A stretch of DNA of 38,008 bases from Candidatus Omnitrophota bacterium (GTDB taxonomy: Bacteria; Omnitrophota; Gorgyraeia; Gygaellales; Profunditerraquicolaceae). The notes below the pieces were generated by a model. It was given only the letters and a program-made list of their open reading frames with translations, ran no database searches and was not told the origin of the DNA. The translations under genes were made by a program, and so were the position numbers. Positions within the stretch are counted from its first letter, which is position 1; each line of letters begins with the position of its first letter. Of the stretch, positions 1 through 38,008 are shown piece by piece. The stretch lies in contig JAQTQC010000010.1 in assembly GCA_028712505.1 (NCBI GenBank), forward strand, positions 1 to 38,008, given 5' to 3'.

Positions 1-175
1 GCACCTTATGCTTTTTATCCAGCGCAGTCCTTGTTTGAGCGATAGCGAAAACAAGGGCAAATGCACCTTATGCTTTTTATCCAGCGCAGTCCTTGATTGA
101 GCGATAGCGAAATCGAGGGCAAAAACTCCTTATAGATTTTATCCAGAGCAGTCCTGTGAGCGTCAGCGAACAGGA
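1..175. repeat. Tandem hairpin repeat downstream of purA (three units)
   Basis: Three units follow the purA stop codon; the first two are 62 bp apart and nearly identical, and the third is more diverged. Each has a flank reading TTTTATCCAGCGCAGT (AGAGCAGT in unit 3) and a hairpin. The stems are 29-36 with 49-56 (CCTTGTTT/AAACAAGG), 91-98 with 111-118 (CCTTGATT/AATCGAGG, one G-T pair) and 152-157 with 170-175 (TCCTGT/ACAGGA). All loops are 12 nt: GAGCGATAGCGA twice, then GAGCGTCAGCGA. Stem sequences differ but stay paired, while the loop is almost fixed. The third hairpin abuts the purA TAA. There is no T-tract after it on the minus strand, so it is not a classical intrinsic terminator. The array may extend beyond the window. 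Function unknown. Confidence 0.85.
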
Positions 176-1471
<1,296 letters not shown>

Positions 1472-1486
1472 CTATATTCTGATTTA

Positions 1487-2725
1487 TTATGGTGTCATCG
1501 TAAAAATCTTATGCGCGATATCCGGATATCGGGCGATAAAATTCAGTTCATCATCAACCAGCGGCTTCTGGTTATGGACATTGGCATACCTGACCAATTC
1601 CAGTATACGCGTAGCCTCGGCATCATCCTTAAAAGCCACTTCCAGTTTTTCATAAACATTGCGGAATCCCTTGATCCCGGAATATTCTCCGGCGGTAATC
1701 TTCCTGCCCGTCTCGATTATCTCCGGCTCTCCACGGCCAAGTTCCTCATAGTCATAAAGCTCATAATTACGCCTGTCCTTTAAAGCGCCGTCGGCATGGA
1801 TTCCAGATTCATGGGCAAAGGCATTGGCACCGACACCCGGTTGATTAATCGGGATGGGAACACCAAAGGCATAAGAAGCGTATTTACAAATCTTCCAGGC
1901 CATTTTCAAATCCACCTTTTCATCTAAGTGATAATCCTGCATCCCCTGGCCGAATTTAAGCGCTAAAATTACCGAAACCAGGTCTGCGTTACCAGCACGC
2001 TCCCCCATACCGTTAACACAAGTATTGATATAAGCATCCACTCCGGCATCATTGGATGCCCTGGCCCCGGCGATGGAATTAGCCACCACCAAACCCAAAT
2101 CATTATGGCAATGTACTTCAATTGGCAAATCCACTGCCTCAGCGAGTAATTTTATGCGTTCATAGATACTAAAAGGAGTATCACATCCTAATGTATCGCA
2201 ATAGCGGATTCTTCCTGCTCCGGCTTTCTTGGCCTGGATGGCAAAATCAATCAGGTATTTTAAGTCAGTCCGCGAAGCATCTTCCGCGTTTACCCCGATA
2301 GTCTCTGCGCCTAATTTGACCGCCTCACCCACCGCCTCCTCCATCTCCCGGATAACCGACTGATGGTCAAGTTTACCTTTAAATTTGTGGATGATCATCT
2401 GATCGCTAGTCGAGATGGACAGGTTGATGTATTTTAAATCCGGAACCAGCTTAAAGGCGGACTTTACGTCTTCTTTTGTCGCGCGCAGCCAACCGCTCAG
2501 CCTGATATTAGTAAGCCCTTTTATCTTGGCTAATTCTAAATTTGCATTCAGATAATTTGTCTCATGGCGAGTGAGCGGAAAACCAAACTCTGACTGGGAA
2601 ACCCCCATTTTATCCAGGTACCAGTTAATCATGGTCTTCTGCAGTTTAGACAAACAGATCCGCGATGTTTGCACGCCATCGCGGTTAGTTACATCAAGCA
2701 GGTAAATCTTAGGTTTTTGCGACAT
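1487..2725 (-). CDS. Re-citrate / homocitrate synthase-like HMGL-family enzyme
   Basis: A 412-residue member of the DRE-TIM metallolyase (HMGL-like) family, which condenses acetyl-CoA with a 2-oxoacid. Visible are the substrate/metal loop DVTNRDGVQ (residues 11-19), NAEDASR, the metal-binding HCHNDLG and the GMGERAGNA loop. The Asn-Arg-Asp-Gly-Val-Gln form and the following TSRICLSKLQKT differ from the LRDGEQ of 2-isopropylmalate synthases. From memory they resemble the Re-citrate synthase/homocitrate synthase branch described from Clostridium kluyveri. There is no C-terminal LeuA regulatory domain. Hence it may make citrate (with Re stereochemistry) or homocitrate; the substrate is inference. 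The start has a good GGGAG site six bases upstream. No leu, lys or TCA genes lie beside it. Confidence 0.8.
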   Translation of the reverse strand: MSQKPKIYLLDVTNRDGVQTSRICLSKLQKTMINWYLDKMGVSQSEFGFPLTRHETNYLNANLELAKIKGLTNIRLSGWLRATKEDVKSAFKLVPDLKYINLSISTSDQMIIHKFKGKLDHQSVIREMEEAVGEAVKLGAETIGVNAEDASRTDLKYLIDFAIQAKKAGAGRIRYCDTLGCDTPFSIYERIKLLAEAVDLPIEVHCHNDLGLVVANSIAGARASNDAGVDAYINTCVNGMGERAGNADLVSVILALKFGQGMQDYHLDEKVDLKMAWKICKYASYAFGVPIPINQPGVGANAFAHESGIHADGALKDRRNYELYDYEELGRGEPEIIETGRKITAGEYSGIKGFRNVYEKLEVAFKDDAEATRILELVRYANVHNQKPLVDDELNFIARYPDIAHKIFTMTP

Positions 2726-2755
2726 GATAGCTCCCTGGCCGCCTTAAGCAGCCCT

Positions 2756-2772
2756 GCCTGTTTTGAACAGGC
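2756..2772. other. Short perfect hairpin between two genes
   Basis: GCCTGTT TTG AACAGGC forms a 7-bp stem with a 3-nt loop, 30 bp upstream of the synthase start. A T-rich stretch follows it on the plus strand, which would suit a terminator for plus-strand transcription, but no plus-strand gene is present. Read on the minus strand it is followed by GC-rich sequence. It may be a weak attenuator or simply a remnant palindrome. Confidence 0.4.
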
Positions 2773-2779
2773 TTATTGT

Positions 2780-4501
2780 TTATTTTTTTATTATTTTTCT
2801 CAGCTCTTCCTCATCCGGGACGCCCCGGGAAGAAAATATCTGGTAATTATCTAGAAGGTAACTCAAATTCAAACTAACCTGAACCTCTTTGTTTAAAGCG
2901 ATGTTTTCCTGAAGCAGGGACTTCCCTTCGGCCCCCTTAGCGCAATTTCTTATTTTTTGCGTATCAACTTCACTGAAGCAATCCTCCCACCAGGAACTGT
3001 TGATATTCTTAGACCGGCAGATCAGGTAATCCCAAAACTTCTGTGGATAATACTTCTGTACACATACCCCACGTAAAGACTCTTCTACTTCAGAAAGACC
3101 ATTCTTGGCTTCAAAACCGGCATTTTTTTCCACTACCAGAAAATGCAAGTCCGGCTTAAACTCTTTTAACACCGCAAGAATCCCTGCGGCGTCTTTATCA
3201 AACAGGCTGCAGAATAAATCCAGGCTGCCCTTCTTAACTTGACGGTTAACAAAATAAGATAACCCGCTTACTTGAGGTTTAAGCAGATAAAACCCGTTTT
3301 TTAACTCCAGGTTATTCTTGAAATTCTCAAAATTAATTTCTTTTTCCACCTCTCTGCCGATGATATAGGCAGGCAGGACTTCAATTGACAGGTCCTTGAT
3401 CAGGCCGCCTGCGCGCCCGGAATCAATATATTCGGTACTTATACCGGGGAATTGTTTCTTTAACTGCTCGATAACCGGCTCCGTATTACAAACAACGCAG
3501 TCCTTTGCAGTTATCACCATCAACCTTAATTTATTCGGTTCGGTAAACATACAGTTGGCGATAAGTTCTCCTGGATTCTGACAGCTGCCGATCATACCTT
3601 CTTTTTTACAATTGGCATCGGAATAACAACGCGGCAGGATTTCCAATATTCCCGGGTCATCAGCAATCTTGTCCGATAATCTTATCTCTTCATTTTTACA
3701 ACTCAGGAGTTCCCCGTCTTTGACTTCCAGCGTAAGTTTTCCAAGTTTACGGCCCTGCCAAAAAGGAAGAGCGATAAACGTAGACCCTATCCTGGGTTCA
3801 AACTCATCCCTACCGGCATTGTAGCCTATGAAAAGGATATCGATATCTTTAACCCTAGAGATCAAATCCAGGTTGTCTTTTTTATTCAAAGAGCTTAAAA
3901 CAGCTATAACTTCCACGCCTTCACTTTTAAGGCGACGGACCAATTCATCTATTACCGTATATGCGGTTACCTTCAACCCCTCCGACTTATTGCCGGCAGT
4001 CAGGTTAGTCAAACCGATAACCCCGATCTTTACCCCGGATATCTGCTTGACAATATAAGGGACTACTTTATCAGACTTTAAATTAGCGCTTAAAAAAGCA
4101 GGGTTATTCTTTCTGGCGTTTTTCAAAAAGAAATCTTTGCCAAAATTAAACTCATCATTACTTACAGCAACGGCATCATAACCCATCAATTCCATAGCTT
4201 TAAGGTTCACTTCGGAACGCTGCATATCCAACCGGACATTCTGGGTGTATTCATCAAGCAGTCCTCCGGCAGTAAAAGCGCCGCAATCCAGAAGCAGAAG
4301 ACCCGGGTGCTTCCTCCTCATCTCCTTTACCAGCGAAGCGCGCCGGGCAATCCCGCCATCCCGCTCAAAAGGACAACTGCAGGGGTAAAGCATGGCATGG
4401 GTATTGCCGGTATAAAGAATAGTTACTTCCTTAGCCCAAAGGCTGCCGGCGTTTAATGCCAGCAGGATTAAAGCAAAGGATATTGTTTTGATACCTTTCA
4501 T
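2780..4501 (-). CDS. Exported pseudo-metallophosphatase with thioredoxin-like domain
   Basis: This 573-residue protein starts with a signal peptide (residues 1-23, cleavage after SLWA). Next comes a 5'-nucleotidase/UshA-type metallophosphatase fold to about residue 280. The metal-ligand positions are almost all changed: DxH reads NTH (33-35), the GD motif reads GA (DCGAF), GNHE reads SNDE, the later His motif reads SSLN and the GHxH motif reads GYNAG. It is therefore probably not a nucleotidase. The rest is Cys-rich and contains a thioredoxin-like segment with CVVC and a VLPAYIIG cis-Pro-like motif, followed by a further Cys-containing segment. PCSC at 40-43 sits where the active site begins. 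A periplasmic thiol/redox or binding role is inference. Its ATG overlaps the serA stop (ATGA), suggesting coupled translation. Confidence 0.8.
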   Translation of the reverse strand: MKGIKTISFALILLALNAGSLWAKEVTILYTGNTHAMLYPCSCPFERDGGIARRASLVKEMRRKHPGLLLLDCGAFTAGGLLDEYTQNVRLDMQRSEVNLKAMELMGYDAVAVSNDEFNFGKDFFLKNARKNNPAFLSANLKSDKVVPYIVKQISGVKIGVIGLTNLTAGNKSEGLKVTAYTVIDELVRRLKSEGVEVIAVLSSLNKKDNLDLISRVKDIDILFIGYNAGRDEFEPRIGSTFIALPFWQGRKLGKLTLEVKDGELLSCKNEEIRLSDKIADDPGILEILPRCYSDANCKKEGMIGSCQNPGELIANCMFTEPNKLRLMVITAKDCVVCNTEPVIEQLKKQFPGISTEYIDSGRAGGLIKDLSIEVLPAYIIGREVEKEINFENFKNNLELKNGFYLLKPQVSGLSYFVNRQVKKGSLDLFCSLFDKDAAGILAVLKEFKPDLHFLVVEKNAGFEAKNGLSEVEESLRGVCVQKYYPQKFWDYLICRSKNINSSWWEDCFSEVDTQKIRNCAKGAEGKSLLQENIALNKEVQVSLNLSYLLDNYQIFSSRGVPDEEELRKIIKK

Positions 4502-6084
4502 GTCCTGATAACTTTTACGGTTAAAATGTTTTCTAATTCGCGTATCTTATCCTGGATCTCCGGGCTAACTACGCTATCTACATTTAACACGCTGATTGCC
4601 TTGCCGCCTTGTTCATCCCGGCCAAAGGTCATCGCGGCGATGTTGATACCGCTTTTTCCCATGAGCGTGCCCAGGCTGCCGATCAAACCCAGTTTATCCG
4701 CATTACGGATAAAGACCATTTCTCCGATCGGATATAACTCAAGGTAATAATCATCGATCTTTACGATTCTCGGCTGTTTATTGCTGGAAAGCGTTCCAAA
4801 AACTTTCCTTGTCTCTTTATCCGTCTTGATCTCTAACTGGATAAGATTGACAAACTCCCCTTCCTGAGCCGACTTTGATTCACGCAGTTTTATTCCTCTT
4901 TCTTTAAGCAAAGATACGGCATTAACAAAATTTACCGTCTCCTTTAATATCGGCTCAAGCACACCTTTGGCTAAAGCCATGGTTACCGGGCTTAAATTGT
5001 ATTTGGTGATTTCGCCGCTATAATTTATCACCAGTTCCTGGAATCTTCCTTCCACAAGCTGAGCAGCGAACATTCCAAGCTTCTCCCCTAAATTGATATA
5101 CGGGCTGAGGATCTTACTTACTTCCGCCTCAAGGCAAGGATAGTTTGCAGCATTACGTATTCCTCTGCCTAAAAGCGCATCGCGCACGATTTCCGCCACT
5201 TCAATTGCCACGTTGATCTGCGCCTCTTCGGTAGAAGCACCCAGATGCGGGGTAATAACTACGTTATCCAGCTTCAGGAATTCATTATCCGCAGAAAGCG
5301 GTTCATTTTCAAAAACATCCATAGCTGCGCCGGATACCTTTTGCTCTTTTATAGCCTTGACCAAGGCCACTTCATCGATTATCCCGCCGCGGGCGCAATT
5401 TATTATGCGCACTCCTTTTTTCATCAAAGCAAACTCTTTATCCGAAATCATATGTCTGGTTTCATCAGTCAACGGAGTATGCACAGTAATATAATCGGCT
5501 TCCTGCAAGACCTTCTTTAACTCCGCGATCTCCACCCCGATACTTTCAGCAACCTCAGCCGATAAGAATGGATCATAGGCCAATATTTTCATGCCAAAAG
5601 ATAGGGCGCGCTTAGCCACTTCAGAGCCGATACGGCCAAAACCTACAATACCGAGAGTTTTCCCATAGACCTCTACGCCCATGAACTTTGAGCGTTTCCA
5701 TTCCCCTTTTTTCGTCGAGGCATTAGCCTGCGGGATATTCCGGGAAAGCGCAAGGATCATGCTAAAAGTATGCTCGGCGGTAGAGATGGTGTTTCCCGCC
5801 GGAGTATTCATTACGATTATCCCTTTCTGGGTGGCTGCTTCCAAATCCACATTATCCAGACCGACTCCGGCGCGGCCGACAACTTTGAGCTTTTTAGCCG
5901 CCTGGATTATCTCACTGGTTACTTTGGTTGCGCTGCGCACTACCAAAGCATCGTAGTCCTGAATTATTTCTTTTAAGGCATCCGGCTTTAGATCTGTTTT
6001 TACATCAACCGTAAGCTCCTTCGACTCCCGGAATACCTTCAATCCCTCTTCTGATAATGCATCACTGACCAAGACCTTAATCAT
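4498..6084 (-). CDS. serA: D-3-phosphoglycerate dehydrogenase
   Basis: SerA oxidises 3-phosphoglycerate to 3-phosphohydroxypyruvate with NAD, the first step of serine synthesis. The 528 residues contain the catalytic/NAD core with GFGRIG, the catalytic Arg in NCARGGIIDE, Glu in FENEPL and His in TPHLGAST. An allosteric-substrate-binding segment and a C-terminal ACT domain (from about NADKLGLIGS) follow. This is the long type-1 architecture of about 525-530 residues. An upstream in-frame GTG (6093) exists, but the AAGGAG site overlaps it and sits 8 bases before the ATG at 6084, so the ATG is chosen. The gene lies directly after the class V aminotransferase that probably uses its product. Serine inhibition through the ACT domain is expected from the family. 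Confidence 0.97.
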   Translation of the reverse strand: MIKVLVSDALSEEGLKVFRESKELTVDVKTDLKPDALKEIIQDYDALVVRSATKVTSEIIQAAKKLKVVGRAGVGLDNVDLEAATQKGIIVMNTPAGNTISTAEHTFSMILALSRNIPQANASTKKGEWKRSKFMGVEVYGKTLGIVGFGRIGSEVAKRALSFGMKILAYDPFLSAEVAESIGVEIAELKKVLQEADYITVHTPLTDETRHMISDKEFALMKKGVRIINCARGGIIDEVALVKAIKEQKVSGAAMDVFENEPLSADNEFLKLDNVVITPHLGASTEEAQINVAIEVAEIVRDALLGRGIRNAANYPCLEAEVSKILSPYINLGEKLGMFAAQLVEGRFQELVINYSGEITKYNLSPVTMALAKGVLEPILKETVNFVNAVSLLKERGIKLRESKSAQEGEFVNLIQLEIKTDKETRKVFGTLSSNKQPRIVKIDDYYLELYPIGEMVFIRNADKLGLIGSLGTLMGKSGINIAAMTFGRDEQGGKAISVLNVDSVVSPEIQDKIRELENILTVKVIRT

Positions 6085-6096
6085 TTGTCTCACTCC

Positions 6097-7236
6097 TTAC
6101 TTTTTTAAGAAAACCTCTTCAGCTGCCTTCACCCCTGCACCCAATTCAAAGGAATAACCTAATTCCTTCAAAACTTTCTCCAGGCAGGCGATACCGGCAA
6201 TAATGTCAAATTCCTCGATAAAACCCATATGGGCGAACCTGAATACCTTACCCTTTAATTCCGCCTGACCTCCGGCAATAGTCACACCGTAGGCATCACG
6301 CATAGTCTTGACTAATTTTTCTCCGTCGATACCAGCAGGAACCTTTACTGCAGTTACCACATCCGAAGAGGCAGTCGGCGCAAACAATTCCAAACCCAAT
6401 GCCTTCATCGCGGCCTTAGTCGCAGATGCCATGGTGTGATGCCGTTTAAATATATTTTCCAGGCCATCCTGCTTCATCATCCTTAATACTTCCACCAAAG
6501 CAATGACCAGAGAAATAGCCGGGGTAAAAGGCGTATCCGTCTTCTGGATTGCCTTCCTGGCCACGGTTAAATCAAAATAATAACGCGGGCTCTTTGACAC
6601 AGCGATCATATCCCAGGCCTTTTTGCTTACGCTTATAAAAGCCAGCCCCGGAGGAAGCATAAAACCTTTTTGCGATCCTGAAACACATACATCAACACCC
6701 CAGGCATCGGTTTTTAAATCAATGGCCCCCAGACCGCTGATCGCATCCACCACTAAAACCGCATTATATTTAGCTACTATTTTACCTATCGCTTCAATAT
6801 CAGTAGCAACTCCGGTAGAAGTTTCGCAAAGCGTAGTAAAAACAGCTTTTATATTCGGATTAGCTTTAAGGCGTTTCTCAATCTCCGCAGGCTCCACCGC
6901 TTTCCCCCACTCCACTTTAATCACATCAGCCAAAATACCATATCCATTGCACAATTCAGTCCAACGTTCTCCGAATTTACCGCTTTCGACGGTAAGTGCG
7001 GCATCCTTGGCTGAAAGCAGATTAACTACCGCTGCTTCCATCGCTCCTGTGCCGGAAGAAGTGAGGATAAAAACATCTGACTCTGTCTGGAATACATACT
7101 TTAACCCCTCGGTGGCCTCCTTAAGTATCGCCTGAAACTGCGGGGTGCGGTGATGAATAATCGGTCTGCCTAATGCCTGGCATACTTCCGGCGGCAGTGG
7201 AGTTGGTCCTGGTGTTAAAAGATAGTTTTTTCTCAT
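6097..7236 (-). CDS. Class V aminotransferase (probable phosphoserine/serine-glyoxylate type)
   Basis: A 379-residue PLP enzyme of the alanine/serine-glyoxylate aminotransferase family. The N-terminal LLTPGPTPLP and HHRTPQF motifs, the phosphate-binding SSGTGAMEA, the PLP-ring Asp in VVDAISGLG and the Schiff-base lysine in SGSQKGFMLPPG are all present. It ends with the usual small domain. It lies 12 bases before the serA ATG, and no serC-type gene is seen in the window. The same pairing with serA is known in Thermotoga and other lineages, where the enzyme is thought to replace SerC. The substrate is inferred from context. The start has AAGGAG about 8 bases upstream, and just before that stands a strong palindromic leader (7251-7336). 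Confidence 0.9.
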   Translation of the reverse strand: MRKNYLLTPGPTPLPPEVCQALGRPIIHHRTPQFQAILKEATEGLKYVFQTESDVFILTSSGTGAMEAAVVNLLSAKDAALTVESGKFGERWTELCNGYGILADVIKVEWGKAVEPAEIEKRLKANPNIKAVFTTLCETSTGVATDIEAIGKIVAKYNAVLVVDAISGLGAIDLKTDAWGVDVCVSGSQKGFMLPPGLAFISVSKKAWDMIAVSKSPRYYFDLTVARKAIQKTDTPFTPAISLVIALVEVLRMMKQDGLENIFKRHHTMASATKAAMKALGLELFAPTASSDVVTAVKVPAGIDGEKLVKTMRDAYGVTIAGGQAELKGKVFRFAHMGFIEEFDIIAGIACLEKVLKELGYSFELGAGVKAAEEVFLKK

Positions 7237-7250
7237 TTCTTATTCTCCTT

Positions 7251-7336
7251 GCCCATAAGGGCACACCCGCACAATTGCGCTACAATAGCGCACACCGACG
7301 CAATACCTATTGGCGTCGGGTGGTTGTTAGCGCGGG
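7251..7336 (-). promoter_or_regulatory. Palindromic leader, possible three-way junction RNA
   Basis: Between the clpP stop and the aminotransferase start are nested inverted repeats. An outer stem pairs 7266-7270 with 7332-7336 (CCCGC/GCGGG), continued by ACAA/TTGT (7271-7274 with 7324-7327). Inside it are two hairpins: 7277-7291 (GCGCTA caa TAGCGC) and 7293-7322 (CACCGACGC/GCGTCGGGTG, one bulge). A separate GCCC ATAA GGGC hairpin (7251-7262) stands immediately before the AAGGAG ribosome site. Together they could fold as a three-way junction plus a hairpin in the 5' leader of the serine genes. I recognise no known riboswitch. An attenuator, processing site or repeat remnant are alternatives. 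Confidence 0.5.
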
Positions 7337-7339
7337 ATG

Positions 7340-7951
7340 TTATTTTATCTTCTTGTTGTTTAATACTACTTCGTCAATTATACCGTAATCCTTTGCTTCT
7401 TTAGCAGACATAAAATAATCCCTGTCCGTATCCTTTTGGATTTTCTCCAGTGACTGAGATGTATGATACGCAAGTATGTTGTTAATTTTATCGCGCAAGG
7501 TCAAAATCTCTTTGGCCTGGATAGATATATCGGCAGCCGCACCCTGTACCCCGCCCCAGGGCTGATGGATCATTACCCGCGAATTTGGAAGCACGAAACG
7601 CTTGCCCTTGGTACCCGCTGCCAATAGAACCGCTCCCATGCTTGCTGCCTGCCCCACACAATAGGTTGCCACATCGCATTTTATAAACTGCATGGTGTCG
7701 TATATCGCCAGGCCTGCGGTAACCGAACCTCCGGGTGAATTTATATAAACATTGATATCTTTATCCTTCTCTTCCATCTGCAAGAAAAGCATCTGGGCAA
7801 TTACAAGATTTGCCACATAATCATCGATTGGTGTACCGATGAAGATAATCCGGTCTTTTAAAAGGCGCGAGTAAATATCATAAGCACGCTCATAGCCCCG
7901 GGCAGTCTGTTCAATTACCATGGGAACCAATGTCTGCATTTTTGTTTCCAT
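7340..7951 (-). CDS. clpP: ATP-dependent Clp protease proteolytic subunit
   Basis: ClpP is the serine peptidase that forms a double-heptamer barrel and degrades proteins unfolded by ClpX or ClpA-type ATPases. The catalytic triad is visible: Ser in GQAASMGA, His in MIHQPWGG and Asp in [10 protein letters not shown]. The [15 protein letters not shown] oxyanion segment is present and the length, about 203 residues, is normal. Two ATGs are adjacent (7954 and 7951). The second stands five bases after a strong GGAGG and is preferred. It follows the trigger factor gene by a few bases, an order (tig-clpP) common in bacteria where clpX usually comes next. Here clpX is absent and serine genes follow. 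Confidence 0.98.
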
Positions 7952-7964
7952 CATAGCCTCCTCT

Positions 7965-8843
7965 TTAATGAGTTTCCTGCCAATCCGCTTCGCTTAATAA
8001 AAACTCCATTACCTTAGCCGGCATATGGTCATCAATAACAATATTTTCTTTTTTGGCAATCTGAGCCAGAACTAAATAAATCTTGACCTGCTTTTTGGCC
8101 TGCGGCTGGATCCCGTCCATAAGCAGCTTTTCCTGCTCATCGATCTTATCCCGGGGTATTCCTTTCATCGCCAAATCAATCTTGGTCTGCCTCAGCATAT
8201 CCTGGGCCTGACGGTTAACCAGGCTCTCCGGAACCTTAAACTCTAAATTCTTCAGCAGGTTATCGATCAATTCAGTTTCAATACGCTGTCTTTCCGAATT
8301 CTCCTTAGTGATAAAAATCTGTCTTTCCACCGCTTTCTCAAATTCCGACAGGTTCGGGTACCCGAGAGAACGGCAGAACTTATCATCTAAAGTTTCCGCC
8401 TTACGCGATTCTTTAACTGAATCGACATGCTTCTTTATCTCATCAGCACTTACAGTGATTAATTTATAATTTATCTTCTGTTTCTTATAATCCTTGATCG
8501 CAATCTCGGGGCTGACTTCTACGACCGCTTTAAAAGAAAGATTACTGCGGTCCAGCTTTACCTCGCTTATCTGCGGCAACTCAATAACGTCGAGTTTTTC
8601 CGCCGCTATTGCCTGGTTATATACATCCGGGACCAGATCTTTTAAAACCTGTTCATGGACCGAAGAGGCATAATGCTTCTCCAGTACATCCCTCGGGGCC
8701 TTACCCGGGCGAAACCCCGGAACCTTTGCTTCTTTGGCAACCTGAGAAAAGATTTCCTCGAATTTATTTTTAACTAATTCACCGCTTACCGATACGCTTA
8801 ATTCACATTTTGTGCTATCCAGTTTCTTTACTTCCGTTTTCAT
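7965..8843 (-). CDS. tig: Trigger factor lacking the PPIase domain
   Basis: A ribosome-associated chaperone of 292 residues, against about 430 in the usual protein. The N-terminal ribosome-binding domain with the signature [12 protein letters not shown] and the following strand-helix region are intact (about 1-145). After about residue 150 the sequence goes straight to [20 protein letters not shown], which in other trigger factors lies after the FKBP-type domain. The C-terminal helical arms follow ([11 protein letters not shown] to the end). So the central prolyl isomerase domain of roughly 80-90 residues is missing while both chaperone parts remain in frame. This looks like a natural domain loss rather than a truncation. 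AAAGGA precedes the ATG by 5-6 bases, and the gene is followed closely by clpP. Confidence 0.93.
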
Positions 8844-9072
8844 TTGAATCCTTTCTTGTTTTTAATATGTATATACGATATCCTTGGGAACAAAACCCTT
8901 CGCTTAATCACTTGAAGATTTCTACAAAATCTTCTGTTTTACGACTTTATCCTATTACCCGCTCAGATACTGTGCAAAGATTTCTTAGAATTTTTGCACC
9001 TTCGCGGGTATGAGTTCGTGCATTAAGTTATGTCGCTAAACTAATTAGCGCCTCCATAACTTAAGCACTCAC
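8844..9072. other. Intergenic region with three consecutive hairpins
   Basis: The 229 bases between lptB and tig contain no gene. They contain three strong inverted repeats: 8914-8934 (GAAGATTT, 5-nt loop, AAATCTTC); 8956-9010 (outer TACCCGC/GCGGGTA, inner GTGCAAA/TTTGCAC); and 9012-9074. The last pairs GTGC-a-TTAAGTTATG with CATAACTTAA-GCAC, has an inner CGCTAA/TTAGCG, and its outer GAGT/ACTC reaches the lptB stop codon. None is followed by a clear U-tract on the minus strand. They probably mark the end of the Kdo/Lpt operon and the start of the tig-clpP unit. A weak promoter-like TATACA/TACATA lies around 8868-8876. Confidence 0.6.
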
Positions 9073-9795
9073 TCACATTCTGAACTTTTCCCCCAAATAA
9101 ACCTCGCGCGCGCGGGGATGATTAATCAACTCATGCGCCGAACCCGATATAAGGATAGCCCCGTCAGCAATCAGATATGCCCGGTCAGTTATAGCTAAAG
9201 TCTCCCGGACATTATGGTCGGTTAATAAAATACCCAGCCCCTTAGCTTTTAACTCTTTGATGATCTCCTGGGCTTCATTGACCACTATAGGGTCGATCCC
9301 GGAAAAAGGCTCATCTAAAAGTATAAAAGACGGGTTGGTTACTAAAGCCCGGGTAATTTCAAGCCTGCGCCTTTCCCCTCCGCTCAAAGTATAGGCCTTA
9401 TTTTTTGCTAAATGCGCGATATTTAACTCCTCAAGCAACGAAGCCAGCCTGCGTTTTCTCTGCGACCGGTTTAAAGGCAAAGTCTCCAGGATCGCGTTTA
9501 TATTATCCTCTACCGTCAACTTACGGAATATCGAAGCCTCTTGCGAAAGATAACCTATGCCAAAACGCGCCCGTTCATGGATAGGCAAGTTAGTAATTTC
9601 ATGATTGTCGAAAACGATTGTACCGCTATTGGGAGGCACAATACCGACGATCATATAAAAAGTCGTGGTCTTTCCCGCCCCATTCGGCCCAAGCAAACCG
9701 ACAATCTCACCACGCTTAACCGTAATGTCTACACCATTGACAACATTACGGCCGTCGTATGATTTTGCCAAACCTTTAGTTTCTAAAAGCTGCAT
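9073..9795 (-). CDS. lptB: LPS export ABC transporter ATP-binding protein
   Basis: LptB is the cytoplasmic ATPase that drives LPS extraction from the inner membrane with LptF and LptG and its delivery to the periplasmic bridge. The 240 residues carry Walker A GPNGAGKTT, Q-loop context GYLSQEASIF, signature LSGGERRRLEI, Walker B FILLDEPFSGIDP and the switch His in LLTDHNVRET. The SQEASIFRKLTVEDN stretch is typical of LptB rather than of branched-chain amino-acid ATPases. It overlaps the preceding lptA/lptC-like gene by 20 bases and closes the Kdo/Lpt operon. LptF/LptG genes are not in the window. Confidence 0.96.
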   Translation of the reverse strand: MQLLETKGLAKSYDGRNVVNGVDITVKRGEIVGLLGPNGAGKTTTFYMIVGIVPPNSGTIVFDNHEITNLPIHERARFGIGYLSQEASIFRKLTVEDNINAILETLPLNRSQRKRRLASLLEELNIAHLAKNKAYTLSGGERRRLEITRALVTNPSFILLDEPFSGIDPIVVNEAQEIIKELKAKGLGILLTDHNVRETLAITDRAYLIADGAILISGSAHELINHPRAREVYLGEKFRM

Positions 9796-10672
9796 TCAAA
9801 TTCTCCGTCTGGTAGATCTCTATATGGGGCCTGCCGGTCAGGACTATCCTCTTATCCAAAGCAGTATAAATAGCTTCCTGGCTATAAGAAGTATTTTCGC
9901 CGCGCAATATACGCACATTCCCCTGGGCAATAATTTTATTGATCGAACTGGACATCACTACCGCCCCCTCATCCTTATTGGCCGCTTCCTGCTTCGGAAC
10001 AAAATACACATACATCTTATCGCTATAGATGGTTGTATCCGGAGTTTCTACTTTAACATTATTATTGAATACGGCAATATTTTTTTCGTAATCCACCTCC
10101 AGCGGGCCATCGCAAATAATGGTAATCTTTTCCTTTTTTCCTTTTTGCTTGTCCTTTGGGTCGATATCCAAACGCACATTCTTTTCCAATGCCATTTGCT
10201 TAAGCGCTGTCTGGCCCTTGGCCCCTTCCCCGGTGAGGCTCATATCTTCCCGCTGTACACTTACTTTATCCAGGGTACTGACTATCTGCTGCTTACGGTC
10301 CCAATCCAGAGAATCGGTAGTCATCTTTGCTCCACTGGAAGTGGTAATCACCACATTATCCTCTAAATGCACAACCCCGCTATCCTTATTAAAATCGCCT
10401 TTATCAGCGGTCAGCTTAATGCTGTCTTTATCCGCGTAATGGTTGCCCACTACTTCTTTAAGCTTCACCACCTCATTGTATATATCCGCTGACTTTCCGG
10501 CCAGGTCCCAGGCTTTTTTCCCTTTTTCGCCGTAGCCGGAAAGAGAGAAATCCCCTATCTGCTGATCAGAATCTTTAGCCTCAGCTGCTGTTTTAGCGGT
10601 TTCGGCTGCGAAAGATTTACCGGAAAGGAATATAAATGCCAGGATTAAAAAAACAAATTTCTTAAGCTCCAT
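9776..10672 (-). CDS. lptA: LptC-LptA-like periplasmic LPS transport protein
   Basis: A 298-residue exported protein. The N-terminal segment (FVFLILAFIFLSGKSFA, to about residue 22) is a signal peptide or membrane anchor. Residues about 90-175 (KLTADKGDFNKDSG to ALEKNVRLDI) resemble the beta-jellyroll half of LptC. Residues about 185-290 (VDYEKNIAVFNNNVKVE, IIAQGNVRILRGENTSYS, RIVLTGRPHIEIY) are a typical OstA/LptA domain. It may therefore combine LptC and LptA roles in the periplasmic bridge that receives LPS from LptBFG. The two-domain reading is from sequence pattern only; two tandem OstA domains would be an alternative. It overlaps kdsC by 11 bases and lptB by 20. Confidence 0.85.
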   Translation of the reverse strand: MELKKFVFLILAFIFLSGKSFAAETAKTAAEAKDSDQQIGDFSLSGYGEKGKKAWDLAGKSADIYNEVVKLKEVVGNHYADKDSIKLTADKGDFNKDSGVVHLEDNVVITTSSGAKMTTDSLDWDRKQQIVSTLDKVSVQREDMSLTGEGAKGQTALKQMALEKNVRLDIDPKDKQKGKKEKITIICDGPLEVDYEKNIAVFNNNVKVETPDTTIYSDKMYVYFVPKQEAANKDEGAVVMSSSINKIIAQGNVRILRGENTSYSQEAIYTALDKRIVLTGRPHIEIYQTENLNAAFRN

Positions 10673-11204
10673 AGAATTTTAATATATTCTTCCATTTGCC
10701 CTGCGTCTTAAGGATCAACTCAGCAACTTCCCTGACAGCCCCGCGGCCACCCATACGCTTAGTTATATAAACTGCCGACTCTTTTATTTCCCCGGAGGCA
10801 TTTTCTACGGCTATCGGCAGGCCAACTTTGCGCATAAGCGAAAGGTCCACCAGATCATCTGCCACAAAACAAATCTCCTCCGCGGAAACTTTATATTTGC
10901 TGGTAATCTTATCCAGGACTGCGGTTTTAGGGAAGACATCACCAAAAACTTCTGCTACCCGCATATCTTTGGCGCGCGGAAGGATAGCTTTAGAGCTTTT
11001 AGCTGTGACCAGAATAGTGGGGATCCCGGCCCTGCCTAAAACATAAACCCCCAAACCATCATGCACATCAAAAAATTTAAGCTCACCGCCCTCTGAATTA
11101 TAAACTATCCTTCCGTCAGTCAAAACTCCGTCCACATCCAACAGAACCAGTTTAACTTTACGCAGGCGTTTATATAACTGTTCCTTGGTTATCTTCTTAA
11201 TCAT
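10662..11204 (-). CDS. kdsC: 3-deoxy-D-manno-octulosonate 8-phosphate phosphatase
   Basis: KdsC, a HAD-superfamily phosphatase, hydrolyses Kdo-8-phosphate to Kdo. The protein has the HAD nucleophile motif LLDVDGVLTDG, the Thr/Ser motif ILVTAKSS, the Lys in FPKTAVL and the acidic motif FVADDLVDLSLM. It lacks a large cap domain, as expected for this tetrameric family of about 170-190 residues. An upstream in-frame ATG at 11240 would overlap kdsD by 35 bases. The ATG at 11204 lies one base after the kdsD stop and gives a family-like N-terminus (180 residues), so it is chosen. It lies within the Kdo operon. Confidence 0.95.
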   Translation of the reverse strand: MIKKITKEQLYKRLRKVKLVLLDVDGVLTDGRIVYNSEGGELKFFDVHDGLGVYVLGRAGIPTILVTAKSSKAILPRAKDMRVAEVFGDVFPKTAVLDKITSKYKVSAEEICFVADDLVDLSLMRKVGLPIAVENASGEIKESAVYITKRMGGRGAVREVAELILKTQGKWKNILKFYGA

Positions 11205-11205
11205 G

Positions 11206-12174
11206 TTAAACCAATCCTGCCTTAAGCAGGTCCTGGACATCCAACAAGCCTACCGGCCGCATAAACTTATCTACAACCGGAACTTCATCAATTTTCTTAG
11301 CCTGCAATATACGCATCGCCTCTGCAGCCAGCATATCTTTACTTACTACCGTCGGATTCTTAGTCATCACCTCTTTGATCGGACGCGTCGCCAGATTTTT
11401 ATCCGTTTCCAGATGACGGCGCAAATCTCCATCAGTAAAAATACCTTTTAATTTACCCTGCTTATCTACGACTGTAGCTGAGCCCGCCCTTGCCCGGGTA
11501 ATCGCGCATAGAACCTGCGAGACCTTCTTATCCTCGCCTACTACGGCATTGGACTGCGCCCGGCGCATAAGGTCTTCAACTCTTAAAAGCAGTCTCCTGC
11601 CTAAAGCCCCTCCGGGATGAAAAAAAGCAAAATCTTTTTCTTTGAAACCTTTTAACTCCAGCAAACACACCGCCAAAGCATCCGCCATAGCCAGAGTCGC
11701 GGTAGTTGAAGCTGTAGGAGCCAGGCCCAAGGGGCAAGCCTCTTTCTTAACCGACACATCCAAAACTACATCACTGTATTTAGCAAGCACGGATTTTAAA
11801 TTCCCGGTAAGCGATATAATCGGAGAACCTATTTTTTTGAGTATCGGCAGGAGTTGTTTCATCTCCTCAGTAGAGCCACTGTTAGAAAGGATAACCACGA
11901 CATCATCAGCAGTTACTTTACCCAGATCGCCGTGAATGGCCTCTGCGGTATGCAAAAATAAGCTCGGGGTACCGGTAGAGGCAAGCGTCGCGGAAAGTTT
12001 TTGCGCGATAATTCCTGTCTTACCCATGCCGCTGACTACAACCCTTCCTTTATTCTTAAGGATCAATTCAACCGCCTGGACAAATCCATTATTCAAGCGG
12101 CTTTTTAACAACTTTACCGCTTCCGCCTCGATATCCAGGACCTCTTTTGCCCGCTTAATCACATTTATTCTCAT
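11206..12174 (-). CDS. kdsD: D-arabinose 5-phosphate isomerase
   Basis: This enzyme interconverts ribulose 5-phosphate and arabinose 5-phosphate, the first step of Kdo synthesis. It has a SIS sugar-isomerase domain (about 35-180; GRVVVSGMGKTG, HTAEAIHGDLG, LSNSGSTEE, SLTGN), the characteristic HPGGALGRRLL linker, and two CBS domains (about 205-322). The length of 322 residues matches KdsD/KpsF/GutQ. The operon with kdsA, kdsB and kdsC favours the LPS paralogue over capsule or glucitol forms. Its start overlaps the kdsA stop (ATGA). CBS domains may sense nucleotides or pathway intermediates, by family analogy. Confidence 0.97.
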   Translation of the reverse strand: MRINVIKRAKEVLDIEAEAVKLLKSRLNNGFVQAVELILKNKGRVVVSGMGKTGIIAQKLSATLASTGTPSLFLHTAEAIHGDLGKVTADDVVVILSNSGSTEEMKQLLPILKKIGSPIISLTGNLKSVLAKYSDVVLDVSVKKEACPLGLAPTASTTATLAMADALAVCLLELKGFKEKDFAFFHPGGALGRRLLLRVEDLMRRAQSNAVVGEDKKVSQVLCAITRARAGSATVVDKQGKLKGIFTDGDLRRHLETDKNLATRPIKEVMTKNPTVVSKDMLAAEAMRILQAKKIDEVPVVDKFMRPVGLLDVQDLLKAGLV

Positions 12175-12983
12175 AATACACTCTCGATCTTCTTAACTTG
12201 TTTTAACAGGTTTTCTAATTCTTTAAAATTGATCATATTCGGCCCATCACAAGGCGCGTTCTTTGGATCAATGTGTACTTCCAAAAATAGGCCGTCGCAG
12301 CCAAAAGCTACGGCTGCCCGGGAAAGTCCGGCGACAAATTCACTCTGGCCTCCGGAACAAGCGCCTTTACCTCCGGGAAGCTGAACACTATGCGTAGCAT
12401 CATAAATTACCGGATAACCAAACCCGCGCATAATCGAAATGGCCCGGTAATCCGTAACCAAGTTATTATAACCAAAACTTACCCCTCTTTCCGTAAGCAA
12501 GATATTTTTATTTCCGACGGATTCAACCTTTTTGATTATCGGCAAGATATCCCAGGGGGCGAGAAATTGACCTTTCTTGATGTTCACTACTTTGCCGGTC
12601 TTTGCCGCAGCCAACACAATATCTGTCTGACGGCAGAGGAATGCCGGGATCTGAATAATATCCAGGACTTTGGCTGCCTCAGCCATATCTTTTGCACAAT
12701 GTACATCGCTAAGGACAGGAACCTTAAGTTGTTGTTTTACTTTCTTTAAAATAGACAGCCCCTTACTTAGTCCCGGACCGCGGTAAGAATCCACGGAAAG
12801 ACGGTTGGCCTTATCAAAGCTGGACTTGAATATAAAAGGTACTTTACACAATGAAGCGATAGACTTAATCCTCCTGGCCGCCTCAAGACAGGAGCTTTCT
12901 GACTCAATAACACAGGGCCCGGCAATAAGCACGAGCGGAAATCTATCACCAAATTTTATATTTCCGACATTAACCTGGCGCAT
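12171..12983 (-). CDS. kdsA: 2-dehydro-3-deoxyphosphooctonate aldolase (Kdo8P synthase)
   Basis: KdsA condenses arabinose 5-phosphate and phosphoenolpyruvate into Kdo-8-phosphate. The 270 residues include IAGPCVIES, FKSSFDKANR, IPAFLCRQTD, KKGQFLAPWD, LTERGVSFGYNNL and YDATHSVQLPGG. The Cys in IAGPC together with the His in DATHS, Glu in LEVH and Asp in CDGPN are the four ligands of the metal-dependent class (as in Aquifex). The metal-independent E. coli-type enzyme has Asn instead of Cys. So this should be a metal-dependent enzyme. Its ATG lies one base before the kdsB stop and it overlaps kdsD by four bases. Confidence 0.98.
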   Translation of the reverse strand: MRQVNVGNIKFGDRFPLVLIAGPCVIESESSCLEAARRIKSIASLCKVPFIFKSSFDKANRLSVDSYRGPGLSKGLSILKKVKQQLKVPVLSDVHCAKDMAEAAKVLDIIQIPAFLCRQTDIVLAAAKTGKVVNIKKGQFLAPWDILPIIKKVESVGNKNILLTERGVSFGYNNLVTDYRAISIMRGFGYPVIYDATHSVQLPGGKGACSGGQSEFVAGLSRAAVAFGCDGLFLEVHIDPKNAPCDGPNMINFKELENLLKQVKKIESVL

Positions 12984-13724
12984 TTAATTTATCCCCTTCT
13001 GCAATAAAACTTTAAGCCTCTCCAGATCTTCAGGAGTATCCACGCTTATAGTGTCAAATTTAGTTTCAATCACTTTAATCTTAAACCCCTCGGCTAAAAC
13101 ACGCAATTGCTCCAGCTTCTCTGTCCTCTCAAGGTTAGAAACAGGAAGGTTCTTATAAGTAAAAAGAAAATCTTTTGTGTAACCGTACAGGCCGATATGT
13201 TTATAATAAACCGCCTCTTTGATTTCGGCGTTAGGCGCTAAATAAGGAATAGGCGCGCGCGAAAAATACAAAGCGAGATTATTCTTCCCCACCACCACCT
13301 TTACCACATGCGGATCGGCGATCTCAGCCGGATCTTCAATTTTCTTCATAATTGTCGCCATGCTCAGGGAACTATCCCCTAATAAAGCGCGGGCAACACT
13401 ATCAATCATCATCGGATTGACCAAAGGCTCATCTCCCTGGATATTGATAACCACTTTCACATCCAAAGGATTGACCACCTCACTGATCCTGTCAGTACCA
13501 CAAGTATGCTCTTTAGAAGTCATCACTGTCTTGGCCCCGAATTCAGTTGCGGCCTTCTGGATTATTTCATCGTCACAAGCAATAATCAAATCATCCAGTA
13601 TCCGGCTTGCTTTAGCCCTTTCCCAAACATGCTGGAGCATAGGCTTGCCCATAATATCCGCCAGGACCTTGCCCTTAAACCTGGTAGACGAATACCTGGC
13701 AGGAATAACTCCGATCACATCCAT
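12984..13724 (-). CDS. kdsB: 3-deoxy-manno-octulosonate cytidylyltransferase
   Basis: KdsB activates Kdo with CTP to CMP-Kdo, the donor used by WaaA. The N-terminus VIGVIPARYSSTRFKGKVL contains the nucleotide-binding loop with its conserved Arg residues. The further motifs GKPMLQHVWERA, VVINIQGDEPLVNP, YFSRAPIPY and KHIGLYGYTKDFL are standard. The length of 246 residues is normal and the gene is complete. It starts two bases after the hldE-type kinase stop and abuts kdsA, in an operon holding all Kdo synthesis and activation steps. Confidence 0.98.
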   Translation of the reverse strand: MDVIGVIPARYSSTRFKGKVLADIMGKPMLQHVWERAKASRILDDLIIACDDEIIQKAATEFGAKTVMTSKEHTCGTDRISEVVNPLDVKVVINIQGDEPLVNPMMIDSVARALLGDSSLSMATIMKKIEDPAEIADPHVVKVVVGKNNLALYFSRAPIPYLAPNAEIKEAVYYKHIGLYGYTKDFLFTYKNLPVSNLERTEKLEQLRVLAEGFKIKVIETKFDTISVDTPEDLERLKVLLQKGIN

Positions 13725-13725
13725 T

Positions 13726-14742
13726 TTATCTAATCCTCTTCAAAAGTTCGGCGCAATTTGTTACCGCAGTCCCCAGCTTCCCTACAACGATACCGGCGGC
13801 AAAATTAGCAATATGTGCCGCCTCCAGTTTCGAAGCACCCGCGCAAAGAGCCAGGGTAAAACTGCTAATCACCGTATCCCCTGCCCCGGATACATCAAAA
13901 ACCTCCTGGGCCTGAGTCGGGATACGTTTATTATTGCCTTTTTCAAAAAGCCACATCCCACCTTCGCCAAGCGTAATCAAAAGACTCTCCAGCTGCAGAT
14001 ACTCCAATATCTTCTCTCCTGCATTCTTGATGTCGTCATCCGTAAACAGGGTTTCCTTATAAACCTTAAACAAGTTTCCCCTATCATTCATTTTAAGATA
14101 CCGGATAGCATTCTGAGCCTCTTTACGGTTAGGGGTAATACAAGTAGCGTGCTTATAACAATCAAAGTTATTCTCTTTCGGGTCAACAGTGACTATTTTC
14201 TTAAAGCACTGGGCATTCTTGATGATATCCGCTGTTAATTCACGGTCCAAGAGCCCCTTACCATAATCTTCTATGATCACAGCATCGAACTTTTTTATAT
14301 TATCGCCTAGATATTTAAAAAGTTTATTTTTTACATTTTGAGAGATACTATGCACATCTTCCCAATCGACCCTGACCACCTGCTGATGGCCCGCGATAAT
14401 CCTAGTCTTGAGGGTTGTCTTTCTCCCCTCTTCAAAAAATACGCCTTTGGTATCAATCCCCAGTTTTTTAGCCTGATGTTGGAACATTTCCGTAGCGGGG
14501 TCCTGTCTATCTCCCAATATCCCGCACAGACTTACCTTTGCACCCAAGGCACTGATATTATTGGCAACATTAGCTGCGCCTCCCGGAACATAATTTCTTT
14601 TGTTGGCACAAACCACCGGTACAGGAGCTTCGGGAGAAATCCTCTCAACATCCCCCCAGATATACTGGTCAAGAATCAAGTCCCCGACAACCAAGACCTT
14701 TGCTTTATTAAATTTCCCGATTATCTTTCTTAAGTCCTTCAT
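13726..14742 (-). CDS. hldE: D-glycero-beta-D-manno-heptose-7-phosphate kinase (RfaE domain I type)
   Basis: A PfkB-family sugar kinase of 338 residues. It matches the kinase half of HldE: VLVVGDLILDQYIWGDVERISPEAPVP, VPGGAANVANNISALGA, a central VTVDPKENNF and the catalytic DVSGAGDTVIS near the C-terminus. The product would be heptose-1,7-bisphosphate for the inner core. The nucleotidyltransferase half of bifunctional HldE is absent, so this is a monofunctional kinase (HldA/RfaE1-like). gmhA, gmhB and hldD are not in the window. It overlaps the preceding deoxyhypusine-synthase-like gene by ATGA. Confidence 0.9.
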   Translation of the reverse strand: MKDLRKIIGKFNKAKVLVVGDLILDQYIWGDVERISPEAPVPVVCANKRNYVPGGAANVANNISALGAKVSLCGILGDRQDPATEMFQHQAKKLGIDTKGVFFEEGRKTTLKTRIIAGHQQVVRVDWEDVHSISQNVKNKLFKYLGDNIKKFDAVIIEDYGKGLLDRELTADIIKNAQCFKKIVTVDPKENNFDCYKHATCITPNRKEAQNAIRYLKMNDRGNLFKVYKETLFTDDDIKNAGEKILEYLQLESLLITLGEGGMWLFEKGNNKRIPTQAQEVFDVSGAGDTVISSFTLALCAGASKLEAAHIANFAAGIVVGKLGTAVTNCAELLKRIR

Positions 14743-15671
14743 ATCTTTTCAATCACCGCCTGGGCCAAAAGCGGAAGCATTATTTCATGGTGACCGATAA
14801 TATAATACCCCTTACCTCCGGAATTCGTCGGACGGGCCACTACATTCTGCGCCGGACGATACTGATAGATCATATCAAAATTGGCAGTAGTAAAATCTTT
14901 GACTTTATTTCCGAGGTTACGCGTCAAGTTAAGCGCCTTCAAAAATACCTCAGGCAAAAGTACAGCTGAACCAAAATTCAAGACCACGCCTCCCTGATTC
15001 AACAAACAGATGTTCTCAACCAGCGCATGGAAATCACGCAAGGAACCTTCCGCGGTCGATCCCGCATCAAAAGAAGGGTGCTGATGTATGATATCCGTAC
15101 CGATCCCCACAAAAACGCATACCGGCACCTTGTATTTATAAGCATTGTAGAGCAGGCTTAAATCTTTATTCGGCAGGTTCTTCTCGAAAATCATTTTCCC
15201 AACCGCGCCCCCCAAACCTAAACCCTCACCTATCCCCTCGGAAACCGCCTGGTTAATAAAATCAGCGGTTTCCTTTCCCATGCCAAAGCTTCCATTTTTA
15301 AGGTTTTCTGCCACATCCTCGGAAGTCTTTCCCTGAAAGGCAATTTCAAAATCATGGATGATCCCGGCGCCATTAAGACAGATACAACTAATCACTTTTT
15401 TCTTGATTAACTCAATTAATATCGGATTAAGCCCGCATTTTATTACATGCGCGCCAGCCATAAAGATTACCGCTTTTTTCTTCTTGCGGGCTGCGGCAAT
15501 GTCCAAAGCAACCTGCCGCAAGTCTTTGGCCTTTAGAATATCAGGCAAAGAACTTAAAAAACTATTAAAACTCTTAAGCTTAGCCGGGGCAAGCGCAAAA
15601 TCCCCCTTATTTACCTTACTAAAGCGGGTTTTAATGGAATATCTTTTCACTTTCTTTAAGTTAATCGTCAT
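14739..15671 (-). CDS. Deoxyhypusine synthase-like protein of unknown function
   Basis: A 310-residue cytosolic protein without signal peptide or membrane segments. The motif order resembles the NAD-binding deoxyhypusine synthase fold: GAHVIKCGL, LNGAGIIHDFEIA, GIGTDIIHQHPS, GVVLNFGSAVLLPEVFLKA and a C-terminal SGGKGYYIIGHHE. Bacteria lack eIF5A, so the substrate must differ; related bacterial enzymes act on polyamines or are uncharacterised. Its place as first gene of the Kdo/heptose/Lpt operon, overlapping the heptose kinase by four bases, suggests a link to envelope sugars, which is only inference. Start: AAGGA five bases before the ATG, with a promoter about 60 bases upstream. Confidence 0.8.
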   Translation of the reverse strand: MTINLKKVKRYSIKTRFSKVNKGDFALAPAKLKSFNSFLSSLPDILKAKDLRQVALDIAAARKKKKAVIFMAGAHVIKCGLNPILIELIKKKVISCICLNGAGIIHDFEIAFQGKTSEDVAENLKNGSFGMGKETADFINQAVSEGIGEGLGLGGAVGKMIFEKNLPNKDLSLLYNAYKYKVPVCVFVGIGTDIIHQHPSFDAGSTAEGSLRDFHALVENICLLNQGGVVLNFGSAVLLPEVFLKALNLTRNLGNKVKDFTTANFDMIYQYRPAQNVVARPTNSGGKGYYIIGHHEIMLPLLAQAVIEKI

Positions 15672-15695
15672 TGGAATCCTTCGCTTTGCTCAGGA

Positions 15696-15731
15696 CATTA
15701 AGCTTTAATCCTTAACCCCAAAAGCTTAATG
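15696..15731. promoter_or_regulatory. Inverted repeat overlapping the predicted transcription start
   Basis: CATTAAGCTTT (15696-15706) and AAAGCTTAATG (15721-15731) are perfect 11-bp inverted arms around a 14-nt loop. The repeat directly abuts the predicted -10 box and spans the expected start of transcription of the Kdo/Lpt operon. It could be an operator for a dimeric regulator or a leader hairpin; nothing identifies the regulator. Confidence 0.45.
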
Positions 15732-15759
15732 ATTTTATCACAATTCGACACTAAATCAA
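15732..15759 (-). promoter_or_regulatory. Sigma-70-type promoter of the Kdo/heptose/Lpt operon
   Basis: On the minus strand, TTGATT (15754-15759) and TAAAAT (15732-15737) are separated by 16 bases, with a TGA directly before the -10 box (extended -10 form). It lies about 60 bases upstream of the ATG of the first gene in an otherwise AT-rich gap. This is a consensus match only. Confidence 0.5.
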
Positions 15760-15828
15760 ACATAAATATTTCACTCTTAAAGTATTGTTCACCTGCAAAT
15801 TAACCTGTTAAATTTCAGAGTACATCTT

Positions 15829-15992
15829 TAGCGGATGGCTTGGCTTGTTTCTAAGCAGGGCGTTTACAGGCCGAGCGGGCATGGTTGCCCAGCTAAATAC
15901 GAAGCCCGGCAGAGCGAGGCCGAAACCCGAGCAAAGTTTGTCACACGGGGCAAACGAGCGCCCCTGCGGGAAACAAGACAAGGCAGGCGCGT
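15829..15992 (-). repeat. Dispersed structured repeat, copy A
   Basis: A G+C-rich palindromic element of about 164 bp in AT-richer surroundings. Its ends pair: CTTGTTTC (15844-15851) with GAAACAAG (15970-15977), then GCAGGGCG with CGCCCCTGC (one bulged C). Read on the minus strand it aligns with copy B (34195-34337, plus strand). Both begin ACGCG(C/T)CTG, share CGCAGGG.CGCTCG (with a short difference), TAGC.GG..AACC.TGCCCGCTC, and end CGCCCTGCT.AGAA followed by CATCCGCTAA. No open reading frame fits it and no transposase is nearby. It is a small non-autonomous mobile element or an extragenic palindrome; I know no named family. Confidence 0.7.
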
Positions 15993-15998
15993 AAAAAT

Positions 15999-18017
15999 CT
16001 ACTGAACCTTCAAAATGGACTCAGCGGCGGAGAGCACATCATCGACGCTGATTGCCTTAAGGCAGGCAAACTCTTTCTTGCAATTATGCGCCAGGCACTG
16101 GATACAACCTATATCTTTATGCAGGTATTTATCCCTCTTGCCTAATGGTCCCCAGCGCCGCGGGCTAAGCCCGGGTTGATTACGGCCAAAAATAGAAATT
16201 ACCGGCACGCCTAGACTTGAAGCAATATGCACCGGGCCGGAATCATTGGATATAAACAAAGAACATCTCTTAAGCATGCTAGCCAAATGACTTAACGAAG
16301 TCTTGCCGGATAAATTCAAGGCCTTATCCCCTAATTTCCGAGCGACCATATTTGCCTGTGGAATATCTTTAGCCCCAGCAACAACCAGGATCTTAAGATT
16401 ATACTGTTTGGCTAAAATTTCGGCAACCTGCGCAAACCTATCTGCCGGCCAAATCTTTGAAGGGCAGCTTGCCCCCGGGTTAATCGCTAATAATTTATCC
16501 GTTTCTTTAATTCCATTGCTGGCTAATAAATCCCGGGCCCACTCCTCTGATTCCTCCTTTATCGGCATAAACAAATCTCGGGCATTCCCGCTTATCCCCA
16601 ACTCTTTGAATAAATCCAGGTTATATTCCGCCTCATGCCTCAAACCTTCTTGCTTTGAATGCTTTTTCCTAAGATTATTCAGAAATCCAAATTTACGGTT
16701 ATAACCCAGACGTAAAGGAATGCCCGCCAGGAAAGCTATCAAATGCATACGATTTGTAGGGTGTAAGATCACTGCCAGATCAAACCTCTTCTTCCTTAAC
16801 CTGCTGGCAAATTTAAGCGAACGCATCCAGCTTTTATGCTTAATATCCTTATCATAAATTATAACCTCATCCAGATAGGGATTAGCCTCTACAATATCCC
16901 GGGCATAAGGAGATACGATCATCGATATATAAGCCTGAGGATACTTTTGCCTCAAGGCTTTAATTACCGGAGTGGATAACAGCACGTCGCCTATACGGTC
17001 AGTGCGGACAATCAAGATCCTCTTATACTTCGGCCTGAACCCCTGAGGGTTCAGGCCATTTTTTCCTTTGAGTAAGAAATCTATCTGTTCAAAGACATCC
17101 TCGACTTTAAGACAGGACAAACAAGCCAAACTGCCAAAACGACACGCTGCTTTTTCGCATGGCCGGCAGAAAATATCTTTTTTTATCACCATTCTATCCT
17201 TCGACCATGGCCCATATTTATTTTCATTAGTAGGCCCGAATATCGCGCAAACCGGAACGTTCAGGTAGCTAGCTAAATGCATTATCGCACTATCATTGGT
17301 AACTAAAAGCCGGGCGCTTTTGAGTAAGGCAGCTAGCTGACTAATGGAAGTCTTGGCGCAAAGATTAATAATCTTCTCTGGATTCTCCTGACATATATAT
17401 GAACAGATAGGCTGATCAGCTTGATCCCCTGCCAGGACTACATCCCAGCCATCCTGGATCAAACGGCTGCAAAGCTGACGGAAATTATGTTTATCCCAGC
17501 GTTTAACCTGGCTCCGCGCTCCCGGGGCAATCACAATCAACTTCGCACTACCGGATAATTTATGTTCTTTGAGAATACCATTTATATAGTTTACATCTTC
17601 AGGAGCGACAACCAGCGATTGCTGTTTCCTATCCCTAAAAGGATACCCGGAAAAACCGGACCAGAGAAGATGTTTATCTTTCATATGTTTGAAATTAACG
17701 GGCATAAAACGCAATGGCGAACTTCTTTTCTTAGCCGGAAGAAAAGCCCCGAAGAAGCTATTACGCAAATCTACGACTATATCAAATCTTTCCCTGCTCA
17801 GAGAAAAAAACAGTTTAATTTTATCTGCCAGCCTGGCATGTTTATCGAAGATAATTACCTTATCTACCACGGGACTATTACTGAAGATCTCCTTGGGCCT
17901 CTCAGGCACAAGACAACTGATCGAGGCATCCGGATATTCGTTGTGCAACGCATCTAAAACCGGCAGGCTCAATATGCAGTCGCCTATATTGCTTAAAGTT
18001 ATAAAAAGTATCTTCAT
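15999..18017 (-). CDS. Tandem double glycosyltransferase family 9 (heptosyltransferase-like)
   Basis: The 672 residues hold two complete GT9 domains. The first (about 1-320) begins MKILFITLSNIGDCILSLP and the second (about 335-672) begins RILIVRTDRIGDVLLSTP. Each has the family's later motifs (VTNDSAIMHLAS and ISNDSGPVHIAS; IFGPTNENKYGPW and IFGRNQPGLSPRRWGP). Each ends with a four-cysteine cluster (CRPCEKAACRFGSLAC and CIQCLAHNCKKEFAC). GT9 enzymes transfer heptose or related sugars from ADP-sugars to the LPS inner core at the cytoplasmic membrane face. Usual members are about 340 residues, so this is a fusion of two. It overlaps the preceding single-domain GT9 gene by ATGA and is last in the cluster. 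Confidence 0.93.
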   Translation of the reverse strand: MKILFITLSNIGDCILSLPVLDALHNEYPDASISCLVPERPKEIFSNSPVVDKVIIFDKHARLADKIKLFFSLSRERFDIVVDLRNSFFGAFLPAKKRSSPLRFMPVNFKHMKDKHLLWSGFSGYPFRDRKQQSLVVAPEDVNYINGILKEHKLSGSAKLIVIAPGARSQVKRWDKHNFRQLCSRLIQDGWDVVLAGDQADQPICSYICQENPEKIINLCAKTSISQLAALLKSARLLVTNDSAIMHLASYLNVPVCAIFGPTNENKYGPWSKDRMVIKKDIFCRPCEKAACRFGSLACLSCLKVEDVFEQIDFLLKGKNGLNPQGFRPKYKRILIVRTDRIGDVLLSTPVIKALRQKYPQAYISMIVSPYARDIVEANPYLDEVIIYDKDIKHKSWMRSLKFASRLRKKRFDLAVILHPTNRMHLIAFLAGIPLRLGYNRKFGFLNNLRKKHSKQEGLRHEAEYNLDLFKELGISGNARDLFMPIKEESEEWARDLLASNGIKETDKLLAINPGASCPSKIWPADRFAQVAEILAKQYNLKILVVAGAKDIPQANMVARKLGDKALNLSGKTSLSHLASMLKRCSLFISNDSGPVHIASSLGVPVISIFGRNQPGLSPRRWGPLGKRDKYLHKDIGCIQCLAHNCKKEFACLKAISVDDVLSAAESILKVQ

Positions 18018-19051
18018 GATTTTCTGATTTTCCGGACCTCTGCAAAGACATCATCGGGAGTAACTGCTTTCATGCAACGGTTATCCCGGCAACTCACTTT
18101 ATAACAGGGGATGACACATCCGACATCTTTTTGTAAAATAACCACGTTGGTATCCGGATACGGCCCGGTAATCTCTTTAGCCGTCGGACCAAATATAGCA
18201 ATTATCTTTTTAGCACTTACGGCATTAGCGATATGCATCGGCCCGGTATCAGCGGTGATAAACAAGCTTGCCCTTTTGGCTAGGGCCGCCAGTTGTTTTA
18301 TATTAAAAACCCCGCAGCCAACCAGGGGCTTTTCTTTCATCGCTGCTTTTATCTGATTAACCAGCGGCAGATCAGAGACACTGCCGGTTATAACAACTTT
18401 GGCTTTCATTTCACTGATCAATTTATCGGCAAGAGCTGCCCAATGATCCTTCGGCCAACGCTTAAGCATCCAATTTCCGCCGGGATTAAGCAATACCAGG
18501 AAATCATCCTTACTCACCTTATTCTTACTTAAAAAATCGCCCGCATATTGATCTTCTTCGGGAGTAAAGATAAAATCCAAATACCTATCCTCTATGCGTA
18601 AACCAGCTTTTTCAATAACATTCAGATAGAAATCTATACGGTGCAGGGAATCTACCTTTGGCATAAAGATCTTCTTAGTTAAAAGAAAAGAACGTTTTTT
18701 AGTATCGTATCCGATCCTATTCTGTATTCCCGCCAGGCGGCAAATCAACGCCCGGCTGAATGAACGATGCAACAAAAATACAGTATCGAATTTTTTAGTT
18801 CTAAGCAGGTTGATAAAATTAAGTTTTGCCAGTATCCCCCGATGCCTGTCTTTTTCGTCAAAGATGATGACTTCATCTAAATACGGGTTGCCCTTTAATA
18901 TCGGATAGCAGCGGCTGGGAATCACACAGGCGATATAGCTATCGGGATAGTTCCTGCGCATATTCCGGATAGTCGCGGTAGAGAACAAAACATCTCCCAA
19001 CCAATTTACGTTAAAAATAAGGATACGTTCAGCTGACTTAAGATTGCTCAT
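18014..19051 (-). CDS. Glycosyltransferase family 9, ADP-heptose:LPS heptosyltransferase-like
   Basis: A 345-residue GT-B enzyme of the WaaF/WaaC group. The N-terminal ILIFNVNWLGDVLFSTATIRNM replaces the usual RxxxGD loop with WLGDVLFS, as in many WaaF proteins. The C-terminal half has LNPGGNWMLKRWP, FITADTGPMHIANA and IFGPTAKEITGP. A Cys cluster, CVIPCYKVSCRDNRCM, lies near the end. It probably adds a heptose or heptose-like sugar to the LPS core; the acceptor cannot be told from sequence. It lies between a polysaccharide deacetylase and a double GT9 gene in one tightly packed cluster. Confidence 0.93.
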   Translation of the reverse strand: MSNLKSAERILIFNVNWLGDVLFSTATIRNMRRNYPDSYIACVIPSRCYPILKGNPYLDEVIIFDEKDRHRGILAKLNFINLLRTKKFDTVFLLHRSFSRALICRLAGIQNRIGYDTKKRSFLLTKKIFMPKVDSLHRIDFYLNVIEKAGLRIEDRYLDFIFTPEEDQYAGDFLSKNKVSKDDFLVLLNPGGNWMLKRWPKDHWAALADKLISEMKAKVVITGSVSDLPLVNQIKAAMKEKPLVGCGVFNIKQLAALAKRASLFITADTGPMHIANAVSAKKIIAIFGPTAKEITGPYPDTNVVILQKDVGCVIPCYKVSCRDNRCMKAVTPDDVFAEVRKIRKS

Positions 19052-19056
19052 TTACC

Positions 19057-19860
19057 CTAACGCTCCCGGAATGAATTATAGTACCCGCATATTCTTACCC
19101 AAAAGTCCATCAGGTTGTCCGAAGGAGAAGATATGCGTATTCTTTTAATCGCATATACATCATGATTGGAGTATCTTTTCCCCAACCCGGTAGCTACGGC
19201 ACATTTATAACCTGCCTCTTTTACCAGATCTTTTATCTGAGAATTAAACATACCTCCGACATAACAAAACGTGTTAACCGGGATCTTAAGCTTTTCTTCA
19301 AACATTTTCTTGGAATCAATGATCTGCCTTCTCAGCTCTGACTCAGATTTTATATCTAACAGAGGCACCGAACCCAGAGTATGGCTGCCGATAGTGATTA
19401 ATCCGGAATCATGCATCTCGACAATCTCATCCCAATCTAAACGATCCCCTTGAGGCCTACCCACCTCATCATAGATAACGAATATCGTAGCCGGTAATCC
19501 CAGTTTCTTTAAAACCGGGTAAGCATAAGTATAGTTATCTTTAAAACCGTCATCAAAAGTTATAGCAACGGTCTTGCGGGGTATTTTCTTCTTCTCCCGG
19601 ATCAAATCAGCTAATTCCTCGAGCCTGATAACATTATAATGGTGCGTTTTCAAAAACTGCATCTGCCTGGCGAATGATTCGGGTTTAACTATCAACCGAT
19701 ACAATACCGGATCGCTTTTCGGGTTAACCGAATGGTACATCAGCACCGGCACCTGGTAAAAACTGCGCAGGCGGCCAATAAAAACAGCAATGATAATTAT
19801 AAAGATAACAACAGCTATTCTTCTTATTTTAAAGATCCCTATAAACTCTTTCAGTTTCAT
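19057..19860 (-). CDS. Membrane-anchored polysaccharide deacetylase-like protein
   Basis: A 267-residue protein with one N-terminal membrane segment (about residues 13-31, IRRIAVVIFIIIIAVFIGRL), so the catalytic part is likely periplasmic. The NodB/CE4 domain shows MYHSVNP, the TFDDGFKDNYTYAYPVL motif with the catalytic and metal Asp pair, and GSHTLGSVPLL. In the usual H-x3-H metal motif the second His is Ser here (HTLGS), and the third motif reads FCYVGGMFN. Activity may be altered or the metal site completed otherwise. The likely substrate is an N-acetylated glycan made by the neighbouring transferases, which is inference. Its start overlaps the GT4 gene by 32 bases. Confidence 0.9.
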   Translation of the reverse strand: MKLKEFIGIFKIRRIAVVIFIIIIAVFIGRLRSFYQVPVLMYHSVNPKSDPVLYRLIVKPESFARQMQFLKTHHYNVIRLEELADLIREKKKIPRKTVAITFDDGFKDNYTYAYPVLKKLGLPATIFVIYDEVGRPQGDRLDWDEIVEMHDSGLITIGSHTLGSVPLLDIKSESELRRQIIDSKKMFEEKLKIPVNTFCYVGGMFNSQIKDLVKEAGYKCAVATGLGKRYSNHDVYAIKRIRISSPSDNLMDFWVRICGYYNSFRER

Positions 19861-20911
19861 CGACCATTTTCTCCTTAGAAAAGTTATTCACGATGAATTT
19901 ACGGGCGCTGGCCCCTAAATTATCGCGTAACTGTTTATCCGCCAGCAGGCGCTTGATCGCCTCGGCTAAAGACACATGATCAGCAGGCACAACCAGCAGC
20001 CCGTTTTGTCCATCCCTAATCAGCGTCTTTATCCCGCCCACTGCTGAACCGACAACTGCCAAGCCTTGAGCCATCGCCTCCATAAGTGCTAAGCCTAAAC
20101 CTTCCTGTAATGATGGCATTACAAAAACATCTAAGCCGGCGAGCACATTTTCAGCGCCTCCGGCTTGAGATAAAAATAAAACACTCTCCCTAATTGCCAA
20201 ATCATCCGCCTCCTTGATCAAGGCATCCTTCATCTTGCCTTCGCCTACGACTAGCAATTTTACAGAAGGGAAACTCTTCAAAACATCCGGCATAGCCTTA
20301 AAAAGATAGGTATGACCTTTAACATCGGACAGGCGGGCAACGATTCCGACCAAAGGGACCTCACCGACACCCAAAGATTCCCGAAAACTCTGCCTTCCTG
20401 AAACATCACCGAACCCCTGTAGGTCTATGCCGTTATTGATCACTTTGATCTTTTTATCATCCAGTTTAAAATCAGAAATCAGGTGCTCTTTTACTTCCTG
20501 GCTGATAGCGATCACCAGATTGCCCCAACAAGGAAACAACCGGCGGGACAATTTCGGCTTGAAGAAACCATGACAGGTAAATATATGCGGCTTACGGCAA
20601 TAACGGCTCAATAAATTCCCCAGAACCTGGGTAGTCCGGCTATTCGAATGTATTAAATCAATATTGTGCTTTTCAACTTCTTTTCTAAGCTTTAAGAAAC
20701 TTAAGATGATCTTCGGACTGAGCTCTTTTTTCGTCTTCAAAGGGACCTCTACATGTTTTACCCCGGCTGCCGTGAATTTCCCTAAAAGTTCACCACCGCT
20801 GGAAGCCAGGTAAACATTATGGCCATGACCGATAAGCCCGGAAGATAGAGTAAGCAGGTAACTGGAAATCCCCCCTACATTGATATGGTTGGCTACAAAT
20901 AATATATTCAT
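19829..20911 (-). CDS. Glycosyltransferase family 4
   Basis: A 360-residue GT-B retaining glycosyltransferase. The N-terminal acceptor domain begins NILFVANHINVGGISSYLLTLS, with the GG loop of GT4 enzymes. The C-terminal donor domain has VGIVARLSDVKGHTYLFKA, LLVVGEG and the EGLGLALMEAMAQG signature with its E-x7-E pair, then PADHVSLAEAI. There is no membrane segment. The sugar donor cannot be deduced. Its ATG overlaps the stop of the GT4-GT9 fusion gene (TAATG), indicating coupling. It probably acts in LPS core or surface polysaccharide assembly with its neighbours. Confidence 0.93.
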   Translation of the reverse strand: MNILFVANHINVGGISSYLLTLSSGLIGHGHNVYLASSGGELLGKFTAAGVKHVEVPLKTKKELSPKIILSFLKLRKEVEKHNIDLIHSNSRTTQVLGNLLSRYCRKPHIFTCHGFFKPKLSRRLFPCWGNLVIAISQEVKEHLISDFKLDDKKIKVINNGIDLQGFGDVSGRQSFRESLGVGEVPLVGIVARLSDVKGHTYLFKAMPDVLKSFPSVKLLVVGEGKMKDALIKEADDLAIRESVLFLSQAGGAENVLAGLDVFVMPSLQEGLGLALMEAMAQGLAVVGSAVGGIKTLIRDGQNGLLVVPADHVSLAEAIKRLLADKQLRDNLGASARKFIVNNFSKEKMVDETERVYRDL

Positions 20912-23001
20912 TATATTAATTTATCTATTGCCGCAAGCACTTCTTCCGGAGTAATCTGGGTCATACAACGTTTAGTCCGGCATTTAGTTTTATAACAAGG
21001 CTGACACTCTAATCCTTTATTAATCACGATGTAGTGCTTGCCGGGCGGGAGATGCCGGCGGCTGTCAGTCGGGCCAAAAAGCGCAATAAAAGGAGTACCT
21101 ACCGCAGAAGCGATATGTAAAGGCGAAGAATCAGCTGAAATAAACACATTGCATTTCTTAATCAAGGCCGCCAACTCATTTATGCTGGTTTTTCCACAGG
21201 CATTGATAATCTTGGTCCCTTTTAAAGAATTAACGAGCATTTCAGCATAAACTAGATCCTGATCTGTACCGGTAATTACTACGCGGATATCCCGCAATCC
21301 CAGTTCTTCGCAGAGCCGCATTAAGTATTGCTGCGGCCAAAGCTTGGTGCTCCACCTCTTGGATGCGCTGATATTAATCCCGATTATCTTCTGCGCCTCA
21401 CTCAGCCATTGGGCATTTAAAAGTTCATCCATGCGTTTTACATCCTCGTTAGATGGCCAGAGTTCAAGCGAATTATTTAAAAGGTCTATGCCTAACATTT
21501 TTAATATCCGGAACTGATGGGTTACCGGGTCGATAGCCGGCTTTTCATCCTTGATACAGTGTTGCAACAAAAATGAAAACTTCTTGTTGTCATAACCATA
21601 GCAATTAACACAACCGCTCAGATAAGAAAGCATGTGGCTGGCCCGGCTATTCTGCAGGTCGATAACGATGTCAAAATTCTTTTTCCTTAGAATCCTGCCG
21701 ATGCCCAACAACCCTTTTAACCCTCTATCATTATTCTTCAGATCACAAACTAAAAGCTCATCGATATAAGGGCTCCTCAGCAGGACATCTTTTGACTCCT
21801 CGCCAGTCAAAAAACTTATTTTATAGTTAGCTTGCGGGAATTTCTCCCGGATCGCCCTTAACGCCGCCGTAGAAAGGATTATGTCCCCCAGGGAACTAAG
21901 CTTAATTATCAGGATTTTGAAATTGCTCAAGGCATCCTGGTAAACATCCAGGGTGTTCTTAACCATTAATTCCACTGTATATTTTTCTTTTATCTTGGCG
22001 TAAGCATTTTCCGCTAAACTGCGGGCTAATTGCGTATCCTCGTAAATACGCATGATAGCATCAGCCATACTTTTATGATCTCCCGGAGGCACCAGGAGCC
22101 CATTTTTACCATCTTCAATGATATCTATTACCCCGCCAACTTTAGTAGCCACGACCGGCACACCTGAGGCCTGGGCCTCAACTACCACCCTGCCAAACGC
22201 CTCATGAGTAGTCGTCGCTAAAACCACCAGATCTAAATGAGCAAGTATCCCGGGGATATCCCTCTGCGTACCTAAAAATTCTGTGCAATGCCAGAGTCCC
22301 AGCCGGCGCACTAACACCTGTACCTCTTCTTTGTATGCCTCTTTGGATGCCGGGGCATCCCCGACTATCCATATTTTCAAACGGGGCACAACCCGGGAAA
22401 TCCGGGCCATCGCTTTAATAAAATGCAGATGCCCTTTTAAGGGAGTAATCCTGCCGATGATACCTACATTAAACTCATCCTTCCTTTTTGACTTGGGATC
22501 AAGGTATTTAAACCTCTCCAGATCTACGCTGCGCGGCACTAACCTTATCCTTTCATGCGGAACGCCGAAATCTTCAATCATATGCCGGGCAATCACATTA
22601 CTTAGGACAATCACTCTTTTAGCCCAACCCATTACTATGCTAAAGACGTGTTTTTTATAATAACCGTGGCAAGTAGTGATAAATACGGCTTTAGTCCTGC
22701 GACAGGCGAAATAGGCAATCCAGGCCGGTACGCGCGAACGGGCATGCACAATATCAATTTCTTCCCGCTTAATTATTTCAGCTAACAGAGGAATCAGTTT
22801 GTACATTGAAAAAATGGATTTCTTGTGCACCGCTAAAGCATAATGCCTTGCCCCGCTTGCTTCAAGTTCTTTCACCAGGGTGCCGCCGGCGGAGACTACA
22901 ACTACTTTATGGCCAAGACGCACCAGGTATTTGGACAGATCCAGGGTCCCGGTTTCCACCCCGCCTACGTTAAGTTCGGGTAATATCTGCAGTATTTTCA
23001 T
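20911..23001 (-). CDS. GT4-GT9 bifunctional glycosyltransferase fusion
   Basis: Residues 1-about 350 form a GT4 enzyme: LQILPELNVGGVETGTLDLS, VGIIGRITPLKGHLHFIKAM, EAFGRVVVEAQASGVPVVA. Directly after a short linker (DALSNFK) a complete GT9 domain begins with ILIIKLSSLGDIILSTAAL and runs to the end, with FISADSSPLHIASA, LFGPTDSRRHLPPG and a four-Cys cluster CQPCYKTKCRTKRCM. The frame is open through the junction, so this is a true fusion of a retaining and an inverting transferase. The two steps may be consecutive additions to the LPS core. It overlaps the LpxL-ELM1 gene by ATGA and the next GT4 by one base. Confidence 0.92.
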   Translation of the reverse strand: MKILQILPELNVGGVETGTLDLSKYLVRLGHKVVVVSAGGTLVKELEASGARHYALAVHKKSIFSMYKLIPLLAEIIKREEIDIVHARSRVPAWIAYFACRRTKAVFITTCHGYYKKHVFSIVMGWAKRVIVLSNVIARHMIEDFGVPHERIRLVPRSVDLERFKYLDPKSKRKDEFNVGIIGRITPLKGHLHFIKAMARISRVVPRLKIWIVGDAPASKEAYKEEVQVLVRRLGLWHCTEFLGTQRDIPGILAHLDLVVLATTTHEAFGRVVVEAQASGVPVVATKVGGVIDIIEDGKNGLLVPPGDHKSMADAIMRIYEDTQLARSLAENAYAKIKEKYTVELMVKNTLDVYQDALSNFKILIIKLSSLGDIILSTAALRAIREKFPQANYKISFLTGEESKDVLLRSPYIDELLVCDLKNNDRGLKGLLGIGRILRKKNFDIVIDLQNSRASHMLSYLSGCVNCYGYDNKKFSFLLQHCIKDEKPAIDPVTHQFRILKMLGIDLLNNSLELWPSNEDVKRMDELLNAQWLSEAQKIIGINISASKRWSTKLWPQQYLMRLCEELGLRDIRVVITGTDQDLVYAEMLVNSLKGTKIINACGKTSINELAALIKKCNVFISADSSPLHIASAVGTPFIALFGPTDSRRHLPPGKHYIVINKGLECQPCYKTKCRTKRCMTQITPEEVLAAIDKLI

Positions 23002-24944
23002 AGTATTTTATCCAAAGCTGCGCCTACTTTTAAATTATCCTCGGTAAAATTCACCTCAGGATGTTCATCCATAATCTCTTTGATAAAACCAGACAATTCC
23101 TTGATTTTTCTTCTATATATATACCTCTTACCTTGAAAGTTATTCAGAAAACGCCTATGCTTGCTGCTTAAGCCTCCGGCTTCAAACACCATTACGTATT
23201 TTTGGGCCATAACCGCTTCAGAAACCATCGATATGCTCTCTGGAGAAGTGATAATTATATTGCTCAATCCCAATATCCCGCCGACAGTATCAGGATGATT
23301 GCTCTCATTGGCGATAATTAATAGTTTACAGCGCGGGTAATCCTCCAACTCTTTCTTTATGGCCTGCTCTGCCTCAGGGGGAGTGCGCCGGGAAGTCGTA
23401 AGCAGGATATCCGCGTTTAACTCTTCAGCTGTTTTCTTGATCTGATAGAGCAACTCTGCCATAGTCTGACTGCCGATGATAAACTTCTTGCTATTACCTC
23501 CGATCAAAACGCCGATACGAAGACTAAGCAAGGGACTCTTTAAAAGTCCGGATTGCTGTAAACTGACAGCCCGTTCCCTTAAGTAATCCGCATCAATTAA
23601 ATTAAGCGCCCCTTCAGTTATCACTACATTCTTTCTCTCTTTTGGTTGATCATGCCTAGGGATAATCGCCAGGTCGAATTTCTCAAGGCTTAAAACCGGC
23701 CGCATTACAACAATTGATCTAGCCTGGTTTGCCTTAGCCAGTATATAATTTACCGCGCTTAATTTATCTCCGGCGGAGATAATAATATCAGGTCTAAGAT
23801 TAGCTAAATCCAACCAGCTGCCCTTACTCAAGGCATGGCGCAAATAACCCAGGCAAAAATGGCATCGATATCTGCCGCTGAAAACAGCCATCCAGCTAAA
23901 TATTAACCTGGACAGGCGGCTGCGGAATCTTACCTCACAGATAGATAATGCGGATTTTATTCCCCGCTCTGATAGCTTCCGGTTAATCAGTTTAGCCACA
24001 CTTTCAGCCTGATGCAAATGCCCGGCTTTTCCGTCAGAAAGGATCAACAACTCTTTTTCCTTACCGTATTTCCAAATTTTATAAGTCCAGAGATATTCAT
24101 AAGGGTATTGCTGAATATATTTTTCATAAATATTAACCAGCCTCTGCAGATTATCGCGCAGGTCTTTCTGGGCATTACCGCTTTTAATCACCGTATAAAC
24201 CTTATCCAGGATAACTTTGGTATGCGGCCCCTTCATCCGCGTATAAAAAACAGGGATGATAGAACAGTCGTATTTTAAAGCCAGCTTCACCGCTCCGGTA
24301 GACATGGATGCAGATCTACCAAAGAATCTTACGATCTCCCCGTTTTTACCTCCCTGGTCAGCGGTCATCCCGATTGCCTGGTTATTCTTTAAGACTTCGA
24401 TCAGCTGGCGGACTCCCCCCTGTTTATGGATGATCCTTGCCCCCTGTTTAAGCCGATAAGAATTAAGCAAACGGTTTAACCTGGGAAATCCCTGATCGCG
24501 CACAAAGAGGGTAAAAGGAAACCCGAGGTTTGCGCAGATAATATTGGAAAGCTCCCAGTTACCTTCATGCACGGCGAGAAATATTACCCCCTTGCCCCTT
24601 TTAAAAGCTTCTTCAATAAAATGACTGTTTTCAATGTGGATATATTTCTCAAGATAAGTTTTATTTATACGCGGGATAAAAGAAATCTCCATGAGATTTT
24701 GACCGAATGACTGGTAAGCCCGGCGGGTTATTTTTGAAGTTAGCCGGAAGTCATCCTTTAGGGGAATCGCCTTCCGGATATTCGCGTAAGCGACCGAACG
24801 ATGCTTAGGATCAAAGAAATAGATAAGATCGCCCAGCCTCCTGCCCAAAAACAGGCTGACATCTAAAGGCAAAAGAAAAGTAAATAAACTAACTGCCTTA
24901 AAGAGAATACAACTTAAATAATCGGCGATCAAATTCTGCTTCAT
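22998..24944 (-). CDS. LpxL-type lipid A acyltransferase fused to ELM1-like domain
   Basis: Residues 1-about 295 are an HtrB/LpxL-family acyltransferase: an N-terminal hydrophobic segment, FDPKHRSVAYANI, the catalytic H-x4-E in AVHEGNWE, FVRDQGFPRLNRL and TADQGGKNGEIVRFFG. This group adds a secondary acyl chain to lipid A. From about residue 297 a second module starts with LLILSDGKAGHLHQAES, the N-terminal motif of the ELM1/DUF1022 domain, and continues with DIIISAGDKLS and ITSPESISMVSEAV. That domain is GT-B-like, known from plant mitochondrial fission factors and from bacterial LPS loci. The two are in one frame of 648 residues. The gene lies between lpxK (47-base overlap) and glycosyltransferases. 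Confidence 0.9.
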   Translation of the reverse strand: MKQNLIADYLSCILFKAVSLFTFLLPLDVSLFLGRRLGDLIYFFDPKHRSVAYANIRKAIPLKDDFRLTSKITRRAYQSFGQNLMEISFIPRINKTYLEKYIHIENSHFIEEAFKRGKGVIFLAVHEGNWELSNIICANLGFPFTLFVRDQGFPRLNRLLNSYRLKQGARIIHKQGGVRQLIEVLKNNQAIGMTADQGGKNGEIVRFFGRSASMSTGAVKLALKYDCSIIPVFYTRMKGPHTKVILDKVYTVIKSGNAQKDLRDNLQRLVNIYEKYIQQYPYEYLWTYKIWKYGKEKELLILSDGKAGHLHQAESVAKLINRKLSERGIKSALSICEVRFRSRLSRLIFSWMAVFSGRYRCHFCLGYLRHALSKGSWLDLANLRPDIIISAGDKLSAVNYILAKANQARSIVVMRPVLSLEKFDLAIIPRHDQPKERKNVVITEGALNLIDADYLRERAVSLQQSGLLKSPLLSLRIGVLIGGNSKKFIIGSQTMAELLYQIKKTAEELNADILLTTSRRTPPEAEQAIKKELEDYPRCKLLIIANESNHPDTVGGILGLSNIIITSPESISMVSEAVMAQKYVMVFEAGGLSSKHRRFLNNFQGKRYIYRRKIKELSGFIKEIMDEHPEVNFTEDNLKVGAALDKIL

Positions 24945-25959
24945 TTTTAGTTATGCTTAGTTTGATATTCAAAGAAAATATATCCGCCTGGTCGATCTTG
25001 AACCTGGAAACCTTCACAGCATCTTTCTCGGTCGTAATGATCGTATCTATTCTTCTTTCTTTAGCGCGACGGAAGATATCATCCAGATCCGCCTGCGCAT
25101 AATCATGGTGGTCGGCAAATCTTAAAGTCTCCGCGATATTAATCCCCAGAGAACAAACCGTGTTCTCAAAGGCCAGCGGATTCCCTATGGCCGAAAAAAC
25201 TAAAACAGACTTACCCTGAAAGGTATCCGTGCTTAAAATCCCGCAGGGTTTACCCAGATTACTAAAACCTTCGGGCCGATGCCTTGACTCTACGATCAAA
25301 GCCCGGGAATTAAACCTTTTTAGACTAGCCTCAATGTCTGAAGTATCCTGTCCGGGATAACTTTGAGTTAAAACAAACACGTCTGCCCTGCTTAAAGCTC
25401 TGAGCGGTTCACGTAAAAAACCCGCCGGGAGCAACCGCAGATTACCAAAAGGATTCTGAGTATCGATAGTTACAATCTCTAAATCTTTAAATATCCGCCA
25501 CTGCTGCATACCATCATCAAGAACCAGGGTATCTACAGCATGCTCCTTGATTGCCCGGGCAGCTCCTCTTAACCTGTCCTTATCCACAACCACATGAGCC
25601 TGAGGAAGTTTTTTCTGCAACATTGCCGGTTCATCTCCCATACCTTTTACTCCGGCAAGCCGGGCATCCCTTTTATAACCCCGGGTAAGCACCGCTATCC
25701 TATTGCCTTTCTGGCTAAGTTTAGCAACCAGGAATTCAACAAGGCTGGTCTTACCCGTACCGCCTAAAGTGATATTTCCTACGCTGATTACTTTGCAATT
25801 AACGTGTGCCTGATGAAGCCTGTAAAAACCAGCCAAGATCAGAACAACCAATCCATAAACTAAAGACAATACAAAGAGCAGCCACTTAAAAAACACTGCC
25901 AGGGGCCCCTTTATCTTACCAGTGACTAAATTATAGAGATAGTCTCTTGGCGAAAACAT
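24898..25959 (-). CDS. lpxK: Tetraacyldisaccharide 4'-kinase
   Basis: LpxK phosphorylates the 4' position of the tetraacyl-disaccharide precursor to give lipid IVA, at the inner membrane. The 353 residues include an N-terminal membrane anchor (about 24-45, FKWLLFVLSLVYGLVVLILAG), the Walker A GNITLGGTGKTSLVEFL, LTRGYKR, GDEPAMLQKKLP, DTLVLDDGMQQW, and LLPAGFLREPL. The C-terminal domain keeps FADHHDYAQADL and TEKDAVKV. The length is normal. It follows the GDT1-family gene by nine bases and overlaps the acyltransferase that would act next in the Raetz pathway. Confidence 0.97.
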   Translation of the reverse strand: MFSPRDYLYNLVTGKIKGPLAVFFKWLLFVLSLVYGLVVLILAGFYRLHQAHVNCKVISVGNITLGGTGKTSLVEFLVAKLSQKGNRIAVLTRGYKRDARLAGVKGMGDEPAMLQKKLPQAHVVVDKDRLRGAARAIKEHAVDTLVLDDGMQQWRIFKDLEIVTIDTQNPFGNLRLLPAGFLREPLRALSRADVFVLTQSYPGQDTSDIEASLKRFNSRALIVESRHRPEGFSNLGKPCGILSTDTFQGKSVLVFSAIGNPLAFENTVCSLGINIAETLRFADHHDYAQADLDDIFRRAKERRIDTIITTEKDAVKVSRFKIDQADIFSLNIKLSITKNEAEFDRRLFKLYSL

Positions 25960-25968
25960 GATTAAGAT

Positions 25969-26241
25969 TTAAATTGCCTTAAAAAGCATTAGAAAACCGA
26001 TGATTATAAACAAGGACGCTCCAATATAACGGATCAGCTCAGGCCGGATAAATCTAGCCAAAAGCGCTCCCAGAAAAACCGAAATCACCGTAACAATGAT
26101 ATAAGCTGATACCGAACCCAACCAGACAGAAATAGGCTTACCGGTCTTAGCCGCCATGCCAATACCAACCAGTTGGGTTTTATCCGCCAATTCTGCGAAA
26201 AATACCCCGCCAAAAGTAGCCAAAAAAACCTTCCAATCCAT
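25969..26241 (-). CDS. GDT1/TMEM165 (UPF0016) family half-size cation transporter
   Basis: A 90-residue membrane protein with three predicted helices (about 3-25, 37-60, 68-89). It carries one copy of the family motif E-x-G/A-D-K-T as ELADKTQL (residues 16-23). Typical members have about 190 residues with two such repeats and move Mn2+ or Ca2+ out of the cytoplasm in exchange for protons. Single-repeat forms are known and must form homodimers or pair with a second half. No partner half gene lies nearby. It heads the lipid A/glycosyltransferase cluster, with GAGAGGAG before the ATG. Manganese supply to glycosyltransferases is a possible link, but only inference. Confidence 0.88.
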   Translation of the reverse strand: MDWKVFLATFGGVFFAELADKTQLVGIGMAAKTGKPISVWLGSVSAYIIVTVISVFLGALLARFIRPELIRYIGASLFIIIGFLMLFKAI

Positions 26242-26283
26242 TCCCTGCTCCTCTCTATTAAGTTAGGTGTACTTTAAGCAAAT

Positions 26284-26312
26284 ATGATATCATATAAGGA
26301 GCTCCCAGGCAA
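26284..26312 (-). promoter_or_regulatory. Candidate promoter of the lipid A/glycosyltransferase cluster
   Basis: On the minus strand TTGCCT (26307-26312) and TATCAT (26284-26289) are 17 bases apart, in the 116-bp gap upstream of the GDT1-family gene. The -10 region lies in a perfect 14-bp palindrome, ATATGATATCATAT (26282-26295), which could also be an operator. Consensus match only. Confidence 0.4.
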
Positions 26313-26357
26313 ATAGTTTAAAGGATTAAAACGCAAGAATACCAATAAGATATGTAA

Positions 26358-27014
26358 TTAAAGCGGGATATAACCGGAAATCTGGTTCAACTTGCTGACT
26401 ACGATATCGGCATCGGTCAAATACTCTTTGGGTAAGCTGGTAGAAACAGCAATACAAGGCATTCCAGCTTTCTTAGCGGAAATAATACCAAATGGTGCAT
26501 TTTCTACAACCAAACAGGCTTGTGGACTAAGCCCTAACAACCCGGATGCCTTAAGATAGGGCTCGGGATGGGGCTTACCGTTCTTGACCTGATTACCGGC
26601 TACCACGACATCAAAAAGTTTATACAATTTAACAGGCAGGATCCTGTGTATCTCATTAATCGGACTGCCCGTGACTAAACCCAGCATGAAACCCTGACTT
26701 TTTAATTCAACCAACAACTCAGAGGCGCCGTGGAAGATATGGCGCTTAAAATAACGCCTGAATATTTTCTGACGCAATCCGAATATAGCATTCAGGGTCT
26801 TCTTTGTCGGTTTTATCTTTTCACGTTCCAGCAGGCCTTTTAAGGTAGTTTCCCAGCGTTCGCCTTCTTGAGCATAAACCTCAAAACAACTCACCCGCAC
26901 ACCCCAGGGGCGCAGAGCCTCATACCAGGCAATAAAATGATACGGCATCGAATCGACAATTACACCGTCCATATCAAAGATGATCGCCTTTGGCCTAATC
27001 CTTAATTTTTTCAT
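26358..27014 (-). CDS. HAD-superfamily hydrolase, beta-phosphoglucomutase/phosphatase-like
   Basis: A 218-residue cytosolic HAD protein. The nucleophile motif IIFDMDGVIVDS (residues 12-23) has both Asp residues. A helical cap follows (about 25-90). Motif II is LVTGSP, the motif III Lys is in NGKPHPEPYL, and motif IV is VVENAPFGIISAK with Glu in place of the usual first Asp of ED. This pattern fits the beta-phosphoglucomutase/GPP-like subfamily, which acts on sugar phosphates. The exact substrate cannot be told. It stands ten bases after the STAS-PilZ gene and ends the upstream gene block; the 116-bp gap after it holds a promoter-like site. Confidence 0.88.
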   Translation of the reverse strand: MKKLRIRPKAIIFDMDGVIVDSMPYHFIAWYEALRPWGVRVSCFEVYAQEGERWETTLKGLLEREKIKPTKKTLNAIFGLRQKIFRRYFKRHIFHGASELLVELKSQGFMLGLVTGSPINEIHRILPVKLYKLFDVVVAGNQVKNGKPHPEPYLKASGLLGLSPQACLVVENAPFGIISAKKAGMPCIAVSTSLPKEYLTDADIVVSKLNQISGYIPL

Positions 27015-27024
27015 ATTTTAATTT

Positions 27025-27747
27025 TTAATCGGGAGATGAAAAAGAGAGGTTGCGCTCGATAAACTCAATCAATTCCCGCTGCACCCCGGGGGATATATTC
27101 CGGAATTCCACGCCAAATCCCGGATATTCATGCGGCTGAACTTCCTTATCCGGAACCCAGACAACAGTAGCCTCGATTAAAAGCTCTTTGCTCTTCGGAG
27201 CCAGTTTCATCTTAAGTATTACCTCATCTCCCAGCCTAAAATTATCGCAACCGAATATGAAAGCGCCTACTGCGCTCAAATTCAGCATATCCACCTTAAG
27301 ACAGTTTGGCGAGCTTGAAGACTTGGATTTTAATTCCACCTTCAAATCGATGGGTAAACGCTTGAATCTACGGCGCAGCTGCATTTTCTTGATATTCTCA
27401 ATCGCCTTGTCTTCTTTGAAACTGCCTATCGCCAGATCCTCCGTAGCGCAAATCTCTATAACCCTGTCCATTCCGGAAACCGCAAACACCCCCCTAAGAT
27501 GAGCCGGGATATTCAGGAATTTCATCCTCCCCTGGCTATTTGCCACCTCTTTATAAGCTATAACCACAACCGAAATGCCCATGTAGTCGATACCTTCAAT
27601 CTCCTCCAGGTTACAGAGTATATCTGTATATCCGTCACGCAGACACTGCCCGACCACTTCCACAAGATTGGCGGAATTCACATCTATGCGACCGGATAAA
27701 TCCATGATAATCACGCCATCTTTTTGCCGTAATTTTATCTCTAGCAT
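27025..27747 (-). CDS. STAS-PilZ two-domain regulator
   Basis: Residues 1-about 110 form a STAS (anti-anti-sigma) domain: LEIKLRQKDGVIIMDLSGRID, FLNIPAHLRGVFAVSGMD. The loop normally holding the phosphorylated Ser (D-S-S-G) reads DYMGIS, so regulation by a serine kinase in the usual way is unlikely. Residues about 123-240 form a PilZ domain with the c-di-GMP motifs RRRFKRLPI (R-x3-R type) and LNLSAVGAF (N-x-S-x2-G). It lacks a DNA-binding or membrane part. It may link c-di-GMP to a partner-binding STAS surface; target unknown. It overlaps osmC by seven bases. Confidence 0.87.
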   Translation of the reverse strand: MLEIKLRQKDGVIIMDLSGRIDVNSANLVEVVGQCLRDGYTDILCNLEEIEGIDYMGISVVVIAYKEVANSQGRMKFLNIPAHLRGVFAVSGMDRVIEICATEDLAIGSFKEDKAIENIKKMQLRRRFKRLPIDLKVELKSKSSSSPNCLKVDMLNLSAVGAFIFGCDNFRLGDEVILKMKLAPKSKELLIEATVVWVPDKEVQPHEYPGFGVEFRNISPGVQRELIEFIERNLSFSSPD

Positions 27748-28124
27748 ATCAATTTAAATTCTATTGCAGGGTTTGACTTCAGGGTATTGTGCGCTGGACA
27801 GTTTTTAACAAACTCCAGCAAGGCCTTTTGCCTGCGCTCGTCAATCAATCCGGGTTTTAAATCTATTTCCACACTGATATACCTGAAGGAAAACGGTGAT
27901 TCTTTAGAAAGCTCAGCAGAAACATTAACCTTGAAATTCTCCAGTTGCAGTTTTGAGCCTTCTGCATATTTACGGATATAAACTCCGATACAACTCCCCA
28001 GTCCGGCAAGAAGCGCATCCAGGGGAGTCAATCCTTTGCCTTTCGCATCAATAGAAAATTCACCTTCCCCTGCCTTAGCACTAAAAGCCATATCCCGGTT
28101 ATGCGTAACCTCAACCCTGTACAT
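27741..28124 (-). CDS. OsmC/Ohr-family peroxidase-like protein
   Basis: A 127-residue OsmC-family protein. The two redox cysteines are in LGSCIGVYIRKYA and VKNCPAHNTLKSNP, the spacing typical of thiol-dependent hydroperoxide reductases. The GLTPLDALLAGLGSC context is characteristic. Family members reduce organic hydroperoxides using lipoyl or thiol donors; the physiological substrate here is unknown. GAGGGG precedes the ATG, and a TATACT box lies about 20 bases upstream of the ATG in the 57-bp gap, without a convincing -35. It is followed by the STAS-PilZ gene with a short overlap. Confidence 0.93.
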   Translation of the reverse strand: MYRVEVTHNRDMAFSAKAGEGEFSIDAKGKGLTPLDALLAGLGSCIGVYIRKYAEGSKLQLENFKVNVSAELSKESPFSFRYISVEIDLKPGLIDERRQKALLEFVKNCPAHNTLKSNPAIEFKLIC

Positions 28125-28181
28125 TTATCCCCTCGATTTTTTGAAGTATACTAACACGTCCGATTCCATATTACAAGAAGG

Positions 28182-28658
28182 TTAATAAACCTTGGGCTTT
28201 GCCTGTTTCTTCCAGAGTTCAAAAAGCTCGATATTCTCTTTTACCAATACCGCCGGGTTAAGCTTGATTTTATTCTTTGCCAGCTGCTTTAACTTCAGAT
28301 TAGATACCCGCAATTCATTAAAACCATATCTCTCGGCATCCTTAATCGCACAGCCAAAGACAATCCGCGAAATCTTCGCCCAATGGCATGCTGCAAAACA
28401 CATTGGACAGGGCTCGCATGTAGAATAAATAATACAACCGCTTAAATCAACTTTCTTAAGCCTCTTACAAGCCAGGCGGATAGCAGTTATTTCCGCGTGC
28501 GCGGTGATATCGGTATTCCTCCAGACAAGATTATGGCTGCAAGCAATAACCTTCCTATCTTTTACGATGCAAGCGCCAAAAGGGGTTTGGCCTTTTCTTA
28601 CCCCCTGACTGGCTTTTTCTATAGCCAGGCGCATAAATTTTTCATCGTTTTTATTCAT
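28182..28658 (-). CDS. Guanine deaminase-like nucleoside/nucleobase deaminase
   Basis: A 158-residue cytidine-deaminase-superfamily enzyme. The zinc site is HAEITAIRLA (His and the catalytic Glu) plus CEPCPMC. The ITAHAEITAIRLACKRL and STCEPCPMC context, with N-terminal KGQTPFGACIV and SHNLVWRNTD, resembles GuaD of Bacillus, which turns guanine into xanthine. A tRNA adenosine deaminase (TadA) is less likely, as RNA-binding features are not obvious. The start has GGAG three bases upstream. It lies between the UbiA-family gene and osmC, about 2.4 kb from a second deaminase of a different subgroup. Confidence 0.88.
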   Translation of the reverse strand: MNKNDEKFMRLAIEKASQGVRKGQTPFGACIVKDRKVIACSHNLVWRNTDITAHAEITAIRLACKRLKKVDLSGCIIYSTCEPCPMCFAACHWAKISRIVFGCAIKDAERYGFNELRVSNLKLKQLAKNKIKLNPAVLVKENIELFELWKKQAKPKVY

Positions 28659-28668
28659 TGTCTCCAGC

Positions 28669-29586
28669 CTATTTTATCTTGCCTAAAAACAACCCCAATA
28701 TACATGATAAAGATGTCCCTAAATTGACCAGGATAGTCATTGCGCACATCCCCTGTAGCAGCATTCTGTCTTTATAACTGCCTTTGAGCATCAAATAAGC
28801 CAAAACTACCGCGCTGATTAATACCGGAAAATAAAAAAATAAACTGACTAAAGGCAACCCTCTGATTAAAGCCAAAAGAAAACTTACCCCGGAGCAAGCC
28901 ACAAGCAGGGCATAAACAAGACCGCCTTTTTTCTTTCCTGCCCGGACCAATAAATTATTTTTCCCCGCTTCTTTATCCGCTTCGTAATCAGGGTATTCAT
29001 TAATCAGGATTATATTTAACACTGTGCAAGCAACAGGCAGCGACACAAAAAAGGCTAATCTATCAAACCTGGATGCCTGTATATAGAAACCGGCGTTTAC
29101 AGCCAGAAGACCAAAACTATAAGCAATAAAAAGTTCACCTAACCCCCGGCTCACCCAGCGCAAAGGAGGCTTAGAATAAAACAACCCGCAGATTACTCCC
29201 GAAACGCCTAAGAGTATAGTCCAGGTGCCGGTTCTAAGATAAAACTGCAAAACCGCTCCTATTGCCAAGGCCAGCAAGACAACCAGGTAAGCCAGGATTT
29301 TTACTTTACCCTCGGGGATCTGCCTCCGGACCAATACCTGGCTGCCTCCGCTAAAAGGGTTTTTACCTAAAACTGCCGAGCGGCTATCTTCTCTGATATC
29401 GTAGATCTCCCCGCTGTAATGAGACCCCAGCTGTATAAGAACAGAACCTGATAAACCCAATAAGAATACCGCCAGGTTAAATTCACCTGTAAGCCGTTGT
29501 GCCAAAAGCGCACCCAAGAAATACGGCAGGATTACTACGCTTAAAAATGGGATACGCGAAAGCAGTATCCAGTATTTCATCTTCAT
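28669..29586 (-). CDS. UbiA-family prenyltransferase (MenA-like)
   Basis: An integral membrane protein of about 305 residues with eight or so hydrophobic helices. The second Asp-rich motif is clear (NEYPDYEADKEAGKNNLLVRAG region: D-x3-D, then GK and LxVRxG). The first is degenerate: the usual NDxxD reads SGEIYDIRED. The pattern is closest to 1,4-dihydroxy-2-naphthoate polyprenyltransferase (MenA), which makes demethylmenaquinone, but other UbiA substrates are possible. A TTG at 29631 would add 15 residues; ATG at 29586 is preferred, although the best AGGAG lies 20 bases away, so the start is uncertain. No other men genes lie in the window. Confidence 0.85.
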   Translation of the reverse strand: MKMKYWILLSRIPFLSVVILPYFLGALLAQRLTGEFNLAVFLLGLSGSVLIQLGSHYSGEIYDIREDSRSAVLGKNPFSGGSQVLVRRQIPEGKVKILAYLVVLLALAIGAVLQFYLRTGTWTILLGVSGVICGLFYSKPPLRWVSRGLGELFIAYSFGLLAVNAGFYIQASRFDRLAFFVSLPVACTVLNIILINEYPDYEADKEAGKNNLLVRAGKKKGGLVYALLVACSGVSFLLALIRGLPLVSLFFYFPVLISAVVLAYLMLKGSYKDRMLLQGMCAMTILVNLGTSLSCILGLFLGKIK

Positions 29587-29669
29587 ACTTTCACAAAAAG
29601 ATATTACTCCTAGGATAAAAACGAATAACAACCGTTCAAGTATTTCGCCTCAACTTTATACCGAGGGGC

Positions 29670-30095
29670 TTATTTCTTTATAAAATCCTGATAAATAGCC
29701 AGGATCATCACGATAGCTGAACTACTGAAAATAAAGAAATAATTTATGGCGTCTTTGTTTGAACGCATGCGACAGAGCATCGTACGCAGGAATTCCCTGT
29801 CTCCGGCATCCAAATCCTGGCTGTTTGAGATTTTCTTATGGATCTGGTATTTTTCCAATTCCCGGCGCAATAATTTATCCTGTTTGAATTTATAGAGAAA
29901 GTATAAAAAGAATCCGGCTACGCCTATATACCAGAAAAACTTCGGCCAGAATAAACCGAAAGATAAAACAAGGTTCACCACTCTTACCGAAATCGTAGCA
30001 ATTACCCCGATAAAGAGAAATACCCAGGAGGCGGCAGAATCCCGGCAACTGGCAGCAGCTTGACAATTCAGGCATTCTTTCTTAGGTCTAAACAT
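29670..30095 (-). CDS. Small membrane protein with N-terminal Cys motif, unknown
   Basis: I do not recognise this 141-residue protein. The N-terminus has C-x2-C-x5-C (residues 8-17, CLNCQAAASC), possibly metal binding. Two or three hydrophobic helices (about 23-45, 50-68) follow, then a charged cytosolic stretch with DAGDREFLRTMLCRMRSNKDA, and a last helix near the C-terminus (about 117-136). It overlaps the 61-codon gene by 8 bases and stands between it and the UbiA-family gene, so it is probably cotranscribed. Base use looks like the neighbours'. Confidence 0.75.
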   Translation of the reverse strand: MFRPKKECLNCQAAASCRDSAASWVFLFIGVIATISVRVVNLVLSFGLFWPKFFWYIGVAGFFLYFLYKFKQDKLLRRELEKYQIHKKISNSQDLDAGDREFLRTMLCRMRSNKDAINYFFIFSSSAIVMILAIYQDFIKK

Positions 30096-30273
30096 TGTTA
30101 TCGCTAAAAATCAGATCCTTATTATTGGTCCGGCGCAATGCCTTGACCATCCGCTCGTAAGCCTCCCGGGCGGAAGCGCCTTCGGTAAGATGATCAAAAC
30201 AAACCGCCGCATATCCTCTACGGTTCTTTATCTTAAAAATCTGTACTTTCAGGTGACCGAATTTTTCTATCAT
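30088..30273 (-). CDS. Small conserved-looking protein of 61 residues, unknown
   Basis: A 61-residue soluble protein with RGYAAVCFDHLTEGASAREAY in its centre. The beta-strand then G-x-S-x-x-E-A-x-x-x-M pattern faintly resembles HicB-type small proteins, but no toxin partner is adjacent, so this is not claimed. It overlaps the next gene by 8 bases and starts 11 bases after the previous one. No clear Shine-Dalgarno is seen. Packing in the run supports its being real. Confidence 0.65.
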   Translation of the reverse strand: MIEKFGHLKVQIFKIKNRRGYAAVCFDHLTEGASAREAYERMVKALRRTNNKDLIFSDNNV

Positions 30274-30284
30274 TCAATATTTAA

Positions 30285-31034
30285 TCAACTAACTTCAATT
30301 CTTGCTTGAGCATCAAAGGGATTAGTGCGCATAGCCAAAGAAAATAAATACGGATAATTTAACCTGAGATGTTCCATGTAAGACACCCATTGTATGACAA
30401 GCAGGCGATACACCCTTTTCAAATCCCCGGAAATGTGTTCATAATCTTTCGGGGTGAGTTGGTTTAAGTCTGCGCGCCCCTCTAGCTCTTCGCTCAGATG
30501 AAAAACTGCCCAGAGCAAATCAGTAAAAGTTTCGTGCTCCAGAAGATTCTGGTTTTCAAGCAGGCCAAGCAGAAAATTACGTTTTTTGACCAAAAAATCT
30601 TTTAGGCCCGCTAAATCCCCTTTTTTATAATCAATCTGGCAATCAAAACCTCTTGCCTCTTTTTGCAGGCGGCGGAATTCAGGCGTTGACCACTCTGAAT
30701 GCATGATCAATTTATCAGATATTGAACAACCTTGCATATCAAAAGCAATACAGGATTTCAGCAGCCCCCTGCCCACCTCGCTGAAGAAAGCGCCGATAAC
30801 CATATTCATTTTCTTGAACAGGGCCTGCTTCTCACGGTAAGCTAAAAGGTTATGCATTACCAGCGTAACCAGAAAAACCTCCAGAAAAACAAAGGCGATA
30901 TCCCCGACAAGATAGATAAATATGTGATGACTGTCCCGGAAAATCAAAAAATGGACGTAATAAACCAGCGCTGAGAGAAAAATCAAAACAGCCCCCAGAA
31001 TAAACTGCCAGTTAAATACTTTCCTGAAATCCAT
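30285..31034 (-). CDS. Two-helix membrane protein, unknown
   Basis: A 249-residue protein with two N-terminal membrane helices (about 10-30 and 38-62) and a cytosolic helical part of some 180 residues rich in Leu, Glu and Lys (SEVGRGLLKSCIAFD, LLGLLENQNLLEHETF, LLWAVFHLSEELEG). I recognise no domain. It begins with AGGAG seven bases before the ATG, two bases after the cytosine deaminase stop, and is followed by the 61-residue gene. Co-occurrence suggests an envelope function shared with the next two genes, not proven. Confidence 0.78.
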   Translation of the reverse strand: MDFRKVFNWQFILGAVLIFLSALVYYVHFLIFRDSHHIFIYLVGDIAFVFLEVFLVTLVMHNLLAYREKQALFKKMNMVIGAFFSEVGRGLLKSCIAFDMQGCSISDKLIMHSEWSTPEFRRLQKEARGFDCQIDYKKGDLAGLKDFLVKKRNFLLGLLENQNLLEHETFTDLLWAVFHLSEELEGRADLNQLTPKDYEHISGDLKRVYRLLVIQWVSYMEHLRLNYPYLFSLAMRTNPFDAQARIEVS

Positions 31035-31036
31035 AA

Positions 31037-31474
31037 TTATTCTCCTATATCTTCATTCCATAACTTCGGATTATCTTTAATGAAATTCCGCATCAACTGC
31101 TTGCAATCTGCCGAATCCAGATTTACTATCTTTACCCCTCGCCTCCTGGCATAAGTCTCAGGACCTTTAAAAGTTTTATTCTCCCCAATTACCACTTTAG
31201 GTATTTTATAGAGCAGGATTGCCCCCATGCACATATCACAGGGAGAAAGCGTGGAATAAATAACGCACTTTTTATAGTCCGCACTTTTTAACCTGCCGGC
31301 ATTCTCCAGACAATCCATTTCCGCATGCAGAACCGCCGATTCTCTTTGGATGCGCCGGTTATGCCCCCTGGCGATGATCACCCCGTCTTTGACCAATACT
31401 GCTCCGATCGGGATACCACCCTCAGCCAAGCCTTTCTTCGCTTCCTTAATCGCCTCCTGCATGAACTTTTCCAT
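31037..31474 (-). CDS. Cytosine deaminase, Fcy1-like
   Basis: A 145-residue zinc deaminase. The site is HAEMDCLENAGRL (His, catalytic Glu) and TLSPCDMCMGA. The whole protein closely follows yeast cytosine deaminase as I recall it: EGGIPIGAVLVKDG, ARGHNRRIQ (the substrate-binding Asn), the CDMC site, VVIGENKTFKGPE and the C-terminal lid ending WNEDIGE. Fcy1 converts cytosine to uracil. Bacterial cytosine deaminases are usually the unrelated amidohydrolase CodA. A GTG three codons upstream (31480) lies against the greA stop; the ATG at 31474 with AGGTG is preferred. It sits directly after greA. Confidence 0.88.
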   Translation of the reverse strand: MEKFMQEAIKEAKKGLAEGGIPIGAVLVKDGVIIARGHNRRIQRESAVLHAEMDCLENAGRLKSADYKKCVIYSTLSPCDMCMGAILLYKIPKVVIGENKTFKGPETYARRRGVKIVNLDSADCKQLMRNFIKDNPKLWNEDIGE

Positions 31475-31480
31475 AAACAC

Positions 31481-31951
31481 CTAGCGCGATATTTTAACTA
31501 TTTTATACTTCAACAGTCCTGCCGGAACCTTTATCTCGGCAATCTCCCCCTCCTTATGACCTAACAAACCCTCACCCACCGGAGAAGTTACTGAAATCTT
31601 ATTTTGATTATAATCCGCCTCCAGTTCCGAAACCAGCGTGTACTCCATCTCCTCTTCAGTATCCATATCCATCAATTTTACTTTAGCACCGATTAAAACC
31701 TGATCGTGAGGAATATCCTTATCCAGTATACGCACCCGGGAAAGTTTTTCTTCAAGCTCCAGGATATTCTTCTCATTATGCCCCTGGGCATCTTTAGCAG
31801 CATCATACTCGGCATTCTCGCTGATATCGCCGTGCGCGCGGGCTTCTCCTACCGCCTTAGAAAGCGCCCTGCGTTTAACCGTCTTTAAATATTCCAACTC
31901 GCTGACTAATTTTTCATAGCCTTCCTGAGTCAAATAAATATCCCCTGACAT
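31481..31951 (-). CDS. greA: Transcription elongation factor GreA
   Basis: GreA stimulates cleavage of backtracked RNA by RNA polymerase. The N-terminal coiled coil has YLTQEGYEKLVSELEYLK and the tip ARAHGDISENAEYDAAKDAQ with the acidic residues that enter the polymerase. The C-terminal FKBP-like domain ends in SPVGEGLLGHKEGEIAEIKVPAG. The upstream in-frame GTG (31981) would add ten residues; the ATG at 31951 has AAGGAG at ideal spacing, giving 156 residues as in other GreA proteins. Confidence 0.97.
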   Translation of the reverse strand: MSGDIYLTQEGYEKLVSELEYLKTVKRRALSKAVGEARAHGDISENAEYDAAKDAQGHNEKNILELEEKLSRVRILDKDIPHDQVLIGAKVKLMDMDTEEEMEYTLVSELEADYNQNKISVTSPVGEGLLGHKEGEIAEIKVPAGLLKYKIVKISR

Positions 31952-32006
31952 ATTCAGCTCCTTTACCCGCAAAGGGTACACCAGCCAATTACCTTCGGCC
32001 CAGGTG

Positions 32007-33284
32007 TCAATCCATTAACAGTTGTTTAATAACTTCAACATTCTTCTTGGTCGCCCCCCTATTGCTGATAATCAATCCATAGGCGCGTTCAACCAATTGT
32101 TGAGCCAGCAGATTACTGGCTAATATTTCCTTTATTTTGTCCACCAGCTCACCGGAATCAGCTACCATAACAGCGGCCTTATTTTGCAGGAACAATTTGG
32201 CAATATCCCTGAAATTAAACATCTGCGGCCCGAAGATTACCGGCTTTTTTTGGCTGGCCGGTTCAAGTATATTGTGCCCGCCGGTTTTAACCAGGCTGCC
32301 TCCGACAAAAACAATATCAGCGGCAGAATAATAATTGAGCAGTTCTCCCATGACATCAAGGATGAATACCGGATTATTAACACAGGTAGGGCAGGCGCCG
32401 GATATGCTGGAAATAAAAACCGGCATAAAAGAACCGCCCGAAACCAGCTTAGCAACATCCCTGCTGCGTTCCGTATGCCGAGGGGCAATAAGTAATTTTA
32501 ATTTCGGGAAGCTAAGTAAAAGCTCCTTGTAAGCTTTAGTGATTATCTCTTCTTCCCCGGGATGCGTACTACCGCAAACCCACAATTTATCATCCAGGCC
32601 CAACATAAGCTTCTGACGAATCTCCAAAGCCTTACCTGCCGGCTGCCCGCTTAAATCCAAATTAATATCGAACTTCGCATTTCCGTTGACCAGGATATTT
32701 CTTTTATCTACGCCAAGGCTATTTAAACGCGCGGCATCAGTATCCGATTGCACACAGAACTTGTTGACCTTTCTTAAAATCGGCCGGATCAGGAACTTTA
32801 TCGCGCGGTATCCCGAATAAGAGCTATCGGATATCCTGCCATTAACCGTAACTATCGGTATCCCCTGTTTATACAAACAATTAATCAGGTTTGGCCAGAT
32901 TTCTGTTTCAGCGATAATAAACAGACAGGGATTGATCTTTTGTATCACTTTCTTAACGATAAAACTAAAATCTAAAGGAAGATAAGTTAGAAAATCACCG
33001 TCATTAATCAAACCCCTGGCGATCTTATTACCGGTGGCGGTCACAGTAGAGATAACTAATCTTTTATGCGGGTAGGCTTTGCGTAATTCGCCGATCAATC
33101 CCTTGATCGAAACAGCTTCGCCCACGCTCACCGCATGGATCCAAATTGGCTGATCCAGGTTTAGATTGTCCGGTAAGAAACCGAAACGCCTGAAGAATCC
33201 ATGGTGGAATTTACCCTTAAGTAAATATACCGGCAGATAAATTAATACGAAAATTAAGATTATTAAATCATAAAGCAGAAACAT
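32007..33284 (-). CDS. waaA: 3-deoxy-D-manno-octulosonic acid transferase (KdtA)
   Basis: WaaA transfers Kdo from CMP-Kdo to lipid IVA on the inner membrane, linking the kds and lpx pathways found elsewhere in this window. The 425-residue protein has an N-terminal membrane anchor (about 3-24), WIHAVSVGEAVS with the essential Glu, LPLDF, IIAETEIWPNLI, VNGRISDSSY and the C-terminal GGSLVKTGGHNILEPA donor site, typical of GT30. The length is normal. It lies between the recombinase gene and greA, away from the Kdo operon. One or two Kdo transfers cannot be told from sequence. Confidence 0.97.
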   Translation of the reverse strand: MFLLYDLIILIFVLIYLPVYLLKGKFHHGFFRRFGFLPDNLNLDQPIWIHAVSVGEAVSIKGLIGELRKAYPHKRLVISTVTATGNKIARGLINDGDFLTYLPLDFSFIVKKVIQKINPCLFIIAETEIWPNLINCLYKQGIPIVTVNGRISDSSYSGYRAIKFLIRPILRKVNKFCVQSDTDAARLNSLGVDKRNILVNGNAKFDINLDLSGQPAGKALEIRQKLMLGLDDKLWVCGSTHPGEEEIITKAYKELLLSFPKLKLLIAPRHTERSRDVAKLVSGGSFMPVFISSISGACPTCVNNPVFILDVMGELLNYYSAADIVFVGGSLVKTGGHNILEPASQKKPVIFGPQMFNFRDIAKLFLQNKAAVMVADSGELVDKIKEILASNLLAQQLVERAYGLIISNRGATKKNVEVIKQLLMD

Positions 33285-33305
33285 TGTTTTGGCTTTTCCC
33301 TTCTC

Positions 33306-34175
33306 CTACGCATGAGGATGCGCCTTATCATAAACACTCTTGAGTTTTTCAGTTGTTAAATGCGTGTAAATCTGCGTGGTAGATAAATTAGCGTGGCCCA
33401 GAAGTTCCTGCACCGTACGCAGGTCTGCCCCGCGGTTCAAAAGATGTGTGGCAAAAGAATGCCTGAAGGTATGCGCGGAAACCCCGGGTTTTATCTCAGC
33501 CAAACGCAAGTATTTCACCAAGGTATAACGCACCCCGCGAGTAGTGATACGCCGGGAATTATTATTTAAGAATATGGCAGATGTCTCTTTTTTCCTTTTA
33601 TCCAGATACTTTCTGATAGATGAAAGCGCCGCCTCGCCTATCGGGACAATCCTTTCCTTCTTCCCTTTACCCCTAATCTTTACAATCCCGCTGATAAAAT
33701 CAATATCATCCAGGTTTAGCCCCACCAATTCTGAAATACGCAGGCCGCTGGAATAAAATGCCTCTAAAATCGCCCGGTCGCGCAGGCCCAGGATATCTGC
33801 CTCATTCTTAGCGAAAGCTGATTCGATGAGTTTTCTGACCTCCTCTTCTGTCATAAAAGAAGGCAGGTGCTTATCCAGCTTGGGGCTGGAAAGCATCAGG
33901 ATGGGATTTGTCTTGATGTAACCCTCGCGGGATAAAAACCTGAAAAAACTGCGTAGGGCTGAAAGCCGGCGGCCGACTGTGCGATTGCCTAAATTCTTTT
34001 CTTTTAAGACCGCCAGGTATTTCCTGAGCACAAGATAATCTATTTTTTCTAAATCCGAACCGGTAAGAAACTTTGCAAAATCCTCAAGGTCCAATTTATA
34101 ATTAAGAATGGTGTGCGGAGAATAATTTTTCTCTATCTCCAGGTAGCGAATAAACTTCTCAATATATTTTTCCAT
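33306..34175 (-). CDS. Tyrosine recombinase XerC/XerD
   Basis: A 289-residue site-specific recombinase of the Xer type, which resolves chromosome dimers at dif with FtsK. The N-terminal SAM-like domain begins FIRYLEIEKNYSPHTILNYKLDL. The catalytic residues are seen in SSGLRISELVGL (Arg), GKGKKERIVPI (Lys), HTFRHSFATHLL (His, Arg), LLGHANLSTTQIYTH (His and the nucleophile Tyr). The length matches XerC/D exactly, and no phage genes lie nearby. A single Xer gene cannot be assigned to XerC or XerD, and I see no dif site. It follows topA and dprA, a common association. Confidence 0.95.
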   Translation of the reverse strand: MEKYIEKFIRYLEIEKNYSPHTILNYKLDLEDFAKFLTGSDLEKIDYLVLRKYLAVLKEKNLGNRTVGRRLSALRSFFRFLSREGYIKTNPILMLSSPKLDKHLPSFMTEEEVRKLIESAFAKNEADILGLRDRAILEAFYSSGLRISELVGLNLDDIDFISGIVKIRGKGKKERIVPIGEAALSSIRKYLDKRKKETSAIFLNNNSRRITTRGVRYTLVKYLRLAEIKPGVSAHTFRHSFATHLLNRGADLRTVQELLGHANLSTTQIYTHLTTEKLKSVYDKAHPHA

Positions 34176-34194
34176 ATTTTACTTATCCGTATTA

Positions 34195-34337
34195 ACGCGT
34201 CTGTCTTGTTTTGTTCTTCGCAGGGACGCTCGCTCGGGTCGGCTGGCGTCGCTCTCACTAGTTCCTGTATAGCCGGTAAACCTTGCCCGCTCCTTGCCTC
34301 CACGCCCTGCTCAGAATCAAACCAAGTCATCCGCTAA
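34195..34337 (+). repeat. Dispersed structured repeat, copy B
   Basis: About 143 bp between topA and xer, homologous to copy A (15829-15992, opposite orientation). Shared blocks are ACGCG(C/T)CTG, TGTCTTGTTT, CGCAGGG.CGCTCG, TAGC.GG..AACC.TGCCCGCTC and the end block CGCCCTGCT.AGAA..CAA.CCAAG.CATCCGCTAA. The ends can pair (CTTG..TTTG with CAAA.CCAAG; CGCAGGG with CCCTGC). The interior is about 20 bases shorter than in copy A. G+C is higher than in the flanks. No gene is visible within. It fills nearly the whole 174-bp gap. Confidence 0.7.
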
Positions 34338-34349
34338 TATTAAAGATCA

Positions 34350-36371
34350 TTATTGCTTAGTCTCTTCTTTATTCTGATCTTCCGGTAAGGTGCGCGAGGT
34401 AAATGTGCATTTGGGGAAATTTGAACAGCCATAGAAAAACCCGCGTTTTGACCTGCGTTCAATCAATTCTCCCCCGCAATTTTCTATAGGGCATTTAACT
34501 CCGGAGGTAATGGATTTTGAGTTCTTGCACGTCGGGAAACCCGAGCAGCTTAAGAATTTTCCGCGCCTGCCCCATTTTACAATCAAAGGCTTGCCGCATT
34601 TATCACAAATTTGGTCAGTAGTTATAATTTCTTTTTTAATATTTGCCTGGGCAAAATCAAGGCTCTCTTTAAAAGGGGCATAAAACTCTTCTAATACTTC
34701 AATACGCTTAAGCCGGCCCTCCTCAACTTCATCGAGCTTCTCCTCCATAAGCGCAGTAAACCTGACATCGATAATCTTTGGGAAATACTCTACCAGCATG
34801 TCGCTCACTTTAAAACCCAGTTCCGTAGGGTTAAGATAGCCCTTAATCCGGCGTACATAGTCGCGTAAGATAAGCGTATAAATAATCGGCGCGTAAGTTG
34901 AAGGCCGGCCGATCCCTTCTTCTTCCAGCGCCTTAACTAAAGAACTATCCGAGAACCTGGCAGGCGGTTTGGTAAAATGCTGCGAAGGAGTAAGTTTGTT
35001 TAAAGCCAGCACATCCCCCTGCACAAGAGGAGGAATCACATTTTTATTCTTATCCTTTTCATTTTCCTCCCCCTCCTTAGCCTCTTCCTCTTCTTCTGTC
35101 TTATTATAAGCAGCCAGGAAACCTTCAAAAAGCAGATGGCTGCCATTGGCTACAAATAAATATTTTCCCGCGGCAATATCCACCGAAGTCGCCAAGAACT
35201 CCGCAGGTTTCATCTGGCTGGCTAAGAAACGGTTATAAATCAGCTCGTATAAACGGAACTGCTCAGGCGTAAGAAAATCTTTCATGCTCTCCGGAGAACG
35301 CGAGATGTAACTCGGCCGGATCGCCTCATGCGCCTGCTGCGCAGACTTCTTGGCCTTAAAAACATTTTGATTCTCGGGAAGAAAATCCTTGCCAAAGATC
35401 CTTCCGATATGCTCACGCACTTCGGCAATAGCTTCCGGAGCAGTATTCGGCGAATCCGTACGCATATATGTGATCAAACCTAGCGGGTTATCCCCGCCGA
35501 TATCAATCCCTTCATAAAGCTGCTGCGCCACCATCATGGTCTTGGAAGCATTAAATCTGAGCTTATTAAAGGCCTCCTGCTGCATTGTACTGGTAATGAA
35601 CGGCGCCGGGGCATAACGTTTTTTTTCTGTCTGCTTAACTTCAACAACCTTAAATTCTTTGTCCTTTAACTCGCTTACGATATCCTGAGCGGATTCCTGG
35701 GTTTTGATCTCGGTTTTTTTATTCTCGATTTTCTCAAGCTTGGCGCAAAAATTACTCTCTCCCGAAATCTTAGGCTTAAATAATTCCGCGGCAATCTCCC
35801 AATATTCACTAGCAGTAAATGCCTGGATCTGCCGCTCCCGTTCCACAATCAATTTTAAAGCCACAGACTGTACTCGGCCGGCGCTTAAACCGCGGGCAAG
35901 TTTTTTCCAAAGCAAAGGACTTAAGAAATATCCGACAATCCGATCAAGCACCCTGCGGCCCACCTGAGCTTCAATCATATCGGTATCAAATTCGCGGGCG
36001 GATTTAAACGCCTCCCCTACCGCATGCGGGGTGATCTCGTGGAAACTTACTCTTAAAACATTCTTGCCTTTCTTAAAGATCCTTTCTTTGATCTGCCAGC
36101 CGATCGCCTCACCTTCCCGGTCAGGATCGGTAGCCACATATATCTTTTCTTTATTCTTGGCATCTTTTCTTAACTGAGTCATTAATTTCTTCCTGGACGG
36201 AATAACCACATACTCAGGTTTGAATTTATTATCAATATCAACCCCCAGTTCCTTTTGCGGCAAATCGATGATATGCCCCATGGAAGAAACCACCAGATAA
36301 TCATCACCCAATATCTTGCTTATAGTTTTAGCCTTGGTAGGAGACTCGACAATAACCAGATTTTTACCCAT
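34350..36371 (-). CDS. topA: DNA topoisomerase I
   Basis: A type IA topoisomerase relaxing negative supercoils. The 673 residues show the TOPRIM domain (LVIVESPTKAKTISKIL at 5-21, ATDPDREGEAIGWQI), the active-site Tyr in GLITYMRTDSPN, SAQQAHEAIRPS and EGIGRPSTYAPII. Near the C-terminus are two zinc ribbons: CDKCGKPL...CSGFPTCKN, and CPIENCGG...CSNFPKCTF. An acidic linker EEEEEAKEGEENEKDKNK lies in the middle. It is shorter than E. coli TopA (865), with fewer C-terminal repeats, common in other phyla. AAGGAG precedes the ATG by four bases, overlapping the end of dprA. Confidence 0.98.
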   Translation of the reverse strand: MGKNLVIVESPTKAKTISKILGDDYLVVSSMGHIIDLPQKELGVDIDNKFKPEYVVIPSRKKLMTQLRKDAKNKEKIYVATDPDREGEAIGWQIKERIFKKGKNVLRVSFHEITPHAVGEAFKSAREFDTDMIEAQVGRRVLDRIVGYFLSPLLWKKLARGLSAGRVQSVALKLIVERERQIQAFTASEYWEIAAELFKPKISGESNFCAKLEKIENKKTEIKTQESAQDIVSELKDKEFKVVEVKQTEKKRYAPAPFITSTMQQEAFNKLRFNASKTMMVAQQLYEGIDIGGDNPLGLITYMRTDSPNTAPEAIAEVREHIGRIFGKDFLPENQNVFKAKKSAQQAHEAIRPSYISRSPESMKDFLTPEQFRLYELIYNRFLASQMKPAEFLATSVDIAAGKYLFVANGSHLLFEGFLAAYNKTEEEEEAKEGEENEKDKNKNVIPPLVQGDVLALNKLTPSQHFTKPPARFSDSSLVKALEEEGIGRPSTYAPIIYTLILRDYVRRIKGYLNPTELGFKVSDMLVEYFPKIIDVRFTALMEEKLDEVEEGRLKRIEVLEEFYAPFKESLDFAQANIKKEIITTDQICDKCGKPLIVKWGRRGKFLSCSGFPTCKNSKSITSGVKCPIENCGGELIERRSKRGFFYGCSNFPKCTFTSRTLPEDQNKEETKQ

Positions 36372-37457
36372 TTAACTCCTTATAAACTGTTTTCCCGGTA
36401 ATTCTTTAATTAATTTCTTGAATTGTAATTTTAAAATCAAGCTTGAGATTTGGCTGCTGCTCAGAGATGTCTTTTCCAGCAAATCATCTATTGCCACTGC
36501 CGAATGGCTTATGCAATTATAAAGCAGGTTTTCTTCTTTTGCACACAAAATATTCTCTGTAAACTCCGGCTGGGCTAGGCTACTTTCTCCGGAAATTCCC
36601 AAATCTAGTTCTTCAAATATATCTTCACTACAGGTAACTAATTTTGCTCCCTGCTTAAGCAACTCATTTGACCCAAGCGAAGAGCTGACGTCAATCCTGC
36701 CAGGTAAAACAAAAACTTCTCTTCCCTGCTCTAAAGCAAAATCCACAGTAATCAGCGCCCCGCTATTCCTGGCTGCCTCAGTAACCAACACCCCTAAACT
36801 TAAACCGCTGATCAGGCGGTTGCGGCGGGGAAAATTCTGCGCCAACGGTTTCATATCCATAGGAAATTCAGAGATCACTGCACCGTTTTTAGCTATCTTT
36901 TCAGCCAATCCCTGGTTTTCCGGAGGATAAATATGACCGAACCCGCTGCCCATTACCGCGATTGTACGGCCGGCTGCCTTTAACGCTCCCCGATGGGCAT
37001 AAGTATCCACTCCCCGGGCCATCCCTGAAACAATGGTCAAGCCTTTTAAAGCCAACTCCGCGGCGAATTTTGCAGCGCTAGCCAATCCGTAAAGCGATGC
37101 CCTGCGGGAGCCGACAATCCCCAAGCTTAGGTTATCATCCTCGATTATCTTACCTGAAACATAAAGCACAATCGGAGCTCCAGGAATTTGTTTTAAATTC
37201 CGGGGGTAATTTTCATCAAAGAGCGTGATAATCTCCAGGCCTGCTTTTTTGGCTTGGGCTAAATCCTTATCCAAATCCCTAGTATCAAAAGAAAGAATGT
37301 CTTCGCTAACCCGACTCCCGACAACCGCCTCCAAACTCTGACGGCTGGCTTTAAGTATATCGCTCGGCTGGCTAAAATACTTAAGCAGCTTATCTAACCG
37401 CACACTTCCTATCTGCGGGATAAGATTTAAGCTTACCAGTGACTCAAGATTATTCAT
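36372..37457 (-). CDS. dprA: DNA processing protein DprA
   Basis: DprA binds incoming single-stranded DNA and loads RecA during transformation; it is also present in many non-competent bacteria. The protein has an N-terminal HhH-like region (LNLIPQIGSVRLDKLL), the Rossmann core GIVGSRRASLYG, SGMARGVDTYAH, VMGSGFGHIYPPEN, FPRRNRLISGLSLGVLVTEA and GSNELLKQGAKLV, and a C-terminal winged helix (about 300-361). An in-frame ATG at 37562 would overlap shikimate kinase by 71 bases; the ATG at 37457 gives a family-like start (361 residues). The stop abuts the topA ATG. A dprA-topA pair is common. Confidence 0.95.
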   Translation of the reverse strand: MNNLESLVSLNLIPQIGSVRLDKLLKYFSQPSDILKASRQSLEAVVGSRVSEDILSFDTRDLDKDLAQAKKAGLEIITLFDENYPRNLKQIPGAPIVLYVSGKIIEDDNLSLGIVGSRRASLYGLASAAKFAAELALKGLTIVSGMARGVDTYAHRGALKAAGRTIAVMGSGFGHIYPPENQGLAEKIAKNGAVISEFPMDMKPLAQNFPRRNRLISGLSLGVLVTEAARNSGALITVDFALEQGREVFVLPGRIDVSSSLGSNELLKQGAKLVTCSEDIFEELDLGISGESSLAQPEFTENILCAKEENLLYNCISHSAVAIDDLLEKTSLSSSQISSLILKLQFKKLIKELPGKQFIRS

Positions 37458-37491
37458 ACTCTCGCAGCCAAACCCCTTGCTTTCAAAAGGT

Positions 37492-38008
37492 TTATTTCTT
37501 ACCGGCAAGTATTTTAGATATTTTCCTAACCACCTGTTTAACCGATAAACCCGATGTTTCAACCACTTTATCAGCCTGCATATAATAAGGTGCGCGCATC
37601 TTCAGTAAAAGCTCGATGCGTTTTTTCGGTTTATCTACATTCAATAGCGGACGGCCGCTATTGGAAGAAACCCTTTTTAATATTTCTTCGGGGGTAGCAT
37701 TCAAGCAAATCATTACCCCGGTTTTCTTCATCAGTCTGACGTTGTTCTTGTCCAAAACCACTCCGCCGCCGCAGGCAACCACAAACTTCTTCTGGGTAGA
37801 GACCTGACTTAAAATCTTTTTCTCGATTTTACGGAAATACGCCTCTCCGTCTTTGGCAAAGATATCCACAATCCTGCGTTGTTCCTTTAATTCGATCAAT
37901 TCATCCAGGTCAACAAAATTCCACTGCTTTCGGCTATCGGAGGCCGAACCACAGCTATCTAGCTTGCGGCTTCGGCTATCGGAGGCCGAACCACAGCTAT
38001 CTAGCTTG
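37492..38008 (-). CDS. aroK: Shikimate kinase, 5'-incomplete, with in-frame repeat at visible N-terminus
   Basis: The core of shikimate kinase is clear: FVDLDELIELKEQ, IFAKDGEAYFRKIEK, VACGGGVVL, SGRPLL for the Arg lid, and MRAPYYMQADKVV. This phosphorylates shikimate in aromatic amino-acid synthesis. The frame stays open to the window edge. A TTG at 37899 is the first possible start inside the well-conserved part but would remove the DLD aspartates' partner sequence and the P-loop. Upstream of NFVDLD one expects about 12 residues and then GxxGxGKS/T. The visible 28 codons before it instead encode two copies of a 14-residue repeat (KLDSCGSASDSRSR) without a P-loop. The gene may carry an in-frame insertion, or be broken. 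The P-loop could lie outside the window. Confidence 0.85.
   Translation of the reverse strand, partial: KLDSCGSASDSRSRKLDSCGSASDSRKQWNFVDLDELIELKEQRRIVDIFAKDGEAYFRKIEKKILSQVSTQKKFVVACGGGVVLDKNNVRLMKKTGVMICLNATPEEILKRVSSNSGRPLLNVDKPKKRIELLLKMRAPYYMQADKVVETSGLSVKQVVRKISKILAGKK
37929..38008. repeat. 42-bp palindromic tandem repeat inside the shikimate kinase frame
   Basis: Unit 1 is 37929-37970; unit 2 starts at 37971 and is cut by the window end, with identical bases over the 38 visible. Each unit has two inverted repeats: TTCGGC tatcggag GCCGAA and AGCTA tc TAGCT. The period of 42 bp equals 14 codons, so it keeps the shikimate kinase frame open on the minus strand. The copy number is unknown because the array runs off the window. 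Confidence 0.9.

Follow-up and report, generated by a model that had tools for sequence, protein, structure and literature searches.

A dispersed 42-bp palindrome lies in frame within aroK and other core genes of Omnitrophota

The aroK locus

The DNA analysed here (the window, 38,008 nucleotides) comprises bases 1–38008 of the 51,959-bp scaffold C9 in a 1.4-Mb, 42-contig genome of a Candidatus Omnitrophota bacterium. The window ends inside aroK, which encodes shikimate kinase (Table 1), and a sequence with a 42-bp period, present twice in tandem, fills its last 84 bases (TRF: 100% matches). The 22-bp core of this repeat has a chance expectation of 0.00 in shuffled windows. An earlier reading, made from the sequence without database searches (the sequence-only reading), had described two identical 42-bp units of 14 codons each without a stop, and this description holds: in the minus-strand frame of aroK the units are stop-free, encode KLDSCGSASDSRSR and KLDSCGSASDSRKQ and are identical over 38 bp. 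The two hairpins that it assigned to each unit, AGCTA..TAGCT and TTCGGC..GCCGAA, are also present. Its start position of 37929 has to be moved, as the register of the wider family gives the unit boundaries listed in Table 1.

Table 1. Positions of the palindromic element and associated features (window coordinates, except for the nested copies)
Feature	Position	Strand	Basis
aroK, in-window part	37492..38008	-	ORF calls; Pfam SKI E 6.5e-40; sole SKI match over cut-off
Palindromic element, unit adjoining kinase core, encodes KLDSCGSASDSRKQ	37925..37966	-	R1 match 55.5 bits, E 7.8e-14
Second tandem unit, encodes KLDSCGSASDSRSR	37967..38008	-	R1 match 58.7 bits, E 1e-14
Main hairpin, unit 1: TTCGGC-8-nt loop-GCCGAA	37929..37948		Sequence; pairs supported by covariation, 72 copies
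Main hairpin, unit 2	37971..37990		Sequence; covariation across 72 copies
Nested copies	L248:2602-2694 (G010); L073:1401-1535 (G394)		

Is the gene intact? The sequence-only reading reported that no GxxGxGKS/T motif occurs in the 30 visible codons upstream of FVDLD, which is true of those codons but not of the gene. It proposed looking for the motif beyond the window edge, and the P-loop GFMGTGKS is found there in the aroK frame. The window is followed by exactly 100 N (38009–38108), then by the identical 80 bp of the repeat, and then by the start of aroK, so that the whole ORF crosses the gap and reaches contig position 38262. Read across the gap, AroK is MNIYLVGFMGTGKSSVGRLLAKEKI-[KLDSCGSASDSRSR]n-...KQWNFVDLDELIE, with the start codon and the P-loop upstream of the array. 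The P-loop, the shikimate-binding DxD (FVDLD) and the GGG motif (ACGGG) are thus in one ORF. The features of a shikimate kinase are met: the motifs, the SKI domain and the kinase fold, the last via an orthologue from another species (genome G018). No second shikimate kinase was found in the genome, where only one SKI match exceeds the cut-off. Of the three options left by the sequence-only reading (a tolerated insertion, a destroyed gene or an assembly join), the first is favoured by the in-frame start and P-loop, by the lack of a second aroK, and by a gap-free insertion at the same nucleotide in G018. A destroyed gene is not favoured, given the in-frame start and P-loop and the absence of a visible break. 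Judged from its sequence, the inserted aroK carries no visible damage, and it is the sole shikimate kinase gene of the genome.

The third option, in which the repeat marks two contigs wrongly joined and aroK is uninterrupted in the living cell, has some basis: the 100-N gap is genuine and lies within the array, the contig ends flanking it overlap exactly over 80 bp, and another 100-N gap in the genome has an unmerged overlap of 127 bp. However, the aroK gap splits one genus-type AroK whose two parts share a frame, G018 has one unit at the very same nucleotide without a gap, and dozens of in-frame copies elsewhere are gap-free. We therefore give very little credence to an artefact. We infer that unmerged overlaps at scaffold gaps are a typical effect of short-read assembly. 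What does remain undetermined is the number of units in the window's aroK (two or more), because the gap falls within the array; there are two if the overlap is real, and more otherwise. Any whole number of units keeps the aroK frame. The gap bears on copy number rather than on the presence of the insert. The second gap (L147 = G000:C3:29995-33036, gap at L147:1544) adjoins a copy of the same element, and its exact 127-bp overlap leaves that stretch duplicated in the scaffold.

Structure and sequence of the element

The 42-bp unit consists of a small GCC..GGC hairpin and a larger GGTTTGGC..GCCAAAGCC hairpin. The consensus from 72 copies is CAAGCCAGAAGGCAGTGGTTTGGCTTCCGATAGCCAAAGCCA, with the translation KPEGSGLASDSQSH; its length is divisible by three and the KPEGSGLASDSQSH sense frame is free of stop codons. 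The stem varies in a compensatory manner, for example as TTCGGC/GCCGAA, TTTGGC/GCCAAA, TGCGGC/GCCGCA and TTGGGC/GCCCAA. Pair counting over the 72 copies supports both hairpins, with 97.7% of cells paired (versus 91.8% when shuffled) and 53 double-change cells (versus 14.3). As RNA, the pair of units in aroK folds at -39.2 kcal/mol (z -4.5). When five element-bearing loci were compared with Rfam, no family exceeded the gathering threshold for the element, the only match being a tRNA. One genome, G092, has a variant (ACTTTTGCCACAAGGC...; L050, L078, L080) with longer periods of 63 or 67 bp, also beside assembly gaps, and this may represent a sub-family that has a spacer of its own.

Dispersal across the Omnitrophota

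A covariance model of the element (R1) finds it in 82 of the 384 Omnitrophota genomes sampled, including all 18 sampled genomes of the window's genus. Simple pattern matching with a 26-mer at up to three mismatches finds it in 28 of the 384, and the reversed control pattern has no matches in the same genomes. The window's genome has 13 R1 matches at E < 0.01, corresponding to about ten sites. Four of these matches are in aroK, two on contig C3 are one site doubled by the assembly overlap, and the rest lie elsewhere, some of them degenerate; every copy outside aroK has at least three mismatches to the aroK unit. Two decayed copies in this genome lie antisense in a long SMC-type ORF (L151, G000:C23:21372-21455). 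Across 84,980 species, exact matches to the 22-mer occur in only two records, both from Omnitrophota, both within ORFs and in the same reading frame. The lack of matches outside the phylum in that scan rests on one sequence variant, and not on the commoner TTTGGC form. No element match was found in the phages, plasmids and viral contigs searched.

A more local explanation is that the array is an aroK minisatellite, expanded by replication slippage and unrelated to mobile elements. The tandem copies are indeed perfect, and no other copy in the genome is closer than three mismatches. Against this, homologous 42-bp units, mostly single, occur in unrelated genes of 82 genomes, the window's genome has about ten other sites, and copies are nested in one another. 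The dispersed single copies refute slippage as a full account, leaving it for the tandem step only, and a purely local origin is barely credible. The best explanation overall, and in our judgement a very probable one, is that the family is a real, dispersed set of small mobile palindromes and that the aroK array is one of its sites.

Host genes and reading frame

The sequence-only reading had suggested looking for the unit in other genes in the same phase, and the unit is found in conserved genes of Omnitrophota, mostly in frame +1. For an unbiased view of frame, insertions were collapsed in silico to empty sites (109 sites), 61 of which are spanned by an ORF of 200 codons or more. Frame +1, which encodes KPEGSGLASDSQSH, accounts for 47 of the 61, frame +2 for 6, antisense frames for 7 and frame +0 for 1. 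The lone case of frame +0, the stop-containing frame, lies between genes and does no more than provide a stop. This copy (L152, G000:C42:2200-2241) begins with a TAA that is the stop codon of an upstream glycosyltransferase-like gene; C42:2200 had been a candidate for a broken gene, and was rejected as such since the copy is intergenic. When sites are grouped into gene clusters, 45 of 68 have frame +1 exclusively (binomial p ~2e-16 versus 1 in 5). Thus, one of the six frames, that of KPEGSGLASDSQSH, is strongly preferred. Part of this bias could come from target choice rather than from selection.

Which genes carry the element? Hosts with Pfam matches mostly encode core enzymes, and a few encode membrane proteins (Lnt, MMPL). 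They include AroK, an Fe-S/EtfA fusion, ribosomal protein L25, ketol-acid reductoisomerase (ilvC), glycogen synthase, NadA, MnmA, LeuRS (leuS), sulfite reductase, hybrid-cluster protein, glutamate synthase, a UvrD-type helicase, PurL/PurS, TopA, Lnt, SecA, DnaA, a type II secretion ATPase, pyruvate kinase (pyk), phosphoglycerate kinase and DnaX. Insertion within conserved genes adds exactly 14 codons.

These data also bear on whether the element reaches the protein at all. In yeast mitochondria, byp elements are present in mRNA but are bypassed by the ribosome, and an element that is removed or skipped in a similar way would suit the strong hairpins and the insertions within conserved domains, including a 4Fe-4S dicluster region. 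Bypassed inserts need not preserve length, frame or the absence of stop codons, however, whereas the Omnitrophota element is always divisible by three in length, is read in an open frame and strongly prefers one of the open frames. Absence from the protein is consequently very improbable.

Recurrent and nested insertions

Where its AroK relatives read ..KKWNF.., G018, which belongs to another species, reads ..KKNRLESRGSASGSRSQWNF... A single unit in contiguous, gap-free sequence has here added a net 14 codons (42 bp), and it lies between AAGAA and GTGG. The array in the window's aroK occupies the identical nucleotide. In the AroK tree, G018 groups with the insert-free G005, while the window's genome groups with G009, G010, G017 and G004, all insert-free, and a single clade of inserted AroK is rejected (p-AU 0.0003). 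Similarly, in the ferredoxin-EtfA gene, eight genomes have the element at one exact codon between two 4Fe-4S motifs and 25 other aligned genomes lack it. This distribution requires a minimum of seven changes, and a single clade is again rejected (p-AU 2.6e-5). On this phylogenetic evidence, both aroK and ferredoxin-etfA may have received repeated independent insertions at the same site, or may alternatively have lost copies precisely. An old insertion that was precisely lost many times cannot be excluded from the trees.

In two genomes, the ferredoxin-EtfA gene has a full 42-bp copy nested within a second one, whose hairpin loop it interrupts (CCGA|TAGCC). Nesting is not a product of tandem duplication, which argues for mobility. 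Insertion flanks favour A|YAAR, and the bases at positions 1–3 past the junction agree with the element's own start more often than in shuffles (0, 4 and 11 of 500 come up to the observed values), which hints at a possible short target duplication.

Consequences for AroK

AlphaFold2 predicts the structure of the G018 AroK, with its one natural unit, at a mean pLDDT of 92.9. In this model the insert lengthens helix 1 and forms a loop ahead of strand 2, and the top Foldseek match is the shikimate kinase 4y0a (TM 0.86). Sequence alignment with solved kinases has one 14-residue gap, precisely at the insert. The single-unit insert is therefore predicted to sit in the surface loop that connects helix 1 to strand 2; this prediction is for G018, and not for the array of at least two units in the window. 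Translation and activity can only be inferred, because there are no expression or protein data for these uncultured bacteria. With that reservation, the inserted AroK most likely still works. By analogy with rickettsial guanylate kinase, in which a Rickettsia palindromic element (RPE) has been demonstrated to be tolerated (PMC2229807), the insert is probably tolerated, and the element appears to be read as a harmless 14-amino-acid loop in essential genes such as aroK.

Mechanism of mobilization

The sequences establish dispersal, covarying hairpins, an exact 42-bp gain relative to empty sites, a preferred frame, recurrence at the same sites, and both nested and head-to-tail tandem copies. How the element moves is a matter of inference. 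It would be non-autonomous and depend on an unidentified enzyme acting in trans, probably on a folded single-stranded form, and its preferred targets would resemble A|YAAR. Selection would then purge copies in a harmful frame or place, and the survivors would add a hydrophilic loop. In aroK, there may have been one insertion in the alpha1-beta2 loop that was later amplified in tandem.

Could the mobilizing enzyme be a RAYT (Y1) transposase, making the element a member of the REP family as in other bacteria? It is a short, dispersed hairpin that occurs in tandem or in groups. Opitutus terrae has intragenic REPs, and its GTAG-20 elements mostly have GTGG (PMC3733652); the Omnitrophota element has GTGG/ATGG at the hairpin foot. 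Y1 genes are also present in 72 of the 82 element genomes versus 305 of 384 overall (Fisher p 0.04), which is weak evidence because they are near universal. On the other hand, no copy of the element lies within about 1 kb of any of 30 Y1 loci, ten element genomes have no Y1 match (one of them, G120, has 16 copies), and copy number does not correlate with Y1 gene number (rho 0.12, p 0.29). Furthermore, GTAG is not found at the hairpin foot in any of 72 copies, and the GTGG/ATGG is paired in the stem rather than being a free tag. Mobilization by RAYTs is therefore unlikely, though it keeps a minor place among the possibilities.

A further possibility, which we put forward only tentatively, is that these are an undescribed class of mobile palindromes, probably still active and found phylum-wide, that uses an unknown single-strand mechanism to target A|YAAR and its own hairpin loops. 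Such a class would revisit the same nucleotides in separate lineages, and its translation-compatible length would make it a peptide loop in core enzymes.

Comparison with known systems

Translated palindromes of this kind are already known as RPE, WPE and intragenic REPs, and PARCELs are more distant. First, RPE-1 to RPE-7 of Rickettsia and the Wolbachia WPE are in-frame palindromes in conserved genes, with preferred frames and a location in exposed loops, and a gmk with an RPE insert retains activity (PMC2229807, PMC3767692). The Omnitrophota element shares these properties (palindromic, dispersed, in frame in conserved genes, preferred frames, exposed loops, and recurrence at the same locus in orthologues) but is 42 bp rather than 100–150 bp, has two hairpins, forms exact head-to-tail tandems and belongs to another phylum. 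RPE-4 and RPE-6 have a CGTC end (PMC3733652), which the Omnitrophota consensus lacks, and the exact 22-mer, searched as one variant across 84,980 species, does not occur in Rickettsiales. The likeness to RPE drawn by the sequence-only reading thus stands in principle, as the element is a palindrome scattered over the phylum and in frame within genes, where it is inferred to be translated, but in unit length, end motif and lineage it differs from the RPEs. Second, intragenic GTAG/CGTC REPs (Opitutus terrae, PVC-group) are also short hairpins, often paired and translated within genes (PMC3733652), but REPs are mostly head-to-head pairs, whereas the Omnitrophota element is head-to-tail, has no GTAG/CGTC tag and does not flank RAYT genes. 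Third, PARCELs are palindromic coding repeats, in tandem and horizontally spread (PMC2996958), but they are domains of surface proteins; the Omnitrophota element is a 14-aa unit in mostly intracellular core enzymes, and does not meet the PARCEL criterion of an amphipathic palindromic repeat domain of surface or membrane proteins. Fourth, as far as can be told from its citation in PMC2229807, Suyama 2005 concerns coding palindromes of Methanocaldococcus jannaschii, repeated palindromes fused in protein genes in an archaeon. The Omnitrophota family fails at least one testable defining feature of each of RPE/WPE, the REP/RAYT system and PARCELs.

No report of the element in Omnitrophota was found in the literature searched, and a survey of the phylum (PMC10066038) makes no mention of repeats or palindromes. 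Annotators should be aware that the element is the source of 14-aa repeats in enzymes of Omnitrophota and of some scaffold gaps. Until now, Rickettsia and Wolbachia, along with scattered intragenic REPs, have supplied most of the known translated selfish palindromes; the present family would extend them phylum-wide in the uncultured Omnitrophota. The dozens of empty and filled orthologous sites, together with the recurrent insertion points and the nesting, make movement, targeting and protein tolerance testable.
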